A DNA stretch of 41,089 nucleotides, taken from positions 1 to 41,089 of the forward strand of contig JAPLVY010000008.1 of NCBI GenBank assembly GCA_026396875.1, read 5' to 3'. Every line of letters begins with the position of its first letter. The stretch's first letter is position 1. The notes beneath the pieces were generated by a model, which had not been told where the DNA came from, did not search any database, and was given only the letters and a program-made list of their open reading frames with translations. This stretch comes from Candidatus Falkowiibacteriota bacterium. GTDB taxonomy: Bacteria > Patescibacteriota > Patescibacteriia > Patescibacteriales > UBA12465. Below, piece after piece: positions 1 to 41,089 of this stretch. The position numbers and the translations under genes were made by a program.

Positions 1-109
1 AAGAAGCCGTCTTAAAGGGTAGGGCCATCCCGGTCTCCGAATCGGCTAGCGCCAAACCCAAGCGCTTGCCGCCCCAATCAATTCCTAAATATTTTTTCGT
101 ATCTGCCAT
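1..109 (-). CDS. ruvX: RuvX/YqgF-family nuclease (putative pre-16S rRNA nuclease), 3' part outside window
   Basis: Only the first 36 codons are inside the window; the gene starts at 109 and runs off the left edge. The N-terminus has the family's first strand and acidic motif, GIDWGGKRLGLALAD, followed by a Gly and a Pro typical of the 'G-x-A-x-P' stretch. The leading Asp of GID is the first active-site acid of the RNase H-like fold in this family. Family members mature the 16S rRNA 5' end and were earlier described as Holliday junction resolvases. It lies 2 bp downstream of the map stop codon, so it is probably cotranscribed with map. The identification rests on the N-terminal motif alone. 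Confidence 0.8.
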   Translation of the reverse strand, partial: MADTKKYLGIDWGGKRLGLALADSETGMALPFKTAS

Positions 110-111
110 AT

Positions 112-783
112 TTATTCCAAAGTTAAGATTTCACAACCAGTAGCAGTTACTAGAATCGTGTGTTCAAAATGAGCACTCAAGCTTCCATCGGCGGTTTTAA
201 TGGTGAATTTATTTAACGGATCAATTTTTATTCTCCAGGTGCCAGAATTAATCATCGGCTCAACCGCCAAAACCATCCCCTCCTGCAAAACAATATTTTC
301 CGGATCATGATCAGGAATTTCATAATTAAAAACAGCTGGTTCTTCGTGGGCCAGATAACCAACTCCGTGGCCAACCAAATCACGAACTACCCCGTAACCA
401 TGGCGCTCGGCGTGATCTTGAATCACCTTCCCTAATACTGCCATTTTAAGACCTGGCTTGATTACTCTAATAATGCCCAAATCAATATCGACAATATCGC
501 CAGAGTTAAGAATTCTTCCGGGGGTTGCGGTGCCGTGCACCACTTCATCATTAATTGAGATACAGAGCATGTCGGGGAAGAAAATTCCTCCGCCCATCGG
601 GTAATCTTTAAAGGCCGGTCTCGCTCCTGCTTCTTCAGCTAGGCGACAGGCCAAGGCTTCCAGATCGGAAGTATTCACTCCCGGTTTTATTTCTTGACCA
701 ACCTTTTTCAGGATAGAATTCAAAATTTTCCCCCCTTCGCGGATTGCCCTGATTTCTTCTGGTTTTTTGATTAATTTATTCAT
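112..783 (-). CDS. map: Methionine aminopeptidase type I, internally shortened
   Basis: The product (223 aa) would remove the initiator Met from nascent proteins. Recognisable parts are VVHG (His83), DIVDIDLG (Asp101, first metal ligand), GHGVG (His139), HEEP (His146), AVEPMIN (Glu175) and FEHT (Glu207). The family is normally about 250-265 aa. Here DIDLGII runs straight into RVIKPGL, so roughly 35-40 residues are missing, including the G-D-T/M region that supplies the second metal-ligand Asp (Asp108 in E. coli). The deletion is in frame and the rest is intact. In many bacteria map lies inside the spc block next to secY; here it is 1.7 kb away, between ruvX and the DUF475 gene. Either this is a real variant with an altered metal site, or the DNA was collapsed in assembly. 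Confidence 0.9.
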   Translation of the reverse strand: MNKLIKKPEEIRAIREGGKILNSILKKVGQEIKPGVNTSDLEALACRLAEEAGARPAFKDYPMGGGIFFPDMLCISINDEVVHGTATPGRILNSGDIVDIDLGIIRVIKPGLKMAVLGKVIQDHAERHGYGVVRDLVGHGVGYLAHEEPAVFNYEIPDHDPENIVLQEGMVLAVEPMINSGTWRIKIDPLNKFTIKTADGSLSAHFEHTILVTATGCEILTLE

Positions 784-797
784 GAATTAATAATAAG

Positions 798-1721
798 TTA
801 TTTTCTCTTCAGTGCTAAGCGACTCTCACGAATGGAAAGTCCTAAAAAGACCACTAACAGTAGAACAGTGTTTAGAGGTGCCACCCAGAAAGGAAACTCG
901 TGACCAAAACTTTCAGCGATCATAATTGACCCTAAAAAGCCGATGGAATACATTGCACCATTTTTCAGGTAGGCAAATCTGGCGATTAGATTGACGCCGC
1001 GCACGGTGAATTCACGCACCACCCAGGCGCCCAAACCATTGCCAATAAGAATTAAAGGGACGCTCAAGGTGAAGGCGAAGGCGCCAATGACTCCGTCCAA
1101 AGAAAATGAGGCGTCGAGAACCTCCAAATAAAGAATTTTACTCCAAGCACTCATTGCTGAGCCACTAAGTAGCTGCTTCTCTTTCTCTTCGGAATTTTTT
1201 TTAAAACCGTCGGTAATAAAAAATGCAGAAACGCCAATGGTGGCCGCCAGGGCGAGCATTGGATTCTGTTTGAGGGCAAGATAAATAATACCCGTGGTCA
1301 AAACTGAAGTGACGGCATAGAACCAGGCCCCCTGACGATGAATAAACCCCTCAACCAAAAAGGCATATTTCTTCTCTTCCAAAAACAGCCAAGCTACCGC
1401 AACCAAGAGAAGATACATGCCACCTCCAAGTAAGAGTAATGGCTTGGATGCTTCCATGGAAGCCCTGACCATCTCACTACCGGAGAAGGTTGAACTCCAG
1501 ACTTGAGTAACAGAAAGGCTAGGATTGACTGCCCAGACAATAATAAATGGCAAGAGACCGCGGACCAGCACTACTGCGAATAATAACCCCCAAAACAAGA
1601 AGATCTTGCGGTACTTTTCGGGCATTGTTTTGAGAATATGTGCATTAACAATTGCATTGTCAATACTACTTATAACCTCAAAAAGGCAGAGACCGAAAAC
1701 TGTGATAATAATTGCCCACAT
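798..1721 (-). CDS. DUF475 family multi-pass membrane protein (TerC-like)
   Basis: This 307-aa integral membrane protein has about eight hydrophobic segments. Two acidic membrane motifs are typical of the DUF475/TerC-like group: EVISSIDNAIVNA near the N-terminus and LEVLDASFSLDGVIGAFA in the second half. The paired Glu/Asp/Asn residues in helices suggest metal-ion transport, but no substrate can be read from the sequence. I chose the ATG at 1721; a GTG at 1745 would add eight residues but would leave only about nine bases of leader after the predicted promoter. Map follows 14 bp downstream, so the two and ruvX probably form one transcript. Confidence 0.8.
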   Translation of the reverse strand: MWAIIITVFGLCLFEVISSIDNAIVNAHILKTMPEKYRKIFLFWGLLFAVVLVRGLLPFIIVWAVNPSLSVTQVWSSTFSGSEMVRASMEASKPLLLLGGGMYLLLVAVAWLFLEEKKYAFLVEGFIHRQGAWFYAVTSVLTTGIIYLALKQNPMLALAATIGVSAFFITDGFKKNSEEKEKQLLSGSAMSAWSKILYLEVLDASFSLDGVIGAFAFTLSVPLILIGNGLGAWVVREFTVRGVNLIARFAYLKNGAMYSIGFLGSIMIAESFGHEFPFWVAPLNTVLLLVVFLGLSIRESRLALKRK

Positions 1722-1760
1722 AAATTGATAAAATATAAAAAACACTTATAAAACCCCATT

Positions 1761-1769
1761 ATTATAGCA
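1761..1769 (-). promoter_or_regulatory. Extended -10 promoter for the DUF475-map-ruvX transcript
   Basis: On the minus strand the sequence reads TGCTATAAT, a perfect extended -10 element (TGn plus TATAAT). There is no clear -35 at 17-18 bp, which is normal for extended -10 promoters. The predicted start is near 1754, just upstream of the DUF475 gene. Confidence 0.6.
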
Positions 1770-1845
1770 TCAAACAAATGATTAATAAAGGAAGATCAAC
1801 TTAACTTAATAATTTTGCTAAAATCAAATAAATATCACCATATTA

Positions 1846-1874
1846 TTGACAATTTAACAATTATGTTTTATTAT
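1846..1874 (+). promoter_or_regulatory. Sigma-70-type promoter of the orphan gene at 1907
   Basis: TTGACA at 1846-1851 is separated by exactly 17 bases from TATTAT at 1869-1874. The start of transcription is expected near 1881, giving a leader of about 26 bases before the ATG at 1907. Confidence 0.8.
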
Positions 1875-1906
1875 TTAAGTATTCTTTTAAAAATACAGGA
1901 AAAATA

Positions 1907-2395
1907 ATGGGAACAAAAAACGGAGTAGATGACGCCCTACAACTTTATAGTAAAGTGATGGGTAAAAACGAGGATATTTCCTCTCTCGATGACATCGAGA
2001 TTTATTCAAAATTCACCGCAATTAAATGCATTGTGACCGATTTTGAGGGCTTAAAAAAGCCCGCTTTAATTTCAAAAATTGTTATTTGGGCTTCGATTGG
2101 CCAAGAAAGATTTGGAAACCACGGTTTTTTACTAAATCTTTCGGTAATAACTGAAGATAAGGATCGAATGCTACCAATAGCAAAGAGCCGTACTGGATGT
2201 GAAAAGATCTTTGAAACTTCGCGCTCTGAGTTAAAAATTACCAAGAGCAAGGACGGCAGTACATCTTTTGAAATAGATTTCGATTCTGAAAATGATTTAT
2301 CAATAATCACTGAATTGTGCAAATTAGCAATTAGTGAATTCAATGAAAATCTACCAGAAGAAGAAAAGCTGTTGATCCACATAAAAAACTTATAA
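1907..2395 (+). CDS. Hypothetical soluble protein, 162 aa
   Basis: I do not recognise this protein. It has no signal peptide or membrane segment, is rich in Lys, Glu, Ser and Ile, and has an acidic C-terminal third (NENLPEEEK). The pattern of alternating beta-like hydrophobic stretches and charged turns suggests a compact alpha/beta domain. It has a complete private transcription unit: a consensus promoter upstream, an AGGA ribosome-binding site at 1897-1900 (one of the few in the window), and a strong hairpin terminator directly after the stop codon. It is one of three plus-strand genes and stands beside the end of the ribosomal protein block, which suggests an accessory gene inserted between two conserved units. 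Confidence 0.75.
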   Translation: MGTKNGVDDALQLYSKVMGKNEDISSLDDIEIYSKFTAIKCIVTDFEGLKKPALISKIVIWASIGQERFGNHGFLLNLSVITEDKDRMLPIAKSRTGCEKIFETSRSELKITKSKDGSTSFEIDFDSENDLSIITELCKLAISEFNENLPEEEKLLIHIKNL

Positions 2396-2397
2396 AC

Positions 2398-2427
2398 AAA
2401 AAGACCATCAAACAAGATGGTCTTTTT
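2398..2427. terminator. Bidirectional intrinsic terminator between the orphan gene and secY
   Basis: A 12-bp perfect stem (AAAAAGACCATC with GATGGTCTTTTT) encloses a six-base loop. Runs of T occur on both strands, so it can end the plus-strand orphan transcript and the long minus-strand str-S10-spc transcript after secY. Confidence 0.9.
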
Positions 2428-2445
2428 AAAATATTTTGATAGATT

Positions 2446-3717
2446 CTAGATTCCGTCGTATTCTCTCATGGTGAGCTGTGCTTCAATCTGTTTTACAGTT
2501 TCAATTACCACAGAAACAACGATAAGCAAACTGGTACCACCAATCGCGAAAGCCTGAACGCCAGTAAAATACTTGGCGATTAAAGGCAGTACCGCGATTA
2601 AGCCCAAGAATAAAGCGCCGGCAAAGATAATCTTATGCGTAGTATAGGCTAGATAATCAGCAGTGTGCTTCCCTGGCCTAATACCTGGAATAAAACCGCC
2701 CTGTTTCTGTAAGTTTTCAGCAATTTGATCTGGGTGAAAAACAATTTCGGTATAGAAGTAGGTGAAAGCAAAAACCAAAATGAAATAAACAATACCGTAG
2801 AAAAGTTGATTGGCGAACAAATCAATCACCTGCTGGGAAAAATGAGCCAACCAAACACTGCGCGCATGAACGGTAAACTGAGCAATCATCGAAGGAAACA
2901 ACACCACAGAAATTGCGAAAATGATTGGAATTACTCCGGCCATATTCACGCGAAGTGGTAGGTGGCTAGAGGAGCCACCGAAAGCACGGTTGCCACGAAT
3001 TTGACGAGCATACTGCACTGGAATATTTCTCTGACCTTCATTAATGATAACAACACCGATGATAGTAATCAAACCGACAATTGCGAAACCAATCAGCATA
3101 AACAACTGACTAAAATCAAAGGTCTGAGAAATCTGGATGACTTTTTGAGGGATTACCGCAACGATACCAGCAAAAATTAGCAAAGAAATACCATTGCCGA
3201 TCTTCTTTTCAGAAATTAGCTCACCAATCCACATCAAAAGAACAGTACCAGCGGTGATTGTAATTACGATAGCCAAAAGGTCAAAAGGAGAGACTGCGCC
3301 GAGAATACCACTGGATGAACGACGGAGCAAAGCAATCATTCCATAAGCCTGCATAGCAGCCAACGGAACAGTGGCCCAACGGGTCCACATGTTAATCTTC
3401 TGGCGGCCAGACTCTTCTTTCTGCATTTCTTCAATTTTCGGTACAATCATGCCGAGAAGTTGGAAAATAATAGAAGAAGTAATGTAAGGAGCGATACCCA
3501 TCATTACAATGGAAAAATTCTCCATACCGCCACCGGAAAACAAATTCATCATTCCAAGGATCTGATTGTTATCAAATAAATTTTTGAGGGCAACTGCATT
3601 AACTCCCGGAATTGGGATATGAGCAGCCAGACGGAAAACTACCAGCATCAAGAGAACAAATAGGATGCTGCGGCGCAAATCTTTGGCCTTCCAAATTTGA
3701 TGTAATTTTTCAAACAT
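2446..3717 (-). CDS. secY: Protein translocase subunit SecY
   Basis: SecY (423 aa) is the channel subunit of the Sec translocon in the inner membrane. Ten hydrophobic helices can be counted. Family landmarks include IPIPGVN in the first periplasmic loop, the plug-region stretch LFSGGGMENFSIVMMGIAPYI, the cytoplasmic ESGRQKIN segment, and the conserved C5 loop with FHPDQIAENLQKQGGFIPGIRPG, which contacts SecA and the ribosome. The length is ordinary for the family. It is the last gene of the spc block, 45 bp after rplO, and is followed by a terminator. Adk and map, which often follow secY, are not present here. It ends in TAG. Confidence 0.97.
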   Translation of the reverse strand: MFEKLHQIWKAKDLRRSILFVLLMLVVFRLAAHIPIPGVNAVALKNLFDNNQILGMMNLFSGGGMENFSIVMMGIAPYITSSIIFQLLGMIVPKIEEMQKEESGRQKINMWTRWATVPLAAMQAYGMIALLRRSSSGILGAVSPFDLLAIVITITAGTVLLMWIGELISEKKIGNGISLLIFAGIVAVIPQKVIQISQTFDFSQLFMLIGFAIVGLITIIGVVIINEGQRNIPVQYARQIRGNRAFGGSSSHLPLRVNMAGVIPIIFAISVVLFPSMIAQFTVHARSVWLAHFSQQVIDLFANQLFYGIVYFILVFAFTYFYTEIVFHPDQIAENLQKQGGFIPGIRPGKHTADYLAYTTHKIIFAGALFLGLIAVLPLIAKYFTGVQAFAIGGTSLLIVVSVVIETVKQIEAQLTMREYDGI

Positions 3718-3762
3718 ATAAGCAATACTAAAGGCGCCGCGCAGAACGCGACGCTTGAAGTG

Positions 3763-4170
3763 TTATAATTGAGTTTTTACGGATTCGCTCATCTTAACCC
3801 CCTTGAATTCAACCTTCACAGTTAACTTTTCTTTTCCAAGAATCTTTACCGGTAAAGAGGTGCGAGAAATGATGTTTCTTTCAAATAAAGATGCAACGCT
3901 AACTGTTTCTCCGTCTTTATAATTGAGATTGATCAATTTAACATTTACCACCTGGTTCTTATCCTGCAAAGACTTGAAGCCGCGGGACTTTGGAGTCTGG
4001 AGCAATTGTTGTCTCATACCAAGGCGTTTCAGGTTGCTGACGCCAGAGCGAGATTTCTGTCCTTTCTGACCGCGAGTACTGTAAGTACCATGCCCGGAAG
4101 CGTTACCGCGCCCTACTCTTTTGCGATCCTTTTTGCCGCTAGAAGCGGGTATGGAGTTTAATGACAACAT
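3763..4170 (-). CDS. rplO: 50S ribosomal protein L15
   Basis: L15 (135 aa) is a 23S rRNA-binding assembly protein of the large subunit. The N-terminus carries the diagnostic glycine/arginine-rich region (KKDRKRVGRGNASGHG, then RGQKGQKSRSG), which penetrates the rRNA core. It follows rpsE after only 29 bp. In most bacteria rpmD (L30) lies exactly in this position, and no reading frame for it exists here. Confidence 0.97.
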   Translation of the reverse strand: MLSLNSIPASSGKKDRKRVGRGNASGHGTYSTRGQKGQKSRSGVSNLKRLGMRQQLLQTPKSRGFKSLQDKNQVVNVKLINLNYKDGETVSVASLFERNIISRTSLPVKILGKEKLTVKVEFKGVKMSESVKTQL

Positions 4171-4199
4171 ACTGTTATGATGAAATTTAATTTATATAA

Positions 4200-4814
4200 T
4201 TATTCTTTTTCAGCGACCACAACTGTTTCGGTCTTTTTCTCAACTACTGGAACATTTTTGGTTCTTAAAGCAGAAAGGGCCTTAATGGTACAACGAGCGT
4301 TATTTAATTTGTTGTTGCCACCCAAAGTTTTACTAGTAACATTGTTGACACCAGCTAACTCCAAGATAACTCGAGCGACTCCACCAGCAATAATTCCCTT
4401 TCCTTTTTTGGCTGGTTTGAAAATAATGCGGGAAGCACCAATGTGGCCAAGAACTTCGTGAGGGATAGTCTCGTTAACCATAGTAACGGTGATCATGTCT
4501 CTTTTGGCGCGATTAACTGCTTTGTTAACTGCCATAGTGACATCAGCTCCCTTGCCTACTCCGACGCCAATCTTGCCTTTTCGGTCGCCAATAGCAACGC
4601 AGGTGCGGAAATTCATTCTTTTACCACCGGCCATCACGCGAGTAACGCGAGCAACATCAAGAATGCGCTGCTCAAACTCATCGCGAGGTTTCTCTCGGTC
4701 ATTATTTCTTCTTGGACCACGAGCACCACCAGTATTGCGGCGTTTGTCTCCTCCAGTAGCTGGTTGAGTGGCGGGTTTATTTTGGGTGGCTTGATTTTTA
4801 TTTTCGTCAGACAT
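4200..4814 (-). CDS. rpsE: 30S ribosomal protein S5, with basic N-terminal extension
   Basis: S5 (204 aa) contributes to mRNA entry and decoding accuracy. The double-stranded RNA-binding-like domain begins around residue 48 (EQRILDVARVTRVMAGGKRMNF), followed by VAIGDRKGKIGVGVGKG and the C-terminal domain with HEVLGHIGASRI. About 45 residues before the core form a low-complexity Gln/Asn/Arg/Gly tail, longer than in E. coli S5 (167 aa). A second tail of about 20 residues rich in Lys, Val and Glu closes the protein. Neighbours are rplR and rplO, as in the canonical spc operon. Confidence 0.97.
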   Translation of the reverse strand: MSDENKNQATQNKPATQPATGGDKRRNTGGARGPRRNNDREKPRDEFEQRILDVARVTRVMAGGKRMNFRTCVAIGDRKGKIGVGVGKGADVTMAVNKAVNRAKRDMITVTMVNETIPHEVLGHIGASRIIFKPAKKGKGIIAGGVARVILELAGVNNVTSKTLGGNNKLNNARCTIKALSALRTKNVPVVEKKTETVVVAEKE

Positions 4815-4844
4815 AAATATAAATTTAAGACTTTAGCTTTAAGA

Positions 4845-5198
4845 TTAGCACACAATCCCCGATTCGCGCAAAGCGTCGGCAACCGCCTGTACTCTGCCGT
4901 GGTAACGGTTCGCGCCGCGGTCAAAGACCACCATGGTAACGCCTAAAGATTTAGCTTTTTCAGCAATCATCTTACCAGCTTCACGAGAAATCTCAGTTTT
5001 GGTGCCCTTGGTTTTCACTTCACGAGTATTGACACTCGCTAAAGTTTTACCTAAAACATCGTCAATTAACTGAAGATTCATGCCACGAAGTGAGCGAAAA
5101 ACACTCAAACGAGGACGCTCGGCAGTACCGCTAATTTTGGAGCGGATCTTGCGATGAAGACGATTCTTCTTTTCTTGTAAGGCTTTTTGGGTGTTCAT
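4845..5198 (-). CDS. rplR: 50S ribosomal protein L18
   Basis: L18 (117 aa) binds 5S rRNA in the central protuberance. It has the basic N-terminus ([24 protein letters not shown]) and the C-terminal [24 protein letters not shown] motif, a close match to the bacterial consensus. The length is typical. It lies between rplF (19 bp upstream) and rpsE (30 bp downstream). Confidence 0.97.
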
Positions 5199-5217
5199 AT
5201 TATTTCACAAATGCTAA

Positions 5218-5763
5218 TTATTTACCTTTAGCGGCCGACTTACCAGCCTTACGTCTAATAACTTCAGTAGTATACTTAACGCCTTTTCCTTTATAAGGTT
5301 CTGGCTTACGGAATTTTCTAATTTTATAAGCAGTGTTACCAACTAATTCATTACTGATTCCACTAATGGAAATTACGTTGGCCTCAACAGTGGCATCGAT
5401 GCCTTCCGGAAGAGCAAACTCAATTGGGTGAGAATAACCTAAGCTGAGATTGAGTTTTCGTCCAGCAACGTTAGCACGATAACCAACACCATTGATCTCT
5501 AGCTTCTTAACGAAACCGACGCTAACACCGGTAACCATGTTGTTGATTAGACCGCGGAATAAACCCCAGAAAGCGCGTTGCTTCGGTGCGGTAGTATCTT
5601 CAACGGAAACCGAGATTTCCTTTTCGTTAAGAGTCAGGAGGACTGGTTTTTTGATTTCACGCTTCAACTCGCCTTTCGGACCCTTGATCGTTAAAATATT
5701 ATTATCCAGAGAGGCAGTAACACCTGCTGGCAGATTAATTGCTAATTTTCCTAATCGTGACAT
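5218..5763 (-). CDS. rplF: 50S ribosomal protein L6
   Basis: L6 (181 aa) sits near the GTPase-associated region of the large subunit. Two tandem L6 folds are visible: the first with KGPKGEL and KQRAFWGLFRGLINNMV, the second with LGYSHPIEF and the signature PEPYKGKGVKYTTEVIRRKAGK near the end. The length is normal. Rps8 lies immediately upstream and rplR downstream. Confidence 0.97.
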   Translation of the reverse strand: MSRLGKLAINLPAGVTASLDNNILTIKGPKGELKREIKKPVLLTLNEKEISVSVEDTTAPKQRAFWGLFRGLINNMVTGVSVGFVKKLEINGVGYRANVAGRKLNLSLGYSHPIEFALPEGIDATVEANVISISGISNELVGNTAYKIRKFRKPEPYKGKGVKYTTEVIRRKAGKSAAKGK

Positions 5764-5785
5764 ATGTTTAAAATTCTATTAGTAA

Positions 5786-6196
5786 TTAGAAGATCTCGCC
5801 GAGTACCTCGCCGCCGATTTTTTCTTTTCGAGCTTCGCGATTAGTCATTAAGCCACGAGAAGTAGACAGAATGGCGATACCAAAGTTATTTAAAACTGTT
5901 GGAACGTGGTCTTTGTCAACATAAATCCTCAAACCTGGTTTGCTGATTCTCTTGATCGTGCTGATGCTTGGACGACCGCTTTTCTGATATTTCAAAACGA
6001 TTCGCAGTTCATCAAAACCGGCCTTCTTGCCAGGAGTGGCAGGAGAAAGCACCTCAGCCTTTTTGACCCAGCCTTCCTTCTCCATAATTTTGGCGATTTC
6101 AAGCTTGATCTTGCTCAAAGGCAGAACGATTTCAGCCTTTTTAACGGCCGAAGCGTTTCTGATTCTGGTGAACATGTCTGCGATTGGATCTGTCAT
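5786..6196 (-). CDS. rpsH: 30S ribosomal protein S8
   Basis: S8 (136 aa) is a primary 16S rRNA-binding protein. It begins with MTDPIADMFTRIRNA and ends with the family signature GIAILSTSRGLMTNREARKEKIGGEVLGEIF, the RNA-contacting serine-rich loop. In E. coli S8 represses the spc operon by binding near rplE; I see no convincing S8-like stem at the rplE start here. Confidence 0.97.
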   Translation of the reverse strand: MTDPIADMFTRIRNASAVKKAEIVLPLSKIKLEIAKIMEKEGWVKKAEVLSPATPGKKAGFDELRIVLKYQKSGRPSISTIKRISKPGLRIYVDKDHVPTVLNNFGIAILSTSRGLMTNREARKEKIGGEVLGEIF

Positions 6197-6241
6197 ATTT
6201 TTTGGGTAATAATATTTTTATCTTTTTTACCGGAGCCGGAA

Positions 6242-6427
6242 CTACCAGCTGGATTTTGTGATGCCCGGCAAATCACCGTTATTGGCTAATTCACGAAAAC
6301 AAATACGGCAAAGACCGAAGTCGCGCATGTAGCCGTGGTTGCGGCCGCAGCGCCAACAACGATTGATTTTTCTCGTGGAAAACTTTGGTTTTCTTTTTGC
6401 TTTAACAATTAATGCAGTTCTTGCCAT
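6242..6427 (-). CDS. rpsN: 30S ribosomal protein S14, zinc-binding (type Z)
   Basis: This is the short, zinc-containing form of S14 (61 aa against about 100 aa for the zinc-free form). Two CxxC pairs are visible, CWRC and CRIC, spaced as in Thermus and Bacillus type-Z proteins, with the [10 protein letters not shown] segment between them. It ends with KSSW and a TAG stop, as is common for the family. It lies 12 bp after rplE. Confidence 0.97.
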
Positions 6428-6439
6428 ATCAATTAATGA

Positions 6440-6985
6440 TTATTGGTTCTTTTTGAAAGGGAAACCGAGAAGCTTGAATAATTCAAGACCTTCTTCCTTA
6501 TTTCTAGCGCTAGTAGCGATACATACTTCTAAGCCGAAAAGATTATCGGCGTCTTCGGCTCTGATTTCCGGGAAACAACTTTGATCCTTGAAGCCGATAG
6601 TGATATTACCTTTGTTATCAATGGAGGTGTCGCTAATGCCGCGGAAATCGCGCACGCGAGGGAAGGTAACGTTGATTAACTTATTTAAGAAATCATTCAT
6701 TCTCTGTCCGCGCAAAGTAACGGTGGAGCCGATAATCATTCCCTCTCTAATCTTAAAGGCAGAAATGGATTTTTTGGCTTTTGACATCATTGGCTTCTGT
6801 CCGGCAATTTTTTCCAAGCTGGTTTCAACATTAGTCTGATATTCCTTTTCCTTGGTATGTTTGCCGAAACCAACGTTAAGGACTACCTTGTTGATTTTTG
6901 GCACCAAAACTTGATTCTTAAAACCAAATTTTTCCTTTAAACCAGGAACGGCGACGTTTTTATATTGTTCTTTGATATTAATCAT
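6440..6985 (-). CDS. rplE: 50S ribosomal protein L5
   Basis: L5 (181 aa) binds 5S rRNA and contacts the P-site tRNA and S13 across the subunit interface. Visible motifs are VLNVGFGKH, the GQKPMMSKAKKSISAFKIREGM stretch with the conserved basic loop, VTLRGQRMNDFLNKLI and the FPEI segment. The length matches the family, and the start ATG at 6985 gives the expected MINIKEQYK N-terminus. Confidence 0.97.
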   Translation of the reverse strand: MINIKEQYKNVAVPGLKEKFGFKNQVLVPKINKVVLNVGFGKHTKEKEYQTNVETSLEKIAGQKPMMSKAKKSISAFKIREGMIIGSTVTLRGQRMNDFLNKLINVTFPRVRDFRGISDTSIDNKGNITIGFKDQSCFPEIRAEDADNLFGLEVCIATSARNKEEGLELFKLLGFPFKKNQ

Positions 6986-7012
6986 ATTGATTGGTCAATG
7001 TTAGCTCGAAAC

Positions 7013-7339
7013 TTATTCAATAGTTTCACCGCATTTTTTACAGATACGGAACTTCTGATCCTTCTTCCCTGCTTCTCCTTTAACAATCTTGCTGGCGATT
7101 CTTGTTTGTTTGCCGCATTTTGGGCAGACCAGAGCGACGTTAGAAAGATTAATGAAAGATGGAAATTCAATGCGTTGACCTTTTTCGCCAGCGCGACGTG
7201 GGCGCAAATGCTTGACCAAAAGATTCAAGCCTTCAACGCTAACGCGGCCAGAACTAGGCATCATCTGCAAAACCTTACCGGTTTTACCGTTGTCTTTGCC
7301 GGCCAAAATTTTTACTTTATCTCCTTTTTTGATTGACAT
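7013..7339 (-). CDS. rplX: 50S ribosomal protein L24 with C-terminal zinc-ribbon cysteines
   Basis: L24 (108 aa) initiates 50S assembly. The KOW motif appears at once: MSIKKGDKVKILAGKDNGKTGKV. I placed the start at the ATG at 7339, because the ten residues upstream (from 7369) do not belong to the family. The C-terminal half has two cysteine pairs, CPKC and CKKC, forming a zinc-ribbon-like module. E. coli L24 lacks it, but it occurs in many other bacteria. Confidence 0.95.
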   Translation of the reverse strand: MSIKKGDKVKILAGKDNGKTGKVLQMMPSSGRVSVEGLNLLVKHLRPRRAGEKGQRIEFPSFINLSNVALVCPKCGKQTRIASKIVKGEAGKKDQKFRICKKCGETIE

Positions 7340-7370
7340 ATTTTTGAAAACTTTTAAGCTCCGTAACAAA

Positions 7371-7745
7371 TTATAAAACTTCAGGAGCGAGCGAAGCGAT
7401 TTTTACAAAACCAGCACGGCGAACTTCACGAGCTACCGGACCAAAAATTCTCGTACCTTTTGGATCTTTTTTATCCTTATCAACAATAACCACGCAAGCG
7501 TTGTCATCGAAACGTAAATAGGAACCATCCTGACGGCGAATTTCTTTCTTAGTACGAACAACTACCGCTTTAATGATATCGCCCTTCTTGATGGCAGCGT
7601 GAGGAACGGCCGATTGGACAGCACAGACAATAATATCGCCAACGCGTGCATAACGTTTTCTATAACCGCCAGAAACTCGGATGCACATTACTTCTTTGGC
7701 GCCAGAGTTATCGGCTGCTTTTAATACAGTTTGAACTTGAATCAT
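7371..7745 (-). CDS. rplN: 50S ribosomal protein L14
   Basis: L14 (124 aa) lies at the subunit interface and forms an intersubunit bridge. It opens with [27 protein letters not shown] and has the signature [48 protein letters not shown], essentially the consensus. The closing VARE-R-G-F-KI-SLAPEVL is intact. Confidence 0.97.
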
Positions 7746-7755
7746 ATCTTTACAA

Positions 7756-8097
7756 TTATTTGATTACTCTCCAGCGCTTATCGCGGCTCATTGGGCGACA
7801 TTCGACAAAGGTAACTTTATCACCGGTCTTGAATTCGTTCTTTTCGTCATGAACTTTATAGCGGCTGCTGACGGTGAATCTCTTTTTATACTTTGGATCA
7901 AGCTTAACACGCTCCACTAAAACTACGATGGTCTTATCGTTTTTGTCGCTAACAACCACGCCGCTGAATTTTTTGCGGATAGTTTCTTTTTCGGGAGCGG
8001 CAACTGGAGCAACGCGCTTTGGCTGCATAGCTTTCTTCGCTACAACCTTTTTGGCGTCAGTTTTAATAGTTTTGGTGGCGGTTTTTTTGTCGGCCAT
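7756..8097 (-). CDS. rpsQ: 30S ribosomal protein S17 with Lys/Ala-rich N-terminal extension
   Basis: S17 (113 aa) is a primary 16S rRNA binder with an OB fold. The core starts near residue 40 ([23 protein letters not shown]) and ends KRWRVIK; it contains the conserved [28 protein letters not shown] segment. The first 38 residues are a Lys/Ala/Thr/Val tail absent from ordinary S17 (about 84 aa). The tail resembles the low-complexity tails of other ribosomal proteins in the window and is probably disordered. Confidence 0.96.
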
Positions 8098-8105
8098 ATG
8101 ATTAA

Positions 8106-8291
8106 TTATTTTTGTTTATTTAACAAAGTGAAAACTTGGGCAATCAAAGCTCTGAGAACGCGAATTTCTCGAACATTCTTCAATTGCTTATTGGAGTCCT
8201 TGAAGCGGAGTTCGCGCAACTTCTCACGAGAATCAGCCAAAAGCTTGTGGAGCTCGCTAGTACTTTTTTGTTGTAATTCTTTAAATTCCAT
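8106..8291 (-). CDS. rpmC: 50S ribosomal protein L29
   Basis: L29 (61 aa) surrounds the peptide exit tunnel and contributes to the docking site of export factors. It is all helical: MEFKELQQKSTSELHKLLADSREKLRELRFK, then the second helix with REIRVLRALIAQVFTLLNKQ. The ATG at 8291 gives the canonical N-terminus; an in-frame TTG at 8300 would add three residues. It sits between rplP and rpsQ, as in other bacteria. Confidence 0.95.
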   Translation of the reverse strand: MEFKELQQKSTSELHKLLADSREKLRELRFKDSNKQLKNVREIRVLRALIAQVFTLLNKQK

Positions 8292-8314
8292 ATTGATCAA
8301 AAAATTAGTGGTGC

Positions 8315-8722
8315 TTACTCTTTAGTAACGAAGGCGCATTTAACCGGTAATTTGTGGCTAGCCTTTTCCATTGCTTCTTTGGCAGCGCTTGCCTCTACTC
8401 CTTCCATTTCGAACATCACGGTTCCTGGCTTAACACAGGCAACATAGTGATCAACAGAACCTTTACCTTTACCCATCGGGATTTCTCCACCCTTAACGGT
8501 AACTGGCTTGTCGGGAAAGATGCGAATCCAAATCTTACCACCCTTCTTTACATATCTAGTCAAAACACGGCGGGCAGATTCGATTTGGCGGGCAGAAATC
8601 CAGTGAGCATCAAGAGTCTTGAGTCCGTAGCTGCCGAAGCTGACATTGATCATACGGGTCGCGACACCGCCACGGCGACGTTTGTGATCTTTTCTATATT
8701 TAGTTTTCTTTGGCATTAACAT
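8315..8722 (-). CDS. rplP: 50S ribosomal protein L16
   Basis: L16 (135 aa) lies by the A-site tRNA elbow and aminoacyl end. It begins MLMPKKTKYRKDHKRRRGG, matching the family's MLQPKRTKFRK start, so I kept the upstream ATG at 8722 rather than that at 8716. The segments RQIESARRVLTRYVKKGGKIWIRIFPDKPVTVKG and GKGKGSVDHYVACVKPG are conserved. The length is normal. Confidence 0.97.
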   Translation of the reverse strand: MLMPKKTKYRKDHKRRRGGVATRMINVSFGSYGLKTLDAHWISARQIESARRVLTRYVKKGGKIWIRIFPDKPVTVKGGEIPMGKGKGSVDHYVACVKPGTVMFEMEGVEASAAKEAMEKASHKLPVKCAFVTKE

Positions 8723-8751
8723 ATTTCTTGTCTTGCTTTTTTAAAAGCTAA

Positions 8752-9432
8752 TTAATTCTGAAGCACTTCTCCTTTTGTTTCTTTGTCTTTCTCAAAGATT
8801 TCACCACGATAGATCCAAGCTTTGATACCGATAGCACCATAGGTGGTGTGAGCGGCACCGCGAGCATAATCGATATCGGCGCGTAAGGTATGTAATGGGA
8901 CTTTTCCAAAAACTAATTTCTCGGTGCGGGCAATTTCTGCGCCGTTCAAGCGTCCAGAAACCACAACTTTCACTCCCTGAGCACCACCACGTTCAACGCG
9001 GCCAAGAGCCTGTTTCATTACTTTACGAAAAGGAACACGTTTTTCAATTTCTAGAATCATCGACTGGACAAGAATCTGGGAACTTAGATTTGGACGGGAA
9101 ACTTCTTTAATGTTTAAGCTAATTTCTCCTGGACGAAAGCTCTTTAAGAATTTGGTGTGCAATTTTTTCTTGAGTTCTTCAACTCCGTTACCACCGCGTC
9201 CGATAATCAAACCAGGCTTTCCGGTCCAGATATCAACCTGGATCTTGGTGCTAGTGCGGATTATTTCCACCCGATCAATTCCGGCTTCTTTAAATTCCTT
9301 GATCATGTATTTGCGAACAGCAATATCTTGCTTAATCGCTTTAATATATTCATCGCCAGCCTTGAACCATACAGAAGGCCAAGTCTTGGTGATGCCCATG
9401 CGGAATATTTTTGGATTTACTTTTCTGCCCAT
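8752..9432 (-). CDS. rpsC: 30S ribosomal protein S3
   Basis: S3 (226 aa) forms part of the mRNA entry tunnel. It starts MGRKVNPKIFRMGI and contains a KH-type RNA-binding motif with GLIIGRGGNGVEELKKKL around residues 75-92. The C-terminal domain shows the family signature, including GRLNGAEIARTEK and the region up to GIKAWIYRGE. The order rplV-rpsC-rplP is canonical. Confidence 0.97.
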   Translation of the reverse strand: MGRKVNPKIFRMGITKTWPSVWFKAGDEYIKAIKQDIAVRKYMIKEFKEAGIDRVEIIRTSTKIQVDIWTGKPGLIIGRGGNGVEELKKKLHTKFLKSFRPGEISLNIKEVSRPNLSSQILVQSMILEIEKRVPFRKVMKQALGRVERGGAQGVKVVVSGRLNGAEIARTEKLVFGKVPLHTLRADIDYARGAAHTTYGAIGIKAWIYRGEIFEKDKETKGEVLQN

Positions 9433-9470
9433 AGTGAGTGTAATTAGTTTGAATCAATATTATTTTCGGC

Positions 9471-9995
9471 TTAACCGACTTTGCGATTAAAAACTTTTTT
9501 AGCGAAACCGCCACCGCTTTTTGATTCTCCTTTTTTGGCGGTATTTTTTTCTGATTTTTCGGAATCGGTTTTTTTGGTGCTCTTCTTGGCTTCTTCGGCG
9601 ATAGCTTCTAGTTTTACCGGCGCATCTGCCTTAACTTCTTTCTTTTTGGTAGCACCACTCTCACGAATTTCTCCGAGAACTAAATGAATATGACAGGAAC
9701 GCTTGCGGATAGTAGTTGCTCTACCATGAGCGCGTGGCATCCAGCGCTTAAGAGTCTGGCCCTCGTCAACCATCACTGATTTAACCAAAAGGTTGTCGCG
9801 ATTAATACCATAAAGATTGTCGGCGTTAGCAATTCCGGATTCAATCAATTTCTTGAGTGGTTCGGCGGCTAATTTGTTGGCGAAGCGAAGTTGATTAATC
9901 GCTTTATCAACTGGCATCTTTCGCACCAAGTCCGCGACTAAGCGCACCTTGCGAGGTGACATCCTTAATTGATTTAAACTTGCTTTTATTTCCAT
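9471..9995 (-). CDS. rplV: 50S ribosomal protein L22 with long charged C-terminal tail
   Basis: L22 (174 aa) lines the peptide exit tunnel through its beta-hairpin loop. The core (residues 1 to about 112) has SPRKVRLVADLVRKM, then the hairpin region KRWMPRAHGRATTIRKRSCHIHLVLGE, which contains the tunnel tip. About 60 residues follow that are rich in Lys, Ala, Glu and Ser; ordinary L22 ends at about 110 aa. The tail would lie at the solvent side and is probably disordered. Confidence 0.97.
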   Translation of the reverse strand: MEIKASLNQLRMSPRKVRLVADLVRKMPVDKAINQLRFANKLAAEPLKKLIESGIANADNLYGINRDNLLVKSVMVDEGQTLKRWMPRAHGRATTIRKRSCHIHLVLGEIRESGATKKKEVKADAPVKLEAIAEEAKKSTKKTDSEKSEKNTAKKGESKSGGGFAKKVFNRKVG

Positions 9996-10022
9996 AGGAT
10001 TCGTGATTAATATAAGAAGGGA

Positions 10023-10310
10023 TTACTTTTTGCCCTGAGCCTGAGACTTAGCCATTTTACCACCATGAGAAACAAATTTCTTGGTAGCGGCAAATTCTCC
10101 AAAACGATGGCCAACCATGTTTTCTACAACATAAACCGGAACATGAATTTTTCCGTTATGGACACCGAAAGTGAAACCAACCATCGCTGGGGTGATAGAA
10201 CAAGCGCGATCCCAAATTTTGATCACCGCCTTATCGCCAGGTTTGGCGTCGGTTACTTTTTTGATGATGCGAGGATTAATATATGGTCCCTTTTTCAAAC
10301 TTCTTGACAT
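10023..10310 (-). CDS. rpsS: 30S ribosomal protein S19
   Basis: S19 (95 aa) is a head protein that contacts S13 and the A-site finger. It opens MSRSLKKGPYINPRIIKKV and has the signature HNGKIHVPVYVVENMVGHRFGEFAATKKFVSHGG. The length is typical. It sits between rplB and rplV. Confidence 0.97.
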   Translation of the reverse strand: MSRSLKKGPYINPRIIKKVTDAKPGDKAVIKIWDRACSITPAMVGFTFGVHNGKIHVPVYVVENMVGHRFGEFAATKKFVSHGGKMAKSQAQGKK

Positions 10311-10336
10311 AAATTTATTTGAGAGAATTGTATTAA

Positions 10337-11173
10337 TTATTTTCTCTTAGTGCGGCGTTTAACGATTAGTTTATTGGAGCGACGTTTCTTTCTGGTTTTT
10401 ACGCCGAGAGCAGGCTTACCCCACTTAGTTTTTGGATGACGTAAACCGATTGATTGGTTGCCTTCACCGCCACCGTGTGGATGATCAACTGGGTTCATGG
10501 CAGTACCGCGAACAGTTGGACGAATACCTTTCAAGCGGCTTCGGCCAGCTTTGCCTAAAACGATATGGCGACTTTCTGGATTACTAACCTGACCAACTGT
10601 GCATAAGCACTCTTTTCTCACCAAACGAATTTCGCCACTTGGCATCTTTAACTGAGCATACTTATCTTCAACACCCATGACAAATACTACATTACCGGCA
10701 CCACGACAAATCTTTGCACCCTTGCCTGGCTCTAGCTCAACGTTATGGATTGGCATACCGGCAGGGATAAATTGCACTGGCATGGCGTTTCCGGTTTTAA
10801 TTTCAATTAATTCCTGTGAACTCACAATGGTATCACCAACCTTCAAACCCAGAGGCATAATGATGTAGCGTTTCTCGCCATCGGCATAATGAAGTAAGCA
10901 AATTCTGGAACCGCGACCTGGATCATACTCAATGGTAGCAACCTTCGCTGGAACACCAAATTTTTCGCGCTTAAAATCAATGGTACGAATAAATTGCTTG
11001 GCACCACCGCCGATATGACGAACGGTGATTTTTCCTTGAGCATTTCTACCACCGGTTTTTTTCTTGATGACCAGCAAACTTTTTTCTGGAGTGCGGCTAG
11101 TGATGTCCGCGAAATCATCAAAAGTAGCTTCGCGTCGGCCCGGAGTATTCGGTTTTACTTTTTTAATTCCCAT
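10337..11173 (-). CDS. rplB: 50S ribosomal protein L2
   Basis: L2 (278 aa) is needed for subunit association and peptidyl-transferase assembly. The OB and SH3-like domains are complete, with [19 protein letters not shown] at about 40-60 and the signature near the C-terminus, [13 protein letters not shown], whose His lies near the peptidyl transferase centre. The tail [20 protein letters not shown] is strongly basic, as expected. Confidence 0.98.
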
Positions 11174-11196
11174 ATGTATTCAATAAAAATTTTCAA

Positions 11197-11616
11197 TTAG
11201 ACTCCTTCGTAGATGCTGATGCTATTGCCCTTGGCTAAAGTAACAATCGCTTTTTTGAAATCTTTGCGCTTTCCCTTGATGCGACCGCGAACAACAGTTT
11301 TTCCTTCACAGCGAATCAAGTTTACCTTATCAACTTTGACGCCATAAACCGCGGCTACTGCTTTGGCAACTTCAATTTTGTTGGAGTCCAGGCTAACCAT
11401 AAAAACATATTTGTTTTCGGTTCCCAAATGAGCAGCTTTCTCGGTAATCATCGGTTTTACTAAAACACGATAAGCAGAAGATGATTTTACTCCATCCTTT
11501 GCCTTGGACACTTTAGCGCCAGGGGTGGAGTCGGAATATAAATCCTTCATGCTTTTTTCTTCTTTTTTTACCACCGGTTTCTTGACCGGATTCTTTTCAG
11601 TAGAGCTTGTAGCCAT
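11197..11616 (-). CDS. rplW: 50S ribosomal protein L23 with N-terminal extension
   Basis: L23 (139 aa) sits at the exit tunnel and docks trigger factor and SRP. The family core begins near residue 48: YRVLVKPMITEKAAHLGTENKYVFMVSLDSNKIEVAKAVAAVYGVKVDKVN. The first 45 residues are a Lys/Ser/Pro-rich tail. I chose the ATG at 11616; an in-frame TTG at 11640 would add eight unlikely residues. It follows rplD by 27 bp with no visible ribosome-binding site. Confidence 0.95.
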   Translation of the reverse strand: MATSSTEKNPVKKPVVKKEEKSMKDLYSDSTPGAKVSKAKDGVKSSSAYRVLVKPMITEKAAHLGTENKYVFMVSLDSNKIEVAKAVAAVYGVKVDKVNLIRCEGKTVVRGRIKGKRKDFKKAIVTLAKGNSISIYEGV

Positions 11617-11643
11617 ATGTTTATATAAATGCTGCTTCAATAA

Positions 11644-12288
11644 TTATTTACTGTACTGCTCGGCAATCTTCTTAACCGCTTCTTCGGTCATAATCAGATT
11701 GCGATATTTTAAAATATCCAGGATGTTTAAGTTTTCTAAATTAATAATTTCTACACCCTTCAAATTGCGACCAGAGTATTTTACCTTTTCGTCTTTCTCT
11801 GAGTTAACCAGTAAAACACTGCGGCGATCATTGGCTAGAACTTCTTTTTCAACTGCACTCAAGAAAGTATTAAAATCTTTGGTTTTAAATTCTTCAAAAA
11901 CTAACTTATCCAAAGCTACAAAGCTGGAATTAGCGATTTTATCAGAGATCGACATTAACAAGGCCTTCTGCTTCATTTTCTTGTTAATCTTAACACTAAA
12001 ATTGCGATCGCTGGTTGGACCAAAGGTCACACCACCACCACGCCATAAAGGAGAGCGGCTAGAACCAACACGAGCGCGACCAGTTCCTTTTTGTTTCCAG
12101 GGCTTTTTACCACCACCACGAACTTCGCTGCGGTCTTTAGTGTCGGCAAGAACTTGTCTTTCGTTGGACATCTGAGCAATAACCGCCTGATGAATCAACT
12201 CGGGATTGGATTTCAAACCAAAAACCTTATCAGAAACTTCTAATTCGCTTACTTCTTTGGCGCTTTGATTATAAACTTTGATTTTCAT
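11644..12288 (-). CDS. rplD: 50S ribosomal protein L4
   Basis: L4 (214 aa) lines the exit tunnel constriction and in E. coli also represses the S10 operon. The start at 12288 gives MKIKVYNQSAKEVSE, the usual N-terminus; the ATG at 12321 would add eleven atypical residues. The tunnel loop is intact: RGGGKKPWKQKGTGRARVGSSRSPLWRGGGVTFGP. The C-terminal Rossmann-like half has NLENLNILDILKYRNLIMTEEAVKKI. Confidence 0.97.
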   Translation of the reverse strand: MKIKVYNQSAKEVSELEVSDKVFGLKSNPELIHQAVIAQMSNERQVLADTKDRSEVRGGGKKPWKQKGTGRARVGSSRSPLWRGGGVTFGPTSDRNFSVKINKKMKQKALLMSISDKIANSSFVALDKLVFEEFKTKDFNTFLSAVEKEVLANDRRSVLLVNSEKDEKVKYSGRNLKGVEIINLENLNILDILKYRNLIMTEEAVKKIAEQYSK

Positions 12289-12345
12289 CTTATAGGGAAT
12301 GGCTTGCCTGACAATTTTCATTGAAATGGCTAAGCCCGTCTTAGA

Positions 12346-13149
12346 TTATTCTTGGCTAGTTTCTGCTACCGGTGCTTCCGCTACTGGCTCAGAAATAGTA
12401 GTTTCTTCGGCTACTGGGTTGGCGGTAACTTCTTCTATTACCTCGGCAACTTCTGGAACTTCTGTTTCCAGAATTCTCACTTCTTCTTCAGCCTTCGGCA
12501 GTTCTTTTACTAATTTTAATTCGCCTTCAGTTTTAATAGCAACCAAGCCGGAGATTGGACCAGGAATTGCCCCTTTAATATAGATAAGTCCTTTTTCTTC
12601 ATCAATAGCAATAATTTCTAAGTTGGAGACAGTAACTTGTGCATTACCCATTTGACCAGCCATTCTAGTGCCTTTGAAAACGTGAGCTGGGCCTTTTGGA
12701 CCAATGGAACCAGGCATACGAAGCTGATCTTTGTTACCATGGCTCTTTCTGCCACCCTGAAAATGATGACGTTTAACTACGCCCTGAAAACCCTTACCCT
12801 TGGAAGTAGCAGTTACGGTGACTTTCTCTCCCTTGGCAAAAATACCAGCAAGAATCAGATCTCCAACTTCAGCAGAGACTTCTGGGGTGCGGAATTCTTT
12901 CAAATTTCTGGCACTGTGGTTTTCTGGGGCTAGAGCGCTAGCGCCACGCAAATGACCAAGCTGTGGCTTGGCAACGTTTTTATTCTTCTTCCAGCCAAAA
13001 CTGATCTGTAGGGCGGAATATCCATCCTTCTTTTCGCTTTTGATCTGGGTGACTACACATGGACCAGCGGAAACTGGAGTAACAGCAACAACGCGGTCAC
13101 CTTCCCAAAGCTGAGTCATGGTTAATTTTTTTCCTAAAATAAACTTCAT
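12346..13149 (-). CDS. rplC: 50S ribosomal protein L3 with acidic C-terminal tail
   Basis: L3 (267 aa) helps organise the peptidyl transferase centre. The start at 13149 yields MKFILGKKLTMTQLWEGD. The long internal loop has the signature FQGVVKRHHFQGGRKSHGNKDQLRMPGSIG. After the fold ends near residue 207 there are about 60 residues rich in Glu, Val, Ala and Pro, absent from E. coli L3 (209 aa). The in-frame extension upstream to 13194 is not family-like. A 209-bp gap separates it from rpsJ, far more than other spacers in this block. Confidence 0.96.
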   Translation of the reverse strand: MKFILGKKLTMTQLWEGDRVVAVTPVSAGPCVVTQIKSEKKDGYSALQISFGWKKNKNVAKPQLGHLRGASALAPENHSARNLKEFRTPEVSAEVGDLILAGIFAKGEKVTVTATSKGKGFQGVVKRHHFQGGRKSHGNKDQLRMPGSIGPKGPAHVFKGTRMAGQMGNAQVTVSNLEIIAIDEEKGLIYIKGAIPGPISGLVAIKTEGELKLVKELPKAEEEVRILETEVPEVAEVIEEVTANPVAEETTISEPVAEAPVAETSQE

Positions 13150-13358
13150 ATAAATAAAAACTGGTCGGAAACCAGCCTTAAAAACAAAAATCAAAAAATG
13201 AATACTTACAGGATGCTTTAATTTTTAGTTCTTATTGTATGGCGGTTTTACCTCCGATTGCGTAAACGAATCCTACTTGCACACTTTCTCCTGTAATATT
13301 AGGGGAGTTATGCGAGTCATTTTCGGACGCTTAAAAATTTTAATCTAACAATACTATT
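13150..13358 (-). promoter_or_regulatory. Long rpsJ-rplC spacer with hairpins, possible leader of rplC
   Basis: This 209-base spacer holds no convincing gene. On the transcribed strand it contains GGAGGTAAAACCGCC (a small hairpin with one mismatch) and, 11 bases before the rplC start, CTGGT-TTCCG-ACCAG at 13161-13175 followed by TTTTTATTTA, which resembles a weak intrinsic terminator. In E. coli an attenuator controlled by L4 lies upstream of rpsJ; here a similar position would be after rpsJ. A 31-codon open frame without an ATG also crosses the spacer. The regulatory role is inferred. Confidence 0.35.
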
Positions 13359-13694
13359 TTACTGCATTTTTATCTCCAAGTCAACCCCTGCTGGAAGATT
13401 CAAGTTGGTAAGATCTTCAATGGTCTTGGCGGATGGATCAACAATGTCAATAATCCTCTTGTGAACCCTCATTTCAAATTGGTCACGAGAGTCTTTGTGA
13501 ACAAAAGTGGAACGGTTAACCGTATACTTTCTTTTTTCTGTTGGCAAAGGGATAGGACCAAAAAACTGAGCATCGCTTCTTTCAATGGTGTCCACAATAG
13601 TTTTGGTGGATTGATCAATGATTTTGTGATCAAAAGCTTTAATTTTGATTCTGATTCTCTGTTTAAATTCTTTGTCTTCTTTTTTCTCTGGCAT
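13359..13694 (-). CDS. rpsJ: 30S ribosomal protein S10
   Basis: S10 (111 aa) is a 30S head protein that in E. coli also joins NusB in antitermination. The family's [68 protein letters not shown] region is clear, and the protein closes with [15 protein letters not shown]. About ten extra charged residues precede the core. It is the first S10-block gene, downstream of tuf. Confidence 0.97.
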
Positions 13695-13742
13695 AGAAAT
13701 AATGAACTAGTTTATAAATATTTTTATTTAAAACAAACACAG

Positions 13743-13773
13743 CTAGCCCGCCTTCTTGGACAGAAAGCGGGCT
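13743..13773 (-). terminator. Hairpin after tuf, probable intrinsic terminator or partial terminator
   Basis: TAGCCCGC and GCGGGCTA form an eight-base GC-rich stem beginning about seven bases after the tuf stop. The following transcript sequence, GCTGTGTTTGTTTT, has an interrupted T tract. Leaky termination here would set the ratio of EF-Tu to S10-operon transcripts. A weak TATAAA at about 13706-13711 may give the S10 block some additional transcription. Confidence 0.6.
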
Positions 13774-13780
13774 AAAGTGA

Positions 13781-14968
13781 TTATTTTTGGATTTTTGTTA
13801 CCACGCCGGCACCGACAGTGCGGCCACCTTCGCGAATAGCAAATCTCTGTTTTTCTTCCAAAGCAACTGGAGAGATCAATTTGATCTTCAAGTTAGCAGT
13901 ATCTCCTGGCATAACCATTTCGACACCTGCTGGCAATTCAATTTCACCAGTAACATCAGTGGTACGAATATAGAATTGTGGCTTATAGCCCTTGAAGAAA
14001 GGTTTGTGGCGACCACCTTCATCTTTGCCCAAGATATAAACTTCGGCTTCGAATTCGGAGTGAGGAGTGATTGAACCTGGTTTACAAAGAACCTGACCAC
14101 GTTCAATTTCATTCTTCTTGGTACCGCGGAGGAGTAAACCAGCGTTATCACCGGCTTGACCCTGATCTAACTGCTTGTTGAACATTTCAACACCAGTAAC
14201 AACAGTCTTTTTGGTGTCCATCAAACCAACGATTTCAACTTCTTCGCCGACTTTGATGATACCGCGTTCAATACGACCAGTCACAACGGTGCCGCGACCT
14301 TCGATTGAAAAGATATCTTCAACTGGCATTAAGAAAGGATGATCAACATCGCGAGCTGGAGTTGGGATATAAGAATCGATAGCCTCCATTAATTTCATTA
14401 CTGGCTCAGCATCTGGACCGGTTGGATTTTCCAAGGCCTTCAAAGCGCTGCCGCGAATGATTGGAGTTGTATCACCTGGGAATTCCCATTTCTTAAGGAG
14501 GTCACGAACTTCTTCTTCAACCAGGTCAATAAGTTCTTTGTCTTCCACCATATCGCATTTGTTCAAGAAAACAACGATATAAGGAACACCAACTTGTTTG
14601 GCAAGCAAAATGTGTTCGCGGGTCTGAGGCATAGGGCCGTCAGTGGCGGAAACAACTAAAATCGCGCCATCCATCTGAGCAGCACCAGTGATCATGTTCT
14701 TAACATAATCGGCGTGTCCAGGACAATCGACGTGAGCATAGTGACGAGTTGCTGATTCGTATTCAACGTGAGCGGTAGCGATAGTAATACCGCGAGCTTT
14801 TTCTTCTGGAGCGGAATCAATTTCGTTAACGCCTTTTTTGGAAGCGCTCATTCCATTGGCACCAAAAACAGCCAACATAGCGGCGGTCAAGGTGGTTTTC
14901 CCGTGGTCAACGTGGCCAATAGTACCAATGTTAACGTGAGGTTTCGAACGGTCAAATTTTTCTGCCAT
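13781..14968 (-). CDS. tuf: Elongation factor Tu
   Basis: EF-Tu (395 aa) delivers aminoacyl-tRNA to the ribosome. The start at 14968 gives [13 protein letters not shown]; eight upstream residues from 14992 are not family-like. G1 is GHVDHGKT (residues 18-25), switch [15 protein letters not shown]4 NKCD and G5 GSALKAL. Domain 2 has [12 protein letters not shown], and domain 3 ends with [15 protein letters not shown]. The length is normal. It is preceded by a structured 93-base spacer and has no Shine-Dalgarno sequence. Confidence 0.98.
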
Positions 14969-14979
14969 TTGTTTTATGT

Positions 14980-15030
14980 TTACGACCCTCAACTAAATGA
15001 GGTTTCTTTCCTTAGGGAAACCAGTCGTAA
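14980..15030 (-). promoter_or_regulatory. Stem-loop structure in the tuf leader
   Basis: TTACGAC at 14980-14986 pairs perfectly with GTCGTAA at 15024-15030. Between them CCTCA/TGAGG (14987-15002) and GGTTTC/GAAACC (15001-15022) can each form a hairpin; they share two G residues, so the two inner stems partly exclude each other. The structure ends 11 bases before the tuf ATG, so it could control EF-Tu synthesis. No known riboswitch class is recognised. Confidence 0.4.
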
Positions 15031-15061
15031 TTAATTAATTATTTATAAATATTTACTAATA

Positions 15062-15436
15062 TTACTCAATTATTTCTTCGGCCGCTTGTTTTGCTGACCC
15101 GGGAATCTGCCAATTTTTCGGTTTTTCTGACGATTTTGGGGGACCCTGGGTGAAATATTGGCTACCAATAGCAGTCTCTTCGGCTAAATACTGAGAATTT
15201 TCTTGATTTTTCCACTCCAACAAGTCACGATTTATCTTATCAGCTATGCCATCTTCTGTCAAACCTAGGGGGGCCACTGAAATCTCAGATTTTAACTCTT
15301 TAACGCCTAGTTCCCTCTCGTAGACCTCTAGAGGCAAGACCACGAAAGAATTCTCCGGCTGAAGACTATCGAAAAATACCATTTTATCACCAGTCTTCTT
15401 GATTAAGCGGATAATCCGCTGAAAATTCTCGTCCAT
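15062..15436 (-). CDS. Hypothetical protein between fusA and tuf, 124 aa
   Basis: The function is unknown. The N-terminal half (FQRIIRLIKKTGDKMVFFD, then SFVVLPLEVYEREL) has the shape of a short antitoxin-like alpha/beta module: a helix, a strand, then a 'V-x-L-P-L-x-x-Y-E' helix start similar to Phd/YefM proteins. The second half is low complexity, rich in Gln, Glu, Ser and Pro, and probably disordered. There is no toxin partner beside it; it lies inside the str operon, 39 bp after fusA and 93 bp before tuf. Its conserved-looking operon position suggests a role linked to translation, but this is an inference. Confidence 0.75.
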   Translation of the reverse strand: MDENFQRIIRLIKKTGDKMVFFDSLQPENSFVVLPLEVYERELGVKELKSEISVAPLGLTEDGIADKINRDLLEWKNQENSQYLAEETAIGSQYFTQGPPKSSEKPKNWQIPGSAKQAAEEIIE

Positions 15437-15475
15437 ACATTTGAAGATTCGTTAATATGGCGCGAAACCAAAATT

Positions 15476-17557
15476 TTATCTAGCGCTCTTGGTTTTGATG
15501 GTTTCCAGAATATTTCTTGGCACTTCGCTATACTGCAGGAATTCCATGGAGTAATTAGCGCGGCCCTGGGACATCGAACGAAGTGAAGTGGCATAGCCAA
15601 ACATTTCGGCGAGTGGTACTTTGGCGTGAATCAACTTTATCTTGTTCGGTCTGTCACTCATCTCTTCGATTTGCCCACGCTTGGAATTCAAATCACCAAT
15701 TATATTTCCCATGTAATCTTCTGGGGTGGAGACTTCTACTTTCATTACTGGTTCCAATAATACTGCACCAGCTTTTTGACAAGCATCTTTGAAGGCAAAG
15801 ATACCGGCCATTTTAAAGGCGAGTTCAGAAGAATCAACTTCGTGATAAGAACCATAGAAGACCGCTACCTTCACATCCACAATTGGATAACCAGCAACGA
15901 CACCACTCTGAAGAGCCTCTCTGACACCCTTTTCAATCGCTGGAATATATTCCTTTGGAATAACTCCGCCCTTAACTTCATCAACAAATAAATATCCTTC
16001 GCCAGTTTCACGAGGTTCAACGCGCAAGGAACAATGTCCATACTGACCTTTACCGCCGGATTGCTTAATGTATTTATGTTCGGCTTCAGCAATTTTGGTG
16101 ATAGTTTCACGATAGGAAACTTGAGGGTTACCAACATTAGCTTCAACACCAAATTCGCGTTTCATGCGGTCAACGATGATATCAAGATGAAGTTCACCCA
16201 TTCCGGAAATCAAAACTTGATTAGTTTCTTCGTCAGTTTCAACACGGAAAGTTGGGTCTTCTTCGGCTAAACGCTGCAAAGCGACACCCATTTTTTCCTG
16301 ATCGGCCTTGGTTTTTGGCTCAACAGCAATCTTGATAACTGGCTCTGGGAAAACGATATTTTCCAAAAACATCTGACGTGATTCATCACACAAAGTGTTG
16401 CCAGTGGTTGTGTTCTTTAGTCCAATAACAGCGGCAATATCCCCAGCGTAAACCTCTTTAACTTCTTCGCGGTGATTAGCGTGCATACGAACTAAACGGC
16501 CAACGCGTTCTTTGTTTCCAGTTTTTGAATTGACGATATACGAACCAGCAGTTAGAACACCGCTATAAACACGAACGAAACATAACTTACCAACAAAAGG
16601 GTCGGTGGCAATTTTAAAGGCTAGGCCAGCAAAAGGCTGGTTGTCGTCGGCCAAGACTTTGTATGTCTTTTCCGGATCATCAACATCAATACCTTCAATT
16701 TCTGGAGTTTCCAGTGGTGACGGTAAGTATTCATTTACTGCATCAAGCATCAATTGAACGCCGATATTTTGCAAAGCGGTTCCACAGAAAACTGGATAGA
16801 TTTGGTTAGTAATCACACCTTGATGAATCGCTTTCTTTAACTCTTCAACGCCAATTTCTTCACCGTTTAAATATTTTTCCATCACTGCCTCGTCACATTC
16901 AACAGCTTTTTCAACGAGTTCAGCGCGATATTTTTCAACATTAGCTTTCAGGTCATCAGGGATTGGAATTTCAATAATATTTTCTCCATTCTGGCCTTTG
17001 AATTCGTAAGCTTTCTGATCAAGCAAATCAACAATACCAAAAAGATGATCTTCGGCACCGATTGGCAATTGAGCAGCAACTGCTTTTGGGCTCAAACGAT
17101 CGCGAATGGAAGCAAGACTCATATAGAAGTCAGCACCCATCTTGTCCATTTTGTTTACAAAACAAAGACGTGGGACATGATATTTATCAGCCTGACGCCA
17201 AACAGTTTCGGATTGTGGTTCAACACCGGCCTGTCCATCAAAAACAGCGACAGCGCCGTCAAGGACACGCAAAGAGCGCTCTACCTCAACAGTAAAGTCC
17301 ACGTGACCAGGAGTATCGATAATATTGATTTTATTCCCCTTCCAGAAACAAGTGGTGGCAGCAGAAGTGATGGTAATACCACGTTCTTTTTCCTGTTCCA
17401 TCCAGTCCATTTCGGCAGCACCTTCGTGCACTTCACCGATCTTGTGCTTTTTACCAGTGTAAAATAAAACACGTTCGGTAAAAGTAGTTTTTCCAGCATC
17501 AATGTGAGCCATGATACCGATGTTTCTAATTTTGTCTAAGGAATAATCGCGGGGCAT
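15476..17557 (-). CDS. fusA: Elongation factor G
   Basis: EF-G (693 aa) drives tRNA-mRNA translocation and, with RRF, ribosome recycling. The P-loop is AHIDAGKT at residues 17-24; G3 DTPGHVDF, G4 NKMD and a G5-like CGTALQN follow. All five domains are present; domain IV has the expected RETI...[15 protein letters not shown] stretch and domain V the [10 protein letters not shown] segment. The length is standard. It is third in the str operon. Its 222-base upstream spacer contains a 113-bp repeat, two short palindromes and AT-rich sequence, with no Shine-Dalgarno motif. Confidence 0.98.
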
Positions 17558-17631
17558 AAATGTTTTTAGAAAATTATGAATTTATTGATTATATATTTGA
17601 GAACTGAAAGCAAACAATTTTTTTTGTTTTT

Positions 17632-17658
17632 TGAGAATTCTCTCTACTATCTAGATAG
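17632..17658. other. Two short palindromes next to the repeat, upstream of fusA
   Basis: GAGAATTCTC and CTATCTAGATAG are perfect 10- and 12-base palindromes, a few bases apart and directly beside the 113-bp repeat. They could form small hairpins in the fusA leader. They are not present beside the second repeat copy. Confidence 0.4.
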
Positions 17659-17663
17659 GTTTA

Positions 17664-17776
17664 CATTTTGAGATGAAATGCAAGGAAGGAACCGGCATTG
17701 GAATGAGCCGTATTAGACATACGGCGAATGAAAAATGGCGGGAGCCTGACGAAGCAGTTCGCTCAAAATGGAAGCC
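17664..17776 (-). repeat. 113-bp structured repeat, copy 1 (rpsG-fusA spacer)
   Basis: This segment is 86% identical (97 of 113 positions) to 28611-28723, with no gaps. Counting from 17664, positions 1-9 (CATTTTGAG) pair with 99-107 (CTCAAAATG), 29-36 with 71-78 (seven of eight pairs), and 45-50 (CCGTAT) with 56-61 (ATACGG), giving three nested stems. A small hairpin (GAA-GCAG-TTC) lies at 88-97. Positions 79-113, the 5' end in the transcribed direction, are identical in the two copies. It begins three bases after the tandem stops TAG-TAA of rpsG. It may be a MITE/REP-like element or a structured mRNA element; no transposase is in the window. Confidence 0.9.
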
Positions 17777-17779
17777 TTA

Positions 17780-18247
17780 CTAGCGAGAGAAGTGAGCAAA
17801 GGCTTTATTGGACTCAGCCATCTTATGAACCGCCTCGCGTTTACGAACGGCAGCTCCTTCGCCATTACTGGCATCAAGAATTTCTACTGCTAATTTATCG
17901 GCCATTGCTGCACCCTTGCGAGATAAAGCAGCCTTAATTACCCAGTTGCAACCCAAAAAATAACGGCGTTCACCGCGAACCTGAAATGGAACCTGATAGT
18001 TTGCACCACCAACGCGTTTACCGCGCACTTCAACCAAAGGAGAAACTTTTTTCACGGCTTTGTTGAAAATATGGCGTGGATCCTGCTTGGTTTTTTGTTT
18101 AATAATTTCGAAGGCATCATAAACGATTTTTTCAGCAACACTCTTTTTGCCACGTTCCATAACATAGTTAATGAACTTGGCAATAGTTTTGTCGTTATAT
18201 TTTGCGTCACCTTCGATATCTCTTTTTGGAGCTTGTTTACCTCTCAT
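17780..18247 (-). CDS. rpsG: 30S ribosomal protein S7
   Basis: S7 (155 aa) nucleates assembly of the 30S head. It opens MRGKQAPKRDIEGDAKYND and has the family signature around YDAFEIIKQKTKQDPRHIFNKAVKKVSPLVEVRGKRVGGANYQVPFQV, then the C-terminal helix with KMAESNKAFAHFSR. The length is typical. It ends with tandem stops (TAG then TAA), and the 113-bp repeat begins immediately after. In E. coli S7 represses its own synthesis at the rpsL-rpsG spacer. Confidence 0.97.
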   Translation of the reverse strand: MRGKQAPKRDIEGDAKYNDKTIAKFINYVMERGKKSVAEKIVYDAFEIIKQKTKQDPRHIFNKAVKKVSPLVEVRGKRVGGANYQVPFQVRGERRYFLGCNWVIKAALSRKGAAMADKLAVEILDASNGEGAAVRKREAVHKMAESNKAFAHFSR

Positions 18248-18254
18248 AAATGTG

Positions 18255-18290
18255 AGCTACGGATTATCAGCTATTTCATAATCCACGGCT
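18255..18290 (-). promoter_or_regulatory. Strong hairpin in the rpsL-rpsG spacer, candidate S7 autoregulatory site
   Basis: In the transcript, AGCCGUGGAUUAU pairs with AUAAUCCGUAGCU: twelve of thirteen positions pair, two of them as G-U, with a ten-base loop. The G-U pairs would be C-A mismatches on the other strand, so the structure suits the mRNA. It ends eight bases before the rpsG start, where E. coli S7 binds its own mRNA. The functional link is by analogy only. Confidence 0.45.
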
Positions 18291-18315
18291 AAATATAGAA
18301 ATTCTAAATTAAAAA

Positions 18316-18762
18316 TTATTTTTTCTTGGCAGGAGCGGCAGCACCAGCTTTTGGACGCTTGGCACCGTAGCAACTGCGACCCTGGCGACGAGCTTCAACA
18401 CCGGAGGCATCAAAGACGCCACGAACGATTTTATAGCGAACACCTGGAAGATCTTTTGTCTTACCACCTTTGATTAAAACGATGGAGTGTTCCTGTAAGT
18501 TGTGACCCATGCCTGGAATGTAAGCGGTGACTTCCATTCCGTTGGACAAACGAACCCTGGCAATCTTTCGAAGAGCGGAGTTTGGTTTTTTTGGAGTGGT
18601 AGTGGTTACCTTCAAGCAAACACCTTGTTTAAAAGGAGCGCCCTTAGCGATATCTTTCTTTTTGCGATGCAAAGAATCCAAGCTGACATGAAGAGCCAGT
18701 GATTTTTTGCGCCCAGTTTTCGGTGTGCGGCCTTTTCTGACCAGCTGGTTGATTGTTGGCAT
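18316..18762 (-). CDS. rpsL: 30S ribosomal protein S12
   Basis: S12 (148 aa) sits in the decoding centre. It starts [12 protein letters not shown] and contains [25 protein letters not shown] and [16 protein letters not shown], the streptomycin-contact loops; both key lysines (in KKPNS and in the PGVRYK region) look wild type. The C-terminus [21 protein letters not shown] is slightly extended. It is the first gene of the str operon, with a consensus promoter upstream and a leader of about 105 bases. Confidence 0.97.
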
Positions 18763-18874
18763 AAATAAATTCCAATAGCAAACTACAAATTACGAACTTT
18801 AAAGAAAATTCGTTTTCATAATTTAATCTTAAAATAATCCCAAATTTCCAGGATATTTTTTATTCTTTGTTGTT

Positions 18875-18903
18875 ACTTTAACAAAATAGAAAAAAGAAGT
18901 CAA
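18875..18903 (-). promoter_or_regulatory. Promoter of the rpsL (str-S10-spc) operon
   Basis: TTGACT at 18898-18903 and TAAAGT at 18875-18880 are separated by exactly 17 bases. The -10 hexamer is the same unusual TAAAGT as in the rpmB promoter, which hints at shared control of ribosomal genes. Transcription should start near 18868. Confidence 0.75.
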
Positions 18904-18916
18904 TAGACTGCTGACT

Positions 18917-18947
18917 AAAAAAACAACCCGATATTTTGTATATCGGG
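18917..18947 (-). terminator. Intrinsic terminator after the M50 protease gene
   Basis: CCCGATAT and ATATCGGG form an eight-base stem with loop TTTGT at 18927-18947; on the minus strand it is followed by GTTGTTTTTTT. It ends the protease transcript just before the rpsL promoter. Confidence 0.9.
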
Positions 18948-19003
18948 GGATGTATTTGCAAAACTGCCTAAATTATCAATAATTATGAAATATGTCAAGA
19001 GGA

Positions 19004-19606
19004 TTAAATTCCCATCCCGGTAATCAAGCGGAAAATACCAAAAACCAGAGGTTCAATTATTCCAACACCAAACATTACAAAAACTATTACCAAGATAAAG
19101 CCAAAACGCTCCAAACTCAGGTATTTGACCTTCAGTTTTTCTGGCAAAAATGACGCCAAAATCTTGGATCCATCCAGAGGAGGTAGTGGTACGAGATTAA
19201 AAACCGCCAAAACGATATTTATCAACACAGCAATCGCCACAAAATTAGTAAAAGCCTCGGAAAATGGCATTAATCTGATGACTAGGCCAAGAGCAATAGC
19301 AATTGCCAAATTAGCCGCCGGACCAGCGATTGCCACTTTGGCATCCCCCCAGCGACGATCTTTAAGAAGATATGGATTATAAGGAACTGGCTTGGCCCAA
19401 CCAAAAACAAAAGGCAGGCGACTAAGAACCATTACTGCCGGCAAAAGCACCGATCCAAACCAATCCAGGTGGGCCATTGGATTAAGCGTCAAACGTCCAG
19501 CATTCTTGGCGGTTGGATCGCCCAGGGAATAAGCCATTGCTCCGTGGGAATATTCGTGAAGTATTGCTGAAAAAATCAAGATAATAATTTGAAATAAGGT
19601 TTCCAT
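19004..19606 (-). CDS. Site-2 protease family (M50) membrane metalloprotease
   Basis: This 200-aa protein is an intramembrane zinc protease of the small, PDZ-less M50B type. HEYSH at residues 17-21 is the HExxH zinc site, and NLVPLPPLDGSKIL near residue 140-150 supplies the third ligand Asp. Four to five hydrophobic segments surround these motifs, and the intervening GWAKPVPYNPY is typical of the group. The substrate is unknown. It is transcribed alone, between its own promoter and a terminator, divergently from rpmB. Confidence 0.93.
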   Translation of the reverse strand: METLFQIIILIFSAILHEYSHGAMAYSLGDPTAKNAGRLTLNPMAHLDWFGSVLLPAVMVLSRLPFVFGWAKPVPYNPYLLKDRRWGDAKVAIAGPAANLAIAIALGLVIRLMPFSEAFTNFVAIAVLINIVLAVFNLVPLPPLDGSKILASFLPEKLKVKYLSLERFGFILVIVFVMFGVGIIEPLVFGIFRLITGMGI

Positions 19607-19637
19607 AAATAATGTTTAAATTCTAAAATCTTATGCC

Positions 19638-19666
19638 ATTGTAGCATAGCTTGATTCTTTTTTCAA
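19638..19666 (-). promoter_or_regulatory. Promoter of the M50 protease gene
   Basis: TTGAAA (19661-19666) and TACAAT (19638-19643) are 17 bases apart, with a TGC extension before the -10. The -35 lies inside the opposing rpmB promoter, so the two divergent promoters overlap. Confidence 0.65.
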
Positions 19667-19679
19667 AACGTGATAAAGT
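19651..19679 (+). promoter_or_regulatory. Promoter of rpmB
   Basis: TTGATT at 19651-19656 and TAAAGT at 19674-19679 are 17 bases apart. The leader would be about 25 bases. The overlap with the divergent protease promoter could make use of the two mutually exclusive. Confidence 0.7.
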
Positions 19680-19710
19680 GAGCCTAGTAAAAAATAATTA
19701 TTTTCATTGT

Positions 19711-19887
19711 ATGGCCAAGAAATGTGATTTATGCGGACGCGGTTCCACGAAAGGCGCTACCCGTTCCCACTCCAAGGTAAAAACCCTCAAAAGACAAAAT
19801 ATTAATCTTCAGACCAAAAATATCGGTGATATGAAGCTAAAGGTTTGCACTAGCTGCCTAAGAACCTCAAAGAAAGACAAGGAATAA
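19711..19887 (+). CDS. rpmB: 50S ribosomal protein L28, zinc-binding form
   Basis: L28 (58 aa) is a small 50S protein. The start at 19711 gives MAKKCDLCGRG; the open frame upstream to 19651 overlaps the promoter and is not coding. Two cysteine pairs, CDLC and CTSC, mark the zinc-containing form. KGATRSHSKVKTLKRQNINLQ is the conserved basic core. It is one of only three plus-strand genes and forms its own unit, ended by a terminator shared with comEC. Confidence 0.95.
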   Translation: MAKKCDLCGRGSTKGATRSHSKVKTLKRQNINLQTKNIGDMKLKVCTSCLRTSKKDKE

Positions 19888-19922
19888 GTCTTTGATTTTT
19901 AAAATTATCAAAAAACATAAAA

Positions 19923-19944
19923 AACTACCGAAAGGTAGTTTTTT
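19923..19944. terminator. Bidirectional terminator between rpmB and comEC
   Basis: AACTACC-GAAA-GGTAGTT is a seven-base stem with a stable GNRA-type loop, flanked by A and T runs, so it can act in both directions. Confidence 0.9.
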
Positions 19945-19954
19945 GTTGAAAATT

Positions 19955-21406
19955 TTATTTATTTTTTAATGCCTGACGATAATTGACTAAAGCGAAAGCT
20001 CCGATCAAAAAACTATAATAAGTAAAAATTATCCCTAAATTAATTTTATAATCCAAGGTCGCATAAGGCAGGCTAGCACAAATTCTCGCCACGGTTAATA
20101 AATATTTCGTCAATAAATAAGCTGGCCAGAAGAATAAGAGACCAATAAAATTTCCAAGATAAGAGAATATCATTGCTATAGGCAAGATGATAAACAATGG
20201 CGCAAAAATCCAAGCCGACAAAAGATTAGCAAACGGCGCGACAAGGGACACGACACTAAAATAATACGAACTAATTGGCCAAGTAAATAATTGGCAAATT
20301 AAAGTAACCAGAAAAACCTCCTTCCACCAGGACAAATGTTTTTGAAATAGTGGCGCTGACAATAATAGCCCACCAAAAGCGGCAAAAGACAATTGAAAAC
20401 CAATGTCGTCACGAAGTAGCGAAGGGTTAAAAAATAAAATTGCCGTCGCAGAAAATAATAGTGCTCGCCAAGAAGAATTTTCTCGGCCAAAAAATAGAGC
20501 CAAGAAAGTCAAAAAAGCCATCACGCCAGCGCGAATCGCTGATGGAGCGGCACCAGAAAATAGCACATAAAAAATGGCAAATGAACTAGAAAAAATTAAA
20601 GCTGATTTTCTTTTTAGACGCAACGAAAAGGCCAGGCGCGAAAGTAAAGCAGCAATCAAAGTAATATGTGATCCAGAAATCGCAATCAGATGACTCAGGC
20701 CCGCACGAGAAAACCAAGCCTGCTGAGTTAATCCGATTGTCTTTATGTAACCGAGAAGCAGAGCAACCGCCAAGCCAGCATCTGGTTCGGGCAGAAATTG
20801 ATTAATCCGATTCATTAAATAATCTCGAATAGAATATATTGCTGAAAACAAAAACGTTTTTAAAGTTCCAAAACTTTTAATTGACTGACAGCTTTCACTT
20901 CCTTGAAAACTAGCTTGACGAAGCACAAAGTAGATTTCCTGCTTCGCTAGGTATCTGTCGTAGCGAAAATCTTCAATCATACCCGGAAGTTCCAATGTTC
21001 CCTTGGCTAATAAACAATCGCCATAACGATATTCCGGATACGCCGCCGTCTTGGCAATATAACGCCCATTATTATTGCATAAAACCAAATTACGAAAAGC
21101 GCCATTTCTTTCAGAATTCTCACAAACAAAAACAGTCTCAAAGAACTTGGGTTGAGGAATAGCCAATTTTTCTTTTGTTGGTAAATATTCGAAATAACGA
21201 GTTATTGCTAAAATAAAAGCAAAAGAAAAAACTAAAAAACCTAGGGCATATTTTTTTACTTTTTGCGGAGCAAAAAAGAAGGTAACGGATAGGAACAAAA
21301 TAAAAATAAAAACCGGCAACAAAATACTAGTAGAAAACAACGACGCCAAAATGAAAGCGCTCAAGGCACCACCACAAAAAAATAACAAAAAATTACCCTT
21401 GTTCAT
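19955..21406 (-). CDS. comEC: ComEC/Rec2-family DNA uptake channel protein, without beta-lactamase domain
   Basis: ComEC (483 aa here) forms the inner-membrane channel for imported single-stranded DNA. The N-terminus has two to three helices and then a soluble OB-like region (DUF4131-type, about residues 60-175). The competence domain follows, with the hallmark GLSHLIAISGSHITLIAALL and a run of about eight helices. Full-length ComEC is 700-800 aa and ends in a metallo-beta-lactamase-like domain that is absent here: the protein stops after the last membrane helix (YRQALKNK). It is followed by a terminator and preceded by prfB. Confidence 0.9.
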   Translation of the reverse strand: MNKGNFLLFFCGGALSAFILASLFSTSILLPVFIFILFLSVTFFFAPQKVKKYALGFLVFSFAFILAITRYFEYLPTKEKLAIPQPKFFETVFVCENSERNGAFRNLVLCNNNGRYIAKTAAYPEYRYGDCLLAKGTLELPGMIEDFRYDRYLAKQEIYFVLRQASFQGSESCQSIKSFGTLKTFLFSAIYSIRDYLMNRINQFLPEPDAGLAVALLLGYIKTIGLTQQAWFSRAGLSHLIAISGSHITLIAALLSRLAFSLRLKRKSALIFSSSFAIFYVLFSGAAPSAIRAGVMAFLTFLALFFGRENSSWRALLFSATAILFFNPSLLRDDIGFQLSFAAFGGLLLSAPLFQKHLSWWKEVFLVTLICQLFTWPISSYYFSVVSLVAPFANLLSAWIFAPLFIILPIAMIFSYLGNFIGLLFFWPAYLLTKYLLTVARICASLPYATLDYKINLGIIFTYYSFLIGAFALVNYRQALKNK

Positions 21407-21456
21407 GGGGTAATTTTAAAATATCGGGAATAAAAAGAAGTTAAATTGATGATAAT

Positions 21457-22548
21457 TTACATCTTCTTCCACTTCAAATAGGCTTCCATAAAAGGCAGCA
21501 AATCGCCATCCAAAACTCTATCCACTTCGGTAGTTTCATGATTTGTTCGATGATCTTTTACTAGCCGTGCACCATACAAAATGTAAGAACGAATCTGGCG
21601 ACCCCATTCAGCCTTTACTACGCCACCCTTCAGATTTTTTTCCGCCGCTTCCCTTTTCTCTTGTTCTAACTGAAATATTTTCCCTTTCAAAATTTTCATT
21701 GCATTCTCACGGTTCTGGTGCTGGGATCTCTCACTTTGGCAAGCAACGACAATCCCTGTCGGAATATGGGTTAGACGAATCGCTGATTCAGTTTTGTTGA
21801 CGTTCTGTCCACCTGGGCCACTAGAGCGAAATAAGTCTACTCTTAAATCTTCGTCTTTAATAATCACTTCGTCATTTTCTGGTAACTCCGGAATAACCTC
21901 TACGAGCGCAAAAGAAGTTTGGCGCAAGCTTTCGCCATCAAAAGGAGAAATGCGAGCCAAGCGATGAACGCCGTTTTCGCTTTTGAGATAGCCAAAGGCA
22001 TAGGGGCCAGTAATACGCAAAGAAACGCTTTTTATCCCAGCCTCATTGGCAATTAAGCGATCGATGATTTCTATTTTAAAACCCCTTCTCTCTGCGAATC
22101 GTAAATACATTCTTTCTAGCATCATCGCCCAATCCTGAGCATCTACGCCACCAACACCGGCATGAATAGATAAAATAGCGGGTAAATCGTCGTGATCATC
22201 ACCTAACAAAGAATAGAATTCCAGTTCGGCGATTTGCGTTTCTAGTTCGGCAACTTTTAACACTAGTTCCCCTTTTAACGCTTCATCATTTTCCGAGAGA
22301 GACATCGTAATCATCTCATCAGTGCCAACTAATTCTTTTTCAATGCTGTCTAGCGAATTTAATTCTGTTTGCAGGCGTTCCGCTTCCCTGCCCACATTAG
22401 CCGCCGCTAATTGATTCTGCCAAAAATCTGGCTCGCTCATTATTTCTTTCAAATTCAAAAGACGCACCTGCTTACTATTATAAGCAAGGAGCTCTTTCAA
22501 CTGTTCAAATTTGTTTCCCAATTCAGAAAGATTAGCTAATTTTGGCAT
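21457..22548 (-). CDS. prfB: Peptide chain release factor 2
   Basis: RF2 (363 aa) recognises UAA and UGA. SPF, the codon-reading tripeptide that separates RF2 from RF1, is at about residue 200 (RISPFDGES). The catalytic GGQ occurs at about 245 in SSGPGGQNVNKTES. The start at 22548 yields MPKLANLSELG; 33 upstream codons from 22647 cross the promoter and are not coding. The frame is continuous, so the +1 programmed frameshift of E. coli prfB is absent. No complete gene in this window ends in UGA. Confidence 0.95.
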   Translation of the reverse strand: MPKLANLSELGNKFEQLKELLAYNSKQVRLLNLKEIMSEPDFWQNQLAAANVGREAERLQTELNSLDSIEKELVGTDEMITMSLSENDEALKGELVLKVAELETQIAELEFYSLLGDDHDDLPAILSIHAGVGGVDAQDWAMMLERMYLRFAERRGFKIEIIDRLIANEAGIKSVSLRITGPYAFGYLKSENGVHRLARISPFDGESLRQTSFALVEVIPELPENDEVIIKDEDLRVDLFRSSGPGGQNVNKTESAIRLTHIPTGIVVACQSERSQHQNRENAMKILKGKIFQLEQEKREAAEKNLKGGVVKAEWGRQIRSYILYGARLVKDHRTNHETTEVDRVLDGDLLPFMEAYLKWKKM

Positions 22549-22581
22549 TTTTTTGAATAATTTACCGTACTTATACCATAT

Positions 22582-22610
22582 AGTATAGCCTAAAAAATGG
22601 CAACTAACAA
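22582..22610 (-). promoter_or_regulatory. Probable promoter of prfB-comEC
   Basis: TTGTTA at 22605-22610 and TATACT at 22582-22587 are 17 bases apart. It faces away from the promoter at 22641-22669. Confidence 0.5.
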
Positions 22611-22640
22611 AAATTCTGCTGTTCTTAAAAAACTTTATTA

Positions 22641-22669
22641 TTGACAAAATTATATAAACATTATAATAT
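22641..22669 (+). promoter_or_regulatory. Promoter of the frameshifted gene at 22755
   Basis: TTGACA at 22641-22646 is followed 17 bases later by TAATAT (22664-22669), or 15 bases later by the better hexamer TATAAT (22662-22667). Either gives a start near 22675 and a leader of about 80 bases. Confidence 0.65.
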
Positions 22670-22693
22670 CAGACGGCACTATTCTTTGACAAA

Positions 22694-22747
22694 AATTTTA
22701 ATGGTTTCCATAGAAGATACTAGTCTTTTATGGAAACCATTAAAATT
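22694..22747 (+). promoter_or_regulatory. 19-bp perfect inverted repeat in the 5' leader
   Basis: AATTTTAATGGTTTCCATA at 22694-22712 is repeated exactly inverted at 22729-22747; the 16-base loop contains a further AAGA/TCTT pairing. The stem ends one base before the AAAAGGA ribosome-binding site of the gene at 22755. It may be an operator or a translation-blocking hairpin; no long U tract follows it in the sense direction. Confidence 0.8.
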
Positions 22748-22754
22748 AAAAGGA

Positions 22755-23605
22755 ATGAAAAGAAAAAAAGTTATCATCGTTATTTCTCTATCCATTATCG
22801 CGATAGGGATATACTTTTATTTAAATACCGGGACTAGCCAAAACATGACAGTCCAGAAAGAAAATAGAATCACGAAAGACACCCTACTAGAAGAGCTATT
22901 ACAGCCATTAGACTTCCTTTACGAAACTTTTTCCTCGCGCATAAATGACCCATACATCGGCGTTGAAGCTGGACAGTTGGTTCGTAAATACCAGGAGATA
23001 AGACAGGAAATGCTTTACTTGGACTCGGTCTCCGGCTTACAAATTGATTTTATCGGCATGACTCACAATGATTGGATGAGTGATGACAAGAAAGTAATGA
23101 TTAGCCAGGACAGTATCTCCTCGCTAATTCATAGCAAAAAATGGGACATAATCGGTCATGAATCGTATGACAAATTTGGTTTCGTAACTAAAAGCGACAT
23201 TTTTTCAACCGCTCTTGCGGAAATGAAACTTTACTCTGCGGATCGGATACTGCGAGTGAAACAATTAAGCATTGCCTTGATGCCAATAGAAGCGGTGACG
23301 CCATACAGAGGTACATCGAGAAAGGCGGAGAAAATGTTGCCGGAACGGAATGCACCGAAGTTTGGCGACTGCAGCAGAAATTGATTTTCATTAATCAAAA
23401 CGCAAATAGTTCTTACAGTAATTTACTCACAAACACCCGTATAGCTCTGAACTCCGTGAGAAGCGTGGTTGCAGTAGCTCGCATAGCAAAAATGGCGAAG
23501 AATGACCACAAAAAAGCAGTGATTATCTTCGGAAGATCACATATGGGAGATTTTGAATGGCTGCAGCAAAAATTTGGCCTCAAATCTGAATTTTATTTAC
23601 CATAA
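22755..23605 (+). pseudogene. Frameshifted membrane-anchored protein, possibly TraB/TIKI-like
   Basis: Two overlapping frames form one gene. The first gives MKRKKVIIVISLSIIAIGIYFYL (a membrane anchor or signal sequence), then DFIGMTHNDWM and IHSKKWDIIGHESYD. It turns unnatural after LSIALMPIEA and stops at 23384 in TGA. The +1 frame continues naturally as GDAIQRYIEKGGENVAG and ends with KKAVIIFGRSHMGDFEWLQQKFGL. One lost G in the GG at 23294-23295 would restore a frame of about 284 codons. The order 'IGxxH...D-I-I-x-E' then 'V-I-x-F-G-x-x-H' resembles TraB/TIKI-superfamily proteins; this is tentative. It has its own promoter and terminator. A sequencing error cannot be excluded. Confidence 0.65.
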
Positions 23606-23630
23606 AATTTCACTTATTATCAAAAAATAA

Positions 23631-23657
23631 AAGGAGTTACTCAATAACTCCTTTTTT
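23631..23657 (+). terminator. Terminator of the frameshifted gene
   Basis: GGAGTTA and TAACTCC form a seven-base stem around CTCAA, followed by TTTTTT. Confidence 0.9.
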
Positions 23658-23663
23658 ATTATG

Positions 23664-23692
23664 AAAAACCCCGAATTTTTATCCGGGGTTTT
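23664..23692 (-). terminator. Terminator of the 423-aa membrane protein gene
   Basis: On the minus strand AACCCCG and CGGGGTT form a stem around about ten bases and are followed by TTTTT. It is back-to-back with the preceding plus-strand terminator. Confidence 0.9.
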
Positions 23693-23698
23693 ATAAAA

Positions 23699-24970
23699 CT
23701 ACTTATTACCGTTGATCACTTTCACAATTGTGGGACAGCGATCGTTTATTGCTTGCATTAAATTGTCGTATCCGTTGTATTCCGGATAAGCTTCAACAAA
23801 AGTAATTAGATCGGCCAATTGAGTAGCGATTATTCGCAATTCCTGATCCTCGTACGACTTGTCAGCGAATTTTTCAAGAAGCTGAAGGGCCATCATTAAG
23901 CTGCCAGGCCAAACGATATGTTTTTTTACTTCGGAAATCGTAATCATTTCCTCAAGCGGCGCTTTAAAGATATTTTTGGATACCGATGAAAGACTATTAA
24001 TATCTTGCTGGTAATATCCAGCCAGGAATAGAATGTCTGTCCAACTAACCTTAGAATCTTTTTTCATTGAATCTAAAATTAGCATCACCGACTTTCTTTT
24101 CTCCTCTAAAGCCTGCTCTTCTTCGAGCAGTTTTTTTTCTCTCAGTTCAGCTTGTTGCGATTTTTCTTTCAGTTCAGCTTGTTTTTTGGCAAGTTCTCTA
24201 GCAATCCGCTTATTACGTCTGCGTAAAAATACTATCGCCAAAGATATCAATAAGATAAATAATGCCCCAGCGAATAATTGCCAGAAGATGATTCCCCAAA
24301 CAATTTCTGAGAACCAAAATTGATACAAAGTACTAATAATGGCAACCAGCAAGGGGATAAGAAATAATAATTCCCTAATTTCTTCTTTCAAATCGTCAAA
24401 AATACCAGTGCCAGTATCATCAAACATAGTGAATAAAAAAATAATCAAAAATATTGATGGCAGCCAAACATATTGCGAACCAAAATGAATGTAGGTTTCG
24501 TAAGACAACAAAATTACACCAAATAAATAAATGATTTTGTTGAGTGCACGGTAATAGGAGTAACGTTTCTCGTCAAGATATTCTCTGGAAGGGCCTTTTT
24601 TTAATTGCCAGATTAAGCCAATAATAAGAGAGGCGATGACAATAATCCATAGTGCTGTTCCAAAGTTATTCTGATTAACGTTGTCCTTGTTAGCCAAAAA
24701 TGAAACCATTAAGGCGGCTGATGAAATAATCAATAAAGTTCTACAGATAAGGGCGCTCTGAAGATAATCATCAATTCTTTTGCCTCTATTGAAATAGATC
24801 CCGGCAATCAACATGCTTGAAAAAGCAGTAACAGTTTCTGTCCAGAAACCAGGGTAGTATGAATGCACAATAAACTGGCATCCAAAAATTAGAGCAATTG
24901 AAGGAATTAAAAAATAACCTTCACACAACAAACTGACTATCAAATAGTCTTCTTTTTTGAAATTTTTCAT
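23699..24970 (-). CDS. Hypothetical membrane protein with coiled coil, 423 aa
   Basis: I do not recognise this family. The first 250 residues hold about eight hydrophobic helices (for example LLVAIISTLYQFWF and LFAGALFILLISLAIVFL). The last helix ends in a basic RRRNKR stop-transfer signal and is followed by a charged coiled coil of about 55 residues (KKQAELKEKSQQAELREKKLLEEEQALEEK). The C-terminal 130 residues are soluble and probably cytoplasmic. The layout, a membrane sensor with a coiled linker and a soluble output module, is suggestive only. It is a monocistronic unit with a consensus promoter, a structured leader of about 105 bases and its own terminator. Confidence 0.75.
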   Translation of the reverse strand: MKNFKKEDYLIVSLLCEGYFLIPSIALIFGCQFIVHSYYPGFWTETVTAFSSMLIAGIYFNRGKRIDDYLQSALICRTLLIISSAALMVSFLANKDNVNQNNFGTALWIIVIASLIIGLIWQLKKGPSREYLDEKRYSYYRALNKIIYLFGVILLSYETYIHFGSQYVWLPSIFLIIFLFTMFDDTGTGIFDDLKEEIRELLFLIPLLVAIISTLYQFWFSEIVWGIIFWQLFAGALFILLISLAIVFLRRRNKRIARELAKKQAELKEKSQQAELREKKLLEEEQALEEKRKSVMLILDSMKKDSKVSWTDILFLAGYYQQDINSLSSVSKNIFKAPLEEMITISEVKKHIVWPGSLMMALQLLEKFADKSYEDQELRIIATQLADLITFVEAYPEYNGYDNLMQAINDRCPTIVKVINGNK

Positions 24971-25081
24971 TTCTAATTAAATTTTTAATATACAAACTCA
25001 GGAGTATTCTTGTACTTTTAATCGTCCAAGGCCATTTTTTATGACTTTTACGTGCCACCTGTTAACCGCACGAATACCTTC
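24971..25081 (-). promoter_or_regulatory. Structured leader of the 423-aa membrane protein gene
   Basis: In the transcript GGUAUUC near the 5' end pairs with GAAUACU about 70 bases later (extended by UG/CA across one mismatch). Inside, CGUGC pairs with GCACG around a 12-base loop GGUUAACAGGUG. Unlike most leaders in this window the sequence is not simply AT-rich. It might be a regulatory RNA; no known riboswitch class is recognised. Confidence 0.4.
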
Positions 25082-25110
25082 ATAATAACACACTTAAATA
25101 AAAATGTCAA
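25082..25110 (-). promoter_or_regulatory. Promoter of the 423-aa membrane protein gene
   Basis: TTGACA at 25105-25110 and TATTAT at 25082-25087 are separated by exactly 17 bases. Confidence 0.8.
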
Positions 25111-25140
25111 TTTATATTTAATAAATCCTCTATTATAAGC

Positions 25141-25166
25141 AAAAATCCCCCAATTGGAGGATTTTT
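25141..25166 (-). terminator. Terminator at the end of the infA-rpsI operon
   Basis: On the minus strand AAAAATCCTCCAA pairs with TTGGGGGATTTTT, with one U-G pair in place of a mismatch on the other strand. It lies about 20 bases after the rpsI stop and ends in TTTTT. Confidence 0.8.
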
Positions 25167-25186
25167 GAAAAGTATGTAAATTGGCT

Positions 25187-25696
25187 TTAGCGCTTGGACC
25201 ATTGTGGTCTCTTTCTGGCGCCTTTCAAACCTGGTTTCTTTCTTTCTTTGGAGCGACGATCACGGGTCAACCAACCGTTAACCTTTAATTGATCTTTTAA
25301 AGCTTCATCAAAAGCAAACAAAGCGCGGGCAATTCCATGACGAACTGCTTCAACTTGACCGCTCATGCCGCCACCGCGTACGATGATGGAAAAGTTCAAA
25401 TCACGAACATGACCAGAGGCTTTTAAAGGCTGGGTCAGGATATTTACCATCTCGCCAGGAAAATATTGAGAAGCTTTTTTGCCGTTAACAATGATGACAC
25501 CCTTACCGTTTTTGAATAAACGAACTTGGGCGGCGGAAGTTTTGCGACGACCAACGGCCTTCAAATATTCGCCGGAGAAATCAGCGGTTTCAGGAGTCTT
25601 TTCAAACACCGCCTCTTCTGTATCCAAAGCTTCGTCCTCAATTAACTCAGGGGCTTTCTTTGGTTCTTTTTCTTTGCTTGTTTTCTTTTCTGGCAT
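25187..25696 (-). CDS. rpsI: 30S ribosomal protein S9 with acidic N-terminal extension
   Basis: S9 (169 aa) reaches the P site with its C-terminal tail, here ending KGARKRPQWSKR as in all bacteria. The core begins near residue 45 (YLKAVGRRKTSAAQVRLFKNGKG) and contains VRGGGMSGQVEAVRHGIARAL. The first 43 residues are a Lys/Glu-rich tail not found in E. coli S9 (130 aa). It is the last gene of the operon, 11 bp after rplM. Confidence 0.96.
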   Translation of the reverse strand: MPEKKTSKEKEPKKAPELIEDEALDTEEAVFEKTPETADFSGEYLKAVGRRKTSAAQVRLFKNGKGVIIVNGKKASQYFPGEMVNILTQPLKASGHVRDLNFSIIVRGGGMSGQVEAVRHGIARALFAFDEALKDQLKVNGWLTRDRRSKERKKPGLKGARKRPQWSKR

Positions 25697-25707
25697 AATA
25701 CTCTAAA

Positions 25708-26064
25708 TTATTTGATGATTAAACGCTTAAGCATAGCGACTCTCATTTTTGTATCAGGAAGCATCTCGCGAACTGCGCGACGCAAAACATCTCCAGGGTT
25801 ATCAGCAAGAATTTCGGAGATTTTCTTGGTTTTTAAACCACCCAGATAACCTGAATAGCTAAAATATTTCTTTTGTTCAGCCTTTTTGCCGGTAAACTTT
25901 AGACCCTCAATACCGGAAACTTCAACAATATCACCCAAATCTAAATGCGGTTGATATTCTGGTTTGTTTTTACCACGCAAGATTGTGGCAATATTGGTGG
26001 CCAAGCGTCCGACGGTTTTGTCGGTGGCATCAATTTTATGTAGTTTTCTTTCCACTTTTATCAT
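25708..26064 (-). CDS. rplM: 50S ribosomal protein L13, short form
   Basis: L13 (118 aa) is an early 50S assembly protein. Visible are KIDATDKTVGRLATNIATILRGKNKPEY and the YSGYLGGLK loop, then AVREMLPDTKMRVAMLKRLIIK. The protein stops there; E. coli L13 (142 aa) has about 24 more residues. It pairs with rpsI as in most bacteria. Confidence 0.96.
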   Translation of the reverse strand: MIKVERKLHKIDATDKTVGRLATNIATILRGKNKPEYQPHLDLGDIVEVSGIEGLKFTGKKAEQKKYFSYSGYLGGLKTKKISEILADNPGDVLRRAVREMLPDTKMRVAMLKRLIIK

Positions 26065-26083
26065 ATTTTTATGTTAACAGGAT

Positions 26084-26434
26084 TTATACTAGTTCAATCT
26101 GAACCATCTCCGCGCCATCTCCCTGGCGAGTACCGAGCTTGACGATGCGAGTGTAACCACCCTGGCGTTCGCGATAGCGATCGGCCAAAACTTCAATAGC
26201 CTTCTTTACTGCATTCTCCTGGGGTAAGGTTGCGATTAGCTCGCGACGAGCAGACAAAGTGCCAGCTTTGGCAACAGTGATCATCTTCTCAACTAAAGAG
26301 CGAACAACCTTGGCTTTTGCCTCAGTGGTTTTTACTTTTTCGTAGATGATGATGCTGGAAGCCATATTGCGAAGCATCAGCTCGCGAGGAGCTTTTTTGC
26401 GATCTAAAGTTTTGTTGACGTTACCGTGTCTCAT
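26084..26434 (-). CDS. rplQ: 50S ribosomal protein L17
   Basis: L17 (116 aa) lies near the exit tunnel. It shows the standard MRHGNVNKTLDRKKAPRELMLRNMASSIIIYEKVKTTEAKAKVVRSLVEKMI opening and closes with YTRIVKLGTRQGDGAEMVQIELV. It follows rpoA by 33 bp, the usual alpha-operon order. Confidence 0.97.
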   Translation of the reverse strand: MRHGNVNKTLDRKKAPRELMLRNMASSIIIYEKVKTTEAKAKVVRSLVEKMITVAKAGTLSARRELIATLPQENAVKKAIEVLADRYRERQGGYTRIVKLGTRQGDGAEMVQIELV

Positions 26435-26467
26435 ATAATCGGAGTGAAAATTTCGTTATTTAAAAAA

Positions 26468-27271
26468 TTATTTGATCTTTTTGGCTTTTTTGGCAGGTTT
26501 TTCTTCTTCCACTGACTCCTCTTCAATTACCTCGCCTTCTGCAATTTCTTCCTCTGGGGAATTTTCTTCAACTAACATTTCCATTGCTCCAGGAAGCAAA
26601 ACACTGAATTGATCAACCAGAACTTTTACTGACTGCTCAAAAGCTTCCATTGGAGTAATTGTGCCATCAGTCTTCAGGTTTAAAACTAATTTATCCCAAT
26701 TGGTCATTTTACCAACGCGGGTATTTTCGACATCGATGCTCACAATCAGCACTGGAGAAAAGATGGAATCAATTTCAATATAACCAATATCACGTCCGTC
26801 CTTCTTGTTACCCTCCACCATGCGGTAGCCTCGACCCTCGTTAACATAGATTTCTAGGTCTAAGTTAGAGGTAGCGGCAGTGGTTTCAGCCAAGAAAAGC
26901 TCGGGATTAGCGATTTCGACATCGCTATTTTTGGCAATATCGGCGGCAGTAATTTTCTTTGCCCCCTTAACGTGAAGCTCCAAGATAACTTCTTCTTCGG
27001 TGTGAATTTTTAATCTGAGTTGTTTCAAATTTAACAGAATTTCCAAGACGTCTTCTTTTACTCCTGGCATAGCCATAAATTCATGGCTAATTCCCTTGAT
27101 CTTCACGCCAACGACAGCGGCGCCAGGAAGGGATGACAACAAAACTCGGCGCAATGAATTGCCCAAAGTCATGCCATAACCTGGATACAAGGGCTCAACT
27201 ACAATTGAGCCTTCGTTCTCGTCTTTACCGGGCTTAAATTCAATTTTTTTTGCTAAAGCGATGTTTTGCAT
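26468..27271 (-). CDS. rpoA: RNA polymerase alpha subunit lacking the C-terminal domain
   Basis: Alpha (267 aa) dimerises to scaffold RNA polymerase. The N-terminal domain is complete: EGSIVVEPLYPGYGMTLGNSLRRVLLSSLPGAAV, then the second conserved patch around EMLVEENS. Normal alpha is 310-330 aa and has an alpha-CTD with a helix-hairpin-helix fold that binds UP elements and activators. Here the domain is replaced by a tail of about 35 residues, first strongly acidic, then KPAKKAKKIK. Promoters seen in this window are close to consensus with 17-base spacers, as expected if UP-element contacts are not used. Confidence 0.96.
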   Translation of the reverse strand: MQNIALAKKIEFKPGKDENEGSIVVEPLYPGYGMTLGNSLRRVLLSSLPGAAVVGVKIKGISHEFMAMPGVKEDVLEILLNLKQLRLKIHTEEEVILELHVKGAKKITAADIAKNSDVEIANPELFLAETTAATSNLDLEIYVNEGRGYRMVEGNKKDGRDIGYIEIDSIFSPVLIVSIDVENTRVGKMTNWDKLVLNLKTDGTITPMEAFEQSVKVLVDQFSVLLPGAMEMLVEENSPEEEIAEGEVIEEESVEEEKPAKKAKKIK

Positions 27272-27279
27272 AATAAGAC

Positions 27280-27314
27280 GCGTTTTGCTTGGCTAAAATA
27301 GCCAGAATTAACGC
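27280..27314 (-). other. Two-tier hairpin in the rpsD-rpoA spacer
   Basis: TGGCTA and TAGCCA form a perfect six-base stem with a three-base loop; GCGTT and AACGC form an outer five-base stem across a symmetric internal loop. It lies between the rpsD stop and the rpoA start. It could protect or tune the downstream rpoA message. There is no U tract, so it is not a terminator. Confidence 0.45.
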
Positions 27315-27318
27315 TTAA

Positions 27319-27942
27319 TTATTTTGAGTAATGTTCAATGATCATTTGGACATTAAAGTTCTGAGGTAGGTCTGAATCATTTGGTTCGTGCAGAACTTTG
27401 GCGCTATTATCCTTTTCCTTATTCAACCAACTTGGTAATTCAGCCTTCTTGGTTTGGTTGCCATCTCGGAAGAAACGGCTCTTTTCGCTAGATTTTTTAA
27501 TGGCAATAACATCGCCAACTTTTACAGTCATTGAAGGAGTGCTGGCCTTGCGAGCATTAACAGTGAAATGACCATGGTTGACCAACTGTCTAGCTTGAGT
27601 GCGGGAAGCAGCTAATCCCAAGCGATAAACAACGTTGTCCAAGCGCATTTCCAAGAGGCGGAAAAAATTCTTACCGGCATCACCAGTTTTCTTTTGAGCA
27701 ATCACGAAAGTATCACGGAATTGCTTCTCCATTAAATTATAGAATTTTTTGGCTTTCTGTTTTTCTGCTAATTGCAAACCGTAGTCGCTCAAACGTTTGC
27801 GACCCTTCGGACCATGGAATCCAGGAGCAAAATTACGCTTAACCATTCCGCATTTAGCAGTACTGCAGCGATCTCCTTTCAAAAACAGTTTTTCACCAAG
27901 ACGGCGGCACTGTTTGCATTTTGGTTCTAAATTTCTACCCAT
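27319..27942 (-). CDS. rpsD: 30S ribosomal protein S4, zinc-binding form
   Basis: S4 (207 aa) is a primary 16S rRNA binder and, in E. coli, the repressor of the alpha operon. The N-terminus has four cysteines (KCKQCRR and RCSTAKC), the zinc form known from Thermus. The S4 RNA-binding domain starts near residue 98 with MRLDNVVYRLGLAASRTQARQLVNHGHFTVN. The length is normal. Confidence 0.97.
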   Translation of the reverse strand: MGRNLEPKCKQCRRLGEKLFLKGDRCSTAKCGMVKRNFAPGFHGPKGRKRLSDYGLQLAEKQKAKKFYNLMEKQFRDTFVIAQKKTGDAGKNFFRLLEMRLDNVVYRLGLAASRTQARQLVNHGHFTVNARKASTPSMTVKVGDVIAIKKSSEKSRFFRDGNQTKKAELPSWLNKEKDNSAKVLHEPNDSDLPQNFNVQMIIEHYSK

Positions 27943-27970
27943 ATCAATATTTTGAAAAATTTCTAATTAA

Positions 27971-28552
27971 TTACACGCGTCTTGGTTTCTTTGGACGGCA
28001 GCCATTGTGAGGCACCGGGGTAACATCTTTGATTGCGGTGACATTTAAGCCATTGGCGTTCAAAGCGCGGATGGCAGCTTCGCGACCCGTGCCAACACCG
28101 GCAACAAATACGCTGACTTCCTCCAAACCATATTCTTCACGAGCTTTTTGGGAAGCAATTTTGGTAATAATCTGAGCGGCGTAAGGAGTAGCTTTTTTGG
28201 CACCCTTGAAACCGGCCATACCAGCACTTGCCCAAGAAATAACGTCGCCGTTAGTGTCAGTCAGAGAAATCATGGTGTTGTTATAGGTGGCATTGATATA
28301 AGCGCGGCCAACTTTAACAATCTTGGCACCGGCTTTTTTCTTTTTCTTCTTCACCAATTTTTTCTTTGCCCTGGCCTGTTTGTTCTTTTCCAGTTTCTGC
28401 TTGATTTCGTCCGGTAACTCTTCGTCAGCGGCGGACAAGGTGGAAAATTTCAAATCTTCGTCATCATCATCTTCAACTGGAGCAATTACCGCTTCCGCTG
28501 GAGCGACTGGGGCCAAGACTTCTTCTTCAATTTTCTTATTCTCTTCAGACAT
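27971..28552 (-). CDS. rpsK: 30S ribosomal protein S11 with long N-terminal extension
   Basis: S11 (193 aa against about 129 in E. coli) forms part of the 30S platform. The core begins near residue 78 ([36 protein letters not shown]) and ends with the signature [26 protein letters not shown]. The extra 75 residues consist of an acidic Glu/Asp/Ala part followed by a Lys-rich stretch. The gene is preceded by 58 AT-rich bases and copy 2 of the 113-bp repeat. Confidence 0.97.
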
Positions 28553-28610
28553 AAATTATATTATATTTTTTGAATATTGGATTCTTCTTTATAATGATTA
28601 TTTTGGATTT

Positions 28611-28723
28611 CATTTTGAAGTGAAATGTGAGGAAGGAATCAACATTGGAGTGAGCCGTATTTCACATACGGTGAACGAACAATGTTGAGAGCCTGACGAA
28701 GCAGTTCGCTCAAAATGGAAGCC
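28611..28723 (-). repeat. 113-bp structured repeat, copy 2 (rpsM-rpsK spacer)
   Basis: Same length as copy 1. The middle stem, positions 29-36 with 71-78 (TCAACATT/AATGTTGA), is perfect here; relative to copy 1 two base pairs changed on both sides (C-G to T-A and G-C to A-T) and one mismatch became A-T. The outer stem differs by one position that becomes a G-U pair only in the transcribed-strand RNA. It begins six bases after the first stop of rpsM, which is again a tandem stop (TAG TAG). Confidence 0.9.
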
Positions 28724-28729
28724 ACTCTA

Positions 28730-29122
28730 CTAAGTCTTTAATCCGGCCTTAACCTTTCCAGATCCTGCAGTCATACGCTTATTGCCACGAACAGTTCTGC
28801 TATTAGTCTTTGTTCTCTGGCCACGAGCTGGTAAGTTCTTGGCGTGTCTAGTGCCACGATAACAACCGATATCCTTTAAACGTTTGATATTGCTTTGGAC
28901 TTCACGACGTAAGTCACCTTCGACGGTGTGTTGTTTCTCAACGATTTCACGGATTAAGTTTACTTCTGCTTCAGAGAAATCCTTCATTTTAGTTTCCGGA
29001 TTGACTTTCGCTTTTTCTAAAATTTTGTGCGCGCGGGTAATGCCGACACCATAAATATAAGTCAGAGCGACATGGGCGCGTTTTTCAATAGGAATATTTA
29101 CTCCTGCGATTCTAATAGCCAT
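28730..29122 (-). CDS. rpsM: 30S ribosomal protein S13
   Basis: S13 (130 aa) forms intersubunit bridges with L5 and contacts P-site tRNA. It opens [35 protein letters not shown] (helix-two turns-helix) and has the signature [28 protein letters not shown]. The length is slightly above the usual 118-125 aa. It ends with two TAG codons in a row, followed immediately by the repeat. Confidence 0.97.
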
Positions 29123-29148
29123 ACAAAATAATTACAAAATAAATAAAA

Positions 29149-29262
29149 TTAGCCCTGTCTTTGCTTGTGCTTAGGGTTTTCACAAATTACATGGACGCGT
29201 CCTTTGCGGCGCACCACTTTGCAGTCTTTACAAATTTTCTTCGCACTCGCTCTTACTTTCAT
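29149..29262 (-). CDS. rpmJ: 50S ribosomal protein L36
   Basis: A 37-aa frame translates as a basic peptide with the L36 zinc ligands: CKDC at residues 11-14, Cys27 (VICEN) and His32 (NPKHKQRQG). The start [14 protein letters not shown] is the family's standard. It lies 26 bp before rpsM and 47 bp after infA, the usual infA-rpmJ-rpsM order. Confidence 0.96.
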
Positions 29263-29309
29263 ATAAAATCTAAATTAATATCTTGATAATTTCTATAAAT
29301 ACTCGGGAT

Positions 29310-29576
29310 TTAGAGGCGGTAGGTGATTCGACCCTTGGTTAAATCATAAGGGCTGATCTGCAATTTAACTTTGTCACCAGGAAGTAAACGGATTTTATTC
29401 ATTCTCATTCTACCTGATAAATGAGCCAAGATTTCATGACCACTGGGAAGCGCAACGCGAAAAGTGGCGGCCGGCATTAATTCCAAGACCTCACCTTGCA
29501 TTTCAATAAAATCTTTGGCGTTTAAAGTTTCGTTAGTTTCCGAATTTTCCTTAGCCTTTCGTTTTGCCTTTGACAT
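29310..29576 (-). CDS. infA: Translation initiation factor IF-1
   Basis: IF-1 (88 aa) occupies the A site during initiation. The OB-fold core reads [60 protein letters not shown], a clear family match. The first 22 residues before FIEMQGEV are a Lys/Glu/Asn-rich extension; canonical IF-1 has about seven. I chose the ATG at 29576 over the GTG at 29582. It is the first gene of the alpha-type operon and sits directly behind a terminator-like hairpin. Confidence 0.96.
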
Positions 29577-29582
29577 TAACAC

Positions 29583-29650
29583 AAAAAAATTTGATAAAAA
29601 CCTAGTGATTTTATCAAAATCTTCAAAATATAAAACAAGTTAGCTTGTTT
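29583..29650 (-). promoter_or_regulatory. Tandem hairpins in the infA leader, the second terminator-like
   Basis: In transcript order: AAACAAG-CTAA-CTTGTTT (29633-29650), then TTTGATAAAA with TTTTATCAAA around nine bases (29590-29618), followed by seven T (29583-29589). The second hairpin plus T run has the form of an intrinsic terminator, though all AT except one G-C pair, and ends six bases before the infA ATG. It may be an attenuator for the whole operon. Confidence 0.55.
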
Positions 29651-29667
29651 AAATTTAATATAGGTAC

Positions 29668-29696
29668 ATTATATGGGAAACGCGCGGTGATGTCAA
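29668..29696 (-). promoter_or_regulatory. Perfect consensus promoter of the infA-rpsI operon
   Basis: TTGACA (29691-29696) and TATAAT (29668-29673) match the sigma-70 consensus at all twelve positions with a 17-base spacer. Transcription should start near 29661. It overlaps nothing but lies only 22 bases after the alaS stop. Confidence 0.9.
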
Positions 29697-29719
29697 TAGT
29701 GACCGCTACAAAAAAATGA

Positions 29720-31519
29720 TTATTCCAAAACTGCCTTAATGCGCCTCACTCCTGAGCTGGACGACTCTTCTTTTTGAATCTTGAAATGGCCTAATTCTCC
29801 AGTATTTTTAACATGGGGGCCACCACAGATTTCACGAGAAAAGACTTTATTCCAATTAGCAGTATCGGGACCATTTTCTATACCAGCAGTATAAACTTTA
29901 ACCTTTTCTCCGTACTTTGAATCAAAAACTCCCATTGCCCCAGTATTTTTCGCTTCTTCTAGCGATAATTCTTCACAACCCACTGCCAATTTGTCATTAA
30001 TTGCTAAATTAACCAGTTTTTCAGTCTCGGTAATTTGGACCGGGGTCATTTTTTCTGGATAAGAGAAGTCAAAACGAAGCCTTTCGGGGGTGATATTGCT
30101 ACCTTTTTGAGTGACTCCATCCCCCAATACCTGGCGCAAGGCCGCCAAAAGAAGGTGGGCGGCGGTGTGTAATTTAGTGGTTTCTTCGCTATTATCAGCT
30201 AAACCTCCTTTAAATTTACCGGCCGCTGCGGTACGAGATAAATCTTGGTGCTTGCTTAATTCGGTTTCAAAGCCAATTTTATCAACCGTCATTCCCTTCT
30301 CCTTGGCCAATTCTTCGGTAATTTCCAAAGGAAATCCATAACTCTGATAAAGATTAAAGGCGCGAACACCATCAATAGATAGGCCGTTTAGCTTATTAAA
30401 TTCCAGCAGACCCTTCTCCAGGGTTCGACTAAACTTCTCTTCTTCTTTGTCCAGTTCTGCACAAATAAAATTTTCATTCAGCCTTAACTCTGGATAAACC
30501 TTTTCATAATCATTAATAACCACCATCGCCAACTCTTTCAACCAATTAGTTTTATTGATTTCCAATTGACGAGCAAAACGCATTGCTCGGCGAAGTAAGC
30601 GGCGAACAATATATCCCTGATCGGTGTTGCTGGGTGCCACTCCTTTTTCGTCACCAATAATCATTGTGGACGCTTTAACGTGATCAGCAATGACGCGCAT
30701 TGCTTTTCTGATCTCTGGACTGTCAGAATATTTTTTACCAGATAGTTCTTCGGTTTTGGTGATAATATTTTTAAACAAATCGGTTTGATAATTATCACAA
30801 TGATTCAAAACCGCCGTAACCCGTTCTAGGCCAAGACCAGTGTCCACGTTCTTCTGGTTCAAAAGTTCAAATGAAGCATCTGGCTGCTTGTTGTATTGCA
30901 TGAAGACATTATTCCAGATCTCTACCCATTTATCATTATCATCATTGAAGGAGCTTGGCACTTCATCAGGATTTCCAGACCAATAGAAAATTTCCGTATC
31001 TGGACCACAAGGACCCGTAAGGCCAGCCGGCCCCCACCAATTATTTTTCTTCGGCAGTCTGGCAATCTTTTCTTTCGGCATACCCAGGGCGAGCCAAAGA
31101 TTATAAGATTCCTCGTCGAAAGGCGCGTCATTGTCACCAGCGAAAACGGAAACTGCCAATAATTTCGGGTCTAAACTTAACCACTCTGGAGAAGTTAATA
31201 ATTCCCAACTCCAAGCGATTGATTCATTTTTGAAATAATCTCCCAAAGACCAATTCCCCATCATCTCAAAGAAGGTGTGATGAGTTTCATCTCCCACTTC
31301 ATCAATATCATCAGTACGAACACACTTCTGAGCGCTAGCCAGGCGCGCACCGCCAGGATGTTTTTCTCCCAATAGATAGGGGACCAGCGGTTGCATGCCG
31401 GCAGTAGTAAACAAAACCGTGGCATCATTTTCTGGAATCAAAGAAGCACTCCTGATCACGTTGTGATCCTTTGAGCGGAAAAAGTCGAGATATTTTTGGC
31501 GTAATTCGGTGGCGGTCAT
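29720..31519 (-). CDS. alaS: Alanyl-tRNA synthetase, short form without C-Ala domain
   Basis: AlaRS (599 aa) charges tRNA-Ala. The class II catalytic core fills the first 240 residues, with QKCVRTDDIDEVG, HHTFFEMMGNWSLGDYF (motif 2 region) and GLGLERV (motif 3). The editing domain has HTAAHLLLAAL (HxxxH) and CGGPHV, which supply its zinc ligands. The protein ends at GVRRIKAVLE; usual bacterial AlaRS (about 870 aa) continues with a linker and the C-Ala domain. So tRNA binding to the elbow region by C-Ala is lost. It is the last gene of an ABC-murB-ASCH-alaS run. Confidence 0.96.
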   Translation of the reverse strand: MTATELRQKYLDFFRSKDHNVIRSASLIPENDATVLFTTAGMQPLVPYLLGEKHPGGARLASAQKCVRTDDIDEVGDETHHTFFEMMGNWSLGDYFKNESIAWSWELLTSPEWLSLDPKLLAVSVFAGDNDAPFDEESYNLWLALGMPKEKIARLPKKNNWWGPAGLTGPCGPDTEIFYWSGNPDEVPSSFNDDNDKWVEIWNNVFMQYNKQPDASFELLNQKNVDTGLGLERVTAVLNHCDNYQTDLFKNIITKTEELSGKKYSDSPEIRKAMRVIADHVKASTMIIGDEKGVAPSNTDQGYIVRRLLRRAMRFARQLEINKTNWLKELAMVVINDYEKVYPELRLNENFICAELDKEEEKFSRTLEKGLLEFNKLNGLSIDGVRAFNLYQSYGFPLEITEELAKEKGMTVDKIGFETELSKHQDLSRTAAAGKFKGGLADNSEETTKLHTAAHLLLAALRQVLGDGVTQKGSNITPERLRFDFSYPEKMTPVQITETEKLVNLAINDKLAVGCEELSLEEAKNTGAMGVFDSKYGEKVKVYTAGIENGPDTANWNKVFSREICGGPHVKNTGELGHFKIQKEESSSSGVRRIKAVLE

Positions 31520-31530
31520 ATATTTTTTAT

Positions 31531-31809
31531 TTAATCAAAAGAGATTATTTGAAAACCTTTTTCTTTTATGTCCTCCGAAGAAAACCAGAGGTCTTGCAGT
31601 CTGAATTTGAATAAATAGTTAGCCTCCTTTTCAATTACTCTCCCCGTTGCTCGACGAGTTTCCGGGTCGCTAGAGGTCCATTCTTCCAAAACCAGAATGT
31701 CGCCAACTTCTATCTCAAAATCATTGAGACGGAGTTCGTATTTTTTCTTGCCGTCCAAGATGTCTTGAAAATACTCAGGCAATACTTTTTTCACAATTCT
31801 TCTGCTCAT
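31531..31809 (-). CDS. ASCH/DUF3850-type PUA-like protein
   Basis: This 92-aa protein has the hallmarks of the DUF3850 branch of the ASCH superfamily: a helix followed by FQDILDGKKKYELRLNDFEIEVGDILVLEEW, where K-x-x-E-x-R-x-N-D and VGD-I-L-L-E-W are diagnostic, then the strand TGRVIEKEANYLF. ASCH domains resemble PUA domains and probably bind RNA or modified nucleotides. It lies 11 bp before alaS and 7 bp after murB, so a link to tRNA is conceivable, but the substrate is unknown. Confidence 0.85.
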   Translation of the reverse strand: MSRRIVKKVLPEYFQDILDGKKKYELRLNDFEIEVGDILVLEEWTSSDPETRRATGRVIEKEANYLFKFRLQDLWFSSEDIKEKGFQIISFD

Positions 31810-31816
31810 GAGATTA

Positions 31817-32833
31817 CTATATTATATTAACTTCTTCTTCCAAATCAATAGCAAACTGCTTTTTAATGACTAACTTAATCTTTTTAACCAAATTTAATAG
31901 ATCTTTAGCACTGGCTCCACCGTAATTCACTAAAATTAAGGCCTGTTTTTCGTAGACACCAACTTTTCCAAAGATTTTACCCTTAAAACCGGCCTTTTCA
32001 ATCAACCAGCCCGCTGGAATTTTTATTTTATTGCCAGATGGAAAGCTTTTTATATCAGGAAAACTTTTTTCTAATTTTTTAAATTTGGAAACGCTAATTC
32101 CCGGATTCTTGAAGAATGACCCTGCATTAGCAATGAGCGCTGGTGATGGCAATTTACTGTTTCTGATATCTTGAATAGCTGTCACCACCTGTTTCAAGTT
32201 TGGCTTATGAATTCCTTTTTCTTTCAAGCGCGCACGGATGTCACCATAATCTAGCTTGAGATTCGCTTTTTTGTTTAAGCGAAGAGCGACTGAATAAATA
32301 AAATATTTTCCCTTTAATTTATTCTTAAAGATACTATCGCGGTAAGCAAATTTGCAATCCTTGGAAGTAAATATTTTTTCCTTGCCAGTTTGCAAATCGA
32401 TTGCCACTAGATGGTCAAAGCAGTCTTTCAATTCAACGCCATAAGCGCCAATATTCTGCACCGGAGCAGCTCCCGCCGTACCGGGCACCAAATAAAGATT
32501 TTCTACCCCATACCAACCACTCTCGGCCGCGAGGTGCACAAAGTGCGTCCAGCTCTCACCGGACAAAGCTGAAAAAATTACTGACTCTTTATCTTCGGAG
32601 AGGACACCCGTGCCTTTGATTTCGTTTTTCAAAACCAAGCCTTTTATTTTTTTGCTAATTAGGACATTAGATCCACCACCCAATACAAAAATATGCTTGC
32701 TTTTTTCTTTTGCCCAGCTAATCGCCTCTAGCAGTTCTTCTCTGTTAGATATTACCGCAAAAAACTCGGCCTTGGCGGCGAGTTTAAGCGTATTTAACTT
32801 TTGCAACTCAAAATTTCGTTCAATCTTCAGCAT
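31817..32833 (-). CDS. murB: UDP-N-acetylenolpyruvoylglucosamine reductase
   Basis: MurB (338 aa) reduces UDP-GlcNAc-enolpyruvate to UDP-MurNAc with NADPH and FAD. The FAD domain has VLGGGSNVLIS and VPGTAGAAPVQNIGAYGVELKD; FAYRDSIFK carries the conserved Tyr and Arg. The catalytic Ser is in NAGSFFKNP, and the C-terminal domain has AGWLIEKAGFKG and an acidic end EEEVNII. The insertion pattern is that of type I MurB (as in E. coli). It lies between an ABC transporter gene and the ASCH gene, about 3 kb from the other mur genes. Confidence 0.96.
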   Translation of the reverse strand: MLKIERNFELQKLNTLKLAAKAEFFAVISNREELLEAISWAKEKSKHIFVLGGGSNVLISKKIKGLVLKNEIKGTGVLSEDKESVIFSALSGESWTHFVHLAAESGWYGVENLYLVPGTAGAAPVQNIGAYGVELKDCFDHLVAIDLQTGKEKIFTSKDCKFAYRDSIFKNKLKGKYFIYSVALRLNKKANLKLDYGDIRARLKEKGIHKPNLKQVVTAIQDIRNSKLPSPALIANAGSFFKNPGISVSKFKKLEKSFPDIKSFPSGNKIKIPAGWLIEKAGFKGKIFGKVGVYEKQALILVNYGGASAKDLLNLVKKIKLVIKKQFAIDLEEEVNII

Positions 32834-32872
32834 GAGTTTATTTTACGGCTATTTACGGAAAAGTTCCAGGGT

Positions 32873-34663
32873 CTATCTCACCTCCCCCAATTCTTGCAAC
32901 TTAATCAATTTGGCATACAAACCACCATTAATTCGCGCCAGCTCATGATGACTACCGCTTTCCGCCAAACATCCATTCTCCAAAACCAGAATTTTGTCAG
33001 CTTTTTTAATGGTGCTGAGTCGATGCGCAATAATTATCATGGTTCTTCCCTTGCTGATTTTATCCATCGCATCTTGAATCAATTTTTCACTATAGCTGTC
33101 CAAGCTGGAAGTTGCTTCATCAAAAATTAAAACCTTGGGATTAGCAAGTATTGCCCTGGCGATACCAACGCGTTGACGCTGACCACCAGAAAGCTTGATT
33201 CCCCTCTCTCCGACCATCGTATCGTATTTCTTGTCCAGTTTCTCGATAAATTCTTCGGCGTTAGCAATACGAGCAGCTGCTTGAATTTCCTGAAGTGATG
33301 CGCCTGGTTTGGCGTAGGAGATATTCTCGCGAATTGATAAATCAAAAATTTCCACTTCCTGAGGAACAATGGCAAAGAATTTACGAAAAGAGTAAAGATC
33401 ATAGTCTTTCAGATTTTTTCCATCCAGAAGCACCTCTCCTTTTTGGGGGTCATAGTGACGATAAACTAAGCGAGCAATCGTTGTCTTACCGCCGCCAGAC
33501 GGACCGACAAGAGCGGTGACGCCGCCAGCGGGAATTTTACAGGTTAAGTCATTGATTGCTGGACTAGAATTTTCTGAATAAAAAAATGAAACATTTTTGA
33601 ATTCCAATTCGCCGTGAATCCTCTTGGGCTTAATTGCGTTTGATTTATTAGCAATTTCGCGCGGCGTATTAAAAAGCTTGATTAGACGGCTAATCCCTTC
33701 TCGCCCCTCTTCCATCTTGTCGTAAAAACGAGATAAGCGATAAAGCGAACCATAAGCTTTCTCACTGAGTGTAAAAACAAAAATCAACGAGCCGATACTG
33801 AGTTCGCCAGTAGAAACAAAATACACTCCCAGAAATAACACGGTTGCCCGACCAAAATCAACAATAGCATTGCGATATAGACCGATTTTCATCATCCAGC
33901 CATATTGGAGGTTATCATTGTCGCGAATTCTAGTCTTAATTTTATCAATCTCTTTCAATTCACGCTTCTCCTGGACAAAAGATTGGACGGCATTGATATT
34001 AATAATTGACTGGGCAGTTTTCCCTGAAGCCATTTCATAGTCTCGATAAAGTTTTTTGCGCACTGGATACATCTTTTTGTTTGACCAATAGGTAAGAAAA
34101 ATAAAAAGAGGCGCAAAAACTAGAAAAGAGGAACCAATCCGCCAGTCGTTCAAGAATAAAATAATCGCGGTAAAAATCAGTTGAATAATTGTCGGCGTAA
34201 TTTCCCAGAGCGTATTACCGATAAACTGAGAAATCCGATCAATTCCCCTCTCAATTTTTACCATCTTAGCGCCGGTATTTTCTTTCTCGTGATAACCGAG
34301 ACTAAGATAAGTTAGCTTCTGCTGCGCTTTTATTGCCAAAAAATATTCGATATCCACGAGGAAACGCAGAATCTTTCGATCGCCAACATACTGAATCAGT
34401 GAGCGAGTTTCGTTTGCTAATAAGTAATAGGCAATCAGCCACAAAATATGTGTGAGTTCTGCCCGGCTAAAATTGGTCAGACCATCAACGACAAATTTCA
34501 AAATATATGGTTGGACCAGATCTAGGCCGGCAGTAAAAGTAGCGATTCCGAGCAAAATAAAAGCCGAGCGATGGAAATTACTCAATAACTTCCATAACTC
34601 TACCCAAAAACGGCTCCAGGGAAGAGTATCTTCAGTTTTTTCCGAATTATCTTGATTATCCAT
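32873..34663 (-). CDS. ABC transporter, half-size exporter (membrane plus ATPase domains)
   Basis: This 596-aa half transporter has six membrane helices in the first 320 residues, then an ATPase domain. Walker A GPSGGGKTT is at about 385-393, the Q-loop VPQEVE follows, the signature LSGGQRQR at about 493, Walker B VLIFDEATSSLD at about 509, and the switch AHRLST near 547. All are intact, so a homodimer should hydrolyse ATP. The type resembles MsbA or multidrug/lipid exporters, but the substrate is unknown. It is upstream of murB in the same direction, so a lipid or envelope precursor is possible. Confidence 0.9.
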   Translation of the reverse strand: MDNQDNSEKTEDTLPWSRFWVELWKLLSNFHRSAFILLGIATFTAGLDLVQPYILKFVVDGLTNFSRAELTHILWLIAYYLLANETRSLIQYVGDRKILRFLVDIEYFLAIKAQQKLTYLSLGYHEKENTGAKMVKIERGIDRISQFIGNTLWEITPTIIQLIFTAIILFLNDWRIGSSFLVFAPLFIFLTYWSNKKMYPVRKKLYRDYEMASGKTAQSIININAVQSFVQEKRELKEIDKIKTRIRDNDNLQYGWMMKIGLYRNAIVDFGRATVLFLGVYFVSTGELSIGSLIFVFTLSEKAYGSLYRLSRFYDKMEEGREGISRLIKLFNTPREIANKSNAIKPKRIHGELEFKNVSFFYSENSSPAINDLTCKIPAGGVTALVGPSGGGKTTIARLVYRHYDPQKGEVLLDGKNLKDYDLYSFRKFFAIVPQEVEIFDLSIRENISYAKPGASLQEIQAAARIANAEEFIEKLDKKYDTMVGERGIKLSGGQRQRVGIARAILANPKVLIFDEATSSLDSYSEKLIQDAMDKISKGRTMIIIAHRLSTIKKADKILVLENGCLAESGSHHELARINGGLYAKLIKLQELGEVR

Positions 34664-34679
34664 AAAAAAATCATTAAAA

Positions 34680-34701
34680 ACTGGGCTATCTACTAGCCAG
34701 T
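34680..34701 (-). promoter_or_regulatory. Hairpin with T run upstream of the ABC transporter gene
   Basis: ACTGGCTA pairs with TAGCCCAGT (one bulged base) around GTAGA, followed on the minus strand by TTTTTAATGATTTTTTT and the start codon. TATACA/TATATA sequences just upstream (34701-34713) could be the -10. It looks like a small attenuator, but the promoter assignment is weak. Confidence 0.35.
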
Positions 34702-34779
34702 ATATAATGTATACGAAGGAAAAGAAATAAGGTTACAAAAAAATTAACAATTTCCGTCGGTCAAGTTGATAAAATAAAA

Positions 34780-34823
34780 CAAGGAGTTCGTAATCTAATT
34801 AATTTTAGATTTTGAACTCCTTG
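34780..34823 (-). terminator. Terminator of the 146-aa membrane protein gene
   Basis: CAAGGAGTTC pairs perfectly with GAACTCCTTG and an inner AATCTAA pairs with TTAGATT. The T-rich tract (TTTTATTTTATC) follows on the minus strand only. Confidence 0.85.
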
Positions 34824-34842
34824 TGTAGGATGTGTTTTGGTC

Positions 34843-35283
34843 TTAAGAAAGATCGGCAATGATCTTTCTTTTTTCTTCTCGCCTGGCAATACTGGCAATA
34901 ATAGCCTCTTTGATTAAAATTGTCTCTGCAGCAATCCTGCTAACAGCTGCCGTTAGAAATACTGCGAGCAATATCGCACCAGATAGATTAATGGTCATTT
35001 CTGCTAAGCCTTTAACTAAAACAAAGGAAGCAATACCTACAATAAAGCCTATAGCCGACACCATTCTTATAAACAGTGAGTCTTCGTCGTCGTTGCCACC
35101 TGAAATCAAAGACCATCCTTCTATAAATGCGGAACCGAGCAAGCCAAAGCCAACTGCGCACACGGGAATTACTATCGCCGACCCAATATTAAAAGGGTGG
35201 GACATGTAGGTTGGCAGGAACACCATTGCAATACAAATTGTCGACATGATCGCCGACAGACTTCTTAAACTTTTTTTCTTCAT
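34843..35283 (-). CDS. Hypothetical membrane protein, 146 aa
   Basis: No family is recognised. Four hydrophobic helices are visible (SAIMSTICIAMVFL, IVIPVCAVGFGLLGSAF, MVSAIGFIVGIASFVLV, GAILLAVFLTAAVSRIAAE), with an acidic loop SGGNDDEDS between the second and third. The C-terminus is charged (ARREEKRKIIADL) and probably cytoplasmic. The gene is monocistronic, with a consensus promoter and its own terminator, in the same direction as its neighbours. Confidence 0.75.
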   Translation of the reverse strand: MKKKSLRSLSAIMSTICIAMVFLPTYMSHPFNIGSAIVIPVCAVGFGLLGSAFIEGWSLISGGNDDEDSLFIRMVSAIGFIVGIASFVLVKGLAEMTINLSGAILLAVFLTAAVSRIAAETILIKEAIIASIARREEKRKIIADLS

Positions 35284-35318
35284 TTTCTTGTTAATTTACG
35301 TGATTAGTACTTAGTTTA

Positions 35319-35347
35319 ATAATATCATGATTATTATTTATTGTCAA
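35319..35347 (-). promoter_or_regulatory. Promoter of the 146-aa membrane protein gene
   Basis: TTGACA at 35342-35347 and TATTAT at 35319-35324 are separated by exactly 17 bases; the leader would be about 30 bases. Confidence 0.8.
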
Positions 35348-35412
35348 TAGGATGATTCGTATTTTGAATATATTTGGCTTAAATTAGATAAAATATTAAA
35401 AAAGTCGAAGGT

Positions 35413-35988
35413 CTATTCTAGAGAAATTCTTTCATAAGATTTCATTAATTCATACCAAGCCTGATGAATACTTTCCAGCTCTTCCCTGACTTCCGGGAAA
35501 AATGCGACATCACGGTAGTCTCGCTCCATTTTTGCATATACTCTAAATTCCCCGCCCGACTCTTTGTCGTCCTTGGCCATGGAAAAATACATGCTATCAG
35601 TCATATGGCTGGCCGAGTCGGCACAAGCAACAATTTTTGCTTCCAGTGATTCCGGTGCAAGGTCTCGGCAGCGATGAGCTCTGACGCAATGCAGGACTTG
35701 TGCTAATTTATCAGCTGGGTAAGCTTCCTGCTCCAGAAATATTCTCGCCTGCTCTTCACTTCTGATTGCATGATCAACTTCGGTGGGAATTGGATAATGT
35801 CCGAGGTCATGAAGCCAGGCTCCGAGAATTGCAATTTCCAAATCGACTTGCGGATATTTTGTTGCAATATGCCTAACCCATTTTTCAACCTCTGGAACGT
35901 GTGGTAACAAGTGATAAGGATCTGAGCCGAAATCATTAACCGTTTGAAGAAATTTATTTTTCGCTTTTTCAATAATTGTTTCTGGCAT
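35413..35988 (-). CDS. HD-domain metal-dependent phosphohydrolase
   Basis: The 191-aa protein shows a complete HD domain: His30 in HLLPHV, the HD doublet His60-Asp61 in WLHDLGH, and the distal Asp124 in CADSASHM. DHAIRSEEQARIFL between them is typical of small uncharacterised HD hydrolases. Such proteins cleave nucleotides or phosphate esters; the substrate cannot be inferred. It is 6 bp downstream of murC and probably cotranscribed with the peptidoglycan genes. I see no good terminator after it. Confidence 0.85.
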   Translation of the reverse strand: MPETIIEKAKNKFLQTVNDFGSDPYHLLPHVPEVEKWVRHIATKYPQVDLEIAILGAWLHDLGHYPIPTEVDHAIRSEEQARIFLEQEAYPADKLAQVLHCVRAHRCRDLAPESLEAKIVACADSASHMTDSMYFSMAKDDKESGGEFRVYAKMERDYRDVAFFPEVREELESIHQAWYELMKSYERISLE

Positions 35989-35994
35989 ATAAAA

Positions 35995-37413
35995 TTATTT
36001 TTTCACTAAAGCTTCGCCGACTCTAAAAATATCTCCAGCCCCCATTAACAGCAGGAGGTCACCGGCCTGCAAACTTTCTCGCAGATAAAATTCTGCCTCT
36101 TTTAAATCCTTGAAATATTTAACGATCTGTTCTTGTTTGGTGATTTTATTTTTTTGTTTAATTTCCAAGACTAAATCACGGCTAGAAACTCCGCCCTGCT
36201 TTTCCCTGGCGGAACCATAGATTTCCAAAATTCCCAAGAAATCGGCTCCAGAAAAACTTTTCACAAAATCTTTGAATAAAACTTTGGTACGGGTAAAAGT
36301 ATGCGGGTGAAAAAAAACGACTAATTTTTTATCGGGATATGCTTCCCTGAAAGCCTTAACCGTCGCCTGGACCTCGGAAGGATGATGAGCGTAATCGTCA
36401 AAAATTTTCACGCCATTAAATTTACCGAGTAATTCCGCGCGTCTTGCCGTACCAGAAAAAGAAGCCAAATATTTTTTAATTTCTGATATTTCAACACCCA
36501 GGGCAAGGGCACCGGCAATAACCGCTAATGCGTTCGCAACGTTGTGCGCTCCCAATAATTTTGTTTTAAATAAGCCGGCCTGACCAAAAACTTTAAAATA
36601 CTGTTGTCCATCTTTAAGAGTTGCGCCGTAGCCAACCAAAATTCCTTTCTGAGCCCAGTGCTCCGCTTCATCCTTGCCATTTACTAACGCATACGGAAAA
36701 ACTCTTCCTTGGCAAAATTTTGCCACTTCTATTGCCTGCTTATCTTGAACATTGACTACCAGGAAACCTTTTGGCGGAATTTTTTTAATAAAATCGATAA
36801 AGACCTGAAGATAAGCTTTTTTGGTTTTAAAATAATCTGGATGATCGTAATCAATATTGTTCAATAAAACTCCTTGAGGGGAAAAATATTGCAGCTTATT
36901 GCCATACTCATCTGCTTCGGCAACAAATAATTTTGATGTCCCCGATAAAGCACTCCCATTAAATTGTGGCACCCGAGCACCAACCAAAACATTGGGATTC
37001 AAACCAACTTTCTGCAAAATATAACCAAGCCAAGCGGAAGTGGTTGTTTTCCCGTGGCTGCCGCAAACAGCAATTCCGTCATGAGAACTAAATACCGCCC
37101 CCACTGCTTGTGAGAAGTTTAAAACTAAAGATTTTTTAAAATTACCAAGAGCGGCTACTTCGCAGTTATTCTCTTTCGAATAAGCAATAGAATAAACAAT
37201 CAAATCTGCTCCCTGAATTTGCGAGGCTTGAAATCCGGAAAAAACCCTTATGCCAGTCCGACGCAAAACTTTATCCGTCATGAATGTTTCCGGGATATCC
37301 GAACCAGAGACAAGGACTCCTTGCTGAGTTAAGAATTGAGCCAGCATAGTCATGCCGACTCCCTTGATGCCTATAAAATAGGCTGTTTTAACTTTTCTTC
37401 CCTGAATATTCAT
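35995..37413 (-). CDS. murC: UDP-N-acetylmuramate--L-alanine ligase
   Basis: MurC (472 aa) adds L-Ala to UDP-MurNAc using ATP. The N-terminal domain has GIKGVGMTMLAQFL, which binds the UDP part. The P-loop GSHGKTTT is at about residue 117-124, followed by EADEYGNKL and NIDYDHPDYF of the central domain. The C-terminal domain has IFDDYAHHPSEVQATVKAF. The length is normal. Its start overlaps the 3' end of murG by 26 bp, suggesting translational coupling. Confidence 0.97.
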   Translation of the reverse strand: MNIQGRKVKTAYFIGIKGVGMTMLAQFLTQQGVLVSGSDIPETFMTDKVLRRTGIRVFSGFQASQIQGADLIVYSIAYSKENNCEVAALGNFKKSLVLNFSQAVGAVFSSHDGIAVCGSHGKTTTSAWLGYILQKVGLNPNVLVGARVPQFNGSALSGTSKLFVAEADEYGNKLQYFSPQGVLLNNIDYDHPDYFKTKKAYLQVFIDFIKKIPPKGFLVVNVQDKQAIEVAKFCQGRVFPYALVNGKDEAEHWAQKGILVGYGATLKDGQQYFKVFGQAGLFKTKLLGAHNVANALAVIAGALALGVEISEIKKYLASFSGTARRAELLGKFNGVKIFDDYAHHPSEVQATVKAFREAYPDKKLVVFFHPHTFTRTKVLFKDFVKSFSGADFLGILEIYGSAREKQGGVSSRDLVLEIKQKNKITKQEQIVKYFKDLKEAEFYLRESLQAGDLLLLMGAGDIFRVGEALVKK

Positions 37414-38482
37414 AAATTTTATCCGCTAGAAAATTAGCTGCGCCCGGCTTAACTATTTTTTTGATTGCCGAAGACATTCTTACCAACTCCGCTTTGTCAT
37501 TTAATATTTGATGGACATGTGAAACAAAATTATCCACAGTCAAAGATTTTTGATCCAAAACAAACGCCGCTTCGGAAAATATTTTAGCATTATCTTCTTG
37601 ATGAGAATTGGGCATGGGAACCAAAATGGCCGGCTTCGCCAGAAGAGAGATCTCAGTTAGCGTGGACAGACCACAGCGAGAAATTACTAAATCGCTGACT
37701 GCCATCAAGCCAATTATTTCAGAGTGTGGCAGGAAACCGTAAGACTGATAGGCTTCGGAATTTTTGGCACGCTCTTTCCCTTCACCACTCAAATGAATGA
37801 CTTGGAAATCTGATAATTTTGGCAAACTGGAAACGACCAGATTATTCAAAAAATCTGCCCCGGTGCCACCGCCAGTAACCAAAATTACTGGTCGCTTTTT
37901 ATTCAGATGATATTTTTTGCAAATCGCGTCTGTTCCTCTAACGGCTATGGAGAGCTCTTCGTCGTCTGCAGGGTTACCGATCCATTGGGCTCGCGAATAA
38001 TCCGCAACAGATTTTTCAAAGGCCACAGTCTTAAGAGAAGCCAATGGTGCAATTAACTGATTGGCTAGGCCGGGACGAAAGTCTTGCTGGTGCATAAATA
38101 CGGGGATTCTCAAAAGCCAGGCTGCACAAGCCGGCGGCACTGCCACAAAAGCTCCAACCGAAAGCAGTACCCGGGGGCGATATTTGATTAGATAATAAAA
38201 CGATTGACCAAATGCAAAAACAATACTGAAGATGTCAAAAAAATTACGCCAAGAAAAATAACGGCGGAGTTTTCCTGAAGAAATTTTGAGATATTTAATT
38301 GAAAAGTTTTTTGTTTCATTCTCCACTAGAGAGACTTCTGGTCCATCAGCGGTCCCAAAAAAAATAAATTCCACTTCTGGGTGTTCGCGCGCAAGTACCC
38401 TGGCCACGCTTAAAAGTGGTACCACTGGTCCACCAGTACCACCGCCACTCAAGGCGATTAATATTTTTCTTTTCCTATTCAT
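37388..38482 (-). CDS. murG: Undecaprenyl-PP-MurNAc-pentapeptide GlcNAc transferase
   Basis: MurG (364 aa) converts lipid I to lipid II at the inner face of the membrane. The N-terminal glycine loop is LSGGGTGGPVVPLLSVA; the residue after GGTGG is Pro19, where many MurG proteins have His (GGTGGH). The second glycine loop is VTGGGTGADFLN, and the C-terminal domain keeps ISRCGLSTLTEI, LVPMPNSHQEDNA and the terminal helices. It overlaps murC and is 2 bp from ftsW. Confidence 0.95.
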   Translation of the reverse strand: MNRKRKILIALSGGGTGGPVVPLLSVARVLAREHPEVEFIFFGTADGPEVSLVENETKNFSIKYLKISSGKLRRYFSWRNFFDIFSIVFAFGQSFYYLIKYRPRVLLSVGAFVAVPPACAAWLLRIPVFMHQQDFRPGLANQLIAPLASLKTVAFEKSVADYSRAQWIGNPADDEELSIAVRGTDAICKKYHLNKKRPVILVTGGGTGADFLNNLVVSSLPKLSDFQVIHLSGEGKERAKNSEAYQSYGFLPHSEIIGLMAVSDLVISRCGLSTLTEISLLAKPAILVPMPNSHQEDNAKIFSEAAFVLDQKSLTVDNFVSHVHQILNDKAELVRMSSAIKKIVKPGAANFLADKIYEYSGKKS

Positions 38483-38484
38483 AA

Positions 38485-39678
38485 TTACTGACGATTACGC
38501 ACGCGCAGATTTTCCTTGGTTTGCTTGCTGATATTAATCAAGAGACCCATCGCCATCATAATAGAAATTATTGCTGTGCCGCCATAACTAATAAAAGGCA
38601 GAGGCACGCCAGTCATAGGGATAATGTTAATCATTCCACCGATATTAAAAAAGGCCTGAATAATCATCCAAAAAACCACACCAATAGCCAAGTTGCGACC
38701 AAAACCATCGGGCGCTTTTTTGGAAATCAAATATCCACGATAGAAAATAAAACCAAAAAGAAACAAGAAGGCGATGTTACAGATAAAGCCAATCTCTTCG
38801 GAAATAATTGGAAATATCGCGTCGCCATAAACTTCTGGTAGATAATTAAACTTTTGCCTGCTTTGTCCTAAGCCGCGACCAAAAATTCCGCCTGAGCCAA
38901 CAGCGATTAGCGACTGATTAATCTGGTAACAGGCATCGAGCTTAGTTTTTTCGTTATTGGGATCTTTTAGACACTGGAATCTACTAGCTTTATAATCGGT
39001 CTTGCCGTTAGCGTTCTCCACTGGACGGCTAGAGACTTGATAAATCAGGAAAATTGCGGCCAAACCCATCAAGCCGACCAGCATGATATGCTTAAAATTT
39101 CCGCCACCGACAAAAAACACAGCGATGGAAGTAGAGATAAGGATTAGCAAAGTTCCTAGGTCTGGCTGTAAATACATCAAAAAGCCAATAAGACTCAGAA
39201 TAACTATGAATGGTAAAATGCCCTGAGAATAATCGTTCAACTGATTCTTTTTAACCTCCAGCCAAGCTGACAAATAAAAGAGGAAGGCAAGCTTTACTAA
39301 TTCCGAAGGCTGGATTGACTGACCAAAAATATTAATCCAACTACGAGCCGTGCCATAATTAGACCTAAGCCCTGGCACAAAAACTAAAACCAACAAACCA
39401 ATTGAGCTAAAAAGAAAAAATAAGGCAAATTTCTGCCAGCGGTGGTAATCGACACGAGAGATTAGATAGCAAGCCAAGGCGCCAAGAATAATGGCGATCA
39501 ACTGATGATTAAAATAATAATAACTATTATTGTTTTTCAAGTAGCTAACCACCGAGGAAGCACTAGAAAGCATGATCAGACCGAAAAGAAGAATGGCCGC
39601 TAAGGCGACAATTAATTTTTTATCCGGTTCATGCTCTCCCTTTAGCGGAGCAAACCATTTTTTTATTTTTTGTATCAT
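38485..39678 (-). CDS. ftsW: FtsW/RodA-family peptidoglycan polymerase (SEDS)
   Basis: FtsW (397 aa) polymerises lipid II in the divisome. About ten membrane helices are visible. SEDS landmarks are ARSWINIFGQSIQPSELVKLAFLFYLSAWL, QPDLGTLLI, and GRGLGQSRQKFNYLPEVYGDAIFPIISEEIG in the large periplasmic loop, with the catalytic Asp in VYGDAIF, then NIIPMTGVPLPFISYGGTAI. The periplasmic loop carries an unusual Cys pair (RFQCLKD and DACYQ), perhaps a disulphide. It is placed between mraY and murG. Confidence 0.94.
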   Translation of the reverse strand: MIQKIKKWFAPLKGEHEPDKKLIVALAAILLFGLIMLSSASSVVSYLKNNNSYYYFNHQLIAIILGALACYLISRVDYHRWQKFALFFLFSSIGLLVLVFVPGLRSNYGTARSWINIFGQSIQPSELVKLAFLFYLSAWLEVKKNQLNDYSQGILPFIVILSLIGFLMYLQPDLGTLLILISTSIAVFFVGGGNFKHIMLVGLMGLAAIFLIYQVSSRPVENANGKTDYKASRFQCLKDPNNEKTKLDACYQINQSLIAVGSGGIFGRGLGQSRQKFNYLPEVYGDAIFPIISEEIGFICNIAFLFLFGFIFYRGYLISKKAPDGFGRNLAIGVVFWMIIQAFFNIGGMINIIPMTGVPLPFISYGGTAIISIMMAMGLLINISKQTKENLRVRNRQ

Positions 39679-39684
39679 TTATTT

Positions 39685-40734
39685 TTACCAATTTTTATCT
39701 AAAAGAAAAATCATTAAGCCAATCGCCGAGGCCACCCCAGAAACCAACCAAAAACGCATCACGATTTTTGATTCCGACCAACCAATTGCCTGAAAATGAT
39801 GATGAATGGGTGCGGAGCGAAAAACTTTTTTCTTGAATATTTTCTTGGAAACCACTTGAATAATTACTGACAAAGACTCGACTAGAAAAATAAACCCGAT
39901 AGGAATTAACAATAGAGCGTTATTAGTTAACATTGCTATTACCCCCAGAGTAACCCCCAGGCTCATTGAGCCGGTATCGCCGAGATAAAATCTGGCTGGC
40001 GGAATATTAAACCACAGAAAAGATAGGAGCGCTCCAATAATCACCCCACAAAACACCGCCAAATCATAGCGCCCCAGAGCAAAGGCGATAATTCCGAACG
40101 AACCATAGGCGATCATTAGAGTTCCGCCCGCCAAACCATCCAAGCCATCAGTTTCGTTGACCGAAAAAGCAGTAGCAACAATAATGAAAATGAATACTGG
40201 AATATACCACCAACCAATTTCAAAGCTACCGAAAAATGGTAGATGAATAACGGTCCAATCCAGCTTGAAATAGAACCAGAGCGAGGCCAAAAGGGCAATA
40301 AACAGATAGACAAGCAGACGATGCCTTAGTTTTAATCCACCACCGCCCTTAGTTCCCAAGCCGCGCACATCCAACCAGTCATCAACCAAGCCAATCAATG
40401 CCGAAGCGATAAGAACCCCAAGAGGCAGAAAAGTCTCTGGCCGTGACAAAAAATTTAAGCCAGCTAGCCAGGAACCAGGAGCCCAAAGGGAGAAAAAATA
40501 GAAGAATAGAGAGAAGCAAAGAACGGTGAACCAGATTAAAATACCGCCCATGGTTGGTGTACCTTCTTTGTGTGCATGCAGGAGACTGAAAATTGGCGTT
40601 GCTCCATTATTGCGAATTTTTTTCCCGAGCTTATACTTATAGAGGAAATGGGTTAATAGTGGTGTTAACAGAAAGGAAAAGGCAAAGGCGAGAGTAGTTA
40701 AAAAGATTAACCTAGAAATATGGAAAGAAGTCAT
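39685..40734 (-). CDS. mraY: Phospho-MurNAc-pentapeptide transferase
   Basis: MraY (349 aa) attaches phospho-MurNAc-pentapeptide to undecaprenyl phosphate. The start at 40734 gives MTSFHISRLIFL; 22 codons upstream run into the preceding gene. Conserved parts are EGTPTMGGILI, GLVDDWLDVRG, NETDGLDGLAGG (catalytic acidic cluster), IPPARFYLGDTGSMSLG and the histidine run IHHHFQAIGWSE. Ten helices are present, as expected. Confidence 0.96.
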   Translation of the reverse strand: MTSFHISRLIFLTTLAFAFSFLLTPLLTHFLYKYKLGKKIRNNGATPIFSLLHAHKEGTPTMGGILIWFTVLCFSLFFYFFSLWAPGSWLAGLNFLSRPETFLPLGVLIASALIGLVDDWLDVRGLGTKGGGGLKLRHRLLVYLFIALLASLWFYFKLDWTVIHLPFFGSFEIGWWYIPVFIFIIVATAFSVNETDGLDGLAGGTLMIAYGSFGIIAFALGRYDLAVFCGVIIGALLSFLWFNIPPARFYLGDTGSMSLGVTLGVIAMLTNNALLLIPIGFIFLVESLSVIIQVVSKKIFKKKVFRSAPIHHHFQAIGWSESKIVMRFWLVSGVASAIGLMIFLLDKNW

Positions 40735-40742
40735 AAAAAAAA

Positions 40743-41089
40743 TTAACGAAAATTTACCAAATAGACCGAGAATAAAGCAGCGCTGAGAAATAGCTCGCAC
40801 ACCGTCAAACCACCAAAAATAAAGAAAGAAAGAAACTTATAATCCGAACGCTTAGAAATTAGCAGAAGAATCAAGAAATCTAACAAAAAAAGGGCGACGC
40901 CAATACCTGCGAGCCAGAACACTAAGTCCCTGGTTCCAATCCAATCTACGCCAAAATCGATATTGTAATGCAATACCAAGGTCTCGTCCTTAAAATTGCG
41001 AAAAATCTCAAAAGAACCAAGAAACAAAGAAACTGTCAAGAATAGATTGGAAAGTAAAAAGATCCAAGAATGCCGCCAAGAAAAAAGCG
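40743..41089 (-). CDS. Hypothetical membrane protein upstream of mraY, 5' part outside window
   Basis: The frame is open to the right edge, so the true start lies outside. In the visible 114 residues there are three hydrophobic helices: LLSNLFLTVSLFLGSFEIF, LVFWLAGIGVALFLLDFLILLLI and FFIFGGLTVCELFLSAALFSVYL. Between the first two lies a conserved-looking loop with FKDETLVLHYNIDFGVDWIG. The function is unknown. It stops 8 bp before mraY, so it belongs to the peptidoglycan cluster and may be an envelope protein specific to this lineage. Confidence 0.7.
   Translation of the reverse strand, partial: LFSWRHSWIFLLSNLFLTVSLFLGSFEIFRNFKDETLVLHYNIDFGVDWIGTRDLVFWLAGIGVALFLLDFLILLLISKRSDYKFLSFFIFGGLTVCELFLSAALFSVYLVNFR

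Follow-up and report, generated by a model that had tools for sequence, protein, structure and literature searches.

A MITE-like structured repeat of Patescibacteria, apparently undescribed, that carries one hairpin core within two types of ends and, in one bacterial family, lies mostly behind ribosomal protein genes

The window analysed here, a stretch of 41,089 nt, carries two copies of a structured repeat, each lying between two operon genes encoded on the - strand. Copy 1 has its hairpin core at 17664-17776 and adjoins with its 3' end the stop codon of rpsG (S7; 17780-18247, - strand; Pfam Ribosomal_S7, E 2e-56), with fusA (EF-G; 15476-17557, - strand; Pfam EFG domains) as the operon's next gene beyond it. 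Copy 2, with its core at 28611-28723, adjoins in the same way the stop codon of rpsM (S13; 28730-29122, - strand; Pfam Ribosomal_S13, E 9.6e-31) and is followed by rpsK (S11; 27971-28552, - strand; Pfam Ribosomal_S11, E 2.1e-38). Tandem stop codons precede both copies (TAG TAA and TAG TAG), as an earlier note on this DNA had stated, and Pfam confirms the S7 and S13 genes that it named. The S11 protein has an acidic N-terminal extension of ~80 residues, with the S11 domain at residues 82-192, and the start of this extension is also visible in relatives.

Comparison of the two 113-bp cores recovered exactly the 16 substitutions that the earlier note had counted, and a BLAST match between the copies (E 1.6e-34 within the window) excludes chance likeness. 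A 35-base block is free of any difference, the inner stem (45-50 with 56-61) is the same in both copies, and the compensatory changes that had been described are real, pair 29/78 changing from C-G to T-A and pair 31/76 from G-C to A-T. One change, from G to A at position 9, affects the outer stem (1-9 with 99-107), which is otherwise conserved as had been described. Alignment of the copies with each other and with relatives suggests that the full palindrome is somewhat longer than 113 bp, extending on the + (folding) strand over about 17656-17779 for copy 1, whose ends were set by analogy with relatives of the TAGGACTT type, and over about 28603-28726 for copy 2 by the same geometry (~124 bp each). 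A covariance model matches the copies at 17660-17780 (127.9 bits) and 28607-28727 (128.4 bits). A DNA search followed by the covariance model located a third copy in the source genome (G000; 767 kb, 10 contigs) at G000:C2:22275-22395, between rsmI and a gene of 497 amino acids without a Pfam match.

The earlier note had staked its reading on further copies and on covariation in the proposed stems, and the search of related genomes returned both. Copies in relatives were first found by DNA search at the S7, S13 and rsmI sites of close relatives, and the covariance model was built from seven copies of the source genome and these relatives. With this model we detected 18 copies in the host family (the bacterial family of the source genome), where 11 of 39 genomes are carriers; in the order, 20 of 111 genomes carry the element, and in the class 61 of 381, with 1-9 copies per genome. 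The model's E-values are rough owing to a shortened calibration, but scores of 50-128 bits leave little doubt. A DNA pattern scan matched Falkowbacteria, Campbellbacteria, Portnoybacteria, Gribaldobacteria, Buchananbacteria, Peregrinibacteria and one Saccharibacterium, all of which the model upheld, including the Peregrinibacteria (82 bits) and the Saccharibacterium (78 bits). The model did not confirm a few pattern hits outside Patescibacteria, in Fibrobacteria, Lachnospiraceae and Pseudoalteromonas, which probably arose by chance. No match was obtained among the plasmids, phages and viral contigs searched, no Rfam family matches the element at gathering or loose thresholds, and we found no report of it in the literature on MITEs and repeats of candidate phyla, our search having covered open-access papers. 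The element, which occurs in many Patescibacteria and carries no gene of its own, is apparently undescribed; open frames in the core occur at about chance frequency, by our own estimate of the expectation.

Measured against shuffled sequences, the + strand folds of copies 1 and 2 have z scores of -7.7 and -7.4, compared with -4.3 and -2.8 for the gene-sense strand; both strands are more stable than their shuffles, by a far wider margin on the + strand. Because the flanking genes lie on the - strand, it is the complement of the operon mRNA that has the stronger fold. The first seven copies, which were aligned without the model, share a common fold on the identical strand in all seven, with changes on both sides in 22 of 40 pairs (12.0 in shuffles, 1-5 in slid controls). 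Among 83 copies from the class, 38 of 40 pairs show changes on both sides and 87.9% of cells pair, against 63.3% when shuffled and 32-42% when slid, although this alignment was fitted to the model and its counts lean towards it. These data show that compensatory change upholds a single conserved hairpin on the + strand of the core, interrupted by two purine-rich internal loops.

Read from the outside inwards, the fold opens with an outer stem, which has a 1-nt bulge, and passes through a purine-rich internal loop in which AGGAA faces UGACGAAG. A variable stem in the middle follows, then a second purine-rich step with UGAG facing GAAC, and the fold closes in a GUA...UAC hairpin. In copy 1, RNAalifold and the pair counts place the outer stem's 5' half at 17660-17687 on the + strand and its 3' half near 17755-17774; the 5' side of the purine-rich loop (AAGGA) lies at 17687-17692 (+) opposite TGACGAAG at about 17746-17754, and the innermost hairpin CCGTATTAGACATACGG lies at 17708-17724 (+), its GTA...TAC part being nearly invariant across the class. 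The internal-loop consensus of the 83 class copies reads AGGaa / tgACgaaG, and tandem G-A pairs could form in such loops. We also considered a resemblance of GAGCCGTAT to group II intron domain V and dropped the idea, the hairpin being far too short.

Given that these hairpins are located behind genes, convergent, look-alike intrinsic terminators were considered and are refuted: a T-run is found on neither strand, neither window copy has a terminator-like site, the sites lie inside operons, and the copies share a detailed 120-base core together with target duplications. A further alternative is that the element encodes a small structured + strand RNA (a guide, decoy or regulator) antisense to the operons, its palindromic ends serving mobility. 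The conserved fold and the purine-rich loops belong to the + strand, as does an excess of G-U pairs over A-C mismatches (228 to 123 over all copies), and two end types carry the one core. This excess is lacking in some genomes, however (9 to 10 in G009), there is no Rfam match and no partner gene near solitary ends, and promoter-like matches at both window copies stay at chance level. The + strand folds better in 91 of 92 non-redundant copies, but the model was built on that strand, so that the asymmetry is partly ascertained, and DNA energy parameters likewise favour the + strand; on strand asymmetry alone, the folding molecule could be either RNA or single-stranded DNA. Taken together, we consider the small RNA rather unlikely.

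Two types of ends enclose the same structured core. The first has palindrome ends TAGGACTT[A/T]CGCG and measures mostly 122-124 or 164 bp; the second, the GAGATGG type, has palindrome ends GAGATGGTTRCAAAA and measures 174-177 bp. Terminal inverted repeats, TAGGACTT and GAGATGGTT, are present in relatives, the ends of the window copies having diverged. Relatives also show fixed-length target duplications of two lengths, of the kind left by cut-and-join transposases during DNA transposition. Duplications of 5 bp flank 14 of 54 elements of the TAGGACTT type (mean 0.37 and maximum 3 in 500 shuffles), and duplications of 3 bp flank 16 of 29 elements of the GAGATGG type (shuffled mean 3.9, maximum 8). 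The window copies themselves have worn ends and no clean target duplication, but CTAGA at 17651-17655 (+), left of copy 1, matches four of five bases of CTAGC at 17780-17784 (+), which includes the S7 stop TAG (17782-17780, - strand), and the two may be a decayed 5-bp duplication that holds this stop, a match that is suggestive only. The elements are short (122-177 bp), have no transposase gene and are dispersed, with 1 to >20 copies per genome; G431 holds >20 of the TAGGACTT type and G065 eight of the GAGATGG type.

We conclude, with a probability of roughly 80%, that both repeats derive, as old copies, from a transposable element of Patescibacteria that is MITE-like, non-autonomous and built as one long imperfect palindrome of ~124 bp. 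Of the two readings offered in the earlier note, that of a MITE/REP-like mobile family is supported for the family as a whole by dispersal, inverted-repeat ends, target duplications in relatives, empty sites and clustering by genome. Its REP/RAYT form is not supported, since no Y1 transposase was found in the source genome or several other carriers and relatives have target duplications. Placement of the core inside a different MITE, or its swapping into one, is the simplest account of the two end types. In G065, perfect 49-bp palindromes GAGATGGTTACAAAACTATTTCG-TAG-CGAAATAGTTTTGTAACCATCTC occur in many copies (for example G065:C5:5115-5163, L077 1501-1549), and 33-bp versions occur in G105 and G064; the 49-bp palindromes are a minimal MITE with the GAGATGG ends of the 175-bp type from which the core is missing. 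A further variant, in G151 (L182-L190), carries an extra hairpin of ~40 bases near the 3' end and has nine copies.

Searches for a mobiliser covered the transposase families PF01797, PF01609 and PF13586, with a source genome about 89% complete. No carrier yielded a transposase with matching ends, none lay beside solitary ends, and Y1 transposase (PF01797) is absent from G000, G009, G003 and G028. The DDE families were rejected as mobiliser, PF13586 being absent and PF01609 occurring in some carriers with unrelated inverted repeats at its ends. In G110 and G380 (L329, L330), PF01609 genes are flanked by long perfect inverted repeats, TAGTGTCCGGTTTAAT and CTGCTGTCCGGTTA, which are unrelated to the element ends. 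Another reading has the element recognised as a single folded strand of DNA, in the manner of IS200/IS605, REP-RAYT or integron attC. Folding is strand-specific, and abutment of stops in a fixed orientation recalls the attC sites of gene cassettes; yet the neighbours are core operon genes and not cassettes, attC core-box pairs (RYYYAAC / GTTRRRY) number 0 in 92 elements against a shuffled mean of 1.45, and target duplications of relatives do not fit IS200/IS605, which leaves none. With Y1 absent from the four genomes above, this single-strand reading is largely refuted and very improbable.

Unexpectedly, stop codons tend to be abutted by the 3' end of the element and very rarely by its 5' end. 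Each of the 18 copies of the host family is antisense to the genes on both sides, and 17 have a stop codon within 8 nt of the 3' end. In this family the element is found immediately after stop codons, most often after the stop of a ribosomal protein gene. In a sample from the class, a 3' end facing a stop lies within 8 nt of it in 23 of 50 cases and a 5' end in 1 of 29 (Fisher p 3e-5); because open reading frames were called on length alone, individual distances may err, but both ends are compared within a single data set. Not one of about 28 copies of the GAGATGG type abuts a stop, nor does any of the nine G151 copies. We also considered that abutment might rise with copy age, for which within-genome identity served as proxy, and observed no correlation.

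Filled and empty versions of the same spacer were compared among relatives. The rpsG-fusA spacer measures 185-320 nt where the element is present, at 0-1 nt past the stop, and 17-86 nt where it is missing. Eleven of the 18 host-family copies, among them a tandem pair in G009, sit behind rpsG, and the rpsG-site element is missing from 26 of the 36 family genomes that have rpsG. In G002, the nearest relative by S13 (98% identity), the S13-S11 site is empty. Identity to copy 1 is 83% for copy 2 and 81% for the rsmI-site copy of G002, but only 63% for the rpsG-site copy of G002, although the S7 proteins of the two genomes are 97% identical. Element trees and identities largely group copies by genome rather than by site, which fits movement or gene conversion inside genomes. 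Some rpsG-site copies within one genus are nevertheless related, such as those of G003 and G028 (74%), and pairs are kept between such copies far more often than expected at random; between the rpsG copies of G003 and G013, for example, ten pairs are changed on both sides and kept while one is broken, against a random expectation of 1.6 kept and 16 broken. Ordinary dead MITEs should lose their pairing, yet pairs are kept even at one site, which points to function or constant renewal; the rpsG-site copies are either selected in place or renewed from a pool under selection.

The second reading in the earlier note, a structured mRNA element of ribosomal operons, is not supported in the form given there, since the stronger fold is antisense to the mRNA and sites outside the host family are mostly ordinary operons. 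A narrower version holds that the host-family copies behind rpsG, rpsM and the gene preceding rsmI are domesticated mRNA elements that set stability or downstream translational coupling. Their uniform antisense orientation and stop abutment, the 11 copies behind rpsG and the pairs kept between G003 and G013 argue for it, and ERIC elements near 3' gene ends alter mRNA stability in an orientation-dependent manner (PMC2229807). Against this, the mRNA-sense strand folds worse than its complement in every copy folded, at seven sites, the rpsG site is so often empty, and the rpsG-site elements of G000 and G002 are quite different. We regard domestication as a possibility, though an improbable one.

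Returning to the MITE-like element, we propose that a transposase supplied in trans would work on its ends, while the core would have a + strand job of its own, as transcript or as single-stranded DNA, that could have kept it through the exchange of ends. In the host family, only copies that lie directly behind a stop and whose folding strand is complementary to the mRNA would have persisted, perhaps because these disturb operon expression least. A bolder version, which we advance only tentatively, is that the core is a nucleic acid with an independent function, be it RNA or folded single-stranded DNA, which travels through Patescibacteria inside two or more unrelated MITE end systems and was recruited behind the stops of ribosomal protein operons.

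Several known repeats resemble the element in part. ERIC/IRU of enterobacteria are imperfect palindromes of about 127 bp with inverted-repeat ends, intergenic and transcribed, whose autonomous partner is not known (PMC2229807, PMC10969869); the likeness is one of size, palindromy and setting and does not come from sequence alignment, and the present element differs in its 5- or 3-bp duplications, conserved internal loops, class-wide covariation and Patescibacteria hosts. Correia/NEMIS of Neisseria are MITEs of 100-160 bp whose transcripts form long hairpins cut by RNase III (PMC2229807), but their ends and size classes are different and a class-wide covarying fold is not claimed for them (PMC2229807, PMC10969869). 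QMITE2 of Coxiella burnetii lies primarily in 3' untranslated regions, with neither exact end-specific stop abutment nor two end types on one core reported for it (PMC10969869). The GTAG- or CGTC-tagged palindromes of REP/RAYT systems are likewise short and extragenic, but REPs measure 20-40 bp against ~124 bp here, and the present element has target duplications and no Y1 in several carriers; GTAG or CGTC occurs near either end in 24 of 92 elements, with no consistent tag. By anatomy the element forms a new MITE superfamily, which we place outside REP and attC and, on a comparison of size, palindromy and setting, outside ERIC. Its unusual features are a single detailed, covarying and strand-specific core kept within both end types and throughout a whole class, together with end-specific stop abutment.

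Patescibacteria genomes are very small, yet a noncoding mobile element with an elaborate fold is widespread in them, and the element can serve to test why repeats that move would keep a strand-specific structure across different transposon ends. Filled and empty rpsG-fusA and rpsM-rpsK sites provide a natural series for the effects of a hairpin on expression. Some sites have a more complex structure. In G005 (G005:C91:387-856), rpsG is seemingly split over two frames beside the element (match 41-155 and 1-42), which may be a sequencing error. The rpsG site of G009 (L052 2715-2959) holds two full elements in tandem and in one orientation between rpsG and fusA, and at the S13 site of G001 (L014 1362-1530) a full element adjoins a short remnant of another, as if one had gone into the other or taken its place.
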